DNA of 64,000 nt. Source: Aequorivita iocasae. GTDB lineage: Bacteria; Bacteroidota; Bacteroidia; Flavobacteriales; Flavobacteriaceae. Below the pieces are notes generated by a model. It had not been told where the DNA came from. It made no database searches and worked only from the letters and a program-made list of their open reading frames with translations. Positions 1 to 64,000 of this stretch are shown piece after piece (position 1 is the stretch's first letter; each line of letters starts with the position of its first letter). The stretch is from NCBI RefSeq assembly GCF_016757735.1, contig NZ_CP068439.1, forward strand, positions 1 to 64,000, in the 5' to 3' direction. The translations under genes were made by a program, and so were the position numbers.

Positions 1-1428
1 ATGAGCAAAACTGCGGAATCGGTTTGGAATAATTGTTTGGCTTTTATCGAAGATAACATCACTTCGCAAGCATACAAAACTTGGTTCGAACCCATTAAAG
101 CAGTAAAGCTTACAGATAATGCGCTTAGCATTCAAGTTCCGAGCAAGTTTTTTTATGAATGGCTTGAGGAACACTATGTTAAAATTTTGAAAGTTGCTCT
201 TACAAAAGAACTGGGCGCTACTGCAAAATTGGTTTACATCATCAAGATGGAAAACACTTACGGCAACAAACAGCCCTTTACTGAAAAAATCCCTAGTGCC
301 AACAGAAGCAACCTTCAATCTCAAGAGGTTGATGTACCGTTGAAAAATAAAAGCCCGGAGCTTAAAAATCCTTTTGTTATTCCAGGCATTCGCAATGTAA
401 AAATTGAGTCGCAACTAAACCCAAATTATAATTTTGAAAGTTTTCTTGAAGGTGAATCAAACCGCTTGGCGCGTTCGGCTGGTTTAGCTGTGGCCAACAA
501 ACCCGGTGGAACTTCCTTTAACCCCTTGCTTATTTTTGGCGGGGTTGGTTTGGGAAAAACCCACTTGGGCCATGCAATTGGTGTTGATATAAAGGATAAA
601 TATCCAGAAAAAACCGTGCTGTATATTTCTGCGGAAAAGTTTACGCAACAATATATTGAATCAGTAAAAAAGAATAATCGCAACGATTTTATTCACTTCT
701 ATCAAATTATAGATGTATTGATTGTTGATGACATTCAACTACTTTCCGGAAAGGCTGGAACACAGGATGTTTTCTTCCATATTTTTAACCATTTGCACCA
801 AAACGGAAAACAGGTTATTTTGACCAGTGATAAAGCACCTGTTGATATGATTGACATTGAACAGCGTTTGCTTTCACGTTTCAAATGGGGACTTTCGGCT
901 GAGTTGAACCATCCAGATTACGATACCCGAGTTGCGATCATAAAAAACAAACTGTACCGAGATGGTGTTGAAATGCCTGAGGATATAGTGGAATTTTTGG
1001 CAAACAATATCAAAACAAACATTCGTGAATTGGAAGGTGCTATTATTTCGTTGATCGCCCATTCCTCTTTCAATAAAAAAGAGATAACAATTGATCTTGC
1101 CCGCAAGATTGTTGACAATTATGTAAAGCATACCAAACGTGAAGTTTCCATTGACTACATCCAAAAAGTGGTGAGTGATTATTTCCAAATGGATGTAGAT
1201 ACCCTTCAGTCAAAAACTCGAAAGCGCCATATTGTGCAAGCGAGACAATTGGCTATGTTTTTTGCGAAAAAATTCACTAAGGCATCGCTTGCTTCCATAG
1301 GTTCGCAAATTGGGCAGCGTGACCATGCTACTGTGCTTCACGCTTGCAAAACGGTTGATAATCTTTCAACGACCGATAAGCAATTTCGCAAGTATGTGGA
1401 AGACCTTAACAAAAAGTTGACGCTTTAG
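1..1428 (+). CDS. dnaA: Chromosomal replication initiator protein DnaA
   Basis: DnaA binds DnaA boxes at the chromosomal origin, melts the adjacent AT-rich DNA and helps load the replicative helicase. The 475-residue protein has the usual order: domain I (about 1-85), a variable linker (about 86-135), an AAA+ ATPase with Walker A GGVGLGKT (180-187) and Walker B LIVDDI (about 240-245), and a C-terminal DNA-binding domain carrying the DnaA signature around GQRDHATVLHACKTVDN (about residue 437 on). Length is normal for the family. The ATG is the first base of the window, so the promoter and any upstream DnaA boxes lie outside it. It is followed by a same-strand phosphatase gene 52 bases downstream. 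Identification is secure. Confidence 0.99.
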   Translation: MSKTAESVWNNCLAFIEDNITSQAYKTWFEPIKAVKLTDNALSIQVPSKFFYEWLEEHYVKILKVALTKELGATAKLVYIIKMENTYGNKQPFTEKIPSANRSNLQSQEVDVPLKNKSPELKNPFVIPGIRNVKIESQLNPNYNFESFLEGESNRLARSAGLAVANKPGGTSFNPLLIFGGVGLGKTHLGHAIGVDIKDKYPEKTVLYISAEKFTQQYIESVKKNNRNDFIHFYQIIDVLIVDDIQLLSGKAGTQDVFFHIFNHLHQNGKQVILTSDKAPVDMIDIEQRLLSRFKWGLSAELNHPDYDTRVAIIKNKLYRDGVEMPEDIVEFLANNIKTNIRELEGAIISLIAHSSFNKKEITIDLARKIVDNYVKHTKREVSIDYIQKVVSDYFQMDVDTLQSKTRKRHIVQARQLAMFFAKKFTKASLASIGSQIGQRDHATVLHACKTVDNLSTTDKQFRKYVEDLNKKLTL

Positions 1429-1480
1429 TCATTTTGGATTCCTTATTTTTATTCGGAATAAAACATTTACTTTTCCAAAA

Positions 1481-1933
1481 ATGCAAACTAAAATCTTAAT
1501 GGTGTGCCTCGGCAATATTTGTCGTTCTCCTTTGGCAGAAGGTATTTTAAAATCTAAAATTGATTCCTCAAAAGTATTTGTTGATTCTGCAGGGACGGGA
1601 CACTGGCATGTGGGCGATGAACCTGACCAACGAAGCATTGCCGTTGGAAAAAAATATAATATAGATATTACCCATCAGCGCGGAAGACAATTTAGTACGA
1701 AGGATTTTGAGGATTTCGATTTGATTTATGTTATGGACAACAGCAACAAAGAAAATGTATTGGCTCTGGCCCAAAACGATTCACATAGAGAAAAAGTAAA
1801 ATTGATTCTCGATGAAATCTTTCCTGGGGAAAATGTAGATGTGCCCGACCCCTACTTTGGTGGAAATGCAGGTTTTGAAAATGTTTTTCAAATGCTGGAT
1901 AAAGCCTGTGATGAAATAGCAAAGCGGCTTTAA
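1481..1933 (+). CDS. Low-molecular-weight protein-tyrosine phosphatase
   Basis: A 150-residue cytoplasmic phosphatase of the low-molecular-weight family. The CX5R active-site loop is seen as CLGNICRSP, with nucleophile Cys9 and Arg15, and the general-acid loop is PDPYFGG with Asp123. These are the two defining motifs and both are intact. The ATG at 1481 places the loop at the usual distance from the N terminus. Such enzymes dephosphorylate tyrosines, often on kinases controlling polysaccharide export, but no such kinase is nearby, so the substrate is unknown. The gene lies between dnaA and a secreted dehydrogenase-like protein on the same strand. Confidence 0.95.
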   Translation: MQTKILMVCLGNICRSPLAEGILKSKIDSSKVFVDSAGTGHWHVGDEPDQRSIAVGKKYNIDITHQRGRQFSTKDFEDFDLIYVMDNSNKENVLALAQNDSHREKVKLILDEIFPGENVDVPDPYFGGNAGFENVFQMLDKACDEIAKRL

Positions 1934-1986
1934 CAAATATATCCGGCTGATTTTCTTATTTTAGTGCTTTCGCTAAAAAAATCACT

Positions 1987-3372
1987 ATGAAAAAATTACT
2001 CCTCTTTTCACTCATTCTCTCTAGTTCTTTTTTTTCATTTGCACAAAATGTGGAAATAGAATTTTTTAAGGGAAATTTTTCAGATCCGCTAAGCCTGCAA
2101 CACGCAAATGATGACAGGCTTTTTGTTGTAGAACAGGGCGGAAGAATTAAAATAATTCAACCAAATGGTACCGTAAATTCCACGCCCTTTTTAGATATTT
2201 CTGGACAAATTTCCAATGGTGGTGAGCAAGGATTACTTGGGCTTGCCTTTCATCCGGATTACGTTAATAACGGTTATTTTTATGTTAATTACACATTAGC
2301 AAATGGGAATACCCAGGTTTCACGATTTTCTGTAGATCCAAATAACGCAGATATAGCCAATCCCAATTCTGAAATTCGTATAATTGGATATACTCAGCCT
2401 TTTTCAAACCATAATGGGGGGTGCATTGCCTTTGGCCCGGATGGTTATTTATATATTGCCTCTGGAGATGGGGGCAGTGGTGGCGACCCCGGTAATCGCG
2501 CACAAAATACACTTTTACTATTGGGAAAATTGCTTCGATTGGATGTTGACAATCCAAGTGGCAATAATAATTATGGAATTCCTCCCGACAACCCATTTGT
2601 TGGCAACCCCGATGGATTGGATGAAATTTGGGCTTACGGTTTACGCAACCCATGGCGCTTTTCTTTTGATTTTACTGAAAATAATATTTGGATAGGTGAT
2701 GTAGGCCAAGGTGAGGTTGAAGAGATAAATCGTGAACCAGCTACTGAAGGTGGAATAAATTACGGTTGGAGGTGCTATGAGGGGTCAATGCCTTATAATA
2801 CCACAGATTGCCCTCCGGCTAATGAACTTACGTTTCCCATTGCTGAATATTCTTCGGGTTCGGGTTCCGGAAATTGCTCCGTTACCGGAGGACATGTTTA
2901 TCGAGGTTCAGTTTATACAGATATTGCCGGACTTTACTTTTTTGCTGATTACTGCAGCGGTTTAATAGGGACTGTTGATGCTGCTGGCAATATGGTGGAA
3001 TATGGAAACTTTTCCGGAAACTGGGTTTCTTTTGGGGAAGATGTAAACAAAGAGTTGTACATTGTGGATATTGGCGGTGATATTTACAAAATCAAGGGTG
3101 GTGAAATTGCCAGTATCGAAGATTTCTCCTTAAAAAACGTACTAAGCGTACTGCCAAATCCCGCTTCAAAAGATGTTATTTTCAGCTTAAAGAATGATAT
3201 GCTTCAAACAATCCAGCTTTTTGATGTAAGAGGCAGCTTGGTCTATTCCGAGGAAAATATTTCCAGCAGTGAAAAAACAATTTCCATTGAAAATTTAAAC
3301 ACCGGAATTTATTTTGCGAAAGTCATTTCCGACAAAGGACAATCTGCCGTAAAAAAACTCATTGTCCAATAA
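1987..3372 (+). CDS. PQQ-dependent sugar (glucose/sorbosone) dehydrogenase-like protein with T9SS sorting domain
   Basis: A 461-residue secreted protein. Residues 1-19 are a cleavable signal peptide ending ...FSFAQ. Residues about 20-375 form a six-bladed beta-propeller of the glucose/sorbosone dehydrogenase family, with the typical stretches HNGGCIAFGPDGYLYIASGD and GLRNPWRFSFD. Some family members use pyrroloquinoline quinone to oxidise aldoses; the substrate here is unknown. From about residue 385 there is a T9SS type A sorting domain (LPNPASKDVIFSL ... GIYFAKVIS ... KKLIVQ), so the protein should cross the outer membrane and be surface-attached or released. The next gene starts 7 bases after the stop, suggesting co-transcription although the functions look unrelated. 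Confidence 0.9.
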   Translation: MKKLLLFSLILSSSFFSFAQNVEIEFFKGNFSDPLSLQHANDDRLFVVEQGGRIKIIQPNGTVNSTPFLDISGQISNGGEQGLLGLAFHPDYVNNGYFYVNYTLANGNTQVSRFSVDPNNADIANPNSEIRIIGYTQPFSNHNGGCIAFGPDGYLYIASGDGGSGGDPGNRAQNTLLLLGKLLRLDVDNPSGNNNYGIPPDNPFVGNPDGLDEIWAYGLRNPWRFSFDFTENNIWIGDVGQGEVEEINREPATEGGINYGWRCYEGSMPYNTTDCPPANELTFPIAEYSSGSGSGNCSVTGGHVYRGSVYTDIAGLYFFADYCSGLIGTVDAAGNMVEYGNFSGNWVSFGEDVNKELYIVDIGGDIYKIKGGEIASIEDFSLKNVLSVLPNPASKDVIFSLKNDMLQTIQLFDVRGSLVYSEENISSSEKTISIENLNTGIYFAKVISDKGQSAVKKLIVQ

Positions 3373-3379
3373 ACCCTAC

Positions 3380-4093
3380 ATGACCACTAAAAAAGGAAAT
3401 TTATATTTAATTCCCTGCCCAATGGGAGATGTTCCCCCATTGGCCGTGCTTCCGGTTTCCGTAAAAGAAGTGATCGAAGAGATTGATTATTATATTGTGG
3501 AACACGAAAAAAACATGAGACGTTTTATAAAAAGCATCGTTCCCGAAAAGCAGCAATCTGTTTTAAAAATTCAGGAAATAAACAAATTCACGAAATCTGA
3601 AGAAATACCCTCCATGCTCAATCCATGTTTGGAAGGGTATCACGTTGGGGTAGTAAGTGATGCGGGTTGTCCCGGAATTGCAGACCCAGGAGCCCACGCA
3701 GTTCATTATGCGCATGAGATGGGAATAAAAGTAGTTCCGCTTGTGGGGCCTTCTTCAATATTAATGGCTATGATGGCAAGTGGGTTTAACGGACAGAATT
3801 TCGCCTTTAATGGCTATTTGCCCATTGATAAAAATAAAAGGAAATCGGAACTTAAACGTTTGGAAAAGATTTCAAAAGATTTTGGCCAATCGCAATTATT
3901 TATTGAAACCCCCTACCGCAATAACCAAATGCTACAGAGTGTGATCGAAAATTTGAATCCTCAAACAAGAGTTTGTGTAGCTTGTGACATTACCTTGCCT
4001 TCAGAATATATTAAAACGGCTCCCGTGAATTTATGGAAAAAAAAAAAGGTGGATCTTCATAAAAGACCCACCTTATTCATTATTCAAGGATAA
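3380..4093 (+). CDS. SAM-dependent methyltransferase, tetrapyrrole methylase/RsmI family
   Basis: A 237-residue protein of the tetrapyrrole (corrin/porphyrin) methylase fold, closest to the RsmI branch that 2'-O-methylates 16S rRNA C1402. It shows the N-terminal LYLIPCPMGD (RsmI has a LYxVxTPIGN version), the loop VVSDAGCPGIADPGAHAV that binds S-adenosylmethionine, and the C-terminal LHKRPTLFI. Bacteroidetes commonly carry this shorter divergent paralogue beside a true rsmI, so the target is uncertain. The ATG at 3380 is chosen over an in-frame TTG at 3362 that overlaps the previous gene. Near its 3' end is a run of 11 A (4037-4047) encoding Lys codons; this also forms the U-tract of a terminator for the convergent gene on the minus strand. 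Confidence 0.85.
   Translation: MTTKKGNLYLIPCPMGDVPPLAVLPVSVKEVIEEIDYYIVEHEKNMRRFIKSIVPEKQQSVLKIQEINKFTKSEEIPSMLNPCLEGYHVGVVSDAGCPGIADPGAHAVHYAHEMGIKVVPLVGPSSILMAMMASGFNGQNFAFNGYLPIDKNKRKSELKRLEKISKDFGQSQLFIETPYRNNQMLQSVIENLNPQTRVCVACDITLPSEYIKTAPVNLWKKKKVDLHKRPTLFIIQG
4037..4074 (-). terminator. Intrinsic terminator for the minus-strand lysozyme-like gene, inside the 3' coding end of the methyltransferase gene
   Basis: Read on the minus strand, a stem of 12 pairs with one A-C mismatch (4046-4057 with 4063-4074, loop of 5) is followed directly by 11 T (complement of A4037-4047). It lies just past the stop at 4098 of the minus-strand gene, exactly where its terminator should be, but within the coding region of the plus-strand gene that ends at 4093. 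Confidence 0.75.
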
Positions 4094-4097
4094 ACTT

Positions 4098-4745
4098 TTA
4101 GATTACCCTAGGTTTTTTATTTGGTACTATGTGCGAAGTGTCGTACCCTGAAAATTTACGTAAGTAATACCGAATAGAAGCACCATTGGCATCTTCAAAA
4201 CGATTTTCACCAGCACTTCTAAGGAACTTCTTTACATTGCCTGCCCCGGCTAAGTGCGCGGCTGCCAAAATCCCTGATTCCGTTATTTTCACCCCCCCAA
4301 TGGTTTTTCCTGCATAACGTTTTATATCATTGCGCAGCACCCACTTATTTAGAGAGGTATATGCTAAAAATGCGGCTTCTTGCTGGCGCGTATCATACAA
4401 AAAGTTATCTGTATTCTTAAAACCAATCATTCTTAGGGTTGCGTGAGAAAATTGATATTTTCCCATGTAACCATAATCGTTGACGATGTTGTAATTTCCT
4501 CTTGATTCTTTAAATCCAAGGGCTTCTTTAAATCCTACATAGGATTTTCCCAAAAACAAATAAAATTTTGGGGTCACAGGAGCTACTATTGGAATAAGCT
4601 CAGCTTCTGTGGGAACGTTATAATTTAACTCTAATCCTTCCGTGCTAAACATGGAAAAATCGTAGCTATCTTTTGAAATGAAACCTGTCCCTACTATTAC
4701 GGTAACAACAAGTAATACTGCAATTAGATATATTCTTTTTTTCAT
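4098..4745 (-). CDS. Secreted lysozyme/transglycosylase-like protein, paralogue 1
   Basis: A 215-residue protein with an N-terminal hydrophobic segment (about 5-22) that is a signal peptide or anchor. The segment FKESRGNYNIVN followed by GYMGKYQFS resembles the catalytic ESxGN and GxxGxxQ motifs of lysozyme-like lytic transglycosylases; Glu80 would be the catalytic acid. That suggests peptidoglycan cleavage in the periplasm, by inference from motifs only. It is a clear paralogue of the gene at 4886-5527, sharing GKS(Y/F)xGF, ESxGNY, GKYQF, NKWVLR, KITESG(I/L)LAAAHL and GAGNV blocks. Each copy has its own downstream terminator and probably its own promoter, so they seem to be separately transcribed. 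Confidence 0.75.
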   Translation of the reverse strand: MKKRIYLIAVLLVVTVIVGTGFISKDSYDFSMFSTEGLELNYNVPTEAELIPIVAPVTPKFYLFLGKSYVGFKEALGFKESRGNYNIVNDYGYMGKYQFSHATLRMIGFKNTDNFLYDTRQQEAAFLAYTSLNKWVLRNDIKRYAGKTIGGVKITESGILAAAHLAGAGNVKKFLRSAGENRFEDANGASIRYYLRKFSGYDTSHIVPNKKPRVI

Positions 4746-4790
4746 TAAGTTTAAAATTCAGGCATATAATTACACCTTCGTTTCAGCGCG

Positions 4791-4798
4791 CAAAGATA
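4791..4798 (-). promoter_or_regulatory. Candidate -7 box for the lysozyme-like gene 4098-4745
   Basis: On the minus strand the sequence reads TATCTTTG, an exact match to the Bacteroidetes primary sigma -7 consensus TAnnTTTG, 46 bases upstream of the ATG. No clear TTG -33 element is seen at the right distance. Confidence 0.4.
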
Positions 4799-4847
4799 CA
4801 GCTTTTTTTAAAAATCTGATTTTTAGGCTGTTAAATATATATTAAAT

Positions 4848-4879
4848 AAAAAAGCCAGGCTTGTCAACCTGGCTTTTTT
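4848..4879 (-). terminator. Intrinsic terminator downstream of lysozyme-like paralogue 2
   Basis: A perfect 12-bp stem, AAAAAAGCCAGG (4848-4859) with CCTGGCTTTTTT (4868-4879), and an 8-base loop. On the minus strand it ends in a T-run and starts 7 bases past the stop of the gene at 4886-5527. Its symmetry would allow it to act in both directions. Confidence 0.85.
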
Positions 4880-4885
4880 CAATAA

Positions 4886-5527
4886 TTATAATGTCGCCCT
4901 GGCATTGTTGTCGGGGAGTATTTCAGATACATCGTAATCTACGAAGCGCTTCATGTACTTTGTGATAGGTACACGGTTTGCATCTTCAAAAACGATTTCT
5001 CCATTACTGTCCAGAAATTTTATAACATTTCCGGCGCCTCCCAAATGTGCTGCGGCCAAAAGGCCCGATTCAGTTATCTTTACACCATTGATAGACTGGC
5101 CATCGAATTTATCAATATACTCCCGAAGCACCCATTTGTTTTTGGAGATTAAAGCCTCAAAAGCTTTTTCCTGCAACAAAGGGGAGTTTAAAAATCGGGA
5201 TGTATTGTAAATTCCAACCCAATTAAGGGTAGACCGGCCAAACTGGTATTTGCCTAAATAACCCAATCTGTTCACAGCTCTGTAATTGCCACTGCTTTCG
5301 CTAAAGCCGAGGTCATAACAGAAACCAAGGAACGACTTCCCAAGAAAAGGAACACTATCTTGAGAATTCAAATTCACTTCATATTCATAAGGAACATAGG
5401 CAACGTCCCCTATGATATCTGTAGCGAATATGGAACTGCTGTAATCTTCTCTTTTTGAAGAGAATGCCGTTGCAACGAATATTGCAACAACCAGCAGCAC
5501 AGACAATTTCATAAAACGTTTTGTCAT
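4886..5527 (-). CDS. Secreted lysozyme/transglycosylase-like protein, paralogue 2
   Basis: A 213-residue tandem paralogue of the gene at 4098-4745. It has an N-terminal signal or anchor segment (about 7-23), then a variable linker, then the conserved part FSESSGNYRAVN (Glu77 as the putative catalytic acid) and GYLGKYQFGRSTLNW. The ESSGNY motif is closer to canonical lytic-transglycosylase sequence than the ESRGNY of its neighbour. The C-terminal third (KITESGLLAAAHLGGAGNV) is the best conserved between the two copies. A role in cell-wall turnover is inferred, not shown. The linker, about residues 28-58, differs most between copies, so the two may differ in location or partner. Confidence 0.75.
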   Translation of the reverse strand: MTKRFMKLSVLLVVAIFVATAFSSKREDYSSSIFATDIIGDVAYVPYEYEVNLNSQDSVPFLGKSFLGFCYDLGFSESSGNYRAVNRLGYLGKYQFGRSTLNWVGIYNTSRFLNSPLLQEKAFEALISKNKWVLREYIDKFDGQSINGVKITESGLLAAAHLGGAGNVIKFLDSNGEIVFEDANRVPITKYMKRFVDYDVSEILPDNNARATL

Positions 5528-5873
5528 GTTTTACTTAGTTTTAAAAGTTATAATTATTGCGCCTCCGCTTTGTGCGGGACGAAATAAAATTTTTAAAAAA
5601 CAAACACAGCTTACAGCTAACGAGTGTGCTCCGCGCAGTATGAAATTATTGTGCCAAAGAACGTTTGACTATCATTTTTTTTGATTGACAGTCAATGTTT
5701 TATGTAATATGAAGATAAAAGAAATTAGACAAATAGGTATTTGCTTAACACTATTTAACCCTGTTTCTTAAGTAGTTTTAACAACTTAAAAAACAACAAA
5801 GAATTTTAAGTTTATGAATAAAACTTGAAAAAAGGTTTTGAAAAAACCGTGGACCATATGTAGGAAGAAAATA
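5528..5873. other. Intergenic region of about 350 bp without a recognisable gene
   Basis: AT-rich DNA between the lysozyme-like gene and the tRNA-His terminator. No ORF with a family resemblance was seen on either strand. It should hold the promoter of the minus-strand gene starting at 5527. The only structured element I noted is a palindrome ATTGAC-A-GTCAAT at 5684-5696, a possible operator. Confidence 0.6.
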
Positions 5874-5901
5874 AAAAAGCCCCTCTAAAAAGAGGAGCTT
5901 T
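5874..5901 (-). terminator. Terminator downstream of tRNA-His
   Basis: Stem GCCCCTC (5879-5885) with GAGGAGC (5892-5898), one G-U type pair, loop of 6, and a run of A at 5873-5878 that reads as T on the minus strand. It begins 9 bases after the tRNA 3' end. Confidence 0.8.
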
Positions 5902-5909
5902 AAGTTTTG

Positions 5910-5984
5910 GGTGGAAGACCGGGTTCGAACCGGCGACCTCTTGAACCACAATCAAGCGCTCTAACCAGCTGAGCTACAACCACC
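5910..5984 (-). tRNA. tRNA-His (anticodon GTG)
   Basis: A 75-base cloverleaf on the minus strand. The anticodon arm is CTTGA-TTGTGGT-TCAAG, giving anticodon GTG; the D arm is GCTC/GAGC and the T arm is GCCGG-TTCGAAC-CCGGT. The extra 5' G (G-1) opposite C73 that marks histidine tRNAs is present in the DNA. CCA is not encoded: the base after C73 is C and then an A-run follows. In the acceptor stem, pairs 5-68 and 6-67 are both U opposite U in this reading, with normal pairs on either side. A strong terminator follows, so it is probably a single-tRNA transcript. Confidence 0.95.
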
Positions 5985-6072
5985 ATTTATTGTGCATTAA
6001 AGCACAACTTCGCTAAGCGGACGCAAATATAAATCAATTATAACGGTTGCGCAATACTCTTTTTAAAGAAAA

Positions 6073-6789
6073 TTAAATTAAATCGAAAATTGAATCTACA
6101 GCAGGATAACGTTCCGTTGTAAAACCTTCACCATAATCAACGCCTATCAACCTGCCTAAATCTTGTGCTCTATAGGTAATACTATCGCGGAAGTTAGTGG
6201 AAGAGATAGGTGTTTCCGGCTCAGCTGCTTCCTTTTGGTGAAACTGGCTCTTGTATGCAAAAACAGCTTCCAGCTTTTTCTCCAAATATCCCGTTACATC
6301 TACTACAAAATCGGGTTCAATGTTTTTCCACTGGATGTAATGATAAACATATTTTGGCCTCCATGCTTTTTGGTGATTTCCTTCGTAAATACTTTCAATT
6401 TTTTGCAACCCGCTTAAAAAACAAGCATCACTGGCCATTTTACTCGCTTTAGCGTGGTCTATGTGCCTATCATCAATAGCATTGCAAAGAACGATTTCTG
6501 GTTGGTATTTTCTAATTATTTTAATGATTTCCAACTGTGATGCAGCATTATTTACCAAAAATCCGTCGGAGAATTCAAGATTATGCCGAAACTTTACGCC
6601 TAAAATTTCAGCGGCATTTGCAGCTTCTTCATCACGTATTTCAGCAGTTCCGCGCGTTCCAAGTTCGCCGCGTGTAAGGTCTAAAATACCAACTTTCTTT
6701 CCGTTGGCAATTTCTTTGGCCAATGTTGCCGAACAGCCCAATTCCACATCATCTGGGTGCGCACCTATGGCAAGTATATCAATTTTCAT
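6073..6789 (-). CDS. bshB1: Bacillithiol biosynthesis deacetylase BshB1
   Basis: A 238-residue zinc hydrolase of the PIG-L/LmbE deacetylase family. It removes acetyl from N-acetylglucosaminyl-malate to give glucosaminyl-malate, the second step of bacillithiol synthesis. The zinc motif AIGAHPDDVELGC lies at residues 7-19, the second metal-binding stretch is DDRHIDHAKA (about 110-119), and LTRGELGTRG (about 38-47) is typical of the BshB1 branch. The gene follows a trans-sulfuration enzyme with only 9 bases between them, so the two are likely co-transcribed; a sulfur-metabolism link makes sense because bacillithiol is a low-molecular-weight thiol. bshA and bshC are not in the window. Confidence 0.95.
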   Translation of the reverse strand: MKIDILAIGAHPDDVELGCSATLAKEIANGKKVGILDLTRGELGTRGTAEIRDEEAANAAEILGVKFRHNLEFSDGFLVNNAASQLEIIKIIRKYQPEIVLCNAIDDRHIDHAKASKMASDACFLSGLQKIESIYEGNHQKAWRPKYVYHYIQWKNIEPDFVVDVTGYLEKKLEAVFAYKSQFHQKEAAEPETPISSTNFRDSITYRAQDLGRLIGVDYGEGFTTERYPAVDSIFDLI

Positions 6790-6798
6790 AATTTTACT

Positions 6799-7965
6799 TT
6801 AAACTTTTTGCATTTTTGAAACTTTTTGAAAAGCCTCTTCCAAGTCGGCAATTATATCTTCCGTTTCCTCAATTCCCACAGAAAAACGCAGCAAACCATC
6901 ACTTATATTTTGGCGTTTTCGCTCTTCAGCGGAAAGCAAAGCGTGTGAAGTTTTTGCAGGCGAAAGAATAGTAGATTCAACCCCAGCCAAACTCATTGAT
7001 GGTTTTATTATTTTTAATGCTTTTAAAAAATCGCCTACACTTAATGATTGGTTTATTTCAAAAGAAAGCATTCCTGTGTAACCGTTCATTTGCTTTTTTG
7101 CAAGCTCGTGATCGGGATGGCTTTTTAGGCCTGGATAGTAAACGTTTTCAACCAAAGGATGTTTTTCGAGCCATTTCGCCATTTTTTTGGCGTTCTTGTT
7201 TTGGGCTTTAACGCGCAGCACCATTGTTTTCATACTGCGTTCTAAAAGCCAAACTGTATAATCACTCAAACTTCCACCAAGGTTTTTGGCAAGGTTCCAA
7301 ATCTTTTTTATATGCTCATCAGATGCAGCTACCGCTCCTGCACATATATCACTGTGGCCACCCATGTATTTTGTGGCACTGTGAATTATAATATCAATTC
7401 CGAAATCAGCAGGGGTTTGGTTTACTGGGGAAGCAAAGGTATTGTCTATCATTGTTACAATGCCTCGTTGTTTTGCTATGCGCGAAATCATTTCCAAATC
7501 CGTAATGCGCATCAGCGGATTGGAAGGTGTTTCTACAAAAATTACTTTGGTATTCTTCTGAATTTTTTCAGAAAAATCCGCTTCAGAAAAACCTTCGGCA
7601 AAAGAATACTCTATTCCGAATTTATGAAATTCCTCTACTACAAAATTATAGGTGCCACCGTACAAAGTCTGCGGAAGTACAACGTGATCTCCTTTGTGCA
7701 AAAAAGCCAGCATTGAAGTGCTCACGGCCGCCATTCCGCTTCCGAAAATTAGCGCGGATTCACATTTTTCAAGCATTGCAATTTTTTTGCAAAGTGCCTC
7801 TTGGTTTGGCGTGTTAAAATAACGTGGGTATCGCTTTACATCAACATCTTCATATGCATAGCTGCTAGACATATACAAAGGCGAAATAGCGCCTTTAAAC
7901 TGTTTGTCTTCCACTTCGCCAACGTGTGTACAGATAGTGTTAATTCCTATATTTTTTGATTTCAT
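6799..7965 (-). CDS. Trans-sulfuration PLP enzyme (cystathionine gamma-synthase / methionine gamma-lyase family)
   Basis: A 388-residue pyridoxal-phosphate enzyme of the Cys/Met metabolism family. The cofactor lysine is in IIHSATKYMGGHSD (Lys199), and the phosphate-binding SGMAAVST and the substrate-side VETPSNPLM motifs are present. Family members make or break cystathionine or cleave methionine; sequence alone does not decide which. The ATG at 7965 (MKSKNIGINT) is preferred to one 21 codons upstream, because family proteins start just before the THVGE segment and the extra residues look like non-coding DNA. It is followed by bshB1 after 9 bases. Confidence 0.88.
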   Translation of the reverse strand: MKSKNIGINTICTHVGEVEDKQFKGAISPLYMSSSYAYEDVDVKRYPRYFNTPNQEALCKKIAMLEKCESALIFGSGMAAVSTSMLAFLHKGDHVVLPQTLYGGTYNFVVEEFHKFGIEYSFAEGFSEADFSEKIQKNTKVIFVETPSNPLMRITDLEMISRIAKQRGIVTMIDNTFASPVNQTPADFGIDIIIHSATKYMGGHSDICAGAVAASDEHIKKIWNLAKNLGGSLSDYTVWLLERSMKTMVLRVKAQNKNAKKMAKWLEKHPLVENVYYPGLKSHPDHELAKKQMNGYTGMLSFEINQSLSVGDFLKALKIIKPSMSLAGVESTILSPAKTSHALLSAEERKRQNISDGLLRFSVGIEETEDIIADLEEAFQKVSKMQKV

Positions 7966-8013
7966 TCTATAAAATTTTTCAAGGTGCTTAAAGGTATAAA
8001 TAACTGGGAAGAA

Positions 8014-8140
8014 AATCCCAAATTTCAAAAATCAAATCCCAAATAAATCTCAGATTGGAAATTTTAAAGCAATCATTTTCGATATTGTTTTTTTAGGATT
8101 TACTTTTTAATTGGAATTTGGGATTTCATTATTGGGATTT
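8014..8140. repeat. Intergenic inverted repeats built on AAATCCCAA
   Basis: Between the divergent PLP-enzyme and hutI genes, AATCCCAAATTTCAA (8014-8028) is matched in inverted orientation, 14 of 15, by 8111-8125. A shorter AAATCCCAA (8034-8042) is matched exactly in inverted orientation at 8132-8140. The two pairs are offset rather than nested, so they look like facing repeat arrays and not one hairpin. Confidence 0.7.
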
Positions 8141-8148
8141 ACTTTTCC

Positions 8149-8164
8149 TATCTTTATAAAAAAA
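8149..8164 (+). promoter_or_regulatory. Candidate -7 region for hutI-hutG
   Basis: TATCTTTA followed by TAAAAAAA, 29 bases before the hutI ATG. It matches TAnnTTTG except for the last base. The same 16-mer occurs at 35938-35953 before another gene. A -33 TTG at the expected spacing is not evident. Confidence 0.35.
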
Positions 8165-8185
8165 TTTTGCTCTTAAATTATTACA

Positions 8186-9424
8186 ATGAAATTACTGTTA
8201 ACTCACATAAAAGAATTGCTTCAAGTCCGTGAAAACTGCCCCACAAAACTCAGCGGAAAAGAAATGAAAGAACTCCCAACAATAAAAAACGCTTGGGTTT
8301 TTATAAACCATGGCGTGATTGAAGATTATGGAACTATGGACAAAATGGGGCCGCACCAAGGTTTTAAAACTTTGGATTGTAGTGGGAAAATTGTATTGCC
8401 AGCTTGGTGCGACAGCCACTCACACATTGTTTACGCTGGAAATCGGGAACAGGAATTTGTAGACCGCATTAATGGGCTTAGCTATCAAGAAATCGCAGAA
8501 AAAGGCGGTGGAATCGTGAACAGCGCCAAAAAATTACAAGAAACTTCGGAAGAAGATTTATATCATCAATCCGCCGCACGCTTGGAAGAAGTGATGCGCC
8601 TAGGTACTGGCTCCATAGAAATAAAAAGCGGTTACGGACTTACAACAGACGCGGAATTGAAGATGCTACGCGTTGCCAAAAAACTTTCGGAAGAATATCC
8701 CATTACAATCAAAACTACATTTCTGGGAGCGCATGCAATCCCGACGGAATATAAAGGCAATAAAGATGGTTATCTGGATTTGTTGTGCAACGAAATGCTT
8801 CCAAAAATTGCCGAAGAAAAACTAGCCGAATATGTGGATATTTTCTGTGAAGAAGGTTATTTTTCGGTTGCAGATATGGAACGGATTCTTTCCGAAGGAA
8901 AAAAACACAACCTCATTCCTAAAGTTCATGTAAACCAATTCAACAGTATCGGCGGAATTGCAGCTGCAGTAAAACACAATGCTTTAAGTGTGGATCATCT
9001 GGAAGTATTGACCGATGATGATTTGGAAGCATTAAAAAACAGTGAAACAATGCCCGTGGCACTTCCCTCCTGCTCTTACTTTTTGAGTATTCCATACACA
9101 CCGGGCAGAAAAATAATTGATGCAGGATTGCCGTTAGCACTTGCAACAGATTACAACCCGGGTTCCACGCCAAGTGGAAATATGAATTTTGTGGTTGCAA
9201 CGGCTTGTATTAAAATGCGTTTAACCCCCGAAGAAGCAATAAATGCCGCAACGGTAAACGGTGCATACGCAATGGGCTTGAGCAAAACCCACGGCAGCAT
9301 CACAAGGGGTAAAAAGGCCAACTTCATCATTACAAAACCAGTGCCGTCCTATGGCTATTTGCCTTATGCTTTCGGAAGTAATTTGATTGATACGGTAATC
9401 ATTAATGGTCAAGAAGTAAAATGA
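8186..9424 (+). CDS. hutI: Imidazolonepropionase HutI
   Basis: A 412-residue cytoplasmic metal-dependent amidohydrolase. HutI hydrolyses 4-imidazolone-5-propionate to N-formimino-L-glutamate, the third step of histidine breakdown. The metal-binding DSHSHIVYAGNREQEF (about 71-86), the IEIKSGYGL segment, KVHVNQFNSIGG and ATDYNPGSTP are all characteristic. Length is normal. Its stop overlaps the start of hutG by four bases (ATGA, 9421-9424), so the two are translationally coupled. hutH and hutU are not in the window, so the full pathway must be encoded elsewhere or be incomplete. Confidence 0.97.
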   Translation: MKLLLTHIKELLQVRENCPTKLSGKEMKELPTIKNAWVFINHGVIEDYGTMDKMGPHQGFKTLDCSGKIVLPAWCDSHSHIVYAGNREQEFVDRINGLSYQEIAEKGGGIVNSAKKLQETSEEDLYHQSAARLEEVMRLGTGSIEIKSGYGLTTDAELKMLRVAKKLSEEYPITIKTTFLGAHAIPTEYKGNKDGYLDLLCNEMLPKIAEEKLAEYVDIFCEEGYFSVADMERILSEGKKHNLIPKVHVNQFNSIGGIAAAVKHNALSVDHLEVLTDDDLEALKNSETMPVALPSCSYFLSIPYTPGRKIIDAGLPLALATDYNPGSTPSGNMNFVVATACIKMRLTPEEAINAATVNGAYAMGLSKTHGSITRGKKANFIITKPVPSYGYLPYAFGSNLIDTVIINGQEVK

Positions 9425-10422
9425 GTCTTGTGAAAATTTATTCCGAAAAAGATATTTTTTCTTTTCTTAAAAAAAGAGCTGGAGAAACCAAGTTTGGCGA
9501 AAAAGTAAACTTTGTTGAAACGCTCGAAGATTTAAAAAATCATTCAGCCAAATATGTGATTTTAGGAATTCCCGAGGATATTGGCGTTCGTGCAAATTAT
9601 GGAAATCCTGGAACAGCTAAAGCTTGGGAAGCCTCTTTGGGAAGCCTTTTAAATATTCAACACAATCATTTAATCAATGCTGAAAACGTTATCCTTTTGG
9701 GCGAAATTGATTGTGAAACCCAAATGAAACAAGCAGCAACTATTTCTAAAGAAGAAAGCCATTATGCCGAAGCACTAGGCGAATTGGTTACCCAAATTGA
9801 CCATAAAGTTTCCGAAATCATAAAAGCAATTGTCGAAACTGGTAAGTTTCCAATAATCATTGGCGGCGGCCACAACAATAGTTATGGAAATTTAAAAGGC
9901 ACCTCCGAGGCACTGAAAAACCCAATTAACTGTATCAATTTTGATGCGCATACAGATTTTCGAGCCTTGGAACATAGGCATAGCGGCAACGGGTTTTCGT
10001 ATGCCTTTGCGGATGGTTTTTTGGATAAATATTTCATCTTCGGGCTTCATAGAAATTATACTTCGGGAGCAGTTTTTAATTCTATCGAAAAAAATTCAGA
10101 AAGGGTAAAATTCAATCTTTTTGAGGATATTTCGGTGAAACAAAAATTGTCTTTTTCAGAAGCAATGAAAGAAGCAGAGAATTTCTGCTGCAATGAAACT
10201 TTTGGAATTGAGCTGGATACGGACGCTATAGAATTTATGGGAAGCAGTGCCATTTCACCCAGCGGATTTACGTTGACCGAAGCACGACAATTTGTTGCGC
10301 ATTTCTCAAAAAATACAAATGCTACATACCTTCATATTTGTGAAGGATTGCCATCTGTTGGCATTTTTCCGAATCAAATTGGTAAAACTATTTCTTATTT
10401 GGTGAGCGACGTTTTATCTTAA
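9421..10422 (+). CDS. hutG: Formimidoylglutamase (HutG, arginase/ureohydrolase family)
   Basis: A 333-residue ureohydrolase-fold enzyme. The manganese-binding motifs are visible: GGGHNNSYG (about 147-155), NFDAHTDFR (about 172-180) and GIELDTDAIE (about 260-269). Next to hutI, the natural assignment is formimidoylglutamase, which splits N-formimino-glutamate into glutamate and formamide, the last step of histidine use. The family also includes arginase and agmatinase, but the operon argues against them. The ATG lies within the hutI stop codon region (4-base overlap). Confidence 0.92.
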   Translation: MSLVKIYSEKDIFSFLKKRAGETKFGEKVNFVETLEDLKNHSAKYVILGIPEDIGVRANYGNPGTAKAWEASLGSLLNIQHNHLINAENVILLGEIDCETQMKQAATISKEESHYAEALGELVTQIDHKVSEIIKAIVETGKFPIIIGGGHNNSYGNLKGTSEALKNPINCINFDAHTDFRALEHRHSGNGFSYAFADGFLDKYFIFGLHRNYTSGAVFNSIEKNSERVKFNLFEDISVKQKLSFSEAMKEAENFCCNETFGIELDTDAIEFMGSSAISPSGFTLTEARQFVAHFSKNTNATYLHICEGLPSVGIFPNQIGKTISYLVSDVLS

Positions 10423-10483
10423 AAATTTGCAAAATAAGACCACACATACTTCATTATGAGTATCTTCATAAAAAAAATTCCCT

Positions 10484-11284
10484 ATGAAAAAAACTGTCTT
10501 TATTTTACTAATTTCAATCTCATTTGTTGCCTGCAAAAACACTTCAGAAAAAACCGAAACCGAAGCAACCATCGATAGACCACTGGAAAAAGTTGATGGC
10601 GGAGAAGCCGCTACTGAAAAGGGTTTTACCATTAATCCAATAGAGCATGCCAGTATGGTTCTCAATTGGGACGGAACCATAATCTATGTAGATCCCGTGG
10701 GCGGAAAAGAAGCATTTTCTGATTACACAGAGCCAGATATGGTTTTGGTTACGGATATTCACGGCGACCATATGGATATTCCTACTCTTGAGGCTATTAC
10801 TAGTCTTAAAACTGTAATCTTTGCCCCAAAAGCAGTTTTTGAAAAAATGCCTGAAAACCTTCAAAATAAAACTCAAATATTGAACAATGGCGATGTGACC
10901 AACGATTTTGAAATGAAAATTGAGGCCATTCCAATGTACAATCTTCGTTCCGAGGCCTTAAAATTTCACGAAAAAGGCAGAGGAAATGGTTACGTACTTG
11001 AAAGAAACGGCAAACGAGTTTATATGTCCGGGGACACCGAAGATATCCCTGAAATGCGCAATCTTAAAAATATTGATATTGCCTTTGTTTGCATGAATTT
11101 TCCCTATACAATGACCGTTGAAAAAGCAGCCGAAGCCGTGCTGGCATTCAAACCAAAAACCGTTTATCCCTATCATTATAGAGGTACGGAAGGTCTGAGC
11201 GATGTTTCAAAATTCAAATCTTTGGTCGAAGCTGGAAAACAGGACATTAAGGTTACTCAATTGAATTGGTATCCCAAGAAATAA
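10484..11284 (+). CDS. Metallo-beta-lactamase-fold hydrolase, lipoprotein
   Basis: A 266-residue protein with a lipoprotein signal peptide: a hydrophobic stretch ends in SFVACKN, with Cys17 as the acylation site. The mature part has the MBL fold, with DIHGDHMD (about 86-93) as a THxHxDH-type metal motif, MSGDTED (about 181) and a late PYHYRG histidine. It resembles L-ascorbate-6-phosphate lactonase/UPF0173-type MBL proteins, as does the protein at 21756-22436, but that one is cytoplasmic. The substrate is unknown. The location should be the periplasmic or outer membrane face. Confidence 0.85.
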   Translation: MKKTVFILLISISFVACKNTSEKTETEATIDRPLEKVDGGEAATEKGFTINPIEHASMVLNWDGTIIYVDPVGGKEAFSDYTEPDMVLVTDIHGDHMDIPTLEAITSLKTVIFAPKAVFEKMPENLQNKTQILNNGDVTNDFEMKIEAIPMYNLRSEALKFHEKGRGNGYVLERNGKRVYMSGDTEDIPEMRNLKNIDIAFVCMNFPYTMTVEKAAEAVLAFKPKTVYPYHYRGTEGLSDVSKFKSLVEAGKQDIKVTQLNWYPKK

Positions 11285-11351
11285 TTACGATATTTACTTA
11301 CTTTGAATTTTAAGATTCTTTTTATAAATCCATTATGCTAAATTTCTATTG

Positions 11352-13904
11352 ATGAAAAACTACAAAAGTTGCCCAAGTTTTATTGCATTGACCTTTCTTT
11401 TTTCAATTTTCCTTTTCAGTTGTAAAAATAATTCCAAAGAAAATGTAATTGAAGAAGAAACCGGAAAAATGGAGTATCCAGCGGAGTGGATGTACAACCA
11501 ACGTGCTTATCCAAATAACTACATTAATAAAGAAGCTTATAAAGAAGCAGTGCTTCAATCCAAAGAGATTTTCGCAAATCGTTCACCAGAACAGGCGGGG
11601 GAATGGACATTTGTCGGCCCATTAAATACTGGAGGCCGGGTTACCGATGTCGCCATTTCACCAGATAATGACGACCATCTTTATGTAGCAACTGCCACTG
11701 GTGGTATTTTTAGAAGTTACGATGCCGGAGCAAACTGGACACCAATTTTTGATGAAGTAACAAAACCTTCTATCGGCGATATTGCAATAGCACCTTCAAA
11801 TCCGCAACGAATTTATGCCGGAACCGGCGAAGCCAATGGAAGCGCTACTGACGGTGCCTATTTTGGCGATGGAATCTACCGAAGTGATAATGGCGGTGAT
11901 ACTTGGACCAATGTTGGTTTACCTGAAAGTAATCACATAGGTCGCATTGTAGTTGATCCAACAAATCCAGACCGCGTTTTTGTTGCTGCTACAGGAGAAT
12001 TATATGGAAAAAATGATGAACGTGGTATTTATAGAACAACCAATGGCGGAACAAATTGGGAAAAAGTATTATTTGTAACAGATTCAACCGCGGCGATTGA
12101 TGTTGCTATGAATGTTGCCAATACAAACATTATTTACGCAGCAATGTGGGAGCGTACTCGTAAACCTTGGCAACGTGATTATGGCGGAGTAACCTCAGCA
12201 ATTCATAGATCGATGGATGGGGGAACAACTTGGACCGAGCTTGGCGCGGCCAACGGTCTTCCTGCTCCAAATGCACAGACGGGGCGTATTGGTATTGCTG
12301 TTTCGGAATCTGATCCCGCTACGGTTTACGCACGTTATACAACCAATGAAATTACCAATGAATTTGATGGCCTTTATAAATCAACTGACAATGGTAACAA
12401 TTGGACACTCGTTACTTCTGCAGTAGCATTGAGCGGAATTGACGCTAATTTTGGATGGTATTTCGGAAATGTGCGAGTTAATCCCACTAATTCTTCCGAA
12501 GTGTATGTTATAGGTTTTGAACTCGCAAAATCTACCAACAGCGGTTCTTCATGGAGTACCTTGCCTGGAATGCACGTAGATCATCACGCACTGGACTTTT
12601 CACGCACAAACAGCAGTTTCATGCTCGCCGGAAACGATGGCGGAGCCTATTTTTCGAATAACGGCGGAAATAGTTGGACTAAGTTTTTAAATCTTTCATT
12701 AACCCAGTTTTATAATATTGAAGTAGATTATTCACAGCCAGAGAGGCTTTACGGAGGCACACAGGACAACAATACAATTAGGACACTCACAGGAGGCTTA
12801 AGTGATTGGAGTTCGATCATTGGAGGTGACGGTTTTCACGTAAATGTGGATCCAAACGATAATAGTTATGTTTATGGAGAATCCCAATACGGCAACCTTC
12901 GTCGCTCAACAAATGGCGGAAGCTCTTTTCAAAATGGCACTAATGGAATAAGTGGCAGTGACCGGACCAATTGGAATACACCAGTAATTCTTTCACCTTT
13001 TGATTCCTCAATAATGTATTATGGCTCAAATAAGCTTTATACCTCTACACGTGCGGTTACTTGGACTGCCATTAGCCCAGATTTAACTGATGGATTGCAT
13101 CCAAGTGGTTCTTTGGCTTTCGGAACACTTACAGCAATTGCTGCATCGTACAATAATCTTGATGTTATTTATACAGGAAGCGATGACGGAAATGTAAACG
13201 TAACTTTTGACGGCGGAACAACTTGGACAAATGTAAGTGCTGGTCTTCCCGATCAATATATTACATCCATCGCAATGGTGCCGAGTGATGATTTGATTGC
13301 GTATGTTACTGTTTCCGGGTTTAAATATTTGGATTACACGCCGCGTGTATTCAAAACCACTGACGGAGGACAGAATTGGACTGATATTTCTTCCAATCTC
13401 CCAAATATTCCGGTGAATGATATTATCGTATATCCTGCAGAAAACATACTTTTTGTGGCAACCGATCTAAACGTTTGGTATTCCAAAGATGATGGCGCCA
13501 ATTGGACTATTTTGGGAAACAATCTTCCGCTTACGGTGGTTATGGATTTAAAATTTCATGAACCAACCAAAACGCTGTATGCCGGAACCTTCGGAAGGGG
13601 AATGCACAGTTATGACGTGAGTGATATTTTAAATGTGGGTGAAAATGAATTGGCTTCAAATTCCATCAAAATTTATCCAAATCCTGCGACTTCAGAATTT
13701 ACCATTTCACAAAACCTTTCTTCGGAAGGAACGGTTCAGCTTTACGATATTTCTGGGAAAAAGATAAAAAGTTTGTTCAATGGAAATTTTGGGGCAAACA
13801 AAAACATAACAGTAAAAACCGATGGCCTTGCAGCGGGAATTTATTTGGTGAAAGTGAATAGTGGAAAGCAATCCGTTACTAAAAAGCTGATTATCAATAA
13901 ATAA
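11352..13904 (+). CDS. Large BNR-repeat (sialidase-like/Vps10-like) beta-propeller lipoprotein with T9SS sorting domain
   Basis: An 850-residue exported protein. The N terminus ends in FLFSCKN, a good lipobox with Cys at about 25. From about residue 85 to 760 there are about eleven Asp-box (BNR) turns of the S-x-D-x-G-x-x-W type, for example SDNGGDTWTNV, TTNGGTNWEKV, FDGGTTWTNV and TTDGGQNWTDI, which make tandem seven-bladed propellers as in VPS10/sortilin-like and sialidase-like glycosidases. From about 775 there is a T9SS type A sorting domain (IKIYPNPATSEFTI ... GIYLVKVNSGKQSVTKK). The enzymatic role, if any, is unknown. The combination of lipobox and T9SS tail is unusual. ATG 11352 is used; an extra TTG codon just before it is not needed. 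Confidence 0.85.
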   Translation: MKNYKSCPSFIALTFLFSIFLFSCKNNSKENVIEEETGKMEYPAEWMYNQRAYPNNYINKEAYKEAVLQSKEIFANRSPEQAGEWTFVGPLNTGGRVTDVAISPDNDDHLYVATATGGIFRSYDAGANWTPIFDEVTKPSIGDIAIAPSNPQRIYAGTGEANGSATDGAYFGDGIYRSDNGGDTWTNVGLPESNHIGRIVVDPTNPDRVFVAATGELYGKNDERGIYRTTNGGTNWEKVLFVTDSTAAIDVAMNVANTNIIYAAMWERTRKPWQRDYGGVTSAIHRSMDGGTTWTELGAANGLPAPNAQTGRIGIAVSESDPATVYARYTTNEITNEFDGLYKSTDNGNNWTLVTSAVALSGIDANFGWYFGNVRVNPTNSSEVYVIGFELAKSTNSGSSWSTLPGMHVDHHALDFSRTNSSFMLAGNDGGAYFSNNGGNSWTKFLNLSLTQFYNIEVDYSQPERLYGGTQDNNTIRTLTGGLSDWSSIIGGDGFHVNVDPNDNSYVYGESQYGNLRRSTNGGSSFQNGTNGISGSDRTNWNTPVILSPFDSSIMYYGSNKLYTSTRAVTWTAISPDLTDGLHPSGSLAFGTLTAIAASYNNLDVIYTGSDDGNVNVTFDGGTTWTNVSAGLPDQYITSIAMVPSDDLIAYVTVSGFKYLDYTPRVFKTTDGGQNWTDISSNLPNIPVNDIIVYPAENILFVATDLNVWYSKDDGANWTILGNNLPLTVVMDLKFHEPTKTLYAGTFGRGMHSYDVSDILNVGENELASNSIKIYPNPATSEFTISQNLSSEGTVQLYDISGKKIKSLFNGNFGANKNITVKTDGLAAGIYLVKVNSGKQSVTKKLIINK

Positions 13905-13921
13905 TTTTAAAGTTTTAAAAC

Positions 13922-13957
13922 AAAAAGCCCGATTCAAAAACTGAATCGGGCTTTTTT
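13922..13957. terminator. Bidirectional terminator between convergent genes
   Basis: Perfect stem GCCCGATTC (13927-13935) with GAATCGGGC (13943-13951), 7-base loop, A-run on the left and T-run on the right. It sits between the stop of the BNR gene (13904) and the stop of the minus-strand lipoprotein gene (13973) and can serve both. Confidence 0.9.
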
Positions 13958-13972
13958 GCTTTTTATATACTT

Positions 13973-14416
13973 CTATTGTTTCTCGCAAACAACGCCCCAA
14001 ATGGGCAAAGCATTTTTTGCAGTATTTATCTTCACGTTTTCTTTGTCAATTACCTTAAAATCTGCAGACCCTGAATAGTTGGCTTCAAAAATTGCAGCCA
14101 GTGAAAACTTGGGTTTTTTAAAATTTAAGATTTTCCAATTTCCATCAGAAGTATAGGTTCCCTTTTCTGAAATAGTGATTGTTTTTTCGTCAGTGTCAGG
14201 CTGCGGAATACTTTTAAAGTCGAATTTGAAAGTATTGTTTTCAAAAAGTTGCAATGAAATTGAAGCTACCCCATTTCCTAAACTTTTATAAGAAACAGCC
14301 TCACTTTTTCCCAAAACAACTTCTTTGGAATCCTTTGAAGATTTCACAGCAGTTTTCTTACTTCCGCAGGAAGAAATGGTTATTAACAATGCAATCAGCA
14401 ATATATTTTTCCACAT
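13973..14416 (-). CDS. Hypothetical lipoprotein
   Basis: A 147-residue protein with a lipoprotein signal peptide ending TISSCGS (Cys17). The mature part is beta-rich, with a repeated pattern of short strands (FENNTFKFDFKS, ISEKGTYTSDGNWKILNF) reminiscent of small META/NlpE-like lipoproteins in which a value is compared with a threshold; I cannot assign a family with confidence. It lies 3 bases downstream of ettA on the same strand and so is probably the second gene of that transcript. No function is proposed. Confidence 0.75.
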   Translation of the reverse strand: MWKNILLIALLITISSCGSKKTAVKSSKDSKEVVLGKSEAVSYKSLGNGVASISLQLFENNTFKFDFKSIPQPDTDEKTITISEKGTYTSDGNWKILNFKKPKFSLAAIFEANYSGSADFKVIDKENVKINTAKNALPIWGVVCEKQ

Positions 14417-14419
14417 AAC

Positions 14420-16111
14420 TTAGCGTATCAATTTTTTGTATTTGATTCGTTTCGGCATTAAATCGCCACCCAAACGTTTCTTTTTATTTTCTTCGTATTC
14501 GCTGAAACCGCCTTCAAAGTAATATACTTGGCTGTTTCCTTCAAAGGAAAGGATGTGCGTACAGATTCTATCCAAAAACCAACGGTCGTGACTGATAACC
14601 ACCGCACAACCCGCAAAATTTTCGAGTCCTTCCTCCAAAGCGCGAAGTGTGTTTACGTCCAAATCGTTTGTTGGCTCATCCAATAAAAGCACGTTTCCTT
14701 CTTCTTTTAAAGTCATCGCCAAATGAAGCCTGTTTCGTTCCCCACCAGAAAGCATCGAAACTTTTTTGTTTTGTTCGCTTCCGCTGAAATTGAAACGGCT
14801 CAAATAAGCTCGTGAATTAACTTGCCGCCCGCCCATCATAATTAATTCCTGACTATCGCTGAAATTTTCCCAAATGGTTTTATCTGGGTTTATATTGGAA
14901 TGCGCTTGGTCAACATAAGCGATTTTTGCAGTCTCGCCAACTTCAAAAGTGCCTTTGTCCGGAGTTTCCTCGCCCATAATCATTTTGAAAATAGTGGTTT
15001 TACCAGCACCGTTAGGACCGATAATTCCAACAATTCCTGCTTGGGGAAGCTTGAAATTCAAATCCTCGTAAAGTAATTTATCGCCAAATGCTTTTGAAAC
15101 ACCCTTCGCTTCAATAACATTTGTTCCCAAACGCGGTCCGTTCGGGATGTATATTTCCAGTTTTTCGTCCAATTGTTTTTGATCTTGGCTCAATAGTTTA
15201 TCGTAATTCTGCAAACGTGCCTTTTGCTTTGTTTGGCGGCCTTTCGCCCCTTGACGAACCCATTCCAACTCTCGTTCCAGGGTTTTTTGGCGTTTTCCGG
15301 CCTGCTTTTGCTCCTGTGCCAATCGCTTCGATTTTTGATCCAACCAAGACGAATAATTTCCTTTCCAAGGAATGCCTTCTCCCCTGTCCAATTCCAAAAT
15401 CCAACCTGCAACGTTGTCCAAGAAATATCTATCGTGGGTTACGGCAATCACCGTACCTTTGTATTCTGAAAGGTGATGTTCCAGCCAATGTACGCTTTCG
15501 GCATCCAAGTGGTTTGTTGGCTCATCGAGCAAAAGCACATCCGGTTCTTTAAGCAGCAATCTGCAAAGCGCAACCCTTCTTCGCTCCCCTCCCGAAAGTA
15601 CACTGATTGGTTTATCTGGTTCAGGCGTGCGCAGTGCATCCATAGCAATTTCAAGCTTAGTGTCAAGTTCCCAGGCATTTGTAGCATCAATTTTATCTTG
15701 AAGTTTTGCCTGTTTTTCCATCAGTTCGTCCATCTTCGCAGGATTTTCATAAACTTCCGGAAGCCCAAACATGTCATTTATTTTGTTGTATTCGTCAAGA
15801 ATATCAACTACTTCCTGCACGCCTTCCTTTACTACTTCCAAAACGGTTTTGGATTCGTCAAGTTTCGGTTCCTGTTCCAGATAGCCTACGGTATAGCCGG
15901 GTGCAAAAACTACATCGCCTTGGTAGTTTTTTTCTTCGCCTGCGATGATTCGAAGCAAGGTAGATTTACCGCTTCCATTTAGACCGAGGATACCAATTTT
16001 GGCACCGTAAAAGAAGCTTAAATATATATTTTTAAGGACTGGAGTCTGGGCACTTTGATAGGTTTTGGTCAACCCAGACATTGAGAAAATTACTTTTTTA
16101 TCGTCGGACAT
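14420..16111 (-). CDS. ettA: Energy-dependent translational throttle protein EttA (ABC-F ATPase)
   Basis: A 563-residue soluble ABC-F protein with two ATP-binding cassettes and no membrane segments. Cassette 1 has Walker A LGLNGSGKST and signature LSGGERRRVA followed by LLLDEPTNHLD; cassette 2 has GPNGAGKTT, LSGGERNRLH and LLLDEPTNDLD. The linker between them (about 245-325, rich in Lys/Arg/Gln) is the arm that contacts tRNA in the ribosomal E site. EttA gates the first peptide bond according to the ADP/ATP ratio. Length and linker match EttA better than Uup or the antibiotic-resistance ABC-F proteins. Identification is strong. Confidence 0.95.
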   Translation of the reverse strand: MSDDKKVIFSMSGLTKTYQSAQTPVLKNIYLSFFYGAKIGILGLNGSGKSTLLRIIAGEEKNYQGDVVFAPGYTVGYLEQEPKLDESKTVLEVVKEGVQEVVDILDEYNKINDMFGLPEVYENPAKMDELMEKQAKLQDKIDATNAWELDTKLEIAMDALRTPEPDKPISVLSGGERRRVALCRLLLKEPDVLLLDEPTNHLDAESVHWLEHHLSEYKGTVIAVTHDRYFLDNVAGWILELDRGEGIPWKGNYSSWLDQKSKRLAQEQKQAGKRQKTLERELEWVRQGAKGRQTKQKARLQNYDKLLSQDQKQLDEKLEIYIPNGPRLGTNVIEAKGVSKAFGDKLLYEDLNFKLPQAGIVGIIGPNGAGKTTIFKMIMGEETPDKGTFEVGETAKIAYVDQAHSNINPDKTIWENFSDSQELIMMGGRQVNSRAYLSRFNFSGSEQNKKVSMLSGGERNRLHLAMTLKEEGNVLLLDEPTNDLDVNTLRALEEGLENFAGCAVVISHDRWFLDRICTHILSFEGNSQVYYFEGGFSEYEENKKKRLGGDLMPKRIKYKKLIR

Positions 16112-16164
16112 TTCGAGTATTAATTAAGGTTTTTGTAAAAAATTTTATTTTGTAGCATTGGTTT

Positions 16165-16347
16165 TTATACCCTTCCTTTTAAAGCATTAAAAACCCAAGC
16201 AATGGCGAAGAAGCCAATACCTACGGCAGCAAATCCCCATCCAGCAACATCGTCATAGCGAAAAGCACCCATTCCTATCAATACCACCCCGACAACAATC
16301 ATTATAAAAGTTGCCCAAGCAAGTACAGTATTTTTATTCATTCCCAT
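16165..16347 (-). CDS. Small membrane protein, CAL67264-type
   Basis: A 60-residue protein with two predicted membrane helices (about 8-26 and 33-53) separated by a short FRYDDVAGWG loop, and a basic C terminus. It matches my memory of the small flavobacterial family named after CAL67264 from Gramella; the function is unknown. Start could be the first ATG (16347) or the one two codons later. A minus-strand TAAATTTG -7-like box lies at 16385-16392. It is placed 53 bases upstream of ettA on the same strand and may share its transcript. Confidence 0.75.
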   Translation of the reverse strand: MGMNKNTVLAWATFIMIVVGVVLIGMGAFRYDDVAGWGFAAVGIGFFAIAWVFNALKGRV

Positions 16348-16384
16348 AATCTATTTATTTGGTTGATTTTTCTTTTTCAGTTTG

Positions 16385-16392
16385 CAAATTTA
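16385..16392 (-). promoter_or_regulatory. Candidate -7 box for the small membrane protein/ettA transcript
   Basis: Minus strand reads TAAATTTG, an exact TAnnTTTG match 37 bases upstream of the ATG at 16347. No well-spaced -33 TTG was seen. Confidence 0.35.
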
Positions 16393-16558
16393 CGTGTAAA
16401 AACAAATATCGGTATTATAAAACAGATTTTCGTTAACAAAATGTCATAGTTTTCGCGTGATTGGGGAAAAAAGAAAGAGCAATCAAAAACTTTAATTTTT
16501 AAACTTTGAACTTAAAACTTTCCAGCATTTTGTATTTTAGCGCAAACATACTTTTTCA

Positions 16559-18202
16559 ATGGATTTAAACTTCAACAAAAACGAAGATCACAATAAATTG
16601 TTGGTTTCAGAATTAAAAAACAAACTGGCAAAAGTAAAACTCGGCGGCGGCCAAAAACGTATTGACAAACAGCACTCGCAGGGTAAACTCACCGCTCGTG
16701 AGCGTATTGCCTATTTACTGGACGAAAAAAAACCGAGTATTGAAATAGGAGCTTTTGCCGGAGATGGTATGTATGAAGACCATGGCGGCGCACCCGGTGG
16801 CGGTGTTGTGGTAAAAATTGGATATGTGAAGGGCAAGCAATGTATTGTTGTGGCAAACGATGCTACTGTAAAAGCAGGCGCTTGGTTTCCGATTACTGCA
16901 AAAAAAAATCTTCGCGCACAGGAAATTTCCATTGAAAACCGTTTACCTATAATTTATCTTGTGGATAGTGCAGGCGTTTATCTGCCTATGCAGGATGAGA
17001 TTTTTCCCGATAAAGAGCACTTTGGAAGAATTTTCAGAAACAATGCGGTTATGAGCAGCATGGGCATTACGCAAATTGCGGCCGTGATGGGAAGTTGTGT
17101 TGCCGGTGGTGCGTATCTTCCTATTATGAGTGACGAGGCTTTGATTGTTGACAAAACCGGAAGCATCTTTCTTGCGGGAAGTTATTTGGTAAAAGCCGCC
17201 ATTGGCGAAAGCATCGATAATGAAGAACTTGGCGGTGCAACAACGCATTGTGAAGTAAGCGGCGTAACCGATTACAAAGCAAAAGACGACAAAGATGCCT
17301 TGGACAAAATAAAAAACATAGTCTCCAAAATTGGCGATTTTGACAAAGCGGGTTTCAACAGGGAAAAAGCTTTGAAACCAAAAGAAAAGCAAGAAGATAT
17401 ATACGGAATTCTGCCAAAATCGCGCGCTGAGCAATACGATATGCGCGAAATTATAAAACGCCTCGTGGACAATAGTGATTTTGAAGGATACAAAGAAGGC
17501 TACGGTCAAACAATCCTTACAGGTTATGCTCGTATTGACGGTTGGGCCGTTGGAATTGTTGCAAACCAAAGAACCTTGGTAAAAACCACAAAAGCCAAAA
17601 CCAAACCCAGTGAAATGCAATTTGGTGGCGTAATTTATAGTGACAGTGCCGATAAAGCCACGCGTTTTATTGCGAATTGCAACCAAAAGAAAATTCCGTT
17701 GGTTTTTCTTCAAGACGTAACCGGATTTATGGTGGGAAGTAAAAGCGAGCACGGCGGAATTATAAAAGATGGCGCAAAGATGGTGAATGCCGTTAGCAAT
17801 AGCGTTGTTCCAAAATTTACGATTGTGATTGGCAACAGTTACGGTGCTGGAAATTATGCTATGTGCGGAAAAGCTTATGATCCGCGATTGATCGTTGCTT
17901 GGCCAAGTGCCGAACTTGCGGTTATGAGCGGAAACAGTGCAGCAAAAGTGTTGCTTCAAATTGAAACCGCTTCACTTAAAAAACAGGGAAAGGAAATTTC
18001 CAAAGAGGAAGAAACTGAGCTTTACAACAAAATTAAAGCTAGATACGACAGACAGATTTCTCCATATTACGCAGCATCAAGAATTTGGACAGATGCAGTG
18101 ATTGATCCTTTGGACACCCGAAAATGGATTTCTATCGGCATTGAAGCGGCCAACCATGCCCCTATTGAAAAACCTTTTAATCTCGGAGTTATTCAGGTTT
18201 GA
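16559..18202 (+). CDS. Acyl-CoA carboxylase beta (carboxyltransferase) subunit
   Basis: A 547-residue biotin-dependent carboxyltransferase subunit. It transfers CO2 from carboxybiotin to an acyl-CoA. Both crotonase-like halves are present: the N half has KLTARERIAYLLD and GGAPGGGVVVKIGYV, the C half has FLQDVTGFMVG and VIGNSYGAGNYAMCGKAYDPR. These motifs and the length are closest to methylcrotonyl-CoA carboxylase beta chains (leucine catabolism), with propionyl- or geranyl-CoA carboxylase as alternatives. No biotin-carboxylase alpha subunit is adjacent, which is common for this gene in flavobacteria. Its 3' end overlaps the convergent menE gene by 14 bases. Confidence 0.9.
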   Translation: MDLNFNKNEDHNKLLVSELKNKLAKVKLGGGQKRIDKQHSQGKLTARERIAYLLDEKKPSIEIGAFAGDGMYEDHGGAPGGGVVVKIGYVKGKQCIVVANDATVKAGAWFPITAKKNLRAQEISIENRLPIIYLVDSAGVYLPMQDEIFPDKEHFGRIFRNNAVMSSMGITQIAAVMGSCVAGGAYLPIMSDEALIVDKTGSIFLAGSYLVKAAIGESIDNEELGGATTHCEVSGVTDYKAKDDKDALDKIKNIVSKIGDFDKAGFNREKALKPKEKQEDIYGILPKSRAEQYDMREIIKRLVDNSDFEGYKEGYGQTILTGYARIDGWAVGIVANQRTLVKTTKAKTKPSEMQFGGVIYSDSADKATRFIANCNQKKIPLVFLQDVTGFMVGSKSEHGGIIKDGAKMVNAVSNSVVPKFTIVIGNSYGAGNYAMCGKAYDPRLIVAWPSAELAVMSGNSAAKVLLQIETASLKKQGKEISKEEETELYNKIKARYDRQISPYYAASRIWTDAVIDPLDTRKWISIGIEAANHAPIEKPFNLGVIQV

Positions 18203-19256
18203 GCAATTTTAAAACCTTAGTCCGTTTCACTTTTCCGGTTTCTGTATAAATCAATTGAGGCGTTGTATAAATTTTTTTGGGTTTTTCATATACTGAAAGC
18301 GTTTGGAGAGCCTGGGAAAAATCTTCCAATTGCAATTGCTTTTCACTCTCAATTATCAAAATAACCCGTTCCCCAAGAGCGTCGTCCTTTTCGGAAGCGA
18401 TAAAAAATGGCTGGTTTATGTGAATTGAAAGTTTTTCTTCCACAATTTCAGGATGTACTTTGGCGCCGCCTGTATTAATAACGTTGTCGATTCTTCCCAA
18501 AAATTTAAAAGAAGTTGGTGAAATAAGTTCCACAACATCATTAGTCACAACAATTTCCTTTGAAATTTCTGGGGCGTGAATTTGAAGGCAATTGCTTTCG
18601 TTTTGTGAAAAATTCACCTTCGGAAGCGCTGAAAAAATCAGTGATTTATCTTTTCCATTAATAGGCCGAATCGCAATATGACTAATGGTTTCCGTCATTC
18701 CATAAGTTGCAAAAACTTGAGTATTTACCGTTTGTAATTGTTGCTCCAATTCTGAAGAAACCGCGCCGCCACCAACAATTAGTTTTTTCACTCTGTGCAA
18801 ATGAGCCAATGAATGGAAAACCTGGTAAGGCACCATAGCCGTAAAGTCAAAATTTTCATCACTATTTTCTAGAGGTCTTTTTTCGGGGAAAATTGTATAT
18901 AAATTCCAACCTGCAATCATTGCCCGCACAAGCATCATTTTTCCTGCTATATATTCCGAAGAAAGGCAGAGTAACGCTTTCGTGTTTTCCTTTAAATCAA
19001 AATAATTCACAGTAGCTTCGGCACTGTTGTAAACATGGTTTTTTTGAAGTTTTATTTCCTTTGGAATACCCGTGGAACCAGAGGTTTTTACGGTAATAAA
19101 ATCATTTTCATCCAGCCATTCCAGAATAAATTTTCCAATTGCAACTTCATCATTCTTTCCATTTTCACTTACACGATTTGCGTACAATTTTAAACCTTCC
19201 GCCGAAGGAAATACTTTGCCGTTTAATTTGAATTTGGGATGAAGCAATGCTTTCAC
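18189..19256 (-). CDS. menE: o-Succinylbenzoate-CoA ligase-like AMP-binding enzyme (MenE)
   Basis: A 355-residue adenylate-forming enzyme. It would activate o-succinylbenzoate to its CoA thioester in menaquinone synthesis. The AMP-binding P-loop is VKTSGSTGIPKEI, the second motif is ATYGMTETISHIAIR, and the C-terminal hinge is GRIDNVINTGGAKVHP. It is short for MenE because the N-terminal subdomain is reduced, as usual in Bacteroidetes. The chosen start is GTG 19256: it overlaps the TGA of the upstream CPBP gene as GTGA and begins where homologous proteins begin (KALLHPKFKLNG). An upstream in-frame ATG at 19349 would add 31 residues lying wholly within the CPBP gene. It is the last gene of the men operon. 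Confidence 0.9.
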   Translation of the reverse strand: MKALLHPKFKLNGKVFPSAEGLKLYANRVSENGKNDEVAIGKFILEWLDENDFITVKTSGSTGIPKEIKLQKNHVYNSAEATVNYFDLKENTKALLCLSSEYIAGKMMLVRAMIAGWNLYTIFPEKRPLENSDENFDFTAMVPYQVFHSLAHLHRVKKLIVGGGAVSSELEQQLQTVNTQVFATYGMTETISHIAIRPINGKDKSLIFSALPKVNFSQNESNCLQIHAPEISKEIVVTNDVVELISPTSFKFLGRIDNVINTGGAKVHPEIVEEKLSIHINQPFFIASEKDDALGERVILIIESEKQLQLEDFSQALQTLSVYEKPKKIYTTPQLIYTETGKVKRTKVLKLLKPE

Positions 19257-20224
19257 TTTTCTACAAAAGTTGAATTTGGAGTATTTTCTTCTGACAAAAC
19301 AATGGGTTCTTCCACTTTCCCAAAAAGCTTTCCACCCCAATCGCGCCATTTATAGCGCCATGCCATAATCAATAGAAAAATAGGGTAGAGAATCAAAACA
19401 GGTGCAATTACATCAAAACCGGCGGATGGTTCAGAAATATCCTTTAAAATAGAATTTGTTTTGAATACCGTCCAATCTGCCGTTACCAAAAGAGCTGTTA
19501 TTAAATTATTCCCTGCGTGGAATCCCAATGCGAGCTCCATGCCTTCGTCCATTAAGGTCATTATTCCCAAAAAGAAACCAGTACCTATGTAATATATCAT
19601 TATAACATTGCCTAGCTTTTCAACTTCGGGGTTTGCCAAATGGAGTCCTCCAAAAACTACCGAAGTAATAATCAAAGGCAGCCATTTGTTTTTTGCTAAA
19701 ACACCAATGCCTTGCATTAAATAACCGCGGAACAGGTATTCCTCAAAACTGGTCTGCAACGGGATCATAATTACCGCAATTGCTGCAAGAATTAAAAATG
19801 GCACCAAATCAAACTGTAAAACATAACCTTCTGGATTACTATAAAAGTCTAATATAGTAACCACCAAAGTGGTAACCGTTATAAGTCCAAATCCAAAAAG
19901 CACACGGCCCCAATCGGTTTTTTTTCTTGAAGTTGTAAGCGTAACAAAAGGCTGTTTATGAAAAAATTTTACTACAAGATACACTGCCAATAAACCCACG
20001 GCAAAGCTGAGCAGCATTAAAAAAAGCGTGAGATTTGAACTGAGGGTTGTAAGAATTTCATTTTCGTCTATGGAATATACACTTTCACCATCAGACACTT
20101 TCTTAAACATTACGGCAATCAACAATGGAATGGATCCTAACTGACTGGCGACAAAAATAATTATGAAACCTACCAAATAGCGCCACCATTCGTGCAGGGA
20201 TTTAAAGGCTTGTTGAATATACAT
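19253..20224 (-). CDS. CPBP-family intramembrane metalloprotease
   Basis: A 323-residue multi-pass membrane protein of the CAAX-protease/bacteriocin-processing (CPBP, ABI) family. The three diagnostic motifs are intact: EExxxR as EEYLFRG (about 161-167), FxxxH as FGGLH (about 194-198), and HxxxN as HAGNN (about 235-239). About eight hydrophobic segments are present. Its substrate is unknown. It sits between menC and menE and overlaps menE by four bases, so it is made together with menaquinone enzymes; whether it has a role in quinone biology is not shown by the sequence. Confidence 0.9.
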   Translation of the reverse strand: MYIQQAFKSLHEWWRYLVGFIIIFVASQLGSIPLLIAVMFKKVSDGESVYSIDENEILTTLSSNLTLFLMLLSFAVGLLAVYLVVKFFHKQPFVTLTTSRKKTDWGRVLFGFGLITVTTLVVTILDFYSNPEGYVLQFDLVPFLILAAIAVIMIPLQTSFEEYLFRGYLMQGIGVLAKNKWLPLIITSVVFGGLHLANPEVEKLGNVIMIYYIGTGFFLGIMTLMDEGMELALGFHAGNNLITALLVTADWTVFKTNSILKDISEPSAGFDVIAPVLILYPIFLLIMAWRYKWRDWGGKLFGKVEEPIVLSEENTPNSTFVEK

Positions 20225-20268
20225 ATTGAGGCTTTAGATTTAAGATATGAGATATAAATTTTTGACTT

Positions 20269-21309
20269 TTAAAATTGAAAAATCCAATCGGCGGATGGAT
20301 TGTAATGCAATGCTCCATCTTTAACTTCCAGTGGACTGTCAATATTATTTGTGTAAAGGCTGCCCGTGCCCAAACCTTGTGGCAATTTACTGTTTTTTGT
20401 GAAGGTATATTGTGAAATTGCGTTTAAACCCACATTGCTTTCCAAGGCCGAAGTAATCCACCAGCCAATATTTTGTTTTTCAGCTAGGTTAATCCACGTA
20501 TCGCTTCCACAAAAACCGCCTATTAATGAGGGTTTTAAAATTATAAATTGTGGTTTTATGGTGTCCAAGAGTTTGTTCTTTTCTTCTTCGGAAAAAATAC
20601 CGATGAGTTCCTCGTCCAATGCAATAGGTAACGGAGTTTCTTCACAAAGGCGTGCCATTTCCTGCCATTGCCCTTGTTTTATGGGTTGCTCTATGGAGTG
20701 CAATTGCAAATCTGAAAGTATTTTTAGCTTTTCCAAAGCCTCTGAGGATGAAAAAGCACCGTTGGCATCCACCCGCAATTCCACTTCGGAAGCGGAAAAT
20801 TCCTTCCGTATTGATTTTAAAAGCTCCAATTCGGTTTTGAAATCAATGGCGCCAATCTTCATTTTGATACACGTGAAACCTCCTTTCAATTTTTCTGAAA
20901 TCTGCTGTTTCATAAAAATTTTATCCCCCATCCAAACCAAACCGTTTATGGGGATTGCAGCTTCACCATGCGTAAATTCCGAAGGAAATAATACAAAAGG
21001 ATTTTTGGAATGCAACGATTTAAAAGCAGTTTCAACCCCAAATTGTATCGACGGAAATTCCTCCAAGGCTTCGTATAAATCTGCTTCACTCACCCCCAAT
21101 TCTATGTTTTCACATACGCCTGCAAGCTCTTCTTCGTAATCGGGACGGTCGTCAATACTCAAACCGCGAAGCAAACCGCACTCGCCCACGCCAAAACCAT
21201 CGTCAGTTTTCAGAATAAGAAAATAGGTTTCTTTGGTACTCAATACGCCACGGGAAGTGCCGCTGGGACGTTTGAAGTTTAGGTCGTGCTTTTGAAAAGT
21301 GGCTATCAA
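20269..21309 (-). CDS. menC: o-Succinylbenzoate synthase (MenC, enolase superfamily)
   Basis: A 346-residue enolase-superfamily enzyme that dehydrates SHCHC to o-succinylbenzoate in menaquinone synthesis. The catalytic and metal-binding residues are visible in order: KMKIG (KxK lysines), VDANGA, EQPIK, LDEELIG and ILKPSLIGG with the opposing lysine. The length is usual. Operon neighbours menE, menA and the MBL hydrolase fix the assignment as menC and not a dipeptide epimerase. The gene upstream in the transcription order is the four-helix-bundle insert, so menC is separated from the MBL gene by the 438-bp repeat-flanked cassette. Confidence 0.93.
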   Translation of the reverse strand: MIATFQKHDLNFKRPSGTSRGVLSTKETYFLILKTDDGFGVGECGLLRGLSIDDRPDYEEELAGVCENIELGVSEADLYEALEEFPSIQFGVETAFKSLHSKNPFVLFPSEFTHGEAAIPINGLVWMGDKIFMKQQISEKLKGGFTCIKMKIGAIDFKTELELLKSIRKEFSASEVELRVDANGAFSSSEALEKLKILSDLQLHSIEQPIKQGQWQEMARLCEETPLPIALDEELIGIFSEEEKNKLLDTIKPQFIILKPSLIGGFCGSDTWINLAEKQNIGWWITSALESNVGLNAISQYTFTKNSKLPQGLGTGSLYTNNIDSPLEVKDGALHYNPSADWIFQF

Positions 21310-21312
21310 TTT

Positions 21313-21368
21313 GGATTATTGGATTGTTAGATGGTTGGATTGTTTGATTTTTTGATGATTGGATTATT
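21313..21368. repeat. Array of seven degenerate 8-bp repeats (GGATTRTT type)
   Basis: The 56 bases split exactly into seven octamers: GGATTATT, GGATTGTT, AGATGGTT, GGATTGTT, TGATTTTT, TGATGATT, GGATTATT. The last includes the stop codon of the four-helix-bundle gene. A facing array of four octamers is at 21719-21750. Confidence 0.85.
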
Positions 21369-21714
21369 TTAGGGTGGATTTAAATTTGGAAGTCATTTTG
21401 ATAATAGCTTCTAATTTTTTAAGTAAAGGATTTAAATCTTCTTGCTTTAGAAATTTTAAATCATTTGCAATTAGCAACTGTGTTTCGATTTCGTAACAGG
21501 AGCCGATAGTTATTTCTAAAAATCTGGCAAAATCCTTATTTGATATTCTTGATGCGCCTTCTGCTATATTTGAAGGTATTGATATACTTGCTCGTCTTAA
21601 TTGACTAGTAAGTCCAAACTTTTCAGCTTCGGGAAATAAGGAAGTAATTTCATAAATATCTTTCCAAAACAATCTACTCAGTTTCCAAATTTCCAAATCC
21701 TTAAATCTGTGCAT
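21364..21714 (-). CDS. Four-helix-bundle protein (23S rRNA intervening-sequence protein family)
   Basis: A 116-residue all-helical protein with the hallmarks of the S23/four-helix-bundle family: RFKDLEIWKLSRLF near the N terminus, the central LTSQLRRASISIPSNIAEGA, then FARFLEITIGSCYEIETQLL. Relatives are encoded in intervening sequences of 23S rRNA genes and as the accessory Avd protein of diversity-generating retroelements; solitary copies such as this have no known function. There is no reverse transcriptase, variable repeat or rRNA nearby. It is flanked by inverted arrays of 8-bp repeats, which suggests it was inserted into the men operon as a unit. Confidence 0.88.
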   Translation of the reverse strand: MHRFKDLEIWKLSRLFWKDIYEITSLFPEAEKFGLTSQLRRASISIPSNIAEGASRISNKDFARFLEITIGSCYEIETQLLIANDLKFLKQEDLNPLLKKLEAIIKMTSKFKSTLK

Positions 21715-21718
21715 TTCT

Positions 21719-21750
21719 ATACATCCAAAAATCCAACCATCTAATAATCC
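21719..21750. repeat. Facing array of four degenerate 8-bp repeats
   Basis: Read on the minus strand, the 32 bases split into GGATTATT, AGATGGTT, GGATTTTT and GGATGTAT, ending 4 bases before the ATG of the four-helix-bundle gene. They match the octamers at 21313-21368 in inverted orientation. Confidence 0.8.
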
Positions 21751-21755
21751 ATAAT

Positions 21756-22436
21756 TTATAATTCTATCGACTCCCCAATTTCCAGCAACATCAAATCCTT
21801 ATTGGCATCATAAAACTTGCGTTTTGCTTCTTCGTGATCAATTTCAATGTATCCGAAAGTATCGTAATGCACTCCCAAAACTTTGTCGCACTGAACAAAA
21901 TCACTTGCAATAATTGCATCGTCAATTCCCATTGTGAAATTATCACCTATTGGGAGAATTGCTAAATCCAATTTGGTTTGCATCGGGATCAATTTCATAT
22001 CCATTGTTAGCGCGGTGTCCCCCGCTATGTAAATGTTTTTGTGTTCGCCCTCAATCACAAACCCGCCGGGTTGGCCGCCGTAACTTCCATCGGGAAAACT
22101 ACTTGTGTGGTGGGCAATGACATATTTTACTTTCCCAAATTCAAATTTCCAGCTTCCGCCGTGGTTCATTGGGTGTACTTCGATGCCCTTTTTCTCATAA
22201 TGGTTTGCAATCTCAAAATTGCTAACGATTATTGCTCCCGTATTTTTCGCAATTGCTTCCGCGTCAAGCGTATGATCCTGATGCGCATGGGTTAAAAGAA
22301 TATAATCTGCTTTTAAAGTGTTGATATCAATTTTGTCTTTTGCAAGGTCATTTCCTGAAATAAATGGGTCCACCAAAATGTGTTTTCCCTTTATTTCAAT
22401 TCCCAAAGAATTTTGTCCGTAGAATGTAATCTTCAT
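21756..22436 (-). CDS. Metal-dependent hydrolase, UPF0173-type MBL fold
   Basis: A 226-residue cytoplasmic metallo-beta-lactamase-fold protein. The metal motif is LTHAHQDHTLDAEA (about 49-62), followed by VIAHHTSSFPDGSYGG (a UPF0173 signature), YIAGDTALT and GVHYDTFGY. No signal peptide is present. The substrate of this family is unknown. It is 14 bases downstream of menA, so it is transcribed with the menaquinone genes, an arrangement I recall from other flavobacteria; a thioesterase-like role in the pathway would be speculation. Confidence 0.88.
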   Translation of the reverse strand: MKITFYGQNSLGIEIKGKHILVDPFISGNDLAKDKIDINTLKADYILLTHAHQDHTLDAEAIAKNTGAIIVSNFEIANHYEKKGIEVHPMNHGGSWKFEFGKVKYVIAHHTSSFPDGSYGGQPGGFVIEGEHKNIYIAGDTALTMDMKLIPMQTKLDLAILPIGDNFTMGIDDAIIASDFVQCDKVLGVHYDTFGYIEIDHEEAKRKFYDANKDLMLLEIGESIEL

Positions 22437-22450
22437 AATTTATTTTTTTA

Positions 22451-23386
22451 TCACATAAATATACTAAACAAGATTGCAAACAAAAAAGTGCTGAGCGCGA
22501 CCTTCTTCAGTTCGCCATCGAGTAGCATTGGCGATTTATTTTTAAAAACGGTTTTTATGTTTAAAAGGAAAGGAATAAAAGCGATTAAGTACACAAATTG
22601 AGAGGGCTCCGAATAATTGATTATAGTGTAGAGTATTGCGCAAAACATTCCGAAAAGCAATAAAAAAGCATGATATTTTTTTGCTTTACGTATTCCCAAT
22701 TTCACAACTAATGTGTTTTTCCCAGCTGCAGTATCGCTTTCAATATCGCGCATGTTGTTCAAATTAAGGACCGCTGTACTAAAACACCCTATCGCAATGG
22801 CTGGCAACAAAAGTTCCCAATATAGCTTATGGGTGAATAAATAATAACTTCCCAAAACACTTAACAATCCAAAAAACAGAAATACAAAAACATCGCCCAA
22901 GCCTGAATAGCCGTAGGCTTTTTTACCAACGGTATATTTAACCGCCGCGATGATGGAAACTATTGTTAAGTTGAAAAATATAAATGAAATGATGAAGTTT
23001 TCATTGCCAAAAGCCATAAAAATTAAAAAGGTGGCGAGAAAAAACGTTAGAACGCCCGTAATAATCATCCCAATTTTCATCTGTTTGGGTGAAATAATAC
23101 CCGAAGCTACCATGCGCTTTTCGCCCTGTCTTTTAGCATCTGTGCCGCGCACGCCATCGCCGTAATCATTGGCGAAATTTGATAAAACTTGGAAACCAAT
23201 TGTAACCAATATTGCAAGCCAGAATAAACCAGATTGCCAAACCGGCGGACATCCAAAACAACAGGACAAAGTTGATTCAAGAAGCGAATGTTGGTTTCCG
23301 AATGAAGCCCCCACAATAATTCCCGAAACCGAAAGCGGCAACGTTCGCAATCTTGCCGCAGCAACCCAAGCTTTAATTTTTGTCAT
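22451..23386 (-). CDS. menA: 1,4-dihydroxy-2-naphthoate prenyltransferase (MenA)
   Basis: A 311-residue polytopic membrane enzyme of the UbiA superfamily that attaches the polyprenyl tail to dihydroxynaphthoate. The first Asp-rich motif is NDYGDGVRGTD and the second is LNNMRDIESD, with about eight to nine hydrophobic helices. ATG 23386 (MTKIKAW) is preferred to an in-frame TTG at 23407. Oddly, the loop after the first helix (about residues 30-53) carries a segment with Cys42, Cys43 and Cys46 that I do not recall from usual MenA proteins, where the next helix follows after a short loop. It is the first gene of the men operon. Confidence 0.93.
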   Translation of the reverse strand: MTKIKAWVAAARLRTLPLSVSGIIVGASFGNQHSLLESTLSCCFGCPPVWQSGLFWLAILVTIGFQVLSNFANDYGDGVRGTDAKRQGEKRMVASGIISPKQMKIGMIITGVLTFFLATFLIFMAFGNENFIISFIFFNLTIVSIIAAVKYTVGKKAYGYSGLGDVFVFLFFGLLSVLGSYYLFTHKLYWELLLPAIAIGCFSTAVLNLNNMRDIESDTAAGKNTLVVKLGIRKAKKYHAFLLLFGMFCAILYTIINYSEPSQFVYLIAFIPFLLNIKTVFKNKSPMLLDGELKKVALSTFLFAILFSIFM

Positions 23387-23425
23387 TCTCTTTTTTTGGA
23401 AGCACAAAAATACATTTTAAAAGTA

Positions 23426-23454
23426 AAAACCGCTTCTTTAAAAGAAGCGGTTTT
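23426..23454 (-). terminator. Terminator between the 1076-residue T9SS protein and menA
   Basis: A long near-perfect palindrome: AAAACCGCTTCTTT facing AAAGAAGCGGTTTT around 23440. It lies downstream of the minus-strand gene ending at 23491 and upstream of menA; the T-run on the minus strand would stop transcription before menA. Confidence 0.85.
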
Positions 23455-23490
23455 CAAGCTTAACAATTCAACATTAAAAAAACTAAACAA

Positions 23491-26400
23491 TTATTTAACA
23501 ATCAATTTTTGTGAAATTCCTTTCGTATTTTTAACAATATAGGTCCCTGGGGCAAAAGTTGATATATTCAAGGAAACTGTTTCCTTTTGGCTGCTAACGG
23601 AACGACCCAGCATATCAAAAACTTCATAGGAATCTGGCTTACTGAAGAAAACGATATCTTTCGCAGGATTTGGGTAAATCTTAAAGGTTGTAGCGGTCAA
23701 TTCATTTTCAGGAACAGACAAAACATTATCTAATGAATAGATGCTCAAAGTAGCACTAACTTCATTTGAAAGAATAACAAGTGCTTTTCCGGTAGGACTA
23801 TCTGCTGCATCCACATACACGACACCTTCCGGACCTAAATCACCACTTTCGGGTTCACCGGGCACGGTTCCACGGCTATTTACATACTGAAGATATATTG
23901 GGTTCACTGGATCGGTAATGTTATAAACCATCATTCCTCCAATACGCTCTAAAAGTACAAAAGCATAAAATTGATCGCCTATTTGCTTCACAAGTACACC
24001 TTCAGGCTCCGGTCCTTTATTATCACTTCTGTTTTTGAAATTATTGTTATCATTGCTGGCATTAAAGATTCCACCCAAGTTTGGATCGGCTGCGGTAATT
24101 ATTTCAAAATCATTTCCGCTATCGTAAACCAAATTGCCTGTGGCAGCTTCAAAAATACTGAAGGAACGCCCGCCAAACACGTGAATTTCCTCATACAGCC
24201 CATCGTTGTTCTCGTCACCCGAAGCAGCAGTAACATTGATATCACCAAGGTTTGTCTCCAAACTTAGAATGTCAATGTTCGAAAATATGTTTGGATCCAA
24301 AATATAATCTGAATCTCCTAACTTTTTCTCTTCTTCATAACCTGAATAATCTCTGGCATCTCCTTCATTTGCAGTAACAATATAATCTACACCGTTCACT
24401 GAATAGAATGAAACTGCATCTGGCATATACAATCCTTTGATAGGCCAAGAGGCATTGAAGATAAAATCAGTTTCATCTGAAGTATCCAATGAATTTTGTG
24501 GTAGGCTGTGGTCCTTTTTTCCAAAGGAAATAATATCTGTGATTTCCAAAGCGGAAAGATCTATGATTGCATAAGCATTATTCTCTTGAAGCGTTACATA
24601 TGCCATCTGAGAATCATCGGAAACAGTTATGTACTCAGGCTCCAAATCTTGCGATACGGAAGCTCCTGGTCCAAAAATTCGAACGCCAGCTGCTTTAAGT
24701 GCTACTTCTTGCGAATCAAATGCATTGAAATTAAGCGTTGTTACATCAGCTTGTGTTATTGCACCCAAACCAGCAGTTACATCTATCACAGAAACCGAAC
24801 CCTCGGGGTCAACAGTGTAATCGTTGCTTGGTTGTCCCTCATTGGCAACCAAAAGTTTTGTTCCATCAGGTGAAAATGTAAGCATATCTGGTAAAGAACC
24901 TACCTCCAAAACCGTTGGGTTGTTTCCATCGGTATCTGCCAAAACCACAAAACCATTATCTAAAGGATCATTTGCTGATATAGCTGCAGCTACAATTCCA
25001 TTGCTAACAGCAACACTTTGTACGGAACTTCCAAATGCAGTAATATCAACTGTAGCCAAAGAAGTAATGTTTTCTGGATCTGAAAAATCCAATGCTTCGA
25101 TAGCGCCTACTGTAGTTACAAACAAACGCTGTGTTGCGGAGTCATACGCGGTGATTTCGGCAGTTCCGCCAGCATCAACCAAGTAACTCGTAAGGTAATT
25201 TACGTCTAGTTCGCTTGCATTACCAGTAGGTACTAATGTATCATCATCCAGAATATATACTGAAAATAGATTTGTATTTCCAACTATAACACTCGAAGGG
25301 TTTGTTAGCGAAAGCACGAAGAACAAATCACTTCCATCCTCTGTATTATTTATTATAGGAATAGTAACAGATTGTGAAGCCGTACTACCTGCTGCAAAAT
25401 TTAAAGTTTCCGAAGCAGCAAAAGAAAAATCAGTGCCTTCTACCGCCGTACCGCCAGCAATTAAACTTACCTCTACAGATCCATTTACTGTTGGAGCCTG
25501 CGAAACCTCTACAGTAATGGTTATAGAATTACCATCTTCAGATACTGATGCATAAGGAGTATCAAACTGTACGCTTGTTACAGTTACTGGCAATCCATTA
25601 CCGGGAGAACCAATGTTGGGCACGTCCATATTGTCCCCGCCCATATCAATTGTTTCAACGGCTCCATTGGCATTTCCTACTACACTAAAAGTGGCTAAAT
25701 CTACATCGTATGATTGTCCATCGTTTGACGACGTATCTGGATAAGTAGCTGAATCTACTGGTGAAGTAGTGTTGGGATCACCTTGCCAAATTGTAACGGC
25801 ATCGCCACCGGCACCAAGCCCAGCACCATCCGTAAATCCAACTTGCACGTCGGTTAAATCAATTACTTGGCCCCAAACATTTGTAAATGTTGTAACATCG
25901 TTTGCGTCTCCAATCAAAACAATTGCAAAGCCACCAGGCTGAATTTCAGAAATACCTTGGATAATATCAGCAGTTGTTGGATCCGCAGATTCATCATCAT
26001 AATATAAATCGCTATCTACGCCGGAAACCCAAGCTCCTGTCCCCACGTTTTCAATTTCGAACCAATCTGCAGTTAAATCTGTTCCAGCTTGACCTGAGAA
26101 TATTTCAGTTATAATTAAATCTGAAGTCGAAGTTACCGCTGGCTGAAAACTGCCCAAGGCAACGATGGTGCTTAGAGCAGGGCCACTGTTACAGGTTCCT
26201 TGACCATCCAAAACTTGGAGTGCACCAAATGTCCAATTTACAGGATCAAAATTTCCTCCATTTGCGTTGGAAAAATCATTCCTTAAATAGTAAGAATCTT
26301 CGTGTTCCCAAGCGGTGCCCGTACCGTCAACACCATCTTCACCAAAACGGTCAATCACCATACTATTATTATCAATAATTTGGAAGGCATCATCACCATT

Positions 26401-26721
26401 TGAATTGATATTTGAATTTTCTAGAATATTAGTAGAAATTCCAAACTCACCGGTAAAAATTGCTTCATTATTGGTGATGTAAATAAAAGCGTCTGAAATA
26501 GTGGCAAAGGAAGAAAGGTCAATATTTGTAGTAAAACCATTTCCATTGGATTGTCTTTGAACGGCCCACCCGGTAAAATCTATAGTACCATCAACGTAAA
26601 TTTCGAGAACACGGCCATTTGCGCTGGGGCAAGGTGAGTCTACATACCCCGTTATCAATGCCTGTTGAGCAAATACAAACGTGCTGAATACCAATGCGAT
26701 AAATAATGTAATTTGTTTCAT
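23491..26721 (-). CDS. Choice-of-anchor I family protein with lamin-tail and Calx-beta domains and T9SS sorting domain
   Basis: A 1076-residue exported protein. Signal peptide 1-18 ends FVFAQ. Lamin-tail-like domains appear twice (about 20-170, with YITNNEAIFTGEFG, and about 200-375, starting SDLIITEIFSGQAG). A Calx-beta domain follows (about 380-495, VSEDGNSITITVEVSQAP). The main part (about 510-990) is a beta-propeller of the choice-of-anchor I type with VANEGQPSNDYTVDPEGSVS, VTANEGDARDYSGYEEE and ALVILSNEVSATLSIYSL. The tail is a T9SS type A domain (FKIYPNPAKDIVF ... GTYIVKNTKGISQKLIVK). The propeller family is often found beside phosphatases or nucleotidases, but no catalytic site is identified here. 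Monocistronic, with its own terminator. Confidence 0.88.
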   Translation of the reverse strand: MKQITLFIALVFSTFVFAQQALITGYVDSPCPSANGRVLEIYVDGTIDFTGWAVQRQSNGNGFTTNIDLSSFATISDAFIYITNNEAIFTGEFGISTNILENSNINSNGDDAFQIIDNNSMVIDRFGEDGVDGTGTAWEHEDSYYLRNDFSNANGGNFDPVNWTFGALQVLDGQGTCNSGPALSTIVALGSFQPAVTSTSDLIITEIFSGQAGTDLTADWFEIENVGTGAWVSGVDSDLYYDDESADPTTADIIQGISEIQPGGFAIVLIGDANDVTTFTNVWGQVIDLTDVQVGFTDGAGLGAGGDAVTIWQGDPNTTSPVDSATYPDTSSNDGQSYDVDLATFSVVGNANGAVETIDMGGDNMDVPNIGSPGNGLPVTVTSVQFDTPYASVSEDGNSITITVEVSQAPTVNGSVEVSLIAGGTAVEGTDFSFAASETLNFAAGSTASQSVTIPIINNTEDGSDLFFVLSLTNPSSVIVGNTNLFSVYILDDDTLVPTGNASELDVNYLTSYLVDAGGTAEITAYDSATQRLFVTTVGAIEALDFSDPENITSLATVDITAFGSSVQSVAVSNGIVAAAISANDPLDNGFVVLADTDGNNPTVLEVGSLPDMLTFSPDGTKLLVANEGQPSNDYTVDPEGSVSVIDVTAGLGAITQADVTTLNFNAFDSQEVALKAAGVRIFGPGASVSQDLEPEYITVSDDSQMAYVTLQENNAYAIIDLSALEITDIISFGKKDHSLPQNSLDTSDETDFIFNASWPIKGLYMPDAVSFYSVNGVDYIVTANEGDARDYSGYEEEKKLGDSDYILDPNIFSNIDILSLETNLGDINVTAASGDENNDGLYEEIHVFGGRSFSIFEAATGNLVYDSGNDFEIITAADPNLGGIFNASNDNNNFKNRSDNKGPEPEGVLVKQIGDQFYAFVLLERIGGMMVYNITDPVNPIYLQYVNSRGTVPGEPESGDLGPEGVVYVDAADSPTGKALVILSNEVSATLSIYSLDNVLSVPENELTATTFKIYPNPAKDIVFFSKPDSYEVFDMLGRSVSSQKETVSLNISTFAPGTYIVKNTKGISQKLIVK

Positions 26722-26921
26722 TTAAATAGTGTTTAAAATTTTTGCTAAAGTAGCTTTTGGGTTCAGCAATCATTTTAAATCAACTTTAACAAAAGAAGAA
26801 GAATTACTAAAATTTAGGATAAATTTTGAGCGTAACTTTAAGTCAATGTAAATTGAAGGTTATTAAATTTTTTGATAAAAAAATAGCTATTTTTAGATGG
26901 TAAAAACTAACATACATTTTT

Positions 26922-27299
26922 ATGAATAATACAACCAGTTATAATTTAGGCTTGCTACTACTGCGCGTAGGCTTTGGCGCACTAATGCTAACCCATGGAA
27001 TTCCAAAGCTTTTAAAAATGCTTTCGGGTGATTTTTCCTTTGGAGACCCCATTGGTATTGGTGAAACAGCAACCTTGATTTTGGCTGTACTGTGTGAAGT
27101 TCTTTTTCCTTTACTTGTAATTATTGGTTTCAAAACTAGATTGTCCGTGATTCCTGTTATTATTACAATGGCGGTTGCTGCTTTTATTGTTCACGCCGCT
27201 GATCCTTTTGGAACAAAGGAGATGGCGATACTATATTTAATCGGATTTACTGCTATTGCACTTCTGGGAGCTGGAAAATATTCAATTGATAGGAAATAG
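26922..27299 (+). CDS. DoxX family membrane protein
   Basis: A 125-residue protein with four hydrophobic helices and the family pattern LLLLRVGFGALMLTHGIPKL at the N terminus, then LAVLCEVLFPLLVIIGFKTR. DoxX proteins are small quinone-linked or redox-related membrane proteins of poorly defined function in most bacteria. The 200-bp region upstream separates it from the divergent 1076-residue gene and should hold its promoter. It is convergent with holA, with 11 bases between the stops. Confidence 0.88.
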   Translation: MNNTTSYNLGLLLLRVGFGALMLTHGIPKLLKMLSGDFSFGDPIGIGETATLILAVLCEVLFPLLVIIGFKTRLSVIPVIITMAVAAFIVHAADPFGTKEMAILYLIGFTAIALLGAGKYSIDRK

Positions 27300-27310
27300 G
27301 CGGTGTAATT

Positions 27311-28315
27311 TTAATTAAAAATCTTCACCAACAATTCCTTCAACAAATCACCCTGCGAAAGATTTGCAGCACCCACACCTTTACTTTTCATATCCACCTC
27401 ACGGATTGCGGCTATGATGGCACTTACCTTTTTCATAGGGTAATTTCGTGCAGCAGTTTGATAATCTTTTATAAAGTACGGGTTTACACCCAAAGCCTTT
27501 GCCGCATCGCCTTTATTGGTAAGCGCATGGTATTTCAACAATTTTGAAAAAAAGCTGTACAGTAATGCCACCGTCATAACCAACGGATTGTTTTTTGGGT
27601 TTTGTGAAAAATATTGAATGATTGCAAAAGCCTTTTTTATATCTTTTTCTCCAATGGCATTCTGAAGCTCAAAGTTGTTGAAATCCTTGCTAATCCCGAT
27701 GTTTTCCTCAATAATTTGAGGTGTAATCTGCTCTCCGGGTTTTAAGATGAGTTGCAGTTTTTCAAGCTCGTTATTTACTTTGCTCAAATCATTTCCAAGA
27801 AATTCAACCAGCATCTGTGCGGCCTTTGGTGTAATAGTGTATCCTTTTGCGGCTAAAACACGTTTTATCCAATCGGGAACCTGATTTTCATAGAGCTTTT
27901 TGCTCTCAAAAACAACGCCTGTTTTTGCAATTTCCTTTGCCAGTTTTTTGCGTTTGTCCAATGTTTTATACTTGTAGCAAAGCACTAAAACGGTTGTGGG
28001 CTGCGGATCTTTGGCATAGGGCACCAAGTTTTCTATAGTTCGCGAAAGATCCTGTGCCTCTTTTACAATTACCACCTGTTTTTCAGCCATCATCGGGTAG
28101 CGTTTGGCATTGCTGATAATATCGTCCACAGTAACATCCCGTCCGTAAAGGACCATTTGATTAAACCCTTTTTCCTCTTCGCTTAAAACGTTTTCCTCAA
28201 TATATTTTGAAATACCATCAATATAATAGGGCTCCTCACCCATCAAAAAATAGATAGGCTTTGTGTTTCCGTTTTTAATATCAGCGATGATGGATTTTAC
28301 TTTGTCGAGCGGCAT
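27311..28315 (-). CDS. holA: DNA polymerase III subunit delta (HolA)
   Basis: A 334-residue clamp-loader subunit. Delta opens the beta sliding clamp during loading. The family signature is seen in the N-terminal KPIYFLMGEEPYYIDGI (about 18-34), QVVIVKEAQDL, and the C-terminal all-helical collar with LLKYHALTNKGDAAKALGV and the late KGVGAANL segment. Like other delta subunits it has an AAA+ fold without a working Walker A. Length is normal. Its start faces the divergent HsdR_N-type gene across 79 bases. Confidence 0.93.
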   Translation of the reverse strand: MPLDKVKSIIADIKNGNTKPIYFLMGEEPYYIDGISKYIEENVLSEEEKGFNQMVLYGRDVTVDDIISNAKRYPMMAEKQVVIVKEAQDLSRTIENLVPYAKDPQPTTVLVLCYKYKTLDKRKKLAKEIAKTGVVFESKKLYENQVPDWIKRVLAAKGYTITPKAAQMLVEFLGNDLSKVNNELEKLQLILKPGEQITPQIIEENIGISKDFNNFELQNAIGEKDIKKAFAIIQYFSQNPKNNPLVMTVALLYSFFSKLLKYHALTNKGDAAKALGVNPYFIKDYQTAARNYPMKKVSAIIAAIREVDMKSKGVGAANLSQGDLLKELLVKIFN

Positions 28316-28394
28316 TGGGCAATTAACGATTAATAATTGAAGATTTTAGATTGAAGGCACTTAATTTTGAATAATAAATTTTCAATATTTGTAA

Positions 28395-28838
28395 ATGCAA
28401 AAACTGAACTTTCCCGAATATTCCTTTCGCTTCAAAAGTAGCGAAAATAAAACGTTGGTTTTTGATGAAATCAGAAAAAAATTCGTGGTGCTTACCCCGG
28501 AGGAATGGGTTCGGTTGCACGCTGTCCAATTTCTTCTAAAAGAAAAAAACTATCCCAAAAGTCTTATAAACGTTGAAAAACAATTGAAACTCAACAATAC
28601 CGTAAAACGATACGACATTGTGGTTTTCAACAATGACGGAAGCATTTTTTTGATTGTGGAATGCAAAGCGCCATCAATAGTCATCAGCCAGCAAACATTT
28701 GATCAAATTGCCCGCTATAACTTAGCGCTGAAAGCTGAATATTTAGTGGTTACCAATGGTTTGGAACATTATTTCTGCCAAATGGACTTTGAAAATGAAC
28801 GCTATATTTTTTTAAAGGAAATTCCCAATTATAAATAA
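28395..28838 (+). CDS. Stand-alone type I restriction HsdR N-terminal-domain protein
   Basis: A 147-residue protein equivalent to the N-terminal nuclease domain of type I restriction HsdR subunits, without helicase domains. The PD-(D/E)xK pattern is visible as RYDIVVFNNDGS followed by FLIVECKAPS, where the acidic residue and the ExK are the presumed metal-binding and catalytic residues. Downstream QIARYNLALKAEYLVVTNGLEHY is also typical. There is no hsdS or hsdM nearby. The gene is common beside holA in flavobacteria as far as I recall, suggesting a housekeeping DNA role and not restriction, but this is inference. Confidence 0.85.
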   Translation: MQKLNFPEYSFRFKSSENKTLVFDEIRKKFVVLTPEEWVRLHAVQFLLKEKNYPKSLINVEKQLKLNNTVKRYDIVVFNNDGSIFLIVECKAPSIVISQQTFDQIARYNLALKAEYLVVTNGLEHYFCQMDFENERYIFLKEIPNYK

Positions 28839-28863
28839 CTCCTCAAAAAACACTTCAAAAATC

Positions 28864-28871
28864 TATCTTTA
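28864..28871 (+). promoter_or_regulatory. Candidate -7 box very close to the glycosyltransferase GTG start
   Basis: TATCTTTA ends 5 bases before the GTG at 28877. If used, transcription would begin at or near the start codon, giving a leaderless mRNA. No -33 TTG is seen. Confidence 0.3.
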
Positions 28872-28876
28872 CACCC

Positions 28877-29869
28877 GTGAAAGTAGCCGTAGTAATCTTA
28901 AATTGGAACGGAAAGGATTTGTTGGAAAAATTTCTGCCTTCGGTGGTGAGGTTTTCTTCCGGAGCAACTGTATATGTTGCAGACAATGCTTCTACGGATA
29001 ATTCTGTGTCATTTGTTTCAGAATTTTTTCCAACGGTAAAAATCATTCAAAACAAAATGAATGGTGGGTATGCAAAAGGGTATAATGATGCTTTAAAAAA
29101 CCTTTCGGAAGATATTTTCGTTTTGTTGAATAGTGATGTAGAATTGACCGAAAATTGGTTACCACCCATAATTTCTGAGTTTGAAAAAGACGCTTCCGTG
29201 GTGGCGGCCCAACCAAAAATTCTGGATTACAAAAACAAAGATTATTTTGAATATGCCGGTGCGGCGGGCGGTTTTATTGACAAATACGGCTACCCTTACT
29301 GCCGCGGGCGTATCTTCAACACTTTGGAAAAAGATATGGGTCAGTATAACGATGTTTCAGAGATTTTCTGGGCTTCGGGTGCTTGCCTTTTCGTGAAATC
29401 CGAAGCTTTTTGGAAAGCAGGTGGACTTGATGAAGATTACTTTGCGCACCAAGAAGAAATTGATCTTTGCTGGCGGTTACAGGCAAAGGGCGGAAAAATA
29501 CTTTACGTGGGCGCTTCGGAAGTTTATCATGTGGGCGGGGCAACGCTGGCAACATTAAATCCCAAAAAGACATTCTATAATTTTCGTAATTCCCTTTTAA
29601 ACCTTCTCAAAAATGCAGCAGGCACAAAAGCTATTACTGCATTATTTGTACGAATGCTTCTGGACGGTTTGGCCGCTTTTCAATTTTTATTTCAAGGAAA
29701 ACCAAAACATTTCTTCGCAATATTAAAAGCACATTATAGCTTTTATAGTATGGTGTCAAAGTTTATACAAAAAAGAAAAGCCTTTTCTTCAACTTTAAAA
29801 TACTACACGATTAAATCTATTGTCTTTCAATACTTTATAAATAATAAAAAAGTTTTTACCCAACTATAG
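28877..29869 (+). CDS. Glycosyltransferase family 2 protein
   Basis: A 330-residue GT-A-fold transferase. The N terminus has VVILNWNGKDLLEKFLPS and VYVADNASTDNS for nucleotide-sugar binding, LLNSDVELTENW contains the metal-binding Asp motif, and HQEEIDLCWRLQAKG is the ED(x)D-like acceptor/catalytic region. It resembles rhamnosyl- or galactofuranosyl-type GT2 enzymes of cell-surface glycans. The C-terminal part (about 240-330) is basic and partly hydrophobic, so it may be membrane-associated. The start is GTG, chosen because it is the only plausible start before the VVILNWNG strand. Donor and acceptor are unknown. Confidence 0.9.
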   Translation: MKVAVVILNWNGKDLLEKFLPSVVRFSSGATVYVADNASTDNSVSFVSEFFPTVKIIQNKMNGGYAKGYNDALKNLSEDIFVLLNSDVELTENWLPPIISEFEKDASVVAAQPKILDYKNKDYFEYAGAAGGFIDKYGYPYCRGRIFNTLEKDMGQYNDVSEIFWASGACLFVKSEAFWKAGGLDEDYFAHQEEIDLCWRLQAKGGKILYVGASEVYHVGGATLATLNPKKTFYNFRNSLLNLLKNAAGTKAITALFVRMLLDGLAAFQFLFQGKPKHFFAILKAHYSFYSMVSKFIQKRKAFSSTLKYYTIKSIVFQYFINNKKVFTQL

Positions 29870-29987
29870 TTTATTTTACTTAAAGTATTGTTAATCGTTT
29901 CTTGAAGCATCACTATTTTGATAATTTTGGTTTATAATTTGATACAAGCAACAATACAATATTAAATACTTAAACAACTTAAAAATT

Positions 29988-30848
29988 ATGAAGAAACTAT
30001 TGATTCTAGCAGTATGTTCAAGTTTAGCTATTACTTCTTGCGTTTCCAAGAAAAAATATGCAGAACTTGAAGCAAAACAACAAAACACACAGGATTTGCT
30101 GAATACGGCAACTGTTAAACTTAACGACTGCCTTACCGAAAGAGCGGCGGCCACAGCACGTGCTAAACAACTGGAGGAACGCTTGGCAGATATGAAAAAG
30201 ACCAACGAAGACCTTATCCAAAGTTCAAAAGAACTTACTATGTTGACCTCTAAAGGTGCTACCAACCTGGAAAAATCTTTGGAAAGTCTAAAAGAAAAAG
30301 ACTTGAAAATTACACGTTTGCAGGATGCACTTAACAAAAAAGATAGTGTAACGCTTGCACTTGTTACTAGTCTTAAAAGAGAAGTGGGTATAAATGATCC
30401 AGACATTGAAATAAATGTTGAAAAAGGTGTGGTTTACATTTCACTTTCAGATAAGGTTTTATTTAAGTCAGGAAGCTACCAGATTTCTTCAAGAGCTAAT
30501 GAAATTTTAGGAAAAGTTGCCAAAGTAATCAATGGCAAACCTGACTTTGAGGCAATGGTTGAAGGACACACAGATAACGTACCATATAAAAGCGGGGTGT
30601 TGTTAGACAACTGGGACTTGAGTGTAAAGCGTGCTACAGCTATAGTAAGAGCCTTGCAGGATTTAGGCATTGCACCAGAAAGATTGGTTGCTGCAGGTCG
30701 CGGGGAGTACGATCCATTAGTACCAAATACCACTGCTGAAAACAGAGCTACCAACAGACGTACACGTATTTTAGTACTTCCAAAAATCGATCAATTTTAT
30801 GATATGATCGAAAAGGAAATGAAAAACCTTGAAGCTGGCGGAAAATAA
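29988..30848 (+). CDS. OmpA-family lipoprotein
   Basis: A 286-residue outer-membrane lipoprotein. The signal peptide ends AITSCVS with lipidated Cys19. Residues about 25-125 are a long Lys/Glu/Leu-rich coiled coil, and about 145-270 is an OmpA-like peptidoglycan-binding domain with VEGHTDNVPY and LSVKRATAIVRAL (the Asp and Arg that bind diaminopimelate). It should tether the outer membrane to peptidoglycan. It sits alone with a strong terminator downstream and is probably highly expressed. A TAATTTTG sequence at 29932-29939 could be its -7 box. Confidence 0.93.
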   Translation: MKKLLILAVCSSLAITSCVSKKKYAELEAKQQNTQDLLNTATVKLNDCLTERAAATARAKQLEERLADMKKTNEDLIQSSKELTMLTSKGATNLEKSLESLKEKDLKITRLQDALNKKDSVTLALVTSLKREVGINDPDIEINVEKGVVYISLSDKVLFKSGSYQISSRANEILGKVAKVINGKPDFEAMVEGHTDNVPYKSGVLLDNWDLSVKRATAIVRALQDLGIAPERLVAAGRGEYDPLVPNTTAENRATNRRTRILVLPKIDQFYDMIEKEMKNLEAGGK

Positions 30849-30871
30849 TTTTCAAAAGCTGTAAAGAATCT

Positions 30872-30901
30872 AAAACCCGGCCCTATATGGCCGGGTTTTT
30901 T
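30872..30901 (+). terminator. Intrinsic terminator after the OmpA-family gene
   Basis: Perfect 11-bp stem AAAACCCGGCC (30872-30882) with GGCCGGGTTTT (30889-30899), loop CTATAT, followed by a T-run. Confidence 0.93.
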
Positions 30902-30981
30902 TATTTGTGCATCAAAACAATCTTTTGAAAGGTTTTTGTATCTTAGATAGTAAATAAAATCTTTTAAATAATTAATTAGAA

Positions 30982-31317
30982 ATGGATGAATTCAAAACCA
31001 ATTGGACGCGCGAAGAACTTAAGGCCTATATTTTACTTTACTGTGCGTATGCCAATTTTATAGAAACAAAAGCTGAGAAAGAATTCATAAAAACAAAAGT
31101 GGGTGAAGAAAAATACCGACAGGTCCATAAAGAGTTTGACCATGATAATGATTACCAACGTATTCAAAAAATACAGCACACCATAACCCGCTACGATTAT
31201 TCTAAAAGTGAAATAGACCGTCTTTTTGAAAATATAAAAAAAATGTTTTTGGCGGATGGTTCTATGGATATCCTGGAGGAAAATATTTATCGGGGGCTGC
31301 AACATTTATTGAAATAA
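30982..31317 (+). CDS. Conserved hypothetical protein
   Basis: A 111-residue soluble, highly charged, helical protein (MDEFKTNWTREELKAYILLY at the start). No signal peptide, membrane segment or known motif. The composition (Lys, Glu, Asp, Tyr) and the phrase FLADGSMDILEENIYRGL suggest a calcium-independent helical bundle such as small TerB-like folds, but I cannot support a family. It is preceded by the OmpA terminator and followed by a decayed gene on the same strand. Confidence 0.7.
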   Translation: MDEFKTNWTREELKAYILLYCAYANFIETKAEKEFIKTKVGEEKYRQVHKEFDHDNDYQRIQKIQHTITRYDYSKSEIDRLFENIKKMFLADGSMDILEENIYRGLQHLLK

Positions 31318-31332
31318 TTTTTTAATTCAGTA

Positions 31333-31668
31333 ATTAGCAGCAAAACTGAGCTAAATATCATTAAAAATGCTACAAATCCTTTGCTGACATAGAAGCAGAG
31401 CGTATGTTTGAATGGTATCATAACGAGGTTACCTTTAAAGATCTGCGTTTGGAGTTTTAAAAGGAGAAGAAGCCAAAAACATGTGGCGCATGCTCTCCCA
31501 AACTCAATAGGGAAAAGATTTTAAAGTGACAACCTCAAACATAGAATATATTCCTGAAGAGGGAAAAGTCCGTTGATGGGCTGGACGGATTTTTTCAGAA
31601 AAAAACTCAATCACCAAATAGGAATTTTGTTTTCAGAATTTCAGAAAAAACAATCCACTAAAAATTAA
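31333..31668 (+). pseudogene. Decayed NTF2-like (nuclear transport factor 2 family) gene
   Basis: Pieces of one protein are found in three frames. ISSKTELNIIKN begins at 31333, with ATT where an ATG is expected. SFADIEAERMFEWYHNEVTF then continues in frame from about 31377. After a shift, GVLKGEEAKNMWRMLSQTQ starts at 31451, ends in TAG at 31508-31510 and goes on as GKDFKVTTSNIEYIPEEG. A last piece, GWTDFFRKKLNHQIGILFS, starts at 31579 in another frame and runs to TAA at 31666-31668. The order and wording match small flavobacterial NTF2-like/SnoaL-type proteins of about 150 residues, with about 40-50 middle residues (the region ending HTDDFDLWKW) missing. The stop overlaps the convergent YrdC-family gene by 3 bases. 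Confidence 0.8.
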
Positions 31669-32282
31669 ATTTCCAAACTTCCTTTCCCTTCCCTAACTAC
31701 CACTGGTTCTGGCCCCGTAAGATCAATTACCGTAGAAGCAATATTGCCACCATACCCTCCATCAATAACCAAATCTACCAAATTGTCCCATTTCTCTAGA
31801 ATAAGTTCAGGGTCGGTAGTGTACTCAATTACCTCATCCTCATCCTTAATAGAGGTTGAAATTATAGGGTTGCCCAATTGTTGCACAATGGCACGAGTTA
31901 TGGAATTATCAGGCACCCGGATACCCACTTCCTTTTTCTTTTTAAAAACCGTGGGAAGATTATTATTCCCCGGAAGAATAAAGGTGTAGGGTCCGGGAAG
32001 ATTTCTTTTCAATATTTTAAAAGTAGGCGTGTCTATTTGCTTTACATAATCGCTGAGATTACTCAGATTCTCACATACGAAAGAGAAATTAGCTTTTTCC
32101 AGCTTCACTCCCCGAAGTTGTGCTACTCTTTCCATTGCACGGTTGTTATTTATATCGCAGCCCAGCGCATATACCGTATCGCTAGGATAAATTATTACTC
32201 CACCATCGCGAAGAATTTTCACAACCCGTTTAATCTCTTTCGGGTTTGGGTTATCCTCATAAATCTTGATAAATTCAGCCAT
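31665..32282 (-). CDS. L-threonylcarbamoyladenylate synthase (Sua5/YciO/YrdC family)
   Basis: A 205-residue YrdC-domain protein. The family makes threonylcarbamoyl-AMP for the t6A37 modification of ANN-decoding tRNAs. KRVVKILRDGGVIIYPSDTV followed by YALGCDIN is the substrate-binding strand, and PGPYTFIL and VGIRVPDNSI are also conserved. It has no C-terminal Sua5 domain, so it is TsaC/YciO-like; the YciO subfamily may not have this activity, which leaves some doubt. Transcribed with the small DUF2945 gene, 9 bases upstream. Confidence 0.88.
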   Translation of the reverse strand: MAEFIKIYEDNPNPKEIKRVVKILRDGGVIIYPSDTVYALGCDINNNRAMERVAQLRGVKLEKANFSFVCENLSNLSDYVKQIDTPTFKILKRNLPGPYTFILPGNNNLPTVFKKKKEVGIRVPDNSITRAIVQQLGNPIISTSIKDEDEVIEYTTDPELILEKWDNLVDLVIDGGYGGNIASTVIDLTGPEPVVVREGKGSLEI

Positions 32283-32291
32283 TTTTAAATT

Positions 32292-32498
32292 TTATTTTTT
32301 TACTTCACTTTCAAGTTTTAAAACTTTATCTCCATCTGTTTGCTCAATGTAGAGTGCTTTGTTTCCTTTTTCGCCTTTTCGTGTAATTTTATTTCCCTTT
32401 ATGGTTTTGGTAATTTCTTCGGAAAAAGTTTCGATTACTTTTCCTTCGGCCTCACCGTTGCCCCATTTCCACCTTACTTTTGAACCTTTTCGAATCAT
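32292..32498 (-). CDS. DUF2945 (hypervirulence-associated TUDOR-like) protein
   Basis: A 68-residue protein. The N-terminal KGSKVRWKWGNGEAEGKVIE and the closing GNKALYIEQTDGDKVLKLES are typical of the DUF2945/HVA1 TUDOR-like family. It is predicted to be a small beta-barrel, in line with a nucleic acid or protein-binding role, but no function is established in bacteria. It directly precedes the YrdC-family gene on the same strand. Confidence 0.85.
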   Translation of the reverse strand: MIRKGSKVRWKWGNGEAEGKVIETFSEEITKTIKGNKITRKGEKGNKALYIEQTDGDKVLKLESEVKK

Positions 32499-32564
32499 TT
32501 TTTTATTTAAAGTTACTTACAATTTTTTAAATGGAAGATTTCTTTAAAATTCTTAACATAAATA

Positions 32565-32572
32565 TACATTTG
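32565..32572 (+). promoter_or_regulatory. Candidate -7 box for the esterase lipoprotein gene
   Basis: TACATTTG, an exact TAnnTTTG match, 29 bases before the ATG at 32602. A TTG at -33 is not apparent. Confidence 0.4.
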
Positions 32573-32601
32573 ACACGTTATTGAAAAAACAAAAATTTTA
32601 T

Positions 32602-33474
32602 ATGAAAAAGCTCTTAGTTCTAATTCTCCTTTTCGGAATACATATCAATTTCATTTCCTGTTCCAAAGATAGCGACACTACTACTACAGATTCTTTAGCT
32701 GAGAAAACCATACTAAATGTTTCCTACGGAAATAATCCACAACAAAAATATGACCTTTATCTGCCCGCAAATCGATCTTCCACTAAAACCAAAATTATCA
32801 TGCTGGTTCATGGCGGCGGCTGGACCGGTGGCGATAAGGCCGATATGGACTTCTTTATTTCCTATATAAAACAGAGGCATCCAGACCACGCAATAGTAAA
32901 CGTAAACTATGTACTTGCTGATTTGGAGACGCCGGCATTTCCCAACCAATTTTTGGATGTTGATGCGATAATCAATAAATTGACTTCCGAAAAAAACGAA
33001 CTCCAAATCCTACCAGAATTTGCCATGATCGGTGCTAGTGCGGGTGCGCACATTTCATTAATGTACGATTATGTTTATGATACGGACGACCAAGTAAAAA
33101 TAGTTGGCGATATTGTTGGTCCCACAGATTTTACAGATCCATTTTATAGTGAAAATCCAAATTTCTCCTTGTTGATGACTGCTTTGGTGGACGAGGGTGC
33201 TTATCCTCAGGGAACAAATTATGCAGAAATTTTGAGTCCAGCAATGCGTGTTTCTAATGCCAGCAGTCCCACCCTGCTTTTCTATGGAAATGCAGATCCC
33301 TTGGTCCCACTTACCAATGGAAACACTTTAAATGTAGCGCTAAACAATTCGCTGATAGACCACAATTTCACGGTCTATGAAGGTGGCCATGGCGATTGGG
33401 GCCAAAACGATATTGAAAATATGAAAGAGCAAATAAGTATCGCTATTGATACTTATTTGGAAATTATGAATTGA
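32602..33474 (+). CDS. Alpha/beta-hydrolase (carboxylesterase-type) lipoprotein
   Basis: A 290-residue exported esterase-like protein. The signal peptide ends NFISCSK with lipidated Cys20. The mature part is an alpha/beta-hydrolase with the oxyanion loop HGGGWTGG, nucleophile in GASAGAH, acidic residue in YGNADPLVP and histidine in GGHGDWG, so the triad is complete. It resembles BD-FAE/hormone-sensitive-lipase-type carboxylesterases. The substrate is unknown. ATG 32602 is used; a TTG 21 bases upstream is in frame but would spoil the signal peptide. Confidence 0.88.
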   Translation: MKKLLVLILLFGIHINFISCSKDSDTTTTDSLAEKTILNVSYGNNPQQKYDLYLPANRSSTKTKIIMLVHGGGWTGGDKADMDFFISYIKQRHPDHAIVNVNYVLADLETPAFPNQFLDVDAIINKLTSEKNELQILPEFAMIGASAGAHISLMYDYVYDTDDQVKIVGDIVGPTDFTDPFYSENPNFSLLMTALVDEGAYPQGTNYAEILSPAMRVSNASSPTLLFYGNADPLVPLTNGNTLNVALNNSLIDHNFTVYEGGHGDWGQNDIENMKEQISIAIDTYLEIMN

Positions 33475-33479
33475 GGTTT

Positions 33480-35798
33480 TTAATCCAGAACTTTCAGTTT
33501 AGCAAAGCGAAGCAACAGTTTTTTTAATCCACCGTTTTCAAAATCAATCTCTGCCTTTGTATCGGCACCCACTCCTTCTATTTTAAGGATTTTTCCTTTT
33601 CCGAAGCGAACATGCTCAACCATCGTTCCCACGTTGAGATGGGCGTCTGCTGCACTAAAATTTTTATCGGTATCGCTGGCCACGGGCTTCAATCTCCGCA
33701 ATTTTCGAAGCTGAGCTTCTGTGGGTCCCGTTGGGGCTTTACCAGAAACAGGCTTTCGCAATCGCAGCTTGCTGTGGTCAACCTCATCAAAAATATCGGC
33801 ATCCAAAAGAGGTTTGTAGCGATTTTCGGTAATAGGGGTTAGATATTCCAAAAAGCTTTCATCAATTTCCTCGATAAAACGACTCGGCTCGGCATCAATC
33901 AATTTTCCCCAACGGTAGCGCGATTGGGTATAAGTCAAATATGCCTGTTTCTCGGCTCGGGTTAGGGCCACGTAAAAAAGTCTTCGCTCTTCTTCTAACT
34001 CACTGCGGGAATTCATATTCATCCCGCTGGGGAAAAGATCTTCTTCCATACCCACAATGTATACGTAGGGAAATTCCAAACCTTTCGCCAAATGTACCGT
34101 CATCAGTGCGACACGGTCGTTATCACCTTTGTCATTATCCAAATCGGTGGCGAGCGCAACATCTTCCATAAATTCCGAAAGCGAACCTGTGGCATCGGCA
34201 ATTTCCTTTTGTTCTTCCACAAAATCGCGCATCCCGTTCAGTAATTCCTCAATGTTTTCGATACGTGCAATACCTTCGGGGGTGCCGTCTTTCTTTAATT
34301 CCTGCAACAAACCTGTTTTTTTGGCAACATGTTCCGTTATTGTGAAAGCATCATAACCTTGGTTCAAAACCTGAAAGCTTTCAATCATCGTAACAAAATC
34401 CTGCAATTTGCTTTTGGTGCCAGCATTTATCTTTAAATCAATTTTATCGATGTTTTTCATTACCTCAAAAATCGAACGGTTGTAATGGTTTGCGGCAACT
34501 ATTAAACGTTCCGTAGTGGTATCACCAATGCCGCGTGATGGATAATTTATGACACGTTTCAGCGCCTCTTCATCTTTCGGATTTAATACCAACCGCAAAT
34601 AAGCTAGTACATCTTTTATTTCTTTTCGCTGATAAAAACTAAGCCCTCCGTAAATTCTGTACGGAATGTCCTTTTTCCTAAGCGCATCCTCAATAGCACG
34701 GCTCTGTGCGTTTGTTCGGTATAAAACTGCAAAATCACCATCATTCAATTGATGGTTCATTTTATTTTCAAAAATGGAGCTGGCCACAAAGCGTCCTTCG
34801 TCCCCATCGGTCATGGTCCGGTTTACGAGAATTTTATTGCCTTCGTCATTTGCCGTCCAAACCACTTTTTCGAGTCGTGTTTTGTTCTTTTCAATAATAT
34901 TGTTTGCGGCATTTACGATATTTTTGGTAGAACGGTAATTTTGTTCCAAACGGAAAACCTTCACATTGTCATAGTCCTTTTGGAAATTCAAAATATTGTT
35001 GATGTTCGCACCGCGGAATGCGTAGATACTCTGTGCATCATCACCTACTACACATATATTTTGAAACCTGTCAGAAAGTGCACGAACAATCAAATACTGA
35101 CTGTGGTTGGTATCCTGGTACTCATCTACCAAAATATAGCGGAAACGGTTTTGATACTTTGCCAAAACATCTGGAAAACGCGTTAGCAGTTCGTTGGTTT
35201 TCAGTAAAAGATCATCAAAATCCATTGCGCCAGCTTTGAAGCATTTGTCAACGTAAGCTTTATAAATATCGCCGAGGCGCGGCATTTTCGCCATCGCGTC
35301 GGCTTCCATCAATTCCGGATTGTTGAAATATGCTTTTACGGTAATTAAACTGTTTTTATAGGAAGATATGCGCGAATAAACCTGCTTGTATTTATACACA
35401 TCTTTATCTAGGTTCATTTCCTTTATCACTGCGCGAATTACACTGTGTGAGTCTTGGGTGTCATAAATGGTGAAGTTGGAAGGGTAGCCCAATTTATCGG
35501 CTTCAAAACGAAGGATTTTTGCAAAAATACTGTGGAAGGTGCCCATCCAAAGATTTTTTGCTTCGCTAGCGCCAACAATTTTTGAGATACGCCCTTTCAT
35601 TTCCCTTGCGGCCTTATTGGTAAACGTAAGCGCCAAAATATTGAACGGATCCACGCCCTGACTCATCAAATATGCAATGCGAAAAGTTAGCACGCGCGTC
35701 TTGCCCGAACCAGCCCCGGCAATCACGATCATTGCGCCGTCTTTTTGCAGCACTGGCGCAAGCTGGGCCTCGTTGAGTTGTTTTAAATACTGTTCCAA
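33480..35798 (-). CDS. UvrD/PcrA-type DNA helicase (superfamily 1)
   Basis: A 772-residue ATP-dependent 3'-5' helicase. Motifs in order: AGAGSGKTRVLTFRIA (Walker A, about residue 27), LALTFTNKAA, VDEYQDTN (motif II), VGDDAQSIYAFRGAN (motif III), EQNYRSTKNI (motif IV), VALMTVHLAKGLEFPYV (motif V) and FYVALTRAEK (motif VI). The C-terminal VEHVRFGKGKILKIEG is a Tudor-like fold seen in PcrA, where it can bind RNA polymerase. The length matches UvrD/PcrA. The likely role is mismatch and nucleotide-excision repair and clearing of blocked forks. It is divergent from the GltB-like gene. Confidence 0.95.
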   Translation of the reverse strand: MEQYLKQLNEAQLAPVLQKDGAMIVIAGAGSGKTRVLTFRIAYLMSQGVDPFNILALTFTNKAAREMKGRISKIVGASEAKNLWMGTFHSIFAKILRFEADKLGYPSNFTIYDTQDSHSVIRAVIKEMNLDKDVYKYKQVYSRISSYKNSLITVKAYFNNPELMEADAMAKMPRLGDIYKAYVDKCFKAGAMDFDDLLLKTNELLTRFPDVLAKYQNRFRYILVDEYQDTNHSQYLIVRALSDRFQNICVVGDDAQSIYAFRGANINNILNFQKDYDNVKVFRLEQNYRSTKNIVNAANNIIEKNKTRLEKVVWTANDEGNKILVNRTMTDGDEGRFVASSIFENKMNHQLNDGDFAVLYRTNAQSRAIEDALRKKDIPYRIYGGLSFYQRKEIKDVLAYLRLVLNPKDEEALKRVINYPSRGIGDTTTERLIVAANHYNRSIFEVMKNIDKIDLKINAGTKSKLQDFVTMIESFQVLNQGYDAFTITEHVAKKTGLLQELKKDGTPEGIARIENIEELLNGMRDFVEEQKEIADATGSLSEFMEDVALATDLDNDKGDNDRVALMTVHLAKGLEFPYVYIVGMEEDLFPSGMNMNSRSELEEERRLFYVALTRAEKQAYLTYTQSRYRWGKLIDAEPSRFIEEIDESFLEYLTPITENRYKPLLDADIFDEVDHSKLRLRKPVSGKAPTGPTEAQLRKLRRLKPVASDTDKNFSAADAHLNVGTMVEHVRFGKGKILKIEGVGADTKAEIDFENGGLKKLLLRFAKLKVLD

Positions 35799-35937
35799 AA
35801 CTTCATTTTCTTCAAGCTGTGAAAATAACTATTATCAAACTTTTATAAGAAGTGTTTTTGGGGAAATTATAAACAAAAAATTGCTTTGGAAAGTAATTTT
35901 TAAAATCAAAGTAATTTCAAAACTATTTAAATTTAAA

Positions 35938-35953
35938 TATCTTTATAAAAAAA
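35938..35953 (+). promoter_or_regulatory. Candidate -7 region for the GltB-like gene
   Basis: TATCTTTA plus TAAAAAAA, with its first base 21 bases upstream of the ATG at 35959; the 16-mer is identical to the one at 8149-8164. It matches TAnnTTTG except at the last base. Confidence 0.35.
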
Positions 35954-35958
35954 CTTCT

Positions 35959-37575
35959 ATGGATACCTTTATATCTTTTGTAAGTCAAATTCCTTGGTGG
36001 GCTTGGGTTCTTCTTTTTCTTTTAATCATTGCCATTCGGGATGTTTTCTTCAATAAACATCATACTATCAGCCATAACTTTCCTATAATAGGCCACATTC
36101 GCTATATGCTTGAGGGTATTGGGCCTGAGCTTAGGCAGTACATAGTAGCGAACAACCGCGAAGAACTTCCTTTCAATAGAATTGAACGCGGTTGGATTTA
36201 CGCTTCCGCGAAAAACGAAAATAATTATGAAGGCTTCGGGACAGACCGTGATATTTATGAACCGAATTATATTTTTATAAACAATTCCCTACTTCCATTT
36301 AAAGTGGAAAAAGATAACCCCAACTATAAAAACCCCTATTTTTTACCATGTGCGAAGGTTATGGGGAGTTTTCATAAACGTCGCCGCCCCTATCGTCCGG
36401 CTTCGGTAATCAACGTTTCGGCTATGAGTTTTGGATCGCTTTCAGCGCGAGCGGTAGAGTCTTTGAATAAAGGCTGCGCCCTCGCTTATTGTTATCACAA
36501 CACGGGCGAAGGAGGACTGTCACCCTATCATAAAACCGGAGCTGATGTGGTTTTTCATTTCGGAACGGGTTACTTTGGCGTACGCGATGAAAACGGAAAT
36601 TTTTCCATGGAAAAAATTGTGAAGCTCGTTAATGAAAACCCGCAAGTAAGGGCCATTGAGGTAAAACTTTCTCAAGGCGCAAAACCTGGAAAGGGAGGTG
36701 TTTTGCCAGGTTCAAAAATTACAAAGGAAATTGCTGAGATTAGACATGTACCCTTAGGGAAAGATGTGCTATCGCCCCCCACCCATTCAGCTTTTAGCGG
36801 TGTAAAGGGGTTGGTAGAATTTGTGGAAGACATTGCAGAGGCCACAGGGTTGCCCGTTGGGATTAAATCTGCCGTGGGCCGTTTGGGAGAGTGGGAACAA
36901 CTTGCCAAAATAATGAAAGAAACCGGCAAAGGGCCGGATTTTATAACAATTGATGGCGGTGAAGGGGGCACCGGCGCATCGCCTCCTAGTTTTGCAGATC
37001 ATGTTTCCTTACCGTGGCTTTTCGGGTTTGCTGAAGTTTACAAAATTTTTAAAAAACTAGATCTTTGCGATCAAATTGTTTTTATAGGAAGTGGGAAATT
37101 AGGTTTTCCAGCTAGAGCCGCAATGGCCTTTTCCATGGGAGCCGATTTAATAAACGTGGCGCGAGAAGCAATGATGAGCATTGGCTGTATTCAAGCCCAA
37201 CAGTGCCATACCAATAAATGCCCCAGTGGAGTGGCTACACAAAACAAATGGCTACAGAACGGAATAAATATTGAAGATAAGTCAGTTCGCGCACATTTTT
37301 ATTTCAAGAATTTCAGAAAAGAACTTTTAGAAATGACCCACGCCTGTGGATATGAACATCCGTGCCAATTCACAATGGATGATGTTGACCTGACTGTTGG
37401 TGATAAAAATCTCATTAAAACTTTGGCGCAATCCTTTATGTACCACAAATGCGAGGTACCGTTTGAAAGTATGAAGGCAATATCAAGTTGTAATCACCTA
37501 GGTGGCAATTACCATGAAAAACAAGCGAAAAAAGAAGTGAAGGCGATGAAAAGAGAAAATAAGGTGCGCTACTGA
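35959..37575 (+). CDS. FMN-binding glutamate-synthase-like protein, membrane-anchored
   Basis: A 538-residue protein with an N-terminal membrane helix (about 8-26) followed by the FMN-binding barrel of glutamate synthase large subunits. Diagnostic stretches are TGEGGLSPYH, TIDGGEGGTGASPPSF and CHTNKCPSGVATQ, whose cysteines resemble those that bind the 3Fe-4S cluster. The glutaminase and C-terminal domains of true GltB are absent, so it cannot make glutamate from glutamine alone. Such proteins are widespread; the substrate is unknown. The start is ATG 35959, since the long open frame upstream to 35677 is antisense to the helicase gene. Confidence 0.9.
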   Translation: MDTFISFVSQIPWWAWVLLFLLIIAIRDVFFNKHHTISHNFPIIGHIRYMLEGIGPELRQYIVANNREELPFNRIERGWIYASAKNENNYEGFGTDRDIYEPNYIFINNSLLPFKVEKDNPNYKNPYFLPCAKVMGSFHKRRRPYRPASVINVSAMSFGSLSARAVESLNKGCALAYCYHNTGEGGLSPYHKTGADVVFHFGTGYFGVRDENGNFSMEKIVKLVNENPQVRAIEVKLSQGAKPGKGGVLPGSKITKEIAEIRHVPLGKDVLSPPTHSAFSGVKGLVEFVEDIAEATGLPVGIKSAVGRLGEWEQLAKIMKETGKGPDFITIDGGEGGTGASPPSFADHVSLPWLFGFAEVYKIFKKLDLCDQIVFIGSGKLGFPARAAMAFSMGADLINVAREAMMSIGCIQAQQCHTNKCPSGVATQNKWLQNGINIEDKSVRAHFYFKNFRKELLEMTHACGYEHPCQFTMDDVDLTVGDKNLIKTLAQSFMYHKCEVPFESMKAISSCNHLGGNYHEKQAKKEVKAMKRENKVRY

Positions 37576-37651
37576 TAATTTAGCATAATAAAAAAGTAAC
37601 TATTGCCAAAATTCTAAAAACACATTAAGTTTGCCAATATTTTAATCTCAG

Positions 37652-38176
37652 ATGGAAGAAACAACCCAAATTATTAGTTATGCAGCCTATCTATTGCCCG
37701 CAATTGTTGTGGGAATAGTCGCTTATTTTTTCTTTAAAGGCCACACGGCCAATGAAGAGGGCCGCCGAAGGTACTTAGTCCAAAAGGAAGCGCAAAAACA
37801 GGTTTTGCCCCTTCGTTTACAGGCTTATGAGCGCATTACGCTTTTTTTGGAGCGCATAGACCCCAATAAACTTTTGGTTCGTGTAAAACCCTTTTCAGAT
37901 TCCAAAGACGATTATGAAACCTTGTTAGTGAAAAATATTGAACAGGAATATGATCATAACTTAACACAGCAAATTTACGTAACCCCTGAATGTTGGAACC
38001 TCGTAAATGCCGCTAAAAATGCTACTATACATGCAATACGCCAAGGAGCAATGCACGAAAAGGATGGAAATGTAGACAAAATGCGGGAAGTATTATTACA
38101 GAATTTTATGGAAGAGGTTACTCCATCACAAAAGGCTATGGCATACGTAAAAAAAGAGGTTGGCGAGCTTTTTTAA
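37652..38176 (+). CDS. Conserved hypothetical protein with N-terminal membrane helix
   Basis: A 174-residue protein. Residues about 8-28 form a membrane helix, after which a mostly helical cytoplasmic part (LPLRLQAYERITLFLERIDP, VLLQNFMEEVTPSQKAM) follows. I believe this is a flavobacterial family of unknown function with no known catalytic motif. It is 76 bases downstream of the GltB-like gene, so they might share a transcript. Its 3' end overlaps the convergent response regulator gene by 4 bases. Confidence 0.75.
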   Translation: MEETTQIISYAAYLLPAIVVGIVAYFFFKGHTANEEGRRRYLVQKEAQKQVLPLRLQAYERITLFLERIDPNKLLVRVKPFSDSKDDYETLLVKNIEQEYDHNLTQQIYVTPECWNLVNAAKNATIHAIRQGAMHEKDGNVDKMREVLLQNFMEEVTPSQKAMAYVKKEVGELF

Positions 38177-38805
38177 GGTGTGAAAAGATTGTGATGTATA
38201 GCAAAGAGTACAAGCCCGATTCTGCTTTTAATTTTTAGCTTTTTGTGAACAGAATCTCTATAGCCTTCCACGGTTTTATAGCTGCAGGACATGGCTTCAG
38301 CAATTTCTTTGTAGCTGAGATCGGTACAAGCAAGTTTTATGAATTCAATTTCCTTTTCTTTTAAATCTGTGTCTATTTCATTTTCCAAAGATTCAATAAG
38401 AATTTGTGAAACAGTATTTGTGTAATAGTACCCCTTTTGCATTACTTCACTTAAGGCTTTTTCAAGAATATCTTTTTTTGTATCCTTCATTAAATACCCG
38501 CTAGCTCCGGCCCTTAGCATTTTCAGGATGGTATATTCATCTTCCTCTATGGAAAGGGCCAGTACTTTTACTTTCGGATATTTTTTCTTGAGAATCTCAG
38601 TTGTTTCAATTCCGTTTAAAATAGGCATCTTTATATCCATAAGAACCAAATCTGGAATGTTTTTTGGAGTAGCAAGTTTATCAAGCAGTTCCTTGCCGTT
38701 TTTGCATAAAAAAAGCACATTAAAATTTTTAAATTCTTGAACCAATCCACCTATGGCTTGGGAGAGCAAGAAATGATCGTCTACTACTACTACGGAATAA
38801 CTCAT
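38173..38805 (-). CDS. LuxR/NarL-family response regulator
   Basis: A 210-residue transcriptional regulator. The receiver domain has the acidic pair Asp9/Asp10, the phosphoacceptor Asp57 in LVLMDIKMP, and the conserved Lys in YLMKDTKKD. The C-terminal helix-turn-helix (about 145-205) is LSYKEIAEAMSCSYKTVEGY, of the LuxR type. The cognate kinase is the upstream neighbour at 38846-39598, 40 bases away. It is the last gene of a four-gene minus-strand set. Target genes are unknown. Confidence 0.92.
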   Translation of the reverse strand: MSYSVVVVDDHFLLSQAIGGLVQEFKNFNVLFLCKNGKELLDKLATPKNIPDLVLMDIKMPILNGIETTEILKKKYPKVKVLALSIEEDEYTILKMLRAGASGYLMKDTKKDILEKALSEVMQKGYYYTNTVSQILIESLENEIDTDLKEKEIEFIKLACTDLSYKEIAEAMSCSYKTVEGYRDSVHKKLKIKSRIGLVLFAIHHNLFTP

Positions 38806-38845
38806 TTTGCAACAGGTATTTCTTATATGTAAATTGATTCAAAAT

Positions 38846-39598
38846 TCACACAAAATTATATTTAAGGTGCAGTGCTGTGCCTTGGTCTTTTACAGAATTG
38901 ATTTTCAATGTTGAATTGATCAATTGGGCACGCGTTTTCATGTTTTTAAGTCCAATTCCCATAAAATCATCAGTTTTATCAAAACCCACTCCATTATCTT
39001 CTGCAGAAATAATCAAATATTTATCAGCATAATTCAGAACTACCTTTAATGTCGAAGCTCTGGAATGCTTTATCGTATTTGAAAAAAATTCCTGCAATAT
39101 TCTAAAAAGAATAATCTGTGTATTACTCTCAATGGGCCTTACAGTTCCTTGAACCTTTAATTCAGCAGCAATAAATTTAAGCCTGTTGAATCGCTCTATT
39201 TCCAGGCTTACAGCTTCTTGTAGGCTAAGGCTTTTTAGTGCTTCCGGGTTTATCAATTTTGAAAGCGCCCGCAATTCATCAATGCCATTGCCTATTGTTT
39301 CAGAAACTTCATTTAGCATTTCGGGTCTTTCTTGTGCCATTTGGGCTTGTATTTTGGCCAAGGTCATCAACTGCCCAATATTATCGTGCAGTTCCCAACT
39401 AATATTTCGCAAAGTTTCCTCGCGAATCTCTATTTGTGATTCTGCCAATTCGCGGTCGAATGCTTTTTTTGCTTTTTCCTGCTCCTGCAACAAACGGTTT
39501 TTTCTACGCGAAAAAACACTGAAGAGTACGATAACAATAATTACTAAAGTTATCGGAATGGCTATTGCCGCAATTATTATGATTTCTTTTTCATCCAT
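38846..39598 (-). CDS. Sensor histidine kinase (HisKA_3 type)
   Basis: A 250-residue kinase. One membrane helix (about 6-28) is preceded by only five residues, so there is no periplasmic sensor domain. The phosphoacceptor His71 is in ISWELHDNIGQLMTLAKIQA, the HisKA_3 pattern, and the ATPase part shows EFFSNTIKHS (N box), AEDNGVGFD (G1) and GIGLKNMKTRA (G2). It overlaps the upstream membrane-protein gene by 22 bases, which suggests coupling and that this partner may supply the sensing part. It pairs with the LuxR-type regulator downstream. Confidence 0.9.
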   Translation of the reverse strand: MDEKEIIIIAAIAIPITLVIIVIVLFSVFSRRKNRLLQEQEKAKKAFDRELAESQIEIREETLRNISWELHDNIGQLMTLAKIQAQMAQERPEMLNEVSETIGNGIDELRALSKLINPEALKSLSLQEAVSLEIERFNRLKFIAAELKVQGTVRPIESNTQIILFRILQEFFSNTIKHSRASTLKVVLNYADKYLIISAEDNGVGFDKTDDFMGIGLKNMKTRAQLINSTLKINSVKDQGTALHLKYNFV

Positions 39599-40227
39599 AG
39601 AAATCCTGTCAAAAAAAACAAATACATAATGATTATGAGCGAAAACTGTATTACAAGTAAAATCTCAAAGAAACTATCGGGTTTATAAAACCAAGTTCTA
39701 ATGATTTTTATGGGAATATAGCCAATATAAAACAAAAATAGGCCCACACTTACCCAAAACAGTAAATCGTTTTTTATAACAAGCACTCGGGATGACTGTA
39801 AAATATTTACGTAATAGAGAATAATGCAAAAAACCAAAATTCCTGCACCGGCCATATAGGAAATAATAAAACCTCTATTTATAAAATCTGTTAAAATCCA
39901 ATCTCCTGCATAAAACAACCAATATACTGCTATACCCAATTTAATAAGTGTTTTAAATTTTCTCTCATCAATTATCTTTAAAAAAATATAATAGAAAAAC
40001 GAAAAATAAAAGAAGTAATATATATTATAAATTATGGCGTTTGGAGGGCCAAATATATACTTTATATACATTCCCAAAGCTTCTGCCAAAAGGGTAAACA
40101 GTAATATAATAGGCAATACCCTTAAAGCAGAATCTTTATAAAGCGGAAATTTAACAATTGAAATAATAAACACGATGGCATAAAGTGCCATGTGGGCATA
40201 TTGCATACTTTCTAAAAATGAATTCAA
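39577..40227 (-). CDS. Seven-helix membrane protein of the signalling module
   Basis: A 216-residue integral membrane protein with about seven hydrophobic helices and short loops; basic residues at both ends. I do not recognise a named family. It overlaps the kinase gene by 22 bases and follows a lipoprotein gene by 14 bases, all on the minus strand. By context it could sense a signal for the kinase, whose own membrane part is a single helix; this is inference. The hydrophobic core (YYFFYFSFFYYIFLKII) is rich in aromatic residues. Confidence 0.75.
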   Translation of the reverse strand: MNSFLESMQYAHMALYAIVFIISIVKFPLYKDSALRVLPIILLFTLLAEALGMYIKYIFGPPNAIIYNIYYFFYFSFFYYIFLKIIDERKFKTLIKLGIAVYWLFYAGDWILTDFINRGFIISYMAGAGILVFCIILYYVNILQSSRVLVIKNDLLFWVSVGLFLFYIGYIPIKIIRTWFYKPDSFFEILLVIQFSLIIIMYLFFLTGFLWMKKKS

Positions 40228-40241
40228 AGTTCAAGAATGTT

Positions 40242-40931
40242 TTAATTATCATCTCCAAAATCATTTGCGCCTGCTGGAGGAGGAGTGATATTGCCTTCGT
40301 TAAAAATAATACTAGTTGTTCCACCTCCTTGGAGGGTTGGGGCGGCGGAAATAAAAAATCCAGCCTCATTCACATTACCCTGGGGTTCATCACGCATTTT
40401 ATTTTCGTCTTTCCCTCGTAAACCATTCCTATTTATAGGCAGGGCAGTATAAACACCGTCAATATCTTCAAGGTAAAAGCCAACATTTTTTCCTTCATAA
40501 GCCATAGTGGGCACTACAAAAAAACTATTTCTTTTTGGAAATTTAACGACATCCCCATTGGGAAATTTATCACTAGCGGGATAGTTTGAAAGATAGAACC
40601 GCAATGTTTGTATTTCCACATTAGCTTCTTTAGCCTCATGTTCAATATAAGCGATGTACTGTTTTATAGTTTTTAAGTCATATTCAGCATAACGGGTAGG
40701 AGTAAATTTTGAACCATCTGCTGCAATACTATCTTCGTATTTTTGAAGTATCGGCACGCGTCTTTGTGAATAGGCATCGTACATTTCTTGGGCGCGATCT
40801 ACAGAAATGATGTGATCTTTCGGTGGACCTTCATACGGGGATTCGTTGTGGGTAGATATATCTTGACAGCTAAAAAGCATTAAATTGATACAAATTAATA
40901 AAAGTACAGTTTGAATGGTTTGTGTTTTCAT
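40242..40931 (-). CDS. Hypothetical lipoprotein, first gene of the signalling module
   Basis: A 229-residue exported lipoprotein with a signal peptide ending MLFSCQD (Cys22). The mature part has a helical first half containing DRAQEMYDAYSQRR and LKTIKQYIAYIEHEAKEA, and a second half with KFPKRNSFFVVPTMAYEGKN. No enzyme motif is seen. It lies 14 bases upstream of the seven-helix protein gene. A periplasmic or outer-membrane ligand-binding or anti-signal role is possible from context only. Confidence 0.75.
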   Translation of the reverse strand: MKTQTIQTVLLLICINLMLFSCQDISTHNESPYEGPPKDHIISVDRAQEMYDAYSQRRVPILQKYEDSIAADGSKFTPTRYAEYDLKTIKQYIAYIEHEAKEANVEIQTLRFYLSNYPASDKFPNGDVVKFPKRNSFFVVPTMAYEGKNVGFYLEDIDGVYTALPINRNGLRGKDENKMRDEPQGNVNEAGFFISAAPTLQGGGTTSIIFNEGNITPPPAGANDFGDDN

Positions 40932-41121
40932 ATTGAATTGGTTTTAGAGTTGTAGTATACAAATAATCACAATAAGATGAACTTAAAAATGTCCTCCTCT
41001 TAAAAGCAAAGTGAAGATAAAGTAAAAGAGTTGATTATTAACAATCTACACGTGCCTTACATCAAAAATACAGGGAAAACCTGAATATTTGGGGGAAATC
41101 CCTCTTAGTAAAGTAGGAAAA

Positions 41122-42036
41122 TCAATCGTCTTTTGTGCGAATTTCGTTTAATGCATTATTTTTCTGGTCAGCATATCGAAAGCCGAGTTCCCACCACTTT
41201 GTCATCATTTTCTTATCAAATATCAAAGAATTTGTAGTCAAAACCGTTGGGGTATAATAAAGATTGATAATAACATCTTTATTGGTGGCGACAAATTTTC
41301 CTATACGGATGTTCTGTTTCTCAATACGGTCCGCCATATAATTATGCATATTGATAAGCAACGAAAAAACATTTTTTGATGGAAGCCGGTTGTAATAGGT
41401 AATCTCGGTCTCCAAGACAATTATATCAATATGGGTTGCGCCACGGTTAATCGCCTCTTCAATGGGAACCATGCTTCCAAAACCGCCATCGGCATACTCA
41501 CAGCCGTCCTTTTTTACAAGACTCATAAAAGGGGTAAAATTTGAAGAAATCCAGATCCAGTCCAAAAAATCCTGATACTCAAAATCATTCACACTTTTAT
41601 ATTCCACTTGGTTCAGTGAAAGGTTTGAAACTGTTACAACCACTTCCTTTTTCGAAGCTTTCAGGTTATTGAATTCGATTTCGGTAAAAGTATTTTCAAT
41701 TAGCTTTCGTAAATTTAAGCTTTCGCCAAAGGTTTTCTTTCCTTTCAAAAAATTTCGCAGTACCGTAAAATGGTCGATGGCAATCTGCTTGCCGCCAAAC
41801 TTATCTTCCTTTATCACAAAGGGGCAACTATTAAAAATACTTTTTTGGTTAACCGAAGTATAAACTTCCTTAATTTTTTCCACCTTGTCCAGCGCCAAAT
41901 GGGAAATGAGCAAACTGCCAGTTGAGGTACCTACAAAAAGATCGTAATTGTGGTGCAGTTTCTCCATTAAATACTGTGCCACGCCGCCCGCAAAAGCACC
42001 TTTGCTACCTCCCCCAGATATTACCAACGCCCTCAT
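41122..42036 (-). CDS. Patatin-like phospholipase
   Basis: A 304-residue serine lipase-fold protein. The oxyanion loop is GGGSKGAFAGG (about 8-18), the nucleophile elbow is GTSTGS (G-x-S-x-G, Ser about 39), and the catalytic Asp is in YADGGFGSM (D-G-G). Both parts of the Ser-Asp dyad are present. No signal peptide, so probably cytoplasmic or membrane-peripheral. It overlaps the upstream M1 peptidase gene by four bases (42033-42036), so the two are translated together. The substrate is unknown. Confidence 0.92.
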   Translation of the reverse strand: MRALVISGGGSKGAFAGGVAQYLMEKLHHNYDLFVGTSTGSLLISHLALDKVEKIKEVYTSVNQKSIFNSCPFVIKEDKFGGKQIAIDHFTVLRNFLKGKKTFGESLNLRKLIENTFTEIEFNNLKASKKEVVVTVSNLSLNQVEYKSVNDFEYQDFLDWIWISSNFTPFMSLVKKDGCEYADGGFGSMVPIEEAINRGATHIDIIVLETEITYYNRLPSKNVFSLLINMHNYMADRIEKQNIRIGKFVATNKDVIINLYYTPTVLTTNSLIFDKKMMTKWWELGFRYADQKNNALNEIRTKDD

Positions 42037-44081
42037 TCCTTTATGGTTGAATTTAAATAATTGGCCGCCTTTTCTGAAACCTGCCGACCCAAAACCCGCA
42101 ACTGTTCATGATACTTTTCATTTTGAAGCAAACTATTCATTAATGCCTTTGATGATTTTGCAAAACGCCAAGTTGGGTGAACCGTTGCTTCCACAAGATT
42201 TTTAAGTGTTTCCAAATCCCAAAGCTGAAGTTCGTTTACATACTCAAAAGCCTTTTCGCGAATTTCAAAACTGTAATCTGTGGAAGTATAATTCTTCAAT
42301 TCCTTTAAATAATTCTCTTTTTCAGACATTTCATAGTTATCCGTAAGTAATGCCAAAGCGAGCCACAACTGCCGAATATTTTTATTCTGAAAACCCTCAA
42401 TTCCTTTTGTTTTGTTGAGATATTCGGTTCTTTTCTCTGGAAATTGCATCCACAATTGATACAGCGCGGTTTCTATTGTAACATAGGAAGCATCGTTTAG
42501 CAGATTCTCATATTCCGATTGAAGTTCTTTTGGAATGGTTTGCAACGAAAGCGCAACAGCTTGACGAACATACAAATTGTTACTTTCAAAAGCTATCTTG
42601 TAAAGCGGAAGTGTTTCAGAAAGCGGCTCCTCCGCCAATTGATAAACCGCTTCCTGGCCAATAAAATCATTCGGAAAGGTGAGCGCAGCTTTTAGCTGGA
42701 TTTTTTTATCTGCCAAAGGCGTTGCGCGAAGCGCAGCATTTTCAAAATATTTTTTGATAAATGAAGATTTCAGTAATGATTGATAAGCTTCTTCTGCTTT
42801 AAAAGCGGCCTGTTGTAACCAATCCTTCTCAAAATCTGAAATATCAGTTTGTGAGACAGCTTTCACTTCATTCAAAAAATCATCGGTAGAAACATTTTTG
42901 AATTTATATTTTTCAAGATAGTTTTTGATTGCTGTTTTAAAAGCCTCGTCCCCTATCCTTTCCCGCAAAATATGAAGCGCCCACGCTCCTTTTTGGTAAA
43001 AAGTTAGCGAACTTGCTTTGGGATTTAAAAGCGATTCGCCCTTGCCCTCATCGCTCATTGCCTTTAGCTGCTCGGCGGATTGGTACAATTGCCAGTAATA
43101 ATAGTCTTCCCCAAATATATCTCTCTCGGCCAAAAGTGCGTAATAGGTCGCAAAACCTTCCTGCAGCCAATGGTCTTCATTTGCGGTTTCGGTAACCATA
43201 TCGCCAAACCATTGGTGGGCAAGCTCGTGAGCGTTTACGTTTACGTAATTTCTATCGTTAAACCCTATGGAATCCACCACAAAGGCTTCGGAAAAGAAGG
43301 TGGCGGTGGTGTTTTCCATTCCGGCATACAGAAAATCGCGCAAGGGCACCTGTTTGTAATTTTGCCAAGGATAAGCAACGCCGATCTCCCTTTCCAAAAA
43401 ATCGAAAATCTGTTTGCTGTAGCGATAGGTTGGTTCTACTTTTAGTGAATCTTGAGGTTTGTAATACAATTCAATAGGGATTCCGGAATTTGAAACGAGC
43501 TCTTTTTTATTGAAATCACCAATTGCGAAGGCTACCAAATAGCTGGACATGGGGTTTTTCATATCGAAATGTCGTGCCTCAGGAATCTCACCTAAATCCA
43601 TTAATTTACCATTTGCAATTATAGCATTATCAGCTTGAGCAAATAGAACTAAATCAAACTCAATTTTATCATTAACATCATCAATACTTGGCAACCAATG
43701 TGAAGTATATTTTCCCTGTCCTTGTGTCCAAATCTCATCACCAAAAAAGTAAAGGGTTTGCTTTGGTTTCATCTCATAATAAAAATCTGCTACGTAAGTT
43801 TTCTCTTTTTCAAATTTACCAACAAACCAAATCTTCTTTTCATCAGCAGATATTTTGAATACTTTACTCTTAATTTCGTCGATTTTAATATTTACTGCAT
43901 CCATAAAAATGGAATCGGTTTCTTTCAGCACTTCAAATGTGGCCACAAATCGACCTGCTATTTTTTTTTCCACAACATCGGGCCTAATTAAAGCCTCAAT
44001 CCTCAAAAAATCCACAACATCGGTCTGCTGTGCAAAAGCTGTTACACTTGAAAAGAAAAGCGCAAAAAGAAATTTATTCAT
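42033..44081 (-). CDS. M1-family aminopeptidase (gluzincin)
   Basis: A 682-residue exported metallopeptidase. The signal peptide (1-17) ends TAFAQ. The zinc site is HELAHQWFGD with the downstream Glu in WLQEGFATYYALLAER, and the substrate-anchoring segment AGMENTTATFF is a variant of the GAMEN motif. The C-terminal half (about 440-680) is helical with HEAT-like repeats. Periplasmic N-terminal peptide trimming is the expected role. The patatin gene overlaps its stop. The upstream region to recG carries a REP-like palindrome (44136-44155). Confidence 0.93.
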   Translation of the reverse strand: MNKFLFALFFSSVTAFAQQTDVVDFLRIEALIRPDVVEKKIAGRFVATFEVLKETDSIFMDAVNIKIDEIKSKVFKISADEKKIWFVGKFEKEKTYVADFYYEMKPKQTLYFFGDEIWTQGQGKYTSHWLPSIDDVNDKIEFDLVLFAQADNAIIANGKLMDLGEIPEARHFDMKNPMSSYLVAFAIGDFNKKELVSNSGIPIELYYKPQDSLKVEPTYRYSKQIFDFLEREIGVAYPWQNYKQVPLRDFLYAGMENTTATFFSEAFVVDSIGFNDRNYVNVNAHELAHQWFGDMVTETANEDHWLQEGFATYYALLAERDIFGEDYYYWQLYQSAEQLKAMSDEGKGESLLNPKASSLTFYQKGAWALHILRERIGDEAFKTAIKNYLEKYKFKNVSTDDFLNEVKAVSQTDISDFEKDWLQQAAFKAEEAYQSLLKSSFIKKYFENAALRATPLADKKIQLKAALTFPNDFIGQEAVYQLAEEPLSETLPLYKIAFESNNLYVRQAVALSLQTIPKELQSEYENLLNDASYVTIETALYQLWMQFPEKRTEYLNKTKGIEGFQNKNIRQLWLALALLTDNYEMSEKENYLKELKNYTSTDYSFEIREKAFEYVNELQLWDLETLKNLVEATVHPTWRFAKSSKALMNSLLQNEKYHEQLRVLGRQVSEKAANYLNSTIKE

Positions 44082-44135
44082 TTTAAGAAGAGTAATATTT
44101 TTGAGTTAGCAAATTACAAATTTTAAAGCAATGAG

Positions 44136-44155
44136 ATTCCCGCCTTCGCGGGAAT
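44136..44155. repeat. REP-like palindrome between the M1 peptidase and recG genes
   Basis: ATTCCCGC (44136-44143) and GCGGGAAT (44148-44155) around CTTC, 15 bases before the recG ATG. This short GC-rich palindrome, with context GAGATTCCCGCCTTCGCGGG, is a dispersed element seen in many bacterial genomes; its translation (IPAKAGIS) appears in spurious predicted proteins. Confidence 0.7.
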
Positions 44156-44170
44156 TAGTATTTTCGTTTT

Positions 44171-46276
44171 ATGAATGCCAATTTCCTGCAAACTCCTATC
44201 GACTATCTTAAAGGCGTCGGCCCCAACCGGGCTGATTTGCTTAAAAAGGAGCTTGGCATCCACACCTTTCAGGATTTGCTGAATCTTTTTCCCAATCGTT
44301 ATCTCGATAGAACGCAGTATTACAAAATAGCGCAATTACAGCAAACAAATGCCGAAGTTCAGATTATTGGAAAAATCACACATATAAAAACGGTTGAACA
44401 AAAACGTGGAAAACGTTTGGTCGCTACTTTTATTGATGAAACCGGCAGTATTGAACTTGTTTGGTTTCGTGGGCAAAAGTGGATTCGGGAGAATTTAAAG
44501 TTGAACGTTCCCTACGTAATCTTCGGAAAAACGAATTATTTCAACAATAGTTTCTCCATGCCGCACCCCGAAATGGAATTGCTGGAGGCACATGAAAAAA
44601 GTATCCGTTCTGCCATGCAACCTGTCTATCCTTCCACCGAAAAATTGGGGAACAGCGGCATCACAAATCGAGTGATAAATGGGCTAATGCAACAGCTTTT
44701 TTTGGAGAGCAAAAATGCCTTCGCCGAGACCCTCTCAAAACCCCTTTTGGAACAGTTGAAATTAGCCTCAAAAAAGGAGGCACTTTTTAACATACATTTT
44801 CCGAAAAGTCAAGCGCATTTGGCACGTGCCCAGTACCGATTAAAATTTGAGGAATTGTTCTATATCCAACTGCAATTAATTCGGAAAAACCTCATCCATA
44901 AATCGAAAATTAAGGGTTACACTTTTGATAAAATTGGGCACAATTTCAACACGTTTTTTTCGGAACATTTGCCCTTTGAATTGACCGAAGCGCAGAAGCG
45001 GGTGATCAAAGAAATCCGCAACGATTTAGGAAGCAATGCACAAATGAACCGACTTTTACAGGGCGATGTGGGTTCTGGGAAGACCATAGTAGCGCTAATG
45101 TCAATGTTAATAGCTATTGACAATGGTTTTCAAGCTTGTTTAATGGCCCCAACTGAAATTTTGTCAGTCCAGCATTATAACGGTTTAATTGAAATGTGCA
45201 ATAATCTGAATACCAGTATTGAATTGCTTACTGGTTCAACTAAAACTTCAAAAAGGAAGGAAATTCATGAAAAACTCGAAAACGGCGCATTAAACATCCT
45301 AATTGGCACCCATGCACTGCTCGAAGATAAGGTAAAATTCAAAAATCTGGGGCTTGCAATTGTGGACGAACAACATCGTTTTGGAGTGGAACAACGCAGC
45401 AAATTATGGCACAAAAACGAATATCCGCCACACGTACTTGTTATGACCGCCACCCCCATCCCCCGCACCCTCGCCATGAGCATTTATGGCGACCTCGATA
45501 TTAGCGTAATTGATGAACTTCCACCGGGCAGAAAAGACATCAAAACCGTGCACCGTTTTGATGCGAATAGACTGAAGGTTTTTAGGTTTATAAGAGACGA
45601 AATTTCCAAGGGCCGACAGGTGTATATTGTTTACCCATTGATACAGGAAAGTGAAACGATGGACTATAAAGATTTGATGGATGGATATGAAAGTATTGTG
45701 CGCGAATTTCCACAACCAAAATATCAGGTTTCTATTCTTCACGGACAGATGAAACCAGCCGATAAGGATTATGAGATGAACCGTTTTGTAAAAGGCGAAA
45801 CACAAATTATGGTTGCCACAACCGTTATTGAGGTTGGCGTAAATGTGCCAAACGCCAGCGTGATGATTATTGAAAGTGCCGAACGCTTCGGCTTATCACA
45901 GCTGCACCAATTACGTGGCCGTGTGGGACGTGGTGCGGAACAGAGTTATTGTATTTTAATGACCAGCCATAAACTTTCAGCAGATGCCAAAACCCGTTTG
46001 GAAACCATGGTGCGCACAAGCGATGGCTTTGAAATTGCCGAAGTGGATTTAAAACTACGTGGCCCTGGTGATATGATGGGTACACAACAGAGCGGTGTGC
46101 TAAACCTTCGCATTGCAGACATAGTAAAGGATAGCGAGATATTGAAGATTGCCCGAAGTTATGCTGCCCAAACCCTCAAGGGAGACCCTAATCTTACTTC
46201 CGAAGAAAATATTCCTATAAAAAACACCTATGCCCAACTCGTGAAGTATCGGAATATCTGGAATTATATTTCGTGA
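44171..46276 (+). CDS. recG: ATP-dependent DNA helicase RecG
   Basis: A 701-residue branch-migrating helicase that regresses stalled forks and processes recombination intermediates. It has an N-terminal OB-fold wedge domain (about 55-165), Walker A LLQGDVGSGKTIVALM, the DExH motif DEQHRFG, TATPIPRT (motif III), and QLRGRVGRGAEQSY (motif VI). Length is as expected. The final TGA overlaps a possible short downstream ORF starting with GTG (46273). Confidence 0.97.
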   Translation: MNANFLQTPIDYLKGVGPNRADLLKKELGIHTFQDLLNLFPNRYLDRTQYYKIAQLQQTNAEVQIIGKITHIKTVEQKRGKRLVATFIDETGSIELVWFRGQKWIRENLKLNVPYVIFGKTNYFNNSFSMPHPEMELLEAHEKSIRSAMQPVYPSTEKLGNSGITNRVINGLMQQLFLESKNAFAETLSKPLLEQLKLASKKEALFNIHFPKSQAHLARAQYRLKFEELFYIQLQLIRKNLIHKSKIKGYTFDKIGHNFNTFFSEHLPFELTEAQKRVIKEIRNDLGSNAQMNRLLQGDVGSGKTIVALMSMLIAIDNGFQACLMAPTEILSVQHYNGLIEMCNNLNTSIELLTGSTKTSKRKEIHEKLENGALNILIGTHALLEDKVKFKNLGLAIVDEQHRFGVEQRSKLWHKNEYPPHVLVMTATPIPRTLAMSIYGDLDISVIDELPPGRKDIKTVHRFDANRLKVFRFIRDEISKGRQVYIVYPLIQESETMDYKDLMDGYESIVREFPQPKYQVSILHGQMKPADKDYEMNRFVKGETQIMVATTVIEVGVNVPNASVMIIESAERFGLSQLHQLRGRVGRGAEQSYCILMTSHKLSADAKTRLETMVRTSDGFEIAEVDLKLRGPGDMMGTQQSGVLNLRIADIVKDSEILKIARSYAAQTLKGDPNLTSEENIPIKNTYAQLVKYRNIWNYIS

Positions 46277-46371
46277 AAAATTATAAAATTCTCATAAAAA
46301 AATGGTTTTTAGCGGTGTTTATTTTACCATTTATAACCACTCCTATATTTTTGTTTCAAGCTGAATATTAA
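46273..46371 (+). CDS. Possible 32-residue membrane peptide, overlapping the recG stop
   Basis: A short open frame starts with GTG inside the recG stop codon (GTGA overlap). It encodes VKNYKILIKKWFLAVFILP and then FITTPIFLFQAEY, giving a strongly basic N terminus followed by one hydrophobic helix. The GTGA arrangement matches coupled genes elsewhere in the window (menE). It could be a real small membrane protein or chance, since it has no recognised family. Confidence 0.35.
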   Translation: MKNYKILIKKWFLAVFILPFITTPIFLFQAEY

Positions 46372-46382
46372 GATTTGCTATA

Positions 46383-47042
46383 ATGAAGAACTATCTTTTT
46401 TTATTGATGTTACTATTGCCTTTTTCTTCTATTGCTCAGGACAGTAATTTTGGAAACTGGATTATTTATTTCGGAAACAAGAAAATAGATAATAAATGGA
46501 ATTGGCACCATGAAGTTCAATACCGAAACTACAATGCTATAGGAGACTTGGAACAGTTGTTATTGAGAACGGGCTTTGGCTATAACCTTACCGAAAACAA
46601 TAACAATCTATTGTTGGGGTATGGATATATTTTGAGCGAAAATTATATAGCAAACACAGACGAGAAAAATTCAATAAACGAACACAGAATTTACCAACAG
46701 TTTATTACCCGCCAAAAGATAGCCCGTGTGGGAGTACAGCACCGATATAGGTTTGAGCAGCGCTTTGTGGAAGATGATTTTAAACTTCGCTTTCGCTATT
46801 TTTTGGGACTGAATGTACCATTGAATAATGCCGAATTGATTGAAAAAACCATTTACCTATCTGCCTACAATGAAATTTTTCTTAACACTAAAAATACAGT
46901 TTTTGACAGAAACAGACTATACTCTGGCTTGGGCTATAAGCTGAATAACTCATTAAAGTTTGAAATTGGTTATATGAACCAGTTTTTAGCAGGCGGAAAT
47001 AACAGAGATCAGCTTAACCTAATCACCTCTTTTAATTTTTAA
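46383..47042 (+). CDS. DUF2490 domain-containing protein
   Basis: A 219-residue exported protein, with signal peptide ending SSIAQ (about 1-18). The mature part has alternating beta-strands and begins GNWIIYFGNKKIDNKWNWHH; DUF2490 proteins in Bacteroidetes are probably outer-membrane beta-barrels or porin-like. Repeated Tyr/Asn-rich strands and a Phe as last residue (SFNF) fit outer-membrane barrel insertion. The function is unknown. It is followed by the rel gene. Confidence 0.85.
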   Translation: MKNYLFLLMLLLPFSSIAQDSNFGNWIIYFGNKKIDNKWNWHHEVQYRNYNAIGDLEQLLLRTGFGYNLTENNNNLLLGYGYILSENYIANTDEKNSINEHRIYQQFITRQKIARVGVQHRYRFEQRFVEDDFKLRFRYFLGLNVPLNNAELIEKTIYLSAYNEIFLNTKNTVFDRNRLYSGLGYKLNNSLKFEIGYMNQFLAGGNNRDQLNLITSFNF

Positions 47043-47189
47043 ATACTATATCAAAAAGAAATTACAAGCAAACCCTCTTCTAGATTTAAAAACCTTAGAA
47101 AACGTTTTTTTTTAATTAACAATTAACACACGTCCACTAAGGCCTTATTGCACTTGCCCATTAAAATACTTTTCAATACTTTTAGGTTT

Positions 47190-49394
47190 ATGACAGAAGC
47201 CGCATTAGAAGAAGAGAAAAAGGAGCTCGCAAAGCAGTATAAGCAGTTGCTGAAGATCAGTTATCGCACCCTCACAAAAGACGATAAAAAACTGATTCGC
47301 AGCGCGTTTGATCTTGCTGTTGATGCTCACAAAGAGCAACGTCGCAAAAGTGGCGAAGCCTATATTTTTCACCCTATTGCAGTCGCAAAAATTGTAGCCT
47401 CAGAGATTGGCCTCGATGCCACAAGCATAGCCGCAGCGCTTTTGCACGATGTTGTGGAAGATACCGAATATAAATTGGATGATATTGAGCGCCTGTTCGG
47501 TACCGCCGTAGCCCGGATTGTGGACGGTCTCACTAAGATCGCACACATCTCCATGTCTGAAGACGTTTCCATGCAGGCCGAAAACTTCCGAAAGATGCTA
47601 TTAACGCTTAATGAGGATATTCGAGTAATCATCATAAAAATTGCTGACAGACTGCACAATATGCAAACCATGGACAGCATGCCCCCAGACAAGCAGCGGA
47701 AAATCGCTTCGGAAACTCTTTACATATACGCCCCACTTGCCCACCGGATCGGACTTTATAATATAAAAACCGAACTGGAGGATCTGGGCTTGAAATTCAC
47801 TGAGCCTGACGTTTACGCTGATATTTTAAGCCGAATAAAGGAAAGCAAGGAAGAACAGGATGCTTATATTGAAGCCTTCAACAAGGTGATAAAAAATTCA
47901 CTGGATTCCGAGAACCTGGAATACGAAATAAAGGGGCGGCCAAAATCCATTTTCTCCATACGAAGGAAAATGCTTGCACAAAACGTGAGCTTTGATGAAG
48001 TTTATGACAAATTTGCCGTGCGAATTATTTACAAAAGCACGCCCGAAAACGAAAAATTCTTCGCCTGGAAGATTTATTCTATTGTTACAGATCATTTCCG
48101 CCCCAACCCAATACGGTTGCGCGACTGGATCTCCTCACCAAAATCAACAGGTTACGAAGCACTTCACATTACCGTAATGGGCCCTAAAGGCCGTTGGGTA
48201 GAAGTACAAATTCGCAGCGAACGCATGAACGAAATTGCTGAAAAAGGGTTTGCTGCGCACTACAAATACAAAAACAAGGAAAAGGACGACGGCGGACTTG
48301 AAAACTGGTTGAACAAACTGCAAGACACGCTGGAAAATTCGGAAATAAGCGCCGTAGATTTTGTAGAAGAATTCAAGCTGAATCTATACGCCAAGGAAAT
48401 TTTCGTCTTTACGCCAAAAGGAGACCTGTATTCATTACCTAAAGGCGCAACGGCATTGGATTTCGCGTTTCATATTCACACGGAAATTGGGATGCACACC
48501 CGCGGTACAAAGGTTAACGGAAAATTGGTTCCATTGAGCCACGAACTAAAAAGTGGCGACCAGGTAGAGGTTATTACTTCAGAAAATGCGAAGCCTACCG
48601 CCAACTGGCTAAATTACGCAACAACGGGCCGCGCACGTTCCAAGATAAAATCTTCATTAAAAGATGAAAAGAAACAACTTGCCGAAGAAGGAAAGGTTGT
48701 TCTGGCAAGAAAATTAAAGTCTTTAAAAATAAACCTGGACGATACTACGATCAATCAGCTTGTGGTTTTCTTTAAAGTGAAAACGAGTCTGGATTTGTAC
48801 TACCGCGTGGGCGCAGGAATTATTGACAACCAAAAACTGAAGGATTTTGCCGCGTCGCGAAGCAATGCATTTATTAGCTTCTTCAAAAATAGAATCCGAA
48901 AGCCAGACAAGCCCGAGGACGTAAACAAGGAAGAGATTACAGAAAAGTTTGACCAACTTGTATTCGGCAAAAACGAAGACAAATTGGATTATAAAATGGC
49001 AAACTGCTGCAACCCCATCCCAGGCGATGATGTCTTTGGTTTTGTAACCGTAAACGAAGGTATAAAGGTCCATAAAACCAACTGTCCAAACGCCCTGCAG
49101 CTTCAGAGCAATTATAGTTACCGCATTATGCCCGCCAAATGGATTGATAGTACGCAACGCGAATTTAAAGCCGTGCTGAACATTTCGGGAATTGACACAA
49201 TAGGTTTAGTAAACGAAGTGACAAAAGTGATCTCAAACAACCTTCACATAGATATGAAAAGCGTCCATTTCGATAGTAACGACGGGGTTTTTACGGGCAA
49301 GATTGTAGTTGTGGTAAAAAACAAGTCTATTCTTAATAATCTTGTGGAAAACATCAAAAAAATAAACGGAATTGATAAAGTTACTAGAGCATAA
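47190..49394 (+). CDS. RelA/SpoT-family (p)ppGpp synthetase/hydrolase
   Basis: A 734-residue bifunctional stringent-response enzyme. The HD hydrolase domain has HPIAVAKIVASEIGLD and LLHDVVEDTEY (about 50-90), so hydrolysis looks active. The synthetase domain (about 225-350) contains STGYEALHITVMGPKGRW; a TGS domain follows with DLYSLPKGATALDFAFHIHT; then a cysteine pair in MANCCNPIPGDDV and an ACT domain at the C terminus. The ATG at 47190 (MTEAALEEEKK) is chosen because the upstream in-frame start adds residues outside the family. It ends 27 bases before the Fur-family gene. Confidence 0.93.
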   Translation: MTEAALEEEKKELAKQYKQLLKISYRTLTKDDKKLIRSAFDLAVDAHKEQRRKSGEAYIFHPIAVAKIVASEIGLDATSIAAALLHDVVEDTEYKLDDIERLFGTAVARIVDGLTKIAHISMSEDVSMQAENFRKMLLTLNEDIRVIIIKIADRLHNMQTMDSMPPDKQRKIASETLYIYAPLAHRIGLYNIKTELEDLGLKFTEPDVYADILSRIKESKEEQDAYIEAFNKVIKNSLDSENLEYEIKGRPKSIFSIRRKMLAQNVSFDEVYDKFAVRIIYKSTPENEKFFAWKIYSIVTDHFRPNPIRLRDWISSPKSTGYEALHITVMGPKGRWVEVQIRSERMNEIAEKGFAAHYKYKNKEKDDGGLENWLNKLQDTLENSEISAVDFVEEFKLNLYAKEIFVFTPKGDLYSLPKGATALDFAFHIHTEIGMHTRGTKVNGKLVPLSHELKSGDQVEVITSENAKPTANWLNYATTGRARSKIKSSLKDEKKQLAEEGKVVLARKLKSLKINLDDTTINQLVVFFKVKTSLDLYYRVGAGIIDNQKLKDFAASRSNAFISFFKNRIRKPDKPEDVNKEEITEKFDQLVFGKNEDKLDYKMANCCNPIPGDDVFGFVTVNEGIKVHKTNCPNALQLQSNYSYRIMPAKWIDSTQREFKAVLNISGIDTIGLVNEVTKVISNNLHIDMKSVHFDSNDGVFTGKIVVVVKNKSILNNLVENIKKINGIDKVTRA

Positions 49395-49402
49395 ATTTTA
49401 AG

Positions 49403-49410
49403 TAACTTTG
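49403..49410 (+). promoter_or_regulatory. Candidate -7 box for the Fur-family gene
   Basis: TAACTTTG, an exact TAnnTTTG match, 12 bases upstream of the Fur-family ATG at 49422 and 9 bases after the rel stop. A well-spaced TTG is absent. Confidence 0.4.
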
Positions 49411-49421
49411 CAACCTTAATT

Positions 49422-49895
49422 ATGAGTTCAAAAACAGATATAAACAATCAAGCTATTGTAAAGAACGTTTTCACAGGTTTTCTTGAAGAAAAAGGACACC
49501 GTAAAACGCCGGAACGCTATGCCATTCTCCAGGAAATTTATGATCACGACGACCATTTTGATATAGAGTCGCTATACATAAATATGAAGAATAAAAATTA
49601 CCGCGTAAGCCGTGCCACGCTTTATAATACCATTGAATTGCTTTTGGAGTGCGGTTTGGTACGCAAACACCAGTTTGGCCAGAATCAGGCGCATTACGAA
49701 AAATCATACTTTGATCGCAACCACGACCACGTTATTCTTTCAAACGGAGAGGTGATAGAGTTTTGCGACCCAAGAATACACAGTATCAAAAAAACCATCG
49801 AAGAGGTTTTTAATATAGAAATAACCAACCATTCACTTTATTTCTACGGAAATAAAAAAACACCCGCCACAAACGATGACGGGAACAATCAATAA
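49422..49895 (+). CDS. Fur-family transcriptional regulator
   Basis: A 157-residue metal-responsive repressor. The winged helix is [20 protein letters not shown] and [21 protein letters not shown]; the dimer/metal region has [20 protein letters not shown]. The family's usual CxxC pair for structural zinc is replaced by ILSNG, so this copy would have a different metal site. The gene lies between rel and purA, with 5 bases to purA, and may be cotranscribed with purA. Whether it senses iron, zinc, manganese or peroxide cannot be read from sequence. Confidence 0.9.
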
Positions 49896-49900
49896 AAATT

Positions 49901-51172
49901 ATGGCAGTAGACTTACTACTTGGATTGCAATGGGGCGACGAAGGCAAAGGAAAAATTGTCGATGTCCTAACAAAAAACTATGATATAATCGCACGTTTTC
50001 AAGGCGGGCCAAACGCGGGCCATACCTTGGAATTTGACGGCCACAAGCATGTGCTTCATACTATTCCCAGTGGAATTTTTCATGACGGAACCATTAATTT
50101 AGTGGGTAACGGGGTTGTTATTGATCCCGTAATTTTCAAAAGAGAATTAGACAACCTTGTAAAATTCAACCTAGATCTTAAAAAAAGCTTATTAATTTCA
50201 CGTAAGGCGCATCTTATCTTACCAACACACCGCTTGCTTGATGCTGCTTCCGAAGCTTCTAAGGGTAAAGCAAAAATTGGTTCAACCCTTAAGGGCATTG
50301 GCCCAACTTATATGGATAAAACAGGTCGCAATGGTATTCGCGTCGGCGATTTGGAATTGGACAACTGGCAGGAAAAATACCGCGCTTTGGCAGATAAGCA
50401 CGAAGCAATGATTGATTTTTACAATGTGGATGTACAGTACGATTTGGCAGACCTTGAAGCGGAATTTTTTAAAGCGGTTGAAGTATTAAAATCCCTTTCT
50501 TTTATTGATAGTGAGGAATACTTACACCAAGCCCAGCAAGACGGAAAAACCATTCTTGCCGAAGGCGCGCAGGGTTCTTTGCTGGATATAGATTTTGGAA
50601 CATATCCGTTTGTAACCTCATCAAACACTACGGCTGCGGGAGCATGTACCGGTTTGGGCGTGGCTCCCGGAAAAATCAAGGAAGTTTTCGGAATATTTAA
50701 AGCCTACACCACCAGAGTGGGCAGCGGCCCCTTCCCTACCGAGCTTTTTGACGAAGCTGGCGAGACCATGGGTCGTGTGGGTAATGAATTTGGTGCAACC
50801 ACAGGCCGTCCGCGCCGTTGCGGCTGGCTGGACTTGGTAGCACTTCGCTATGCAGTTCAAGTGAATGGAGTTACCCAATTGATTATGATGAAAGGCGACG
50901 TTTTAAGTGGTTTTGAAACACTTAAAGTGTGTACCGCCTATAATTATAAAGGAAAAACAATCCATCATTTTCCTTATAATATTGAAGCCGAAAATGTAAC
51001 GCCCGTTTATACAGAAATGAAAGGCTGGCAGGCAGATTTAACCAAAATGACTGAAGCTTCACAAATGCCTCAAGCCTTGAATGATTATATCGATTTCTTG
51101 GAAAAGGAACTGGAAGTTCCTATTAAAATTGTTTCCGTAGGACCAGACAGAAAACAAACCATCCATCGGTAA
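49901..51172 (+). CDS. purA: Adenylosuccinate synthetase
   Basis: A 423-residue GTP-dependent enzyme joining IMP and aspartate, the first step from IMP to AMP. The P-loop is GLQWGDEGKGKIVD (about 7-20), followed by FQGGPNAGHT, LKGIGPTYMDKTGRNGIRV, and TTRVGSGPFPTE with GATTGRPRRCGW for IMP binding. The length is standard. Its start is 5 bases after the Fur-family gene, and the OstA-like gene follows 30 bases downstream. Confidence 0.97.
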   Translation: MAVDLLLGLQWGDEGKGKIVDVLTKNYDIIARFQGGPNAGHTLEFDGHKHVLHTIPSGIFHDGTINLVGNGVVIDPVIFKRELDNLVKFNLDLKKSLLISRKAHLILPTHRLLDAASEASKGKAKIGSTLKGIGPTYMDKTGRNGIRVGDLELDNWQEKYRALADKHEAMIDFYNVDVQYDLADLEAEFFKAVEVLKSLSFIDSEEYLHQAQQDGKTILAEGAQGSLLDIDFGTYPFVTSSNTTAAGACTGLGVAPGKIKEVFGIFKAYTTRVGSGPFPTELFDEAGETMGRVGNEFGATTGRPRRCGWLDLVALRYAVQVNGVTQLIMMKGDVLSGFETLKVCTAYNYKGKTIHHFPYNIEAENVTPVYTEMKGWQADLTKMTEASQMPQALNDYIDFLEKELEVPIKIVSVGPDRKQTIHR

Positions 51173-51202
51173 TCAAATTTTTTGTTGATATTTTCGTTGC
51201 TA

Positions 51203-52975
51203 ATGAAAAATAATTCTTTTTTGAAAATATCATCCTCTATATTTTTCATGTTGCTTTTTTTCTTCGGAATAAATCTTTCCGCGCAAGAAAAGCAAAAGGT
51301 TGACATACAATCCGGTTACCTTGAATTACGACCCGAATTTCCTGATGCCGCCATTTACACCAAAGACGAAACCGGACAAGTTTACATTGTTCACGAAGGC
51401 GTGGAAATGTGGTGTGACCAAGCTTTTGTTTATCTAAAAAATAATTTCGTCAAAGCCTATGGCGATGTACGGATTACGCAAGGCGACACCGTCTCGATGA
51501 ACAGCAAATACGCTGAATATAACGGCAACACCCAATTTGCATTTGCAAGCGGCGATGTAGTTTTAACAGAGCCAAAAACCACCCTTAAAACAGACACTCT
51601 TTATTTCGACAGGATAAAACAACAGGCCTATTACAGGACTGACGGCACAGTGCAGGACACTTCCAGCGTCTTAACAAGCCGTACTGGAAGGTATTTCGCC
51701 GAAAGCAAAAAGTATCAATTTCTTCAAAATGTAAAAATTGTAAACCCAAAATATACCGTTAATAGCAACCAACTCGATTTTTTTTCAGAGACGGGAGATG
51801 CATACCTCTACGGCCCTTCCACGATTGTAAGTGAAACCAGTACGGTATACTGTGAACGTGGTTATTACGATACCCGCGGCGATACTGGATATTTCGTAAA
51901 AAATTCAAAAGTAGATTACGAAAACCGCACGCTTTACGGCGATAGTATCTATTTTGACCGAAATAAAAGTTTTGCCTCTGCCACCAACAATATTCGCGTT
52001 TTGGACACCATCAATAAAAGTGTTATCCGCGGACATTATGCAGAAGTTTTCCGCGAAAAGGATTCGGTTTTTATTACGAAAAGAGCTGTGGCAATCACTG
52101 TTCGCGATGGCGATTCTATTTATGTGCACGCAGACACCTTGCGGGTAACCGGAAAACCTGAGAATAGAATTGTAAAAGGATTTTATCGCGCCCGGCTTTT
52201 TAAACCCGGAAAAGTTGGCGACGATCCTACCAGTGGAAAATGTGACAGTATCTACGTCAACGAAAAAAGGGGAATTACAAAATTATTGCGAAACCCTGTT
52301 TTGTGGAGCGGCGAGAACCAAATGATTGGCGATACCATTCACATTCTTTCAGACACGATTACAGACAAACTGGATACGCTTAAAGTATTCAATCATGCAT
52401 TCCTTGTTCAAAAAGACAGCATGGGCTTCAACCAAGTCAAGGGCGAACGGCTTATCGGACTTTTTACAAATAATGAATTGGACACGGTAAACATCAATAA
52501 AAATGCACAGGTAATTTATTATTCACGAGATGATAATGAGAAGTTGGTAGGCATAAACAATACGGTTTCAAGTTCCATTCAAATGTACTTGGAAGAACAG
52601 CAGATTACCGGAATCCGGTTTATTAAAAAGGCTGATGGAAAAGTATATCCTCCCTCAATGTTGCCTGAAAACGCTAGAATTCTCCCAGGGTTTCAATGGC
52701 GGGGCGATGAACGGTTATATTCAGTGGAAGATCTATTCAAAGGAAAACCGGCACCGGTGCTTCCTAAAATAACCGGAATTCCACTACCCAAGAATGAAGG
52801 AGAATTTTTTGAGGATATTCCCGAAGACGAAATTGAACTTCCCGAAGAGTCCAAACTTTCCCCGAAAGATTTACAAAACCGGCCAGACGATCCCAAACCC
52901 GAAACTTTGGAAAGCGAGGCGAAACGGGACTCAATTCAGCAGAAAATGAACGATTCCATTCAACAGGGAAACTAA
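51203..52975 (+). CDS. OstA/LptA-like (LptD N-terminal domain) protein
   Basis: A 590-residue exported protein. Signal peptide about 1-27, ending GINLSAQE. The body consists of tandem beta-strand repeats typical of the OstA/LptA/LptC jellyroll (AYGDVRITQGDTVSMNSKYA, ASGDVVLTEPKTTLKTDTL, and similar), which carry lipopolysaccharide across the periplasm. The C-terminal end is Pro/Glu/Asp-rich. The role in LPS transport is inferred from the fold. ATG 51203 is preferred over an in-frame TTG at 51182. Its TAA overlaps the ATG of the next gene by one base. Confidence 0.85.
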   Translation: MKNNSFLKISSSIFFMLLFFFGINLSAQEKQKVDIQSGYLELRPEFPDAAIYTKDETGQVYIVHEGVEMWCDQAFVYLKNNFVKAYGDVRITQGDTVSMNSKYAEYNGNTQFAFASGDVVLTEPKTTLKTDTLYFDRIKQQAYYRTDGTVQDTSSVLTSRTGRYFAESKKYQFLQNVKIVNPKYTVNSNQLDFFSETGDAYLYGPSTIVSETSTVYCERGYYDTRGDTGYFVKNSKVDYENRTLYGDSIYFDRNKSFASATNNIRVLDTINKSVIRGHYAEVFREKDSVFITKRAVAITVRDGDSIYVHADTLRVTGKPENRIVKGFYRARLFKPGKVGDDPTSGKCDSIYVNEKRGITKLLRNPVLWSGENQMIGDTIHILSDTITDKLDTLKVFNHAFLVQKDSMGFNQVKGERLIGLFTNNELDTVNINKNAQVIYYSRDDNEKLVGINNTVSSSIQMYLEEQQITGIRFIKKADGKVYPPSMLPENARILPGFQWRGDERLYSVEDLFKGKPAPVLPKITGIPLPKNEGEFFEDIPEDEIELPEESKLSPKDLQNRPDDPKPETLESEAKRDSIQQKMNDSIQQGN

Positions 52976-54165
52976 TGATAGAAGATTTTTTTAAATACCA
53001 AGCGCAAACAACTTCGCATCCGTTAGCGTTGGAAATATCGCATGCTAAAGGAAGTTATATTTATGACACTTCTGGTAAAAAACACTTGGATTTTGTGGCG
53101 GGAGTTTCTGCATGCACCCTTGGACATTGCCATCCGCGCGTGGTTTCCGCAATAAAAGATCAGGTTGAGAAATATTTGCACGTAATGGTTTATGGCGAAT
53201 ATATTCAAGAATCTGCTGTGGAACTTGCAAAATTGCTTTCAGAAAATCTTCCCAAAAGCTTAAACACAACTTATTTAGTAAACAGCGGCACCGAAGCCAT
53301 TGAAGGCGCCTTAAAACTGGCCCGACGCGCAACGGGAAGAACGCAAATTCTGTATGCAAATAACGCATACCACGGCAACACCATGGGCTCTATGAGTGTG
53401 ATGGGCTATGAAGAGCGCAAAAACGCTTTCAAACCGCTAGTGCCGGATTGCTTTCCCGTGAATTTTAATAGCGAAGCAGATCTTCAAAAGATAACTTCGG
53501 AAACTGCGGCTATAATTTTGGAAACGATTCAAGGTGGTGCGGGCTTCATTCACCCTGAGAATGATTATCTTAAAAAAGTCCGCCAACGTTGTGATGAATC
53601 TGGAACGCTATTAATTTTAGACGAAATACAACCAGGATTTGGAAGAACTGGGAAGCTCTTTGCATTTGAACATTTCGGCATCGTGCCAGATATTTTGGTG
53701 ATGGGAAAAGGAATGGGCGGCGGAATGCCAATTGGCGCGTTTACCGCTTCCCACGAAGTTATGGCGCTGCTTCAGGACAACCCAAAGCTTGGACATATTA
53801 CCACTTTTGGCGGAAATCCCGTGATTGCAGCTGCCGCTTTAGCAACCCTTCAGGAATTGACAGAAACTGATATTATTGAGCAAACATTTCAGAAGGAAAA
53901 ACTTTTCAGAAAATTACTAGAACATCCACTAATAAAGGAAGTACGCGGTCGGGGACTGATGCTTGCGGCAATGGTGGAAACCCCAGAAATTGCTACCGAA
54001 GTAATCCTAGCCTGCAAAGAATTGGGACTGGTACTTTTTTGGCTGCTTTTTGAAGGTCGTGCCATCCGCATTACGCCGCCACTGACAATCAGCAATGACG
54101 AAATTGCAGAAGGATGCAAATTGATTCAAATCGCATTAAATCGAGTCAAATCAAGTCAAAATTAA
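52975..54165 (+). CDS. Class III aminotransferase (acetylornithine/aspartate aminotransferase family)
   Basis: A 396-residue PLP enzyme. The cofactor lysine is Lys245 in LVMGKGMGGG; also present are the phosphate site VNSGTEAIEGALKLARRATG, LDEIQPGFGRTG and TTFGGNPVIAAAAL. This family includes ArgD and ornithine, 4-aminobutyrate or adenosylmethionine aminotransferases; the substrate is uncertain because no arginine gene is adjacent. The start ATG overlaps the OstA-like gene stop by one base. Confidence 0.9.
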   Translation: MIEDFFKYQAQTTSHPLALEISHAKGSYIYDTSGKKHLDFVAGVSACTLGHCHPRVVSAIKDQVEKYLHVMVYGEYIQESAVELAKLLSENLPKSLNTTYLVNSGTEAIEGALKLARRATGRTQILYANNAYHGNTMGSMSVMGYEERKNAFKPLVPDCFPVNFNSEADLQKITSETAAIILETIQGGAGFIHPENDYLKKVRQRCDESGTLLILDEIQPGFGRTGKLFAFEHFGIVPDILVMGKGMGGGMPIGAFTASHEVMALLQDNPKLGHITTFGGNPVIAAAALATLQELTETDIIEQTFQKEKLFRKLLEHPLIKEVRGRGLMLAAMVETPEIATEVILACKELGLVLFWLLFEGRAIRITPPLTISNDEIAEGCKLIQIALNRVKSSQN

Positions 54166-54252
54166 TCAATTTGCACCAACCCCTTTATTTATAGGGTTTT
54201 ATGTATTATCTTTCTGTTGATAAGTTCGTTAACAATAAACACGGCATAACTA

Positions 54253-54281
54253 TTGAACTTGTCATTACATTATTATCTTTA
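54253..54281 (+). promoter_or_regulatory. Candidate promoter for the TPR-protein gene
   Basis: TTG (54253-54255), an 18-base gap, then TATCTTTA (54274-54281) fits the Bacteroidetes -33/-7 pattern TTG-N17-23-TAnnTTTG with one mismatch, 28 bases before the ATG at 54310. Confidence 0.5.
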
Positions 54282-54309
54282 AAATAGAAGAAACCGTTAA
54301 ACCGTGCGT

Positions 54310-55710
54310 ATGCAATTAAGTTCAAACGAGCATAACAACTTCTCGCTAGAAAAATTTGAATCTATGCTGAAAACCAACAGCGTTCTATTTTTCGACTCAG
54401 AGGAATTTGAAGAAATAGTGCACCACTACCTTGAAAACGGAAAGATTGCACTCGCTAAGAAAGCGACCAAGTTGGGACTGGAACAACATCCTTCCTCTAC
54501 AAACCTGAAGCTTTTCCAAATAGAAATGTACATTTTTGAAAACCAACTGGACATCGCCGATGAACTTTTGGACGAGTTGTACCAATTGGAACAAAGCAAT
54601 GAGGAAATTTATATTCAAAAAGCAAATATTTTCTCTCGTCGCGATATGCACAAAGAGGCAATTTCACTTTTGGAAAAGGCATTAGAAATAACCGCCGATG
54701 AGGCCGATGTGCTTTCATTGCTTGGAATGGAGTATTTATTTCTTGAAGATTATGAAAATGCCAAACATTACTTTATGAGATGTTTGGAAGAGGACGAAGA
54801 AGATTATTCCGCACTTTACAATATTATATACTGCTTTGAATATTTGGAAGAATACGAAGCAGCAATTGATTATTTAAACGATTTTCTGAACAAAAACCCC
54901 TATTGCGAAGTTGCTTGGCACCAAGTGGGCAAACAGTATTATGAACTTAAAGATTACAAAAAGGCACTGGCTGCCTTTGACTTCGCAATAATAAGCGATG
55001 ACCGCTTTATTGGCGCATATCTTGAAAAAGGAAAGGTACTGGAAAAACTAAAAAAATACGAGGAAGCAATCGAAAGCTACTCCATAACCTTAGGGTTGGA
55101 CGATCCAACTTCTTATGCATTATTGCGAATAGGAAAATGTTACGAAAAGCTTGGCAACGCCGAAATGGCAATCCATTTTTACTCAAAGTGTGTGGAAGAG
55201 GATTCTTTACTTGACAAAGGCTGGATAGCTATCACAGATTTCTACACAAAAAGCAAGCAATTTCAGAAAGCCCTTTATTATATAGAAAAAGCTATCAATA
55301 TTGACAGCGAAAATGTGCTCTATTGGAAGCGCTACGCAAAAATAAATAATAAGCTAAACCATTTTGAGGAAGCAGAGATAGGTTTTCGGAAAGCTTTGGA
55401 ATTGGGCAATTACGAAATTGAATCTTGGCTGACTCGCGGTGACATTCTAATAAATCTTGGTGAATTTGAGGCTGCAATAAACAACTTCAACCAAGCCTTG
55501 GAATTTTATCCTGAGCATGCTGAGATAGAGTACCGTCTTTCGGGCTTATATTTCACACAAAGCGAAAATGACAAAGGCACATTTCACCTTAAAAACGCAC
55601 TAAAATCTGAACCTGATTATTTGATGATAATTGAAGAACTTTTTCCTCAAGTTTATCAAATGGATACCGTGGTGGAAATAATCAAGCAACACAAAAATCC
55701 TTCGCTTTAA
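54310..55710 (+). CDS. Tetratricopeptide-repeat protein
   Basis: A 466-residue soluble protein made almost wholly of about twelve TPR-type helical hairpins, recognised by recurring patterns such as EDYENAKHYFMRCLEEDEED, KDYKKALAAFDFAIISDDRF and KYEEAIESYSITLGL. TPRs are protein-interaction scaffolds; partners are unknown. There is no signal peptide. The start ATG 54310 is used, not the GTG two codons earlier. The next gene (DUF368) is 35 bases downstream and may share its transcript. Confidence 0.88.
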   Translation: MQLSSNEHNNFSLEKFESMLKTNSVLFFDSEEFEEIVHHYLENGKIALAKKATKLGLEQHPSSTNLKLFQIEMYIFENQLDIADELLDELYQLEQSNEEIYIQKANIFSRRDMHKEAISLLEKALEITADEADVLSLLGMEYLFLEDYENAKHYFMRCLEEDEEDYSALYNIIYCFEYLEEYEAAIDYLNDFLNKNPYCEVAWHQVGKQYYELKDYKKALAAFDFAIISDDRFIGAYLEKGKVLEKLKKYEEAIESYSITLGLDDPTSYALLRIGKCYEKLGNAEMAIHFYSKCVEEDSLLDKGWIAITDFYTKSKQFQKALYYIEKAINIDSENVLYWKRYAKINNKLNHFEEAEIGFRKALELGNYEIESWLTRGDILINLGEFEAAINNFNQALEFYPEHAEIEYRLSGLYFTQSENDKGTFHLKNALKSEPDYLMIIEELFPQVYQMDTVVEIIKQHKNPSL

Positions 55711-55745
55711 TTTCTGTATTTTTGGGGTTTTAGCAACATAGACCT

Positions 55746-56720
55746 ATGCCTCAAAGAAATTTTCTTCAGTATTTGACAGTAACCGCAAAAGGACTCGCCA
55801 TGGGCGCTGCCGATGTAGTGCCAGGAGTTTCTGGCGGAACAATTGCCTTTATTTCCGGCATCTATGAAGAGCTGATAGAAACCATTCACAATTTGGATCT
55901 CGGCTTTTTCAAAATTTGGAAAAAGGAAGGTTTTTTAAAGGCTTGGAAGCACTACAACCTTGGATTTCTTTTAGCGCTGTTTTCAGGGGTTTTAATAAGT
56001 ATTATTTCGTTGGCAAAATTGATTACTTGGCTATTGGAGGTTTATCCAGTGATGGTCTGGTCGTTTTTCTTCGGATTGGTAATTGCCAGTATTGTGTATG
56101 TAGGCAAACAAATTACCCATTGGAGATTGGCTGTCATTTTTGCGATGATTGTAGCTTCATTGGGGTCTTATTTAATAACCATTGCAGACCCTGTGGGCTC
56201 TCCAGACAGTAGCTGGTTTCTATTTTTCGCTGGCTTTATAGCAATTATTGCAATGATACTTCCTGGTATTTCAGGCGCATTTATTCTTTTGCTTCTTGGA
56301 GCATATACAACGGTAATAGGCATTGTAACACAATTGGGTGAGGGCATCACAACTTTAAACAGCTCCCTAGTTCTGGGCGCCTTAGGTAAACTTTTAATTT
56401 TTGCCATTGGTGCTGTTATTGGTTTAAAAGTTTTTTCCAGAGCGTTAAACTGGATGTTCAAACATCACAAAAATTTAATACTTGCTGTGCTTACAGGTTT
56501 TATGGTTGGCGCTCTAAATAAGATTTGGCCCTGGAAAGACGTTTTGCAATACAGAATGAATCATGCCGGGGAACAAGTTCCTTTTATTGAAAGAAGCATA
56601 CTTCCGCAAAATTATGACGGCAACCCACAGATTTTATACGCTATTCTCTTTGCAATAATTGGTTTTTTAACGATTTTCCTTTTGGAAAGAATTGCTGGGA
56701 GAAAATTAGTCAGCAGTTAG
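55746..56720 (+). CDS. DUF368 membrane protein, polyprenyl-phosphate transporter family (copy 1)
   Basis: A 324-residue polytopic membrane protein. The DUF368 signature is ADVVPGVSGGTIAFISGIYE near the N terminus and a related stretch LPGISGAFILLLLGAY in the second half, showing an internal duplication of the fold. About eight hydrophobic helices. DUF368 (PopT) proteins have been shown to recycle undecaprenyl phosphate across the membrane, so this should return lipid carrier for cell-wall synthesis. The gene is followed 46 bases later by a second DUF368 gene. Confidence 0.92.
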   Translation: MPQRNFLQYLTVTAKGLAMGAADVVPGVSGGTIAFISGIYEELIETIHNLDLGFFKIWKKEGFLKAWKHYNLGFLLALFSGVLISIISLAKLITWLLEVYPVMVWSFFFGLVIASIVYVGKQITHWRLAVIFAMIVASLGSYLITIADPVGSPDSSWFLFFAGFIAIIAMILPGISGAFILLLLGAYTTVIGIVTQLGEGITTLNSSLVLGALGKLLIFAIGAVIGLKVFSRALNWMFKHHKNLILAVLTGFMVGALNKIWPWKDVLQYRMNHAGEQVPFIERSILPQNYDGNPQILYAILFAIIGFLTIFLLERIAGRKLVSS

Positions 56721-56766
56721 TAGTCAAAATAACTTAAAAACCAATAACTCAATATAAGCCAACTCC

Positions 56767-57789
56767 GTGTACGAAAACCGTTCCTTCTCAGATAAAACTT
56801 GGCTGGTCTTAAAAGGACTTGGGATGGGTGCCGCCAATAAGGTACCTGGAGTATCCGGGGGTGTGGTAGCTTTTGTGGCAGGTTTTTATGAAGAATTCAT
56901 TTATTCGCTTCAAAAAGTAAACAGAAAAGCGTTCAAACTTTTAATTAATGGGCGTTTTAAGAGTTTTTACACATACACAAACGGGCAGTTTTTAAGCCTG
57001 TTGATACTTGGCATGGTCATTAGTTATTTCAGTGTTTCCAAGCTTTTGGATTATTTGATTGAACATTATGAACTATTCGTGTGGAGTGCTTTTTTCGGAA
57101 TGATTATCGGTTCCATCTATTTTATTGCAAAGGATTTTGGCGATTGGAACCGCAAATATGTTGGCTATTTGCTCTGCGGGGTCGCTGCCGGAATTGCCAT
57201 TAGTTTTTTAGAACCCGCAAAAGAAAACAGCAACCTGCTTTTTGTATTTTTCTGCGGCATCATAAGCGTTTCGGGGATGACCTTACCCGGACTTTCAGGA
57301 TCCTTTATACTCATGCTTTTGGGAAATTATGTTCTGCTTTTAGTAGATTCAGTTAATTCACTATTTGATACGTTTGCTGATGTTTTTCAGGGAGATTTCA
57401 GCTGGATTTATGATACAGAACGTATAGAACTTTTAAAGGTTCTGGCTGTTTTTTCGTTAGGCTCATTGGTAGGCTTGGTCTCACTATCGCACCTTTTGGC
57501 ATACGTTTTAAAAAGATTCAAAAAAGCTACCTATGCCGTAATAATTGGTTTTATTGCTGGTTCGCTCGGGGTGGTATGGCCTTGGAAAGAAAAAAAATAT
57601 GAATTGGATGCCCTGGGCCAAATTCAATTTGATGCCAACGGCAGAGAAATCATACGAGGTTACAATCGATTTTTTCCTTCCGAAATGAGCTCTGAAACTA
57701 TACTTGCAATTGTATTTATATTAATAGGAATCGGTATTGTACTTAGCTTAGACTGGTATGATAACCATAAAAAGAAACAACGTGTCTAA
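56767..57789 (+). CDS. DUF368 membrane protein, polyprenyl-phosphate transporter family (copy 2)
   Basis: A 340-residue paralogue of the preceding gene: NKVPGVSGGVVAFVAGFYEE near the N terminus and LPGLSGSFILMLLGNY in the second half. The start is GTG, chosen because it falls at the family position and no ATG is nearer. Compared with copy 1, it has a longer loop before the last helices (KKYELDALGQIQFDANGREI). Its 3' end overlaps aroE. The role is presumably the same lipid-carrier recycling or a partner subunit. Confidence 0.9.
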   Translation: MYENRSFSDKTWLVLKGLGMGAANKVPGVSGGVVAFVAGFYEEFIYSLQKVNRKAFKLLINGRFKSFYTYTNGQFLSLLILGMVISYFSVSKLLDYLIEHYELFVWSAFFGMIIGSIYFIAKDFGDWNRKYVGYLLCGVAAGIAISFLEPAKENSNLLFVFFCGIISVSGMTLPGLSGSFILMLLGNYVLLLVDSVNSLFDTFADVFQGDFSWIYDTERIELLKVLAVFSLGSLVGLVSLSHLLAYVLKRFKKATYAVIIGFIAGSLGVVWPWKEKKYELDALGQIQFDANGREIIRGYNRFFPSEMSSETILAIVFILIGIGIVLSLDWYDNHKKKQRV

Positions 57790-58513
57790 ATTTGGATTGA
57801 TAGGAAAAAACATTGATTATTCCTTCTCGAAAAAATTCTTTTCTGAAAAATTTAAAAGAGAGAATCTGCCGTTTACCTATGAAAATTTCGATATACCATC
57901 CATCGAAAAATTTCCTGAGATAATTTCCAATACACCAAATTTAAAAGGGTTAAACGTTACTATTCCCTATAAGGAAAAAGTCATTCCGTTTCTAGATAGC
58001 TTGGCTTCTGATGCCGAAAAAATTGGTGCTGTAAATACAATTAAATTCTCTGAAAATGGAAAACTCACTGGCTACAACACCGACCATTTTGGGTTTCAGA
58101 AAGCACTTGAACCATTTTTGCCACTTCAAAAAAAAACGGCTTTAATTTTGGGCACAGGGGGTGCATCAAAAGCAGTAGCGTTTGCCCTTCAGCATTTAGG
58201 ATTCGATTTTAAATTTGTCAGCCGAAACAAAGGAAACAGGATTTTGGAGTATTCCGCTTTAAGCAAGACAGTGATTGAAAACAACCTGTTAATAATCAAC
58301 TGCACGCCTTTGGGCACGTTTCCAAATATTGCTGATTGTCCGCCCCTTCCCTATCAGTTTCTTACTGAAAATCATTTGCTTTTCGATTTAATCTACAATC
58401 CCGTAGAGACAGAATTTCTGAAACGCGGAAAATTGCAAGGTGCCAAAACCACTAATGGACTGATTATGCTGGAGCTACAGGCTGTGAAAGCCTGGACAAT
58501 CTGGAATTCATAA
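57782..58513 (+). CDS. aroE: Shikimate dehydrogenase
   Basis: A 243-residue NADP enzyme reducing 3-dehydroshikimate to shikimate in aromatic amino-acid synthesis. The shikimate-binding SFS and NVTIPYKEKV (Lys as catalytic residue), NTDHFGF (catalytic Asp) and the Rossmann motif LGTGGASKAVAFAL are clear. The start is uncertain: GTG 57782 begins just before KFGLIGKNIDYSFS as in related proteins and overlaps the DUF368 gene by 8 bases; ATG 57758 would add MITIKRNN and overlap 32 bases. Transcribed with the DUF368 pair. Confidence 0.9.
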   Translation: MSKFGLIGKNIDYSFSKKFFSEKFKRENLPFTYENFDIPSIEKFPEIISNTPNLKGLNVTIPYKEKVIPFLDSLASDAEKIGAVNTIKFSENGKLTGYNTDHFGFQKALEPFLPLQKKTALILGTGGASKAVAFALQHLGFDFKFVSRNKGNRILEYSALSKTVIENNLLIINCTPLGTFPNIADCPPLPYQFLTENHLLFDLIYNPVETEFLKRGKLQGAKTTNGLIMLELQAVKAWTIWNS

Positions 58514-58615
58514 ATTTCATATAAAAAATTTCAAAAAAACGCTGGGTGCTTTGCCAATTGCACAGTTGTTAGTATCTTGACCGTCCAAGAAAAATGAACT
58601 TTAACATTGAAACAA

Positions 58616-60724
58616 ATGTCTGACGAAAAATTGCCTCAGGAAGAAAACGAAAAAGAAATTCCGGCTACCGAAGCTACGGAAGGAACAAATGCTGCATCTA
58701 TAAACCCTGAAGAATCGGCCCAAGAGAATACAGCTGCGCCTGAAACTGGAGAAGTTCAACAGGAGAAAAGCACTTCTGAAGAAAATTCAGAGAGCAAGGG
58801 TGCTGCTGATAAAAAAGCTGTGGAAGAAAACATTGTGGAGGAAGCCATGGTCGCCGAAAAAGAAGCAGTTAAACAAAAAGAAACGATTGAGGCCACTTCA
58901 AACGAGAAGATTGAAGCTTCCGATGACGATGAAAATGGAGAAGATGAAGAAGAAATAGCTTCCTCTGAAGATGAGGAAGATGAAGAAGACCACGAAGAAA
59001 AAGCCCAAAAGGATTACAGCACCCTTTCAGAAAAAGAATTGGTCGCTGAACTTGACAAGCTTTTAAAAACTAAGAAAATACAGGAATTAAAACACGATGT
59101 TGAGGAAATTCGGTCTGAGTTCAACAGTAAATTTAATGAAGAACTGGAACATAAAAAGGAAGAGTTTCTTGCCGAAGGCGGAAATATAATCGACTTCCAC
59201 TACACTACCCCGCTAAAAAAAGAATTCAACTCCCTCTATTTTGATTACAAAGAAAAACGCAACAATCACTATAAAAATCTAAAAAAAGACCTACAATCAA
59301 ATCTAGATAAGCGCTGGGAATTGATAGAAGAGCTTAAAGGTCTTTTGGGGGCAGAGGAAAATATAAATACTACCTATAAACACTTTAAGGAAATTCAGGA
59401 AAAATGGCACGTTGCAGGAGCTATTCCGCGCGATAAATACAATACCGTTTGGAATACCTACCACCACCACGTTGAGAATTTCTATGATTTTCTGCATTTG
59501 AACCGTGAGTTCCGTGATCTGGATTTTAAGCACAATCTTGACGCCAAATTAAAACTTATTACCCGTGCCGAAGAATTGGGGCAGGAAGAAGACATCAATA
59601 AAGCCTTCAGGGAATTACAGATGCTTCACAAAATGTGGAAAGAAGATGTGGGGCCCGTGGCGAAAGAATATCGTGATGAAGTGTGGGATAAATTCAGTGA
59701 GGCCACAAAAGTAATCCACGATAAGCGCCAAGCACAATTGGCAGAAATGGAAAAAGATTTTGAGGCCAATCTTGAAAAGAAGAAAGAAATAATTGAAGCT
59801 ATAAAGAAAGCCACCGAAGAGGCCAAACCAACCCACCAAGGTTGGCAAAATGCAATTAAGAAAGTACAAGAGCTTAGAGATGCTTTTTTCAACACTGGAA
59901 GAGTACCACGGAACAACAACAAAGAAACCTGGAAGGCTTTCAAAGATGCTACGGGTAACTTTAACCATGAGAAAAACAGTTTCTATAAAAATCAAAAAAA
60001 GGAACAATACCACAATTTGGAAAAGAAGCGTGACCTTATCAAAATTGCTGAAGAGAATAAAGACAGCGAAGATTTTGATGCCACAACGCCATTAATGAAA
60101 AAAATCCAAAACGATTGGAAAAACATTGGACACGTGCCGAGAAAGGACAGCGACAAAATCTGGAAAAAGTTCAAAAAAGCTTGTAACCATTATTTTGACC
60201 GGCTCCACGCACAGAAAAACGAAGCAAATAAAGAAGAAATGGTACATTTTGAAGCCAAGCAACAAATGCTTGAAAAACTTTCTTCTTTTGAATTGAGCGG
60301 CGACCACAAGGTAGATGTGAAAAAGATAAAGGAATATATTACCGCTTGGAAGGAAATAGGTCGTGTGCCTTATAACAAGCGTAATATTGAGCAGAAATTC
60401 AATAAAATTTTAGACGGTCTTTTTGGCAAGTTAGACTTAAGCAAAAAAGAAACCGAACTTATCAAATTTGACAATAAACTGAATACGCTTGTAAACCGCG
60501 AAGATGAGAGGAAGCTGCAGAATGAGCATTTCTTTATTTCAAAAAAGATTGATGAAACCAAAGATGAAATTCGCCAACTGGAAAACAATTTAGGTTTTTT
60601 CCACCATGTGGATGAAAATAATCCTTTGGTAAAGGAAGTGCACAAAAACATTGCGCGCCACAAAGAGCAACTTGAAGTTTGGAAAGCAAAACTTTTGAAA
60701 ATCAAGGAAGTTCGCGAAGACTAA
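58616..60724 (+). CDS. DUF349 domain-containing protein
   Basis: A 702-residue highly charged, helical cytoplasmic protein. Residues 1-140 are an acidic, low-complexity region rich in Glu, Ala and Lys. The rest contains five or so DUF349 repeats, each with the pattern W...G.VPR...W..F, for example NIGHVPRKDSDKIWKKFKKA and EIGRVPYNKRNIEQKF. DUF349 proteins occur mainly in Bacteroidetes and actinobacteria; the function is unknown. ATG 58616 (MSDEKLPQEE) is used, not an upstream TTG three codons earlier. It ends 94 bases before convergent mazG, with an inverted repeat in between. Confidence 0.88.
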   Translation: MSDEKLPQEENEKEIPATEATEGTNAASINPEESAQENTAAPETGEVQQEKSTSEENSESKGAADKKAVEENIVEEAMVAEKEAVKQKETIEATSNEKIEASDDDENGEDEEEIASSEDEEDEEDHEEKAQKDYSTLSEKELVAELDKLLKTKKIQELKHDVEEIRSEFNSKFNEELEHKKEEFLAEGGNIIDFHYTTPLKKEFNSLYFDYKEKRNNHYKNLKKDLQSNLDKRWELIEELKGLLGAEENINTTYKHFKEIQEKWHVAGAIPRDKYNTVWNTYHHHVENFYDFLHLNREFRDLDFKHNLDAKLKLITRAEELGQEEDINKAFRELQMLHKMWKEDVGPVAKEYRDEVWDKFSEATKVIHDKRQAQLAEMEKDFEANLEKKKEIIEAIKKATEEAKPTHQGWQNAIKKVQELRDAFFNTGRVPRNNNKETWKAFKDATGNFNHEKNSFYKNQKKEQYHNLEKKRDLIKIAEENKDSEDFDATTPLMKKIQNDWKNIGHVPRKDSDKIWKKFKKACNHYFDRLHAQKNEANKEEMVHFEAKQQMLEKLSSFELSGDHKVDVKKIKEYITAWKEIGRVPYNKRNIEQKFNKILDGLFGKLDLSKKETELIKFDNKLNTLVNREDERKLQNEHFFISKKIDETKDEIRQLENNLGFFHHVDENNPLVKEVHKNIARHKEQLEVWKAKLLKIKEVRED

Positions 60725-60740
60725 AGTGATATTTTTGTCC

Positions 60741-60796
60741 CTTTGAGCGCAGTCTAAACCTAATATTTGACTTTTAGTTTTTGACTGCGCTCAAAG
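60741..60796. repeat. 14-bp inverted repeat between convergent DUF349 and mazG genes
   Basis: CTTTGAGCGCAGTC (60741-60754) is perfectly matched in inverted orientation by GACTGCGCTCAAAG (60783-60796), with a 28-base AT-rich loop. Variants of TTGAGCGCAGTC are known as dispersed repeats in Bacteroidetes. It could also act as a weak bidirectional terminator, but lacks T-runs. Confidence 0.75.
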
Positions 60797-60817
60797 TAAA
60801 ATATATCGGAATGCTAA

Positions 60818-61591
60818 CTACTGTAACTTGGCTTCTTCCCAAAAAACATCCATCTCAGCCAAAGTCATATCTTTCAGGGATTTGTTCATTTCCTTGGCTT
60901 TGCCTTCTAAATATTGAAAGCGTTTTATAAACTTTTTATTGGTACGTTCCAGTGCATTTTCTGGGTTCACCTTTAAGAATCTTGCGTAGTTTATCATAGA
61001 GAACAACACATCACCAAACTCCGATTCTATTTTTTCTTGATTGTTTTCATTTACTTCGTGTTGTAGCTCGCCAAGTTCTTCCTGCAGTTTTTCAAAAACC
61101 TGTTGCGGCTCTTCCCAGTCAAAACCTACTCCAGCCACCTTATCCTGTATCCTGCTAGCTTTAACTAAAGCTGGCAATGATTTGGGAACGCCTTCCAAAA
61201 CGCTATTTTTACCTTCTTTTAGCTTTAGGTTTTCCCAGTTGCGCTTTACTTCTTCTTCGTCGGCAACATTCACATCGCCATAGATATGGGGATGGCGGGA
61301 AATTAATTTATCACAAATATCATTGCACACATCTGCAATGTCAAAACTATCGGTCTCACTGCCAATTTTTGCATAAAAAACAATGTGCAACAACACATCG
61401 CCCAGTTCCTTTTTCACTTCCTGTAAATCATTGTCCAAAATGGCATCACCCAATTCATAAGTTTCCTCAATGGTCAGATGCCGCAGTGTTTCCATTGTTT
61501 GCTTTTTATCCCACGGGCACTGTTGGCGCAGCTCGTCCATTATAGACAGCAATCTATCGAAAGCTTTTAGTTGTTCTTTTCGGGAGTTCAT
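60818..61591 (-). CDS. mazG: Nucleoside triphosphate pyrophosphohydrolase MazG
   Basis: A 257-residue cytoplasmic enzyme hydrolysing NTPs, including dNTPs, to NMP and pyrophosphate. Both MazG domains are present: the first with EETYELGDAI and KKELGDVLLHIVFYAK, the second with LQEELGELQHEVN and ESEFGDVLFSMINYAR, which supply the metal-binding EExxE and ExxD residues. Length is normal for two-domain MazG. It probably helps prevent incorporation of aberrant nucleotides and lowers ppGpp under stress. The start faces upstream 160-bp region with the DUF5606 gene. Confidence 0.94.
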   Translation of the reverse strand: MNSRKEQLKAFDRLLSIMDELRQQCPWDKKQTMETLRHLTIEETYELGDAILDNDLQEVKKELGDVLLHIVFYAKIGSETDSFDIADVCNDICDKLISRHPHIYGDVNVADEEEVKRNWENLKLKEGKNSVLEGVPKSLPALVKASRIQDKVAGVGFDWEEPQQVFEKLQEELGELQHEVNENNQEKIESEFGDVLFSMINYARFLKVNPENALERTNKKFIKRFQYLEGKAKEMNKSLKDMTLAEMDVFWEEAKLQ

Positions 61592-61681
61592 TTTTGATAT
61601 TGATTTCAGGTTTCAGGTTAAAAGTAGAAAAATTAACCACGAATTCAGGATTATATTCATTTTGTATTTCAAAAAAATAAA

Positions 61682-61714
61682 AAATCCCAAAACCCGTGAA
61701 GGATTGAGGGATTT
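61682..61714 (-). terminator. Weak candidate terminator downstream of the DUF5606 gene
   Basis: AAATCCC (61682-61688) and GGGATTT (61708-61714) are inverted with a 19-base loop, and a T-run follows on the minus strand. It lies 39 bases after the stop at 61753. Confidence 0.45.
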
Positions 61715-61752
61715 GTTTACTAATCTATAACTATACAACTTAAAATTCCGGA

Positions 61753-62304
61753 CTATGTTTTACGAGAAGCAGCGCTCTTGGTGGCCCCGCCTTTCTTGGC
61801 AGAAGAAGCTTTCGGTGTTGTTGATTTTTGTGCAACAGCTTTCTTATCGGATAGTTTCTTTGCTTCTTTAGGTTTATCGTTTGAATCCTTTTCAGTTTTT
61901 TGGGTCTCTTCTTTGGCTTCTGAAAAATCGTTAATACCGTTTTTGATTAGCATATTGTACCATTGCACTATTTTCTTGATATCACTTGCATATACGCGGT
62001 CTTCATCATAATCTGGCATGACGCCGAAGAAAAACTCTTCCAACTCCTCTTTTGAAGCTTTATGGTTTATGGTTTCCTTTCCGCCTTCTTTTTCAGAAAT
62101 CTTTTTGAAAACTTCACGCAGTGGAACTTCTTCTGTTAAAGTATAAACGGCAATTTCCGAAAGCAAACTCACATTGTGGCGACCGCTTACGTTTATTGTT
62201 TTTCCGTCCAGAAGCGATTCTGCTAGAAAGCCCGTACGGGTTTGGGTTTTTAATTTATAAAGTCCAGGTTTACCTGAAATGGAAAGCACTTTTTCTAAGC
62301 TCAT
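61753..62304 (-). CDS. DUF5606 domain-containing protein
   Basis: A 183-residue soluble protein. The N-terminal ~125 residues form the DUF5606 domain (LEKVLSISGKPGLYKLKTQT, FFGVMPDYDEDRVYASDIKK); the rest is a Lys/Ala/Ser-rich tail (about 130-183), with repeated KK and AKK motifs that could bind nucleic acids. The family is restricted largely to Bacteroidetes and its function is unknown. It is transcribed in the same direction as def and ruvX, 65 bases downstream of def. Confidence 0.88.
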   Translation of the reverse strand: MSLEKVLSISGKPGLYKLKTQTRTGFLAESLLDGKTINVSGRHNVSLLSEIAVYTLTEEVPLREVFKKISEKEGGKETINHKASKEELEEFFFGVMPDYDEDRVYASDIKKIVQWYNMLIKNGINDFSEAKEETQKTEKDSNDKPKEAKKLSDKKAVAQKSTTPKASSAKKGGATKSAASRKT

Positions 62305-62369
62305 AAAATACTTTTAAAATGTTTTATTGAATGCAAATATCTTTGGTTTGGTTTATATAAACAAGCGTG

Positions 62370-62960
62370 TTAACGTTTCTTTTTTGCATTGGGGAATTTC
62401 ATCCGGTAATCAACGCCTACTTTACCTTTTGAAATGTTTGCCAATTTACTTTTTATCAATCGTTTTTTTAAGGGGGAAAGCTTGTCGGTAAAGAGAATCC
62501 CTTCAATATGATCGTATTCATGTTGAATGATTCGCGCTACAATTCCGCTGAAAGATTCTTTGTGTTTTTTGAAATTTTCATCCTCATACTCCATCACGAT
62601 ATTTGGCTTGCGGAAAACATCCTCGCGCACATCAGGAATACTCAAACAACCTTCGTTAAAAGCCCATTCATCACCAGATTCCTCAAGAATTCGCGCATTG
62701 ATGAAAACTTTCTTAAAGGTGGAAACAAATTTTTGTTCTTCTTCACTTAAATCTTCATCGTCCTCAAAGGGGGTTGCATCCACAATAAAAAGACGTAGGG
62801 GTAGATTTACCTGTGGCGCAGCTAGACCAATGCCACGGGCTTCGTACATGGTTTCAAACATGTTTTCGAGAACTTCCTCCAGATTTGGATAATCTTTCGT
62901 TATTTCTGTGGTTTCTTTTCTCAATACGGGATCTCCGTAAGCTACAATCGGTAGTATCAT
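62370..62960 (-). CDS. def: Peptide deformylase
   Basis: A 196-residue metallopeptidase removing formyl from nascent protein N termini. All three motifs are intact: GIGLAAPQVN (motif 1), EGCLSIPDVRED (motif 2, Cys as metal ligand), and QHEYDHIEG (motif 3, HExxH with Glu as catalytic). Length is normal. It lies 4 bases downstream of ruvX, and both are preceded by the divergent dapD promoter region, suggesting a ruvX-def operon. Confidence 0.97.
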   Translation of the reverse strand: MILPIVAYGDPVLRKETTEITKDYPNLEEVLENMFETMYEARGIGLAAPQVNLPLRLFIVDATPFEDDEDLSEEEQKFVSTFKKVFINARILEESGDEWAFNEGCLSIPDVREDVFRKPNIVMEYEDENFKKHKESFSGIVARIIQHEYDHIEGILFTDKLSPLKKRLIKSKLANISKGKVGVDYRMKFPNAKKKR

Positions 62961-62964
62961 TAAA

Positions 62965-63375
62965 TTATCTATTATATAAAAATTCCTGTAAAATTATTGT
63001 CGCGCTAATTTCATCAACAAGCGCTTTGTTTTGACGCTGTTTTTTCTTTAAGCCGCTGTCAATCATGGTTTGAAAAGCCATTTTGCTTGTGTACCGTTCA
63101 TCTATGCGCTTCACAGATAAGTCGGGAAATACTTCTGAAAATTTCTTTAAAAACAACTGAATCTGTTCTTCAATAGTGGAAGGGGTTCCATCTTTCTGCT
63201 TCGGCTCGCCTACCAAAACCAGTTCCACCTTTTCGGTGTGAATGTATTTTTTCAGAAAATCCATCAAATCAGAAGTAGCAACTGTTGTTAAACCTGAGGC
63301 AATCAACTGCAACTCGTCCGTAATGGCGATGCCCGTTCGCTTGCTGCCGTAATCCAATGCTAAAATTCTTCCCAT
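62965..63375 (-). CDS. ruvX: Holliday junction resolvase-like protein RuvX (YqgF family)
   Basis: A 136-residue RNase H-fold nuclease-like protein, also implicated in 16S rRNA 5'-end processing in E. coli. LALDYGSKRTGIAITDE (residues about 5-21, containing the first catalytic Asp) and DERYTSKMA (DERxTS motif) are present, along with a late VDEISATIILQEF with an Asp in the active site. Its stop is followed by def after 4 bases. The start at 63375 faces dapD divergently. Confidence 0.95.
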   Translation of the reverse strand: MGRILALDYGSKRTGIAITDELQLIASGLTTVATSDLMDFLKKYIHTEKVELVLVGEPKQKDGTPSTIEEQIQLFLKKFSEVFPDLSVKRIDERYTSKMAFQTMIDSGLKKKQRQNKALVDEISATIILQEFLYNR

Positions 63376-63444
63376 AACGACTGCAAAAATAAGAGTTTCG
63401 GAAATAGTATGCTATAAATGGGCATTTAATTGAATGTGAGGTTT

Positions 63445-63452
63445 TATATTTG
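63445..63452 (+). promoter_or_regulatory. Candidate -7 box for dapD
   Basis: TATATTTG, an exact TAnnTTTG match, 18 bases before the dapD ATG at 63471. A TTG at 63430-63432 is only 12 bases upstream, closer than the usual 17-23. Confidence 0.45.
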
Positions 63453-63470
63453 TAAAAAGAATTTACTCAC

Positions 63471-64000
63471 ATGACCGAACTACAACAAACCATAGAAAAA
63501 GCTTGGGAAGACCGTTCCTTACTCACTGAAACCGAAACCATTGTCTCCATTCGCGAAGTTGTCAATCTTTGTGATGAAGGCAAATTACGCTGTGCTGAGC
63601 CAACAGCAGATGGTTGGAAAGTAAATGAGTGGGTGAAAAAGGCCATTGTACTCTATTTCCCTATCCAAAAAATGCGCACTTTGGAAGCAGGGATTTTTGA
63701 ATATCACGATAAAATTCCATTAAAATCAGGGTACGAAGCTAAAGGAATTCGCGTAGTACCGCACGCGGTTGCGCGCCACGGAGCTTATATCTCAAAAGGC
63801 GTAATCCTCATGCCTAGTTATGTAAATATTGGTGCGTATGTTGATGAAGGCACAATGGTAGATACTTGGGCCACGGTGGGCAGCTGCGCACAAATCGGGA
63901 AGGGTGTTCATCTTAGTGGCGGCGTAGGTATTGGCGGTGTTTTGGAACCGCTGCAGGCCGCTCCCGTAATAATTGAGGATGGTGCCTTTATAGGCTCACG
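63471..64000 (+). CDS. dapD: 2,3,4,5-tetrahydropyridine-2,6-dicarboxylate N-succinyltransferase (partial, 3' end cut by the window)
   Basis: An open frame from ATG 63471 ([18 protein letters not shown]) with no stop before the window ends, giving about 176 residues of an enzyme usually near 270. DapD succinylates tetrahydrodipicolinate in the diaminopimelate/lysine pathway. The N-terminal helical domain ([13 protein letters not shown]) and the start of the left-handed beta-helix ([20 protein letters not shown] followed by [14 protein letters not shown]) are clear, as is the VGIGGVLEP segment. The gene is divergent from ruvX. Confidence 0.96.

Follow-up and report, generated by a model that had tools for sequence, protein, structure and literature searches.

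The 64-kb stretch of Aequorivita iocasae DNA analyzed here (the window) contains a gene of the S23, or four-helix-bundle, family between a metal-dependent hydrolase gene and menC, with menA as the next gene of the cluster (Table 1). These neighbors fit an earlier reading of the locus, in which the insert interrupts a men operon. The S23 product scored 131.7 bits against the Pfam profile PF05635 (cut-off, 33.8 bits) and 124.8 bits against TIGR02436 (cut-off, 24). The gene is enclosed by two tandem arrays, which we call the 5' and 3' arms. A gap of 5 nt separates the 5' arm from the end of the preceding hydrolase gene, and the 3' arm contains the S23 stop codon and ends 3 nt ahead of the menC start (21309).

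Table 1. Features of the S23 element and its neighbors in the window
Feature	Position	Strand	Basis or role
S23 / four-helix-bundle gene, 116 aa	21364..21714	-	PF05635 and TIGR02436 profile matches
5' arm, four octamers directly upstream of the S23 start codon	21719..21750	-	Sequence reading and repeat searches
3' arm, seven octamers inverted relative to the 5' arm	21313..21368	-	Sequence reading and repeat searches
Whole element (arm, S23, arm)	21313..21750	-	Inverted-repeat search and RNA fold prediction
menC (o-succinylbenzoate synthase), downstream neighbor, TTG start	20269..21309	-	
Metal-dependent hydrolase (MBL fold), upstream neighbor	21756..22436	-	Anchor of the junction survey
menA, next cluster gene	22451..23407	-	

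Read directly, the 3' arm consists of the octamers GGATTATT GGATTGTT AGATGGTT GGATTGTT TGATTTTT TGATGATT GGATTATT, with the minus-strand S23 stop codon (TTA on the plus strand, 21364-21366) inside the last of them, and the 5' arm reads GGATTATT AGATGGTT GGATTTTT GGATGTAT on the minus strand. Tandem Repeats Finder placed arrays of period 8 at 21311-21368 (78% matches) and 21723-21751 (71% matches), match rates that indicate degenerate units with exact spacing. Seven octamers facing four inverted ones, a perfect 15-bp inverted repeat between the two sides (the exact 15-mer TTAGATGGTTGGATT is common to both arms), and identical outer ends (both GGATTATT) had all been claimed in the preliminary description of this DNA and were borne out. 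An inverted-repeat search aligned 21320-21355 with 21716-21751 (83% complementary), and the transcript of 21305-21760 was predicted to fold end to end, with an MFE of -99.8 kcal/mol and a z score of -4.78 against 100 shuffles. Among ORFs of at least 60 aa, S23 was the only one between the arms, with no transposase gene. Our array detector found no arrays in 400 kb of shuffled letters of the A. iocasae genome and listed the window arrays as the sole array outside long reading frames in the 64 kb; the window arrays are therefore beyond chance.

The preliminary description had linked the gene to rRNA intervening sequences (IVS). It was right about the form, an S23 ORF in a hairpin loop with complementary ends around the insert, as the arm complementarity and the predicted fold indicate. 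However, the window element lies outside rRNA, and Rfam gave zero matches at positions 20000-23500 with E values up to 1. The element is IVS-like in build and is not an IVS by location.

We scored inverted arms by local alignment of the 250 nt upstream of a gene with the reverse complement of the 250 nt downstream, with a threshold of 28. This threshold was reached at 76/101 S23 loci of the A. iocasae genome and its relatives and by 4/359 control genes of the A. iocasae genome (0/100 among those of 90 to 200 aa). Relatives carrying the gene at this locus without octamers, or octamers equally common at random intergenic sites, had been named beforehand as grounds for abandoning the idea of a cassette; the survey instead found inverted arms at most S23 loci and hardly ever at other genes. 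Across the phylum, 35/70 S23 loci reached 28. When arms were paired between different S23 loci, 4.0% (genome and relatives) and 1.7% (phylum) did so, and the value for other co-directional spacers was 4/98. The loci that fell below 28 (25/101 and 35/70) make up a substantial share. The loci from relatives, the phylum, CPR genomes, and other genomes were the best-scoring S23 matches plus picks from the tops of the lists, which makes these samples nonrandom. Five loci were dropped before the set of 171 was fixed: L013 and L017 (two parts of one broken gene) and L037, L141, and L179 (contig ends).

The A. iocasae genome has 17 PF05635 matches, which by our reading represent 16 genes, two or more of which are broken. 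With 150-nt flanks, 12/15 of its S23 loci reached an inverted-arm score of 28, and the array detector, run at a lax threshold, found arrays beside 11/16 of the genes. The repeat unit mostly differed from one S23 site to another in this genome. Four S23 genes (L001, L012, L009, and L006) lie within about 11 kb, at about 1.755 to 1.766 Mb, and their neighbors, read by eye, resemble a phenylacetate (paa) gene cluster.

We dropped the idea that the arms are the halves of a target-site array split by the insertion, as their orientation is inverted instead of direct. Nine loci appeared to have direct arrays. Six of these (L020, L022, L026, L028, L031, and L033) had an extra inverted array right after the preceding stop codon, and L018, L037 (at a contig end), and L041 lacked so simple a fit. 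The S23 gene of L041 is flanked on both sides by a very large satellite in which inverted octamer arrays (GTTGAGGA / CTCATCGA) alternate over at least 600 and 400 bases.

The arms have a narrow range of unit lengths. Where a period was clear (lags of 5 to 12 tested), it was 7 or 8 in 163/169 cases (7 in 129 and 8 in 34), and 103 further arms had no clear period. A second method gave the same picture of array periods, with 54 arrays of period 7, 35 of 8, 34 of 14, 2 each of 6 and 15, and 1 of 9. The S23 arms are therefore intergenic tandem 7-nt arrays in a wider sense that takes in units of 7 or 8, the window unit being 8. Polarity was also constant, in that the 5' arm was the G-richer arm in 251/272 cases and the C-richer arm in 20, with one tie. 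The small inserted element with array ends that had been proposed gained support in its core idea, but the octamer did not hold as a fixed boundary, as each S23 family bears its own 7- or 8-nt unit.

Among arm mismatches, read as sense RNA, we found no excess of G:U over A:C (388 versus 476 overall), an excess that selection for RNA pairing should produce. Such selection was therefore undetected, and we gave up the idea that RNA covariation maintains the likeness of the arms. Mismatches in CPR arms leaned to G:U (41 versus 24), and those in ten other genomes were even (46 versus 44). The mismatch, period, and polarity counts used a looser mismatch penalty than the arm-score tests, which makes the arm numbers of the two not comparable; L225 and L285 were removed from them, and the flanks in these counts and in the CPR arm test take in 12 or 9 nt of the gene.

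The same architecture was found well outside the genus. Of the named loci, which came from the best 80 matches, 45/78 reached 28 (versus 2.6% for between-locus pairings); L293, at a contig edge, was left out, and L225 and L285 were already in the genus set. Ten non-Bacteroidota genomes, by record name Verrucomicrobiia, Sedimentisphaerales, Clostridia, Betaproteobacteria, Gracilibacteria, Geothrix, Ignavibacteriae, Chlorobiota, Anaerolineales, and Methanophagales, had 19/29 loci at or above 28 (versus 2.1%), with at least one in each genome. Nine of these 29 loci repeat the named-loci set, and without them 13/20 reached 28; L420 (contig edge) was excluded. In CPR genomes, the phylum of the Gracilibacteria genome, 21/29 loci reached 28 (versus 1.1%), and on cyanobacterial plasmids, 9/14 did (versus 7.7%), with 15 of 23 plasmid matches fetched and L455, which has no annotated gene, excluded. 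Several records in these sets are metagenome assemblies. As in the window, no rRNA was found at the 20/29 CPR loci scanned; at the named-loci and ten-genome sites, the rRNA check consisted of a few rRNA oligonucleotides only. S23 matches were present in 212/296 sampled genomes of the A. iocasae phylum and in 78/145 CPR genomes.

In cyanobacteria, the S23 arms consist of heptanucleotide units, for example GGGAGTA, GGGAACA, and GGGTGTA, which we take to be of the classic cyanobacterial repeat type. Heptamer repeats are best known from cyanobacteria, and 21/23 of the plasmid records matching S23 were cyanobacterial. At three cyanobacterial plasmid loci (L445, L447, and L450), the S23 gene sits inside a CRISPR operon, twice as cas6-S23-cas4 and once as cas10-S23-cmr3. 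In Flavobacterium columnare, a four helix bundle protein encoded between guanylate kinase and nicotinate mononucleotide adenylyltransferase is tabulated as a phage element (PMC5524665, Table 5); it looks like another S23 gene at an operon junction.

Both neighboring frames were co-directional with S23 in 149/171 loci, and S23 was antisense between two such frames in 5, with neighbors defined not by annotation but by the longest open frames that lie within 450 nt. Counted by site cluster, 62/84 were in sense and 5/84 antisense, with some sites counted more than once among the 84 clusters. Since 98/139 A. iocasae spacers of 60 to 250 bp are co-directional, random insertion would be expected to place about a third of copies in sense. 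In seven S23 ortholog clusters, median dN/dS values were 0.05 to 0.20, with dS often above 1 and a few pairs saturated. Judged by these ratios, the S23 protein is conserved by purifying selection, and the sense bias in a co-directional context indicates that it is most likely made from host operons.

We examined the menC-hydrolase junction in 28 genomes of the genus. Five carry S23 (one internally deleted), six have inverted-array hairpins without an ORF, two have another gene, and 15 have none of these. In the six hairpins without an ORF, the unit differs from that of the S23 element, and scores of 27 to 38 were reached by 0/100 shuffles. The spacers of the 15 junctions that have neither S23 nor an array hairpin are unrelated in sequence, and their number indicates that a hairpin is dispensable at this site. 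The clean empty site that the preliminary description had proposed to look for here was absent in simple form among the 28 genomes. In two of them (L074 and L082, from G027 and G020), the place of S23 is taken by another gene, whose product looks by eye to be secreted or lipoprotein-like; an AAATTCC-type array lies to its left and an S23-type AATCCAAC array to its right. This right array is like the one in the S23 element, which would fit a loss of S23 with retention of one arm.

The fadB-fadA junction was matched in 27/28 genomes of the genus. It holds S23 families with different units, A in six genomes, B in three, and C in four (with a changed unit in G025); the other states are one broken S23 gene, nine array hairpins without an ORF, and four GC-rich palindromes. 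We sorted these states by eye and tested shuffles separately. The palindrome, GCCCCTCCC...GGGGAGG, has no array and fills the junction in four Aequorivita genomes (L306, L312, L313, and L318). All 13 fadB-fadA junctions without an S23 gene or remnant contain an inverted repeat, of several unrelated sequences; 0 or 1 of 200 shuffles reached the score for 12 of the 13, and 9 did so for the remaining one. There was no clean empty site at either junction, the S23-free spacers being unrelated in sequence. Because the insert fills the spacer from stop to start codon and the spacers of S23-free relatives are unrelated, a target-site duplication was not readable.

We compared arms and proteins in pairs among the 171 loci. 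For S23 pairs without a shared neighbor, the frequency of arm matches between loci was 51% (95 pairs) at 65 to 75% S23 identity, 12% (191 pairs) at 55 to 65%, and 1 to 4% below 55%. For pairs at the same junction, arms matched in 3% of 89 pairs at 35 to 45% identity, 34% of 38 pairs at 55 to 65%, 28% of 32 pairs at 65 to 75%, and 91% of 113 pairs above 75%. By these comparisons, arm likeness appears to track S23 protein identity more than site. The match rate of 28% at the same junction shows that arms also change in place. Site clusters gave like arms in 9/19 comparisons at 65% identity or more versus 48/3,939 at 25 to 55%, and these clusters overlap, in that four of them represent a single junction and another three the junction beside fadB-fadA in the same operon. 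After we merged clusters of one site, like arms were present in 4/11 site pairs, so joint travel of arms and gene rests on few independent events. One of the four independent pairs consists of neighboring junctions of a single fad operon, and another involves L041, whose satellite-array flanks make its site not comparable. The closest copies at sites without shared neighbors have 80% protein identity, and at that distance a recent move was not seen.

We give even chances to the reading that 5' array, S23 gene, and inverted 3' array make up one slowly mobile, IVS-like element residing in mRNAs. Arms plus gene very probably form one unit, and this unit has probably moved between junctions; we lowered both estimates slightly once merging had left four independent cases. 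The element would lie between consecutive operon genes, after the stop codon of the first and before the start codon of the second, and nearly always in the sense orientation. The operon transcript would include it, and the fold would put the S23 gene in a loop, as in the IVS of 23S rRNA. Arms and gene would have spread jointly and slowly among operon junctions. The S23 protein would act on its own arms, with one 7- to 8-nt unit per contact, which would tie the arm unit to the protein family. Cleavage of the hairpin by RNase III, which has been reported for rRNA IVS, would allow insertions between genes to be tolerated. Since there was no overall G:U excess, we take the arm-protein link as the core of this mechanism. 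That S23 recognizes its own arms is nevertheless a tentative proposal, slightly more doubtful than not, and we hold the idea that RNA hairpin processing is central with the same reserve.

What can be read from the DNA itself is the architecture, its breadth, the bias to sense orientation in operons, the like arms at different sites in a few cases, and the purifying selection. We counted the array hairpins without an ORF at orthologous sites in favor of an IVS-like element, as IVS without an ORF occur in rRNA. Against it stand the loci below 28, the lack of a G:U excess, of a transposase, of a readable target duplication, and of a recent move, the change of arms in place, the existence of arrays without S23, and, in four genomes, fadB-fadA palindromes without arrays.

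The arms may instead be DNA-level ends. Iteron-like binding sites occur at the ends of Tn7-type elements, and the arms could be such sites for S23, with movement by a DNA route through a host or borrowed enzyme and RNA folding incidental. We think this unlikely. It would agree with the like arms that accompany like S23 proteins at different sites, with the missing overall G:U bias, and with the inverted orientation and constant polarity at both ends. However, a transposase ORF is missing between the arms, a target duplication is not readable, and the 149/171 copies in sense must then reflect only the survival of expressed copies. It is also conceivable, but quite improbable, that the hairpins belonged to the host first, as fast-changing palindromic junction spacers with a role in mRNA stability or processing, and that S23 settles in their loops. 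The inverted repeats in 13/13 S23-free fadB-fadA junctions, which few shuffles reach, and the six S23-free menC-hydrolase array hairpins are as this account predicts. The excess is modest, though, with 2/13 fadB-fadA hairpins reaching 28 versus 4/98 other spacers; arm likeness goes with the S23 protein at different sites; and 15/28 menC-hydrolase junctions do without S23 or an array hairpin. Ordinary slippage, by which 7- to 8-nt repeats arise in any noncoding DNA and S23 flanks are simply long, is highly improbable. The S23-distant arrays of A. iocasae described below would be in keeping with it, but slippage would not yield inverted matching units on both sides, constant polarity, or lengths narrowly at 7 and 8, and such arrays were absent from 780 kb of five S23-free genomes.

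Arrays are not exclusive to S23, an idea that we rejected. The A. iocasae genome has 13 further arrays outside long frames and distant from S23 in 464 kb, at eight places by our count; three of the 13 arrays are copies within one triplication. In L060 (16880-17340), three tandem copies of a unit of about 168 bp that holds an octamer array (GGATAGTTGGATGGTT...) lie behind a metallopeptidase-like gene. In ten S23-bearing genomes, there were 21 period-7/8 arrays away from S23 in 1200 kb (8 in 800 kb when A. iocasae is set aside, with none in three of the nine genomes), versus 0 in 780 kb of five S23-free genomes; this sample is small, has clade confounded with S23 content, and omits L336, a 4,850-base piece of G102. 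The unit lengths (163/169), this array density (21 versus 0), and the cyanobacterial plasmid records (21/23) led us to consider that S23 proteins, which would bind or copy nucleic acid in steps of 7 to 8 nt, themselves cause 7/8-nt arrays. S23 would then create and homogenize tandem arrays, at its own ends first and elsewhere in the genome later. We regard this as unlikely, although it deserves mention because, if true, the heptamer repeats known from cyanobacteria, Xanthomonas, and Bacteroidota would all go back to a single protein family.

To our knowledge, no function has been established for the S23 family outside rRNA IVS, and the literature that we consulted calls the family uncharacterized. 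The slowly mobile, IVS-like element proposed here has its closest counterpart in 23S rRNA IVS such as that of Coxiella burnetii, in which an S23-family ORF is described in the loop of a hairpin with complementary ends, RNase III cuts the IVS, and a mobile or selfish element is likewise suspected (PMC4990558). The present elements differ in lying between protein genes and possibly in having arms that are degenerate 7- to 8-nt tandem arrays, with a unit that differs by family. The S23 protein is also conserved by selection here, as judged above, whereas the C. burnetii ORF is reported to be decaying and apparently not made in vivo (PMC4990558). The P6b stem of the Nostoc trnL intron is similar in having 7-nt repeats on both sides of the stem; its units TDNGATT and NNTGAGT are described as alternatives, one repeatedly replaced by the other (PMC4476775). 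That stem lies within a group I intron, however, and the passages describing it do not mention an S23 gene (PMC4476775).

Intergenic 7-nt arrays of unexplained origin are a further likeness. TAACTGA heptamers are reported from Beggiatoaceae, cyanobacteria, and some Bacteroidetes, including Aequorivita sublithincola (PMC4679880), and GGGNATC-type heptamers are reported as enriched in Xanthomonas and Nostoc (PMC4692102). The causes proposed for them are regulator binding or polymerase slippage, and they are described mostly as direct repeats without a gene partner, unlike the inverted S23 arms (PMC4679880, PMC4692102). The term "four helix" is absent from both texts, and "S23" is absent from PMC4679880. 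S23-family proteins are present in X. campestris (PDB 2gsc, XCC0516) and on Nostoc plasmids, and five four-helix bundles assemble in the X. campestris member, according to Lin et al. 2006 (structure 2gsc). Avd of diversity-generating retroelements has a related four-helix-bundle fold, and PF05635 is reported to resemble it (2GSC versus 4DWL; PMC10053308). The window locus differs in that none of the four neighbor proteins scanned (menC, the hydrolase, menA, and a CPBP-type protein) matched a reverse transcriptase.

A link between S23 genes and short tandem arrays was not found in our searches of the open-access PMC literature. S23 in IVS and heptamer arrays are each already known, and their union in one element outside rRNA is apparently new. 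A tie to recurrent inverted 7/8-nt arrays would give the S23 family a context and would link rRNA IVS to insertions in mRNAs. It would also point to a testable cause of intergenic heptamer repeats, which the papers describing them leave unexplained (PMC4679880, PMC4692102). Our results suggest that gene and repeats spread together, which may help to explain the heptamer repeats of some bacterial genomes.
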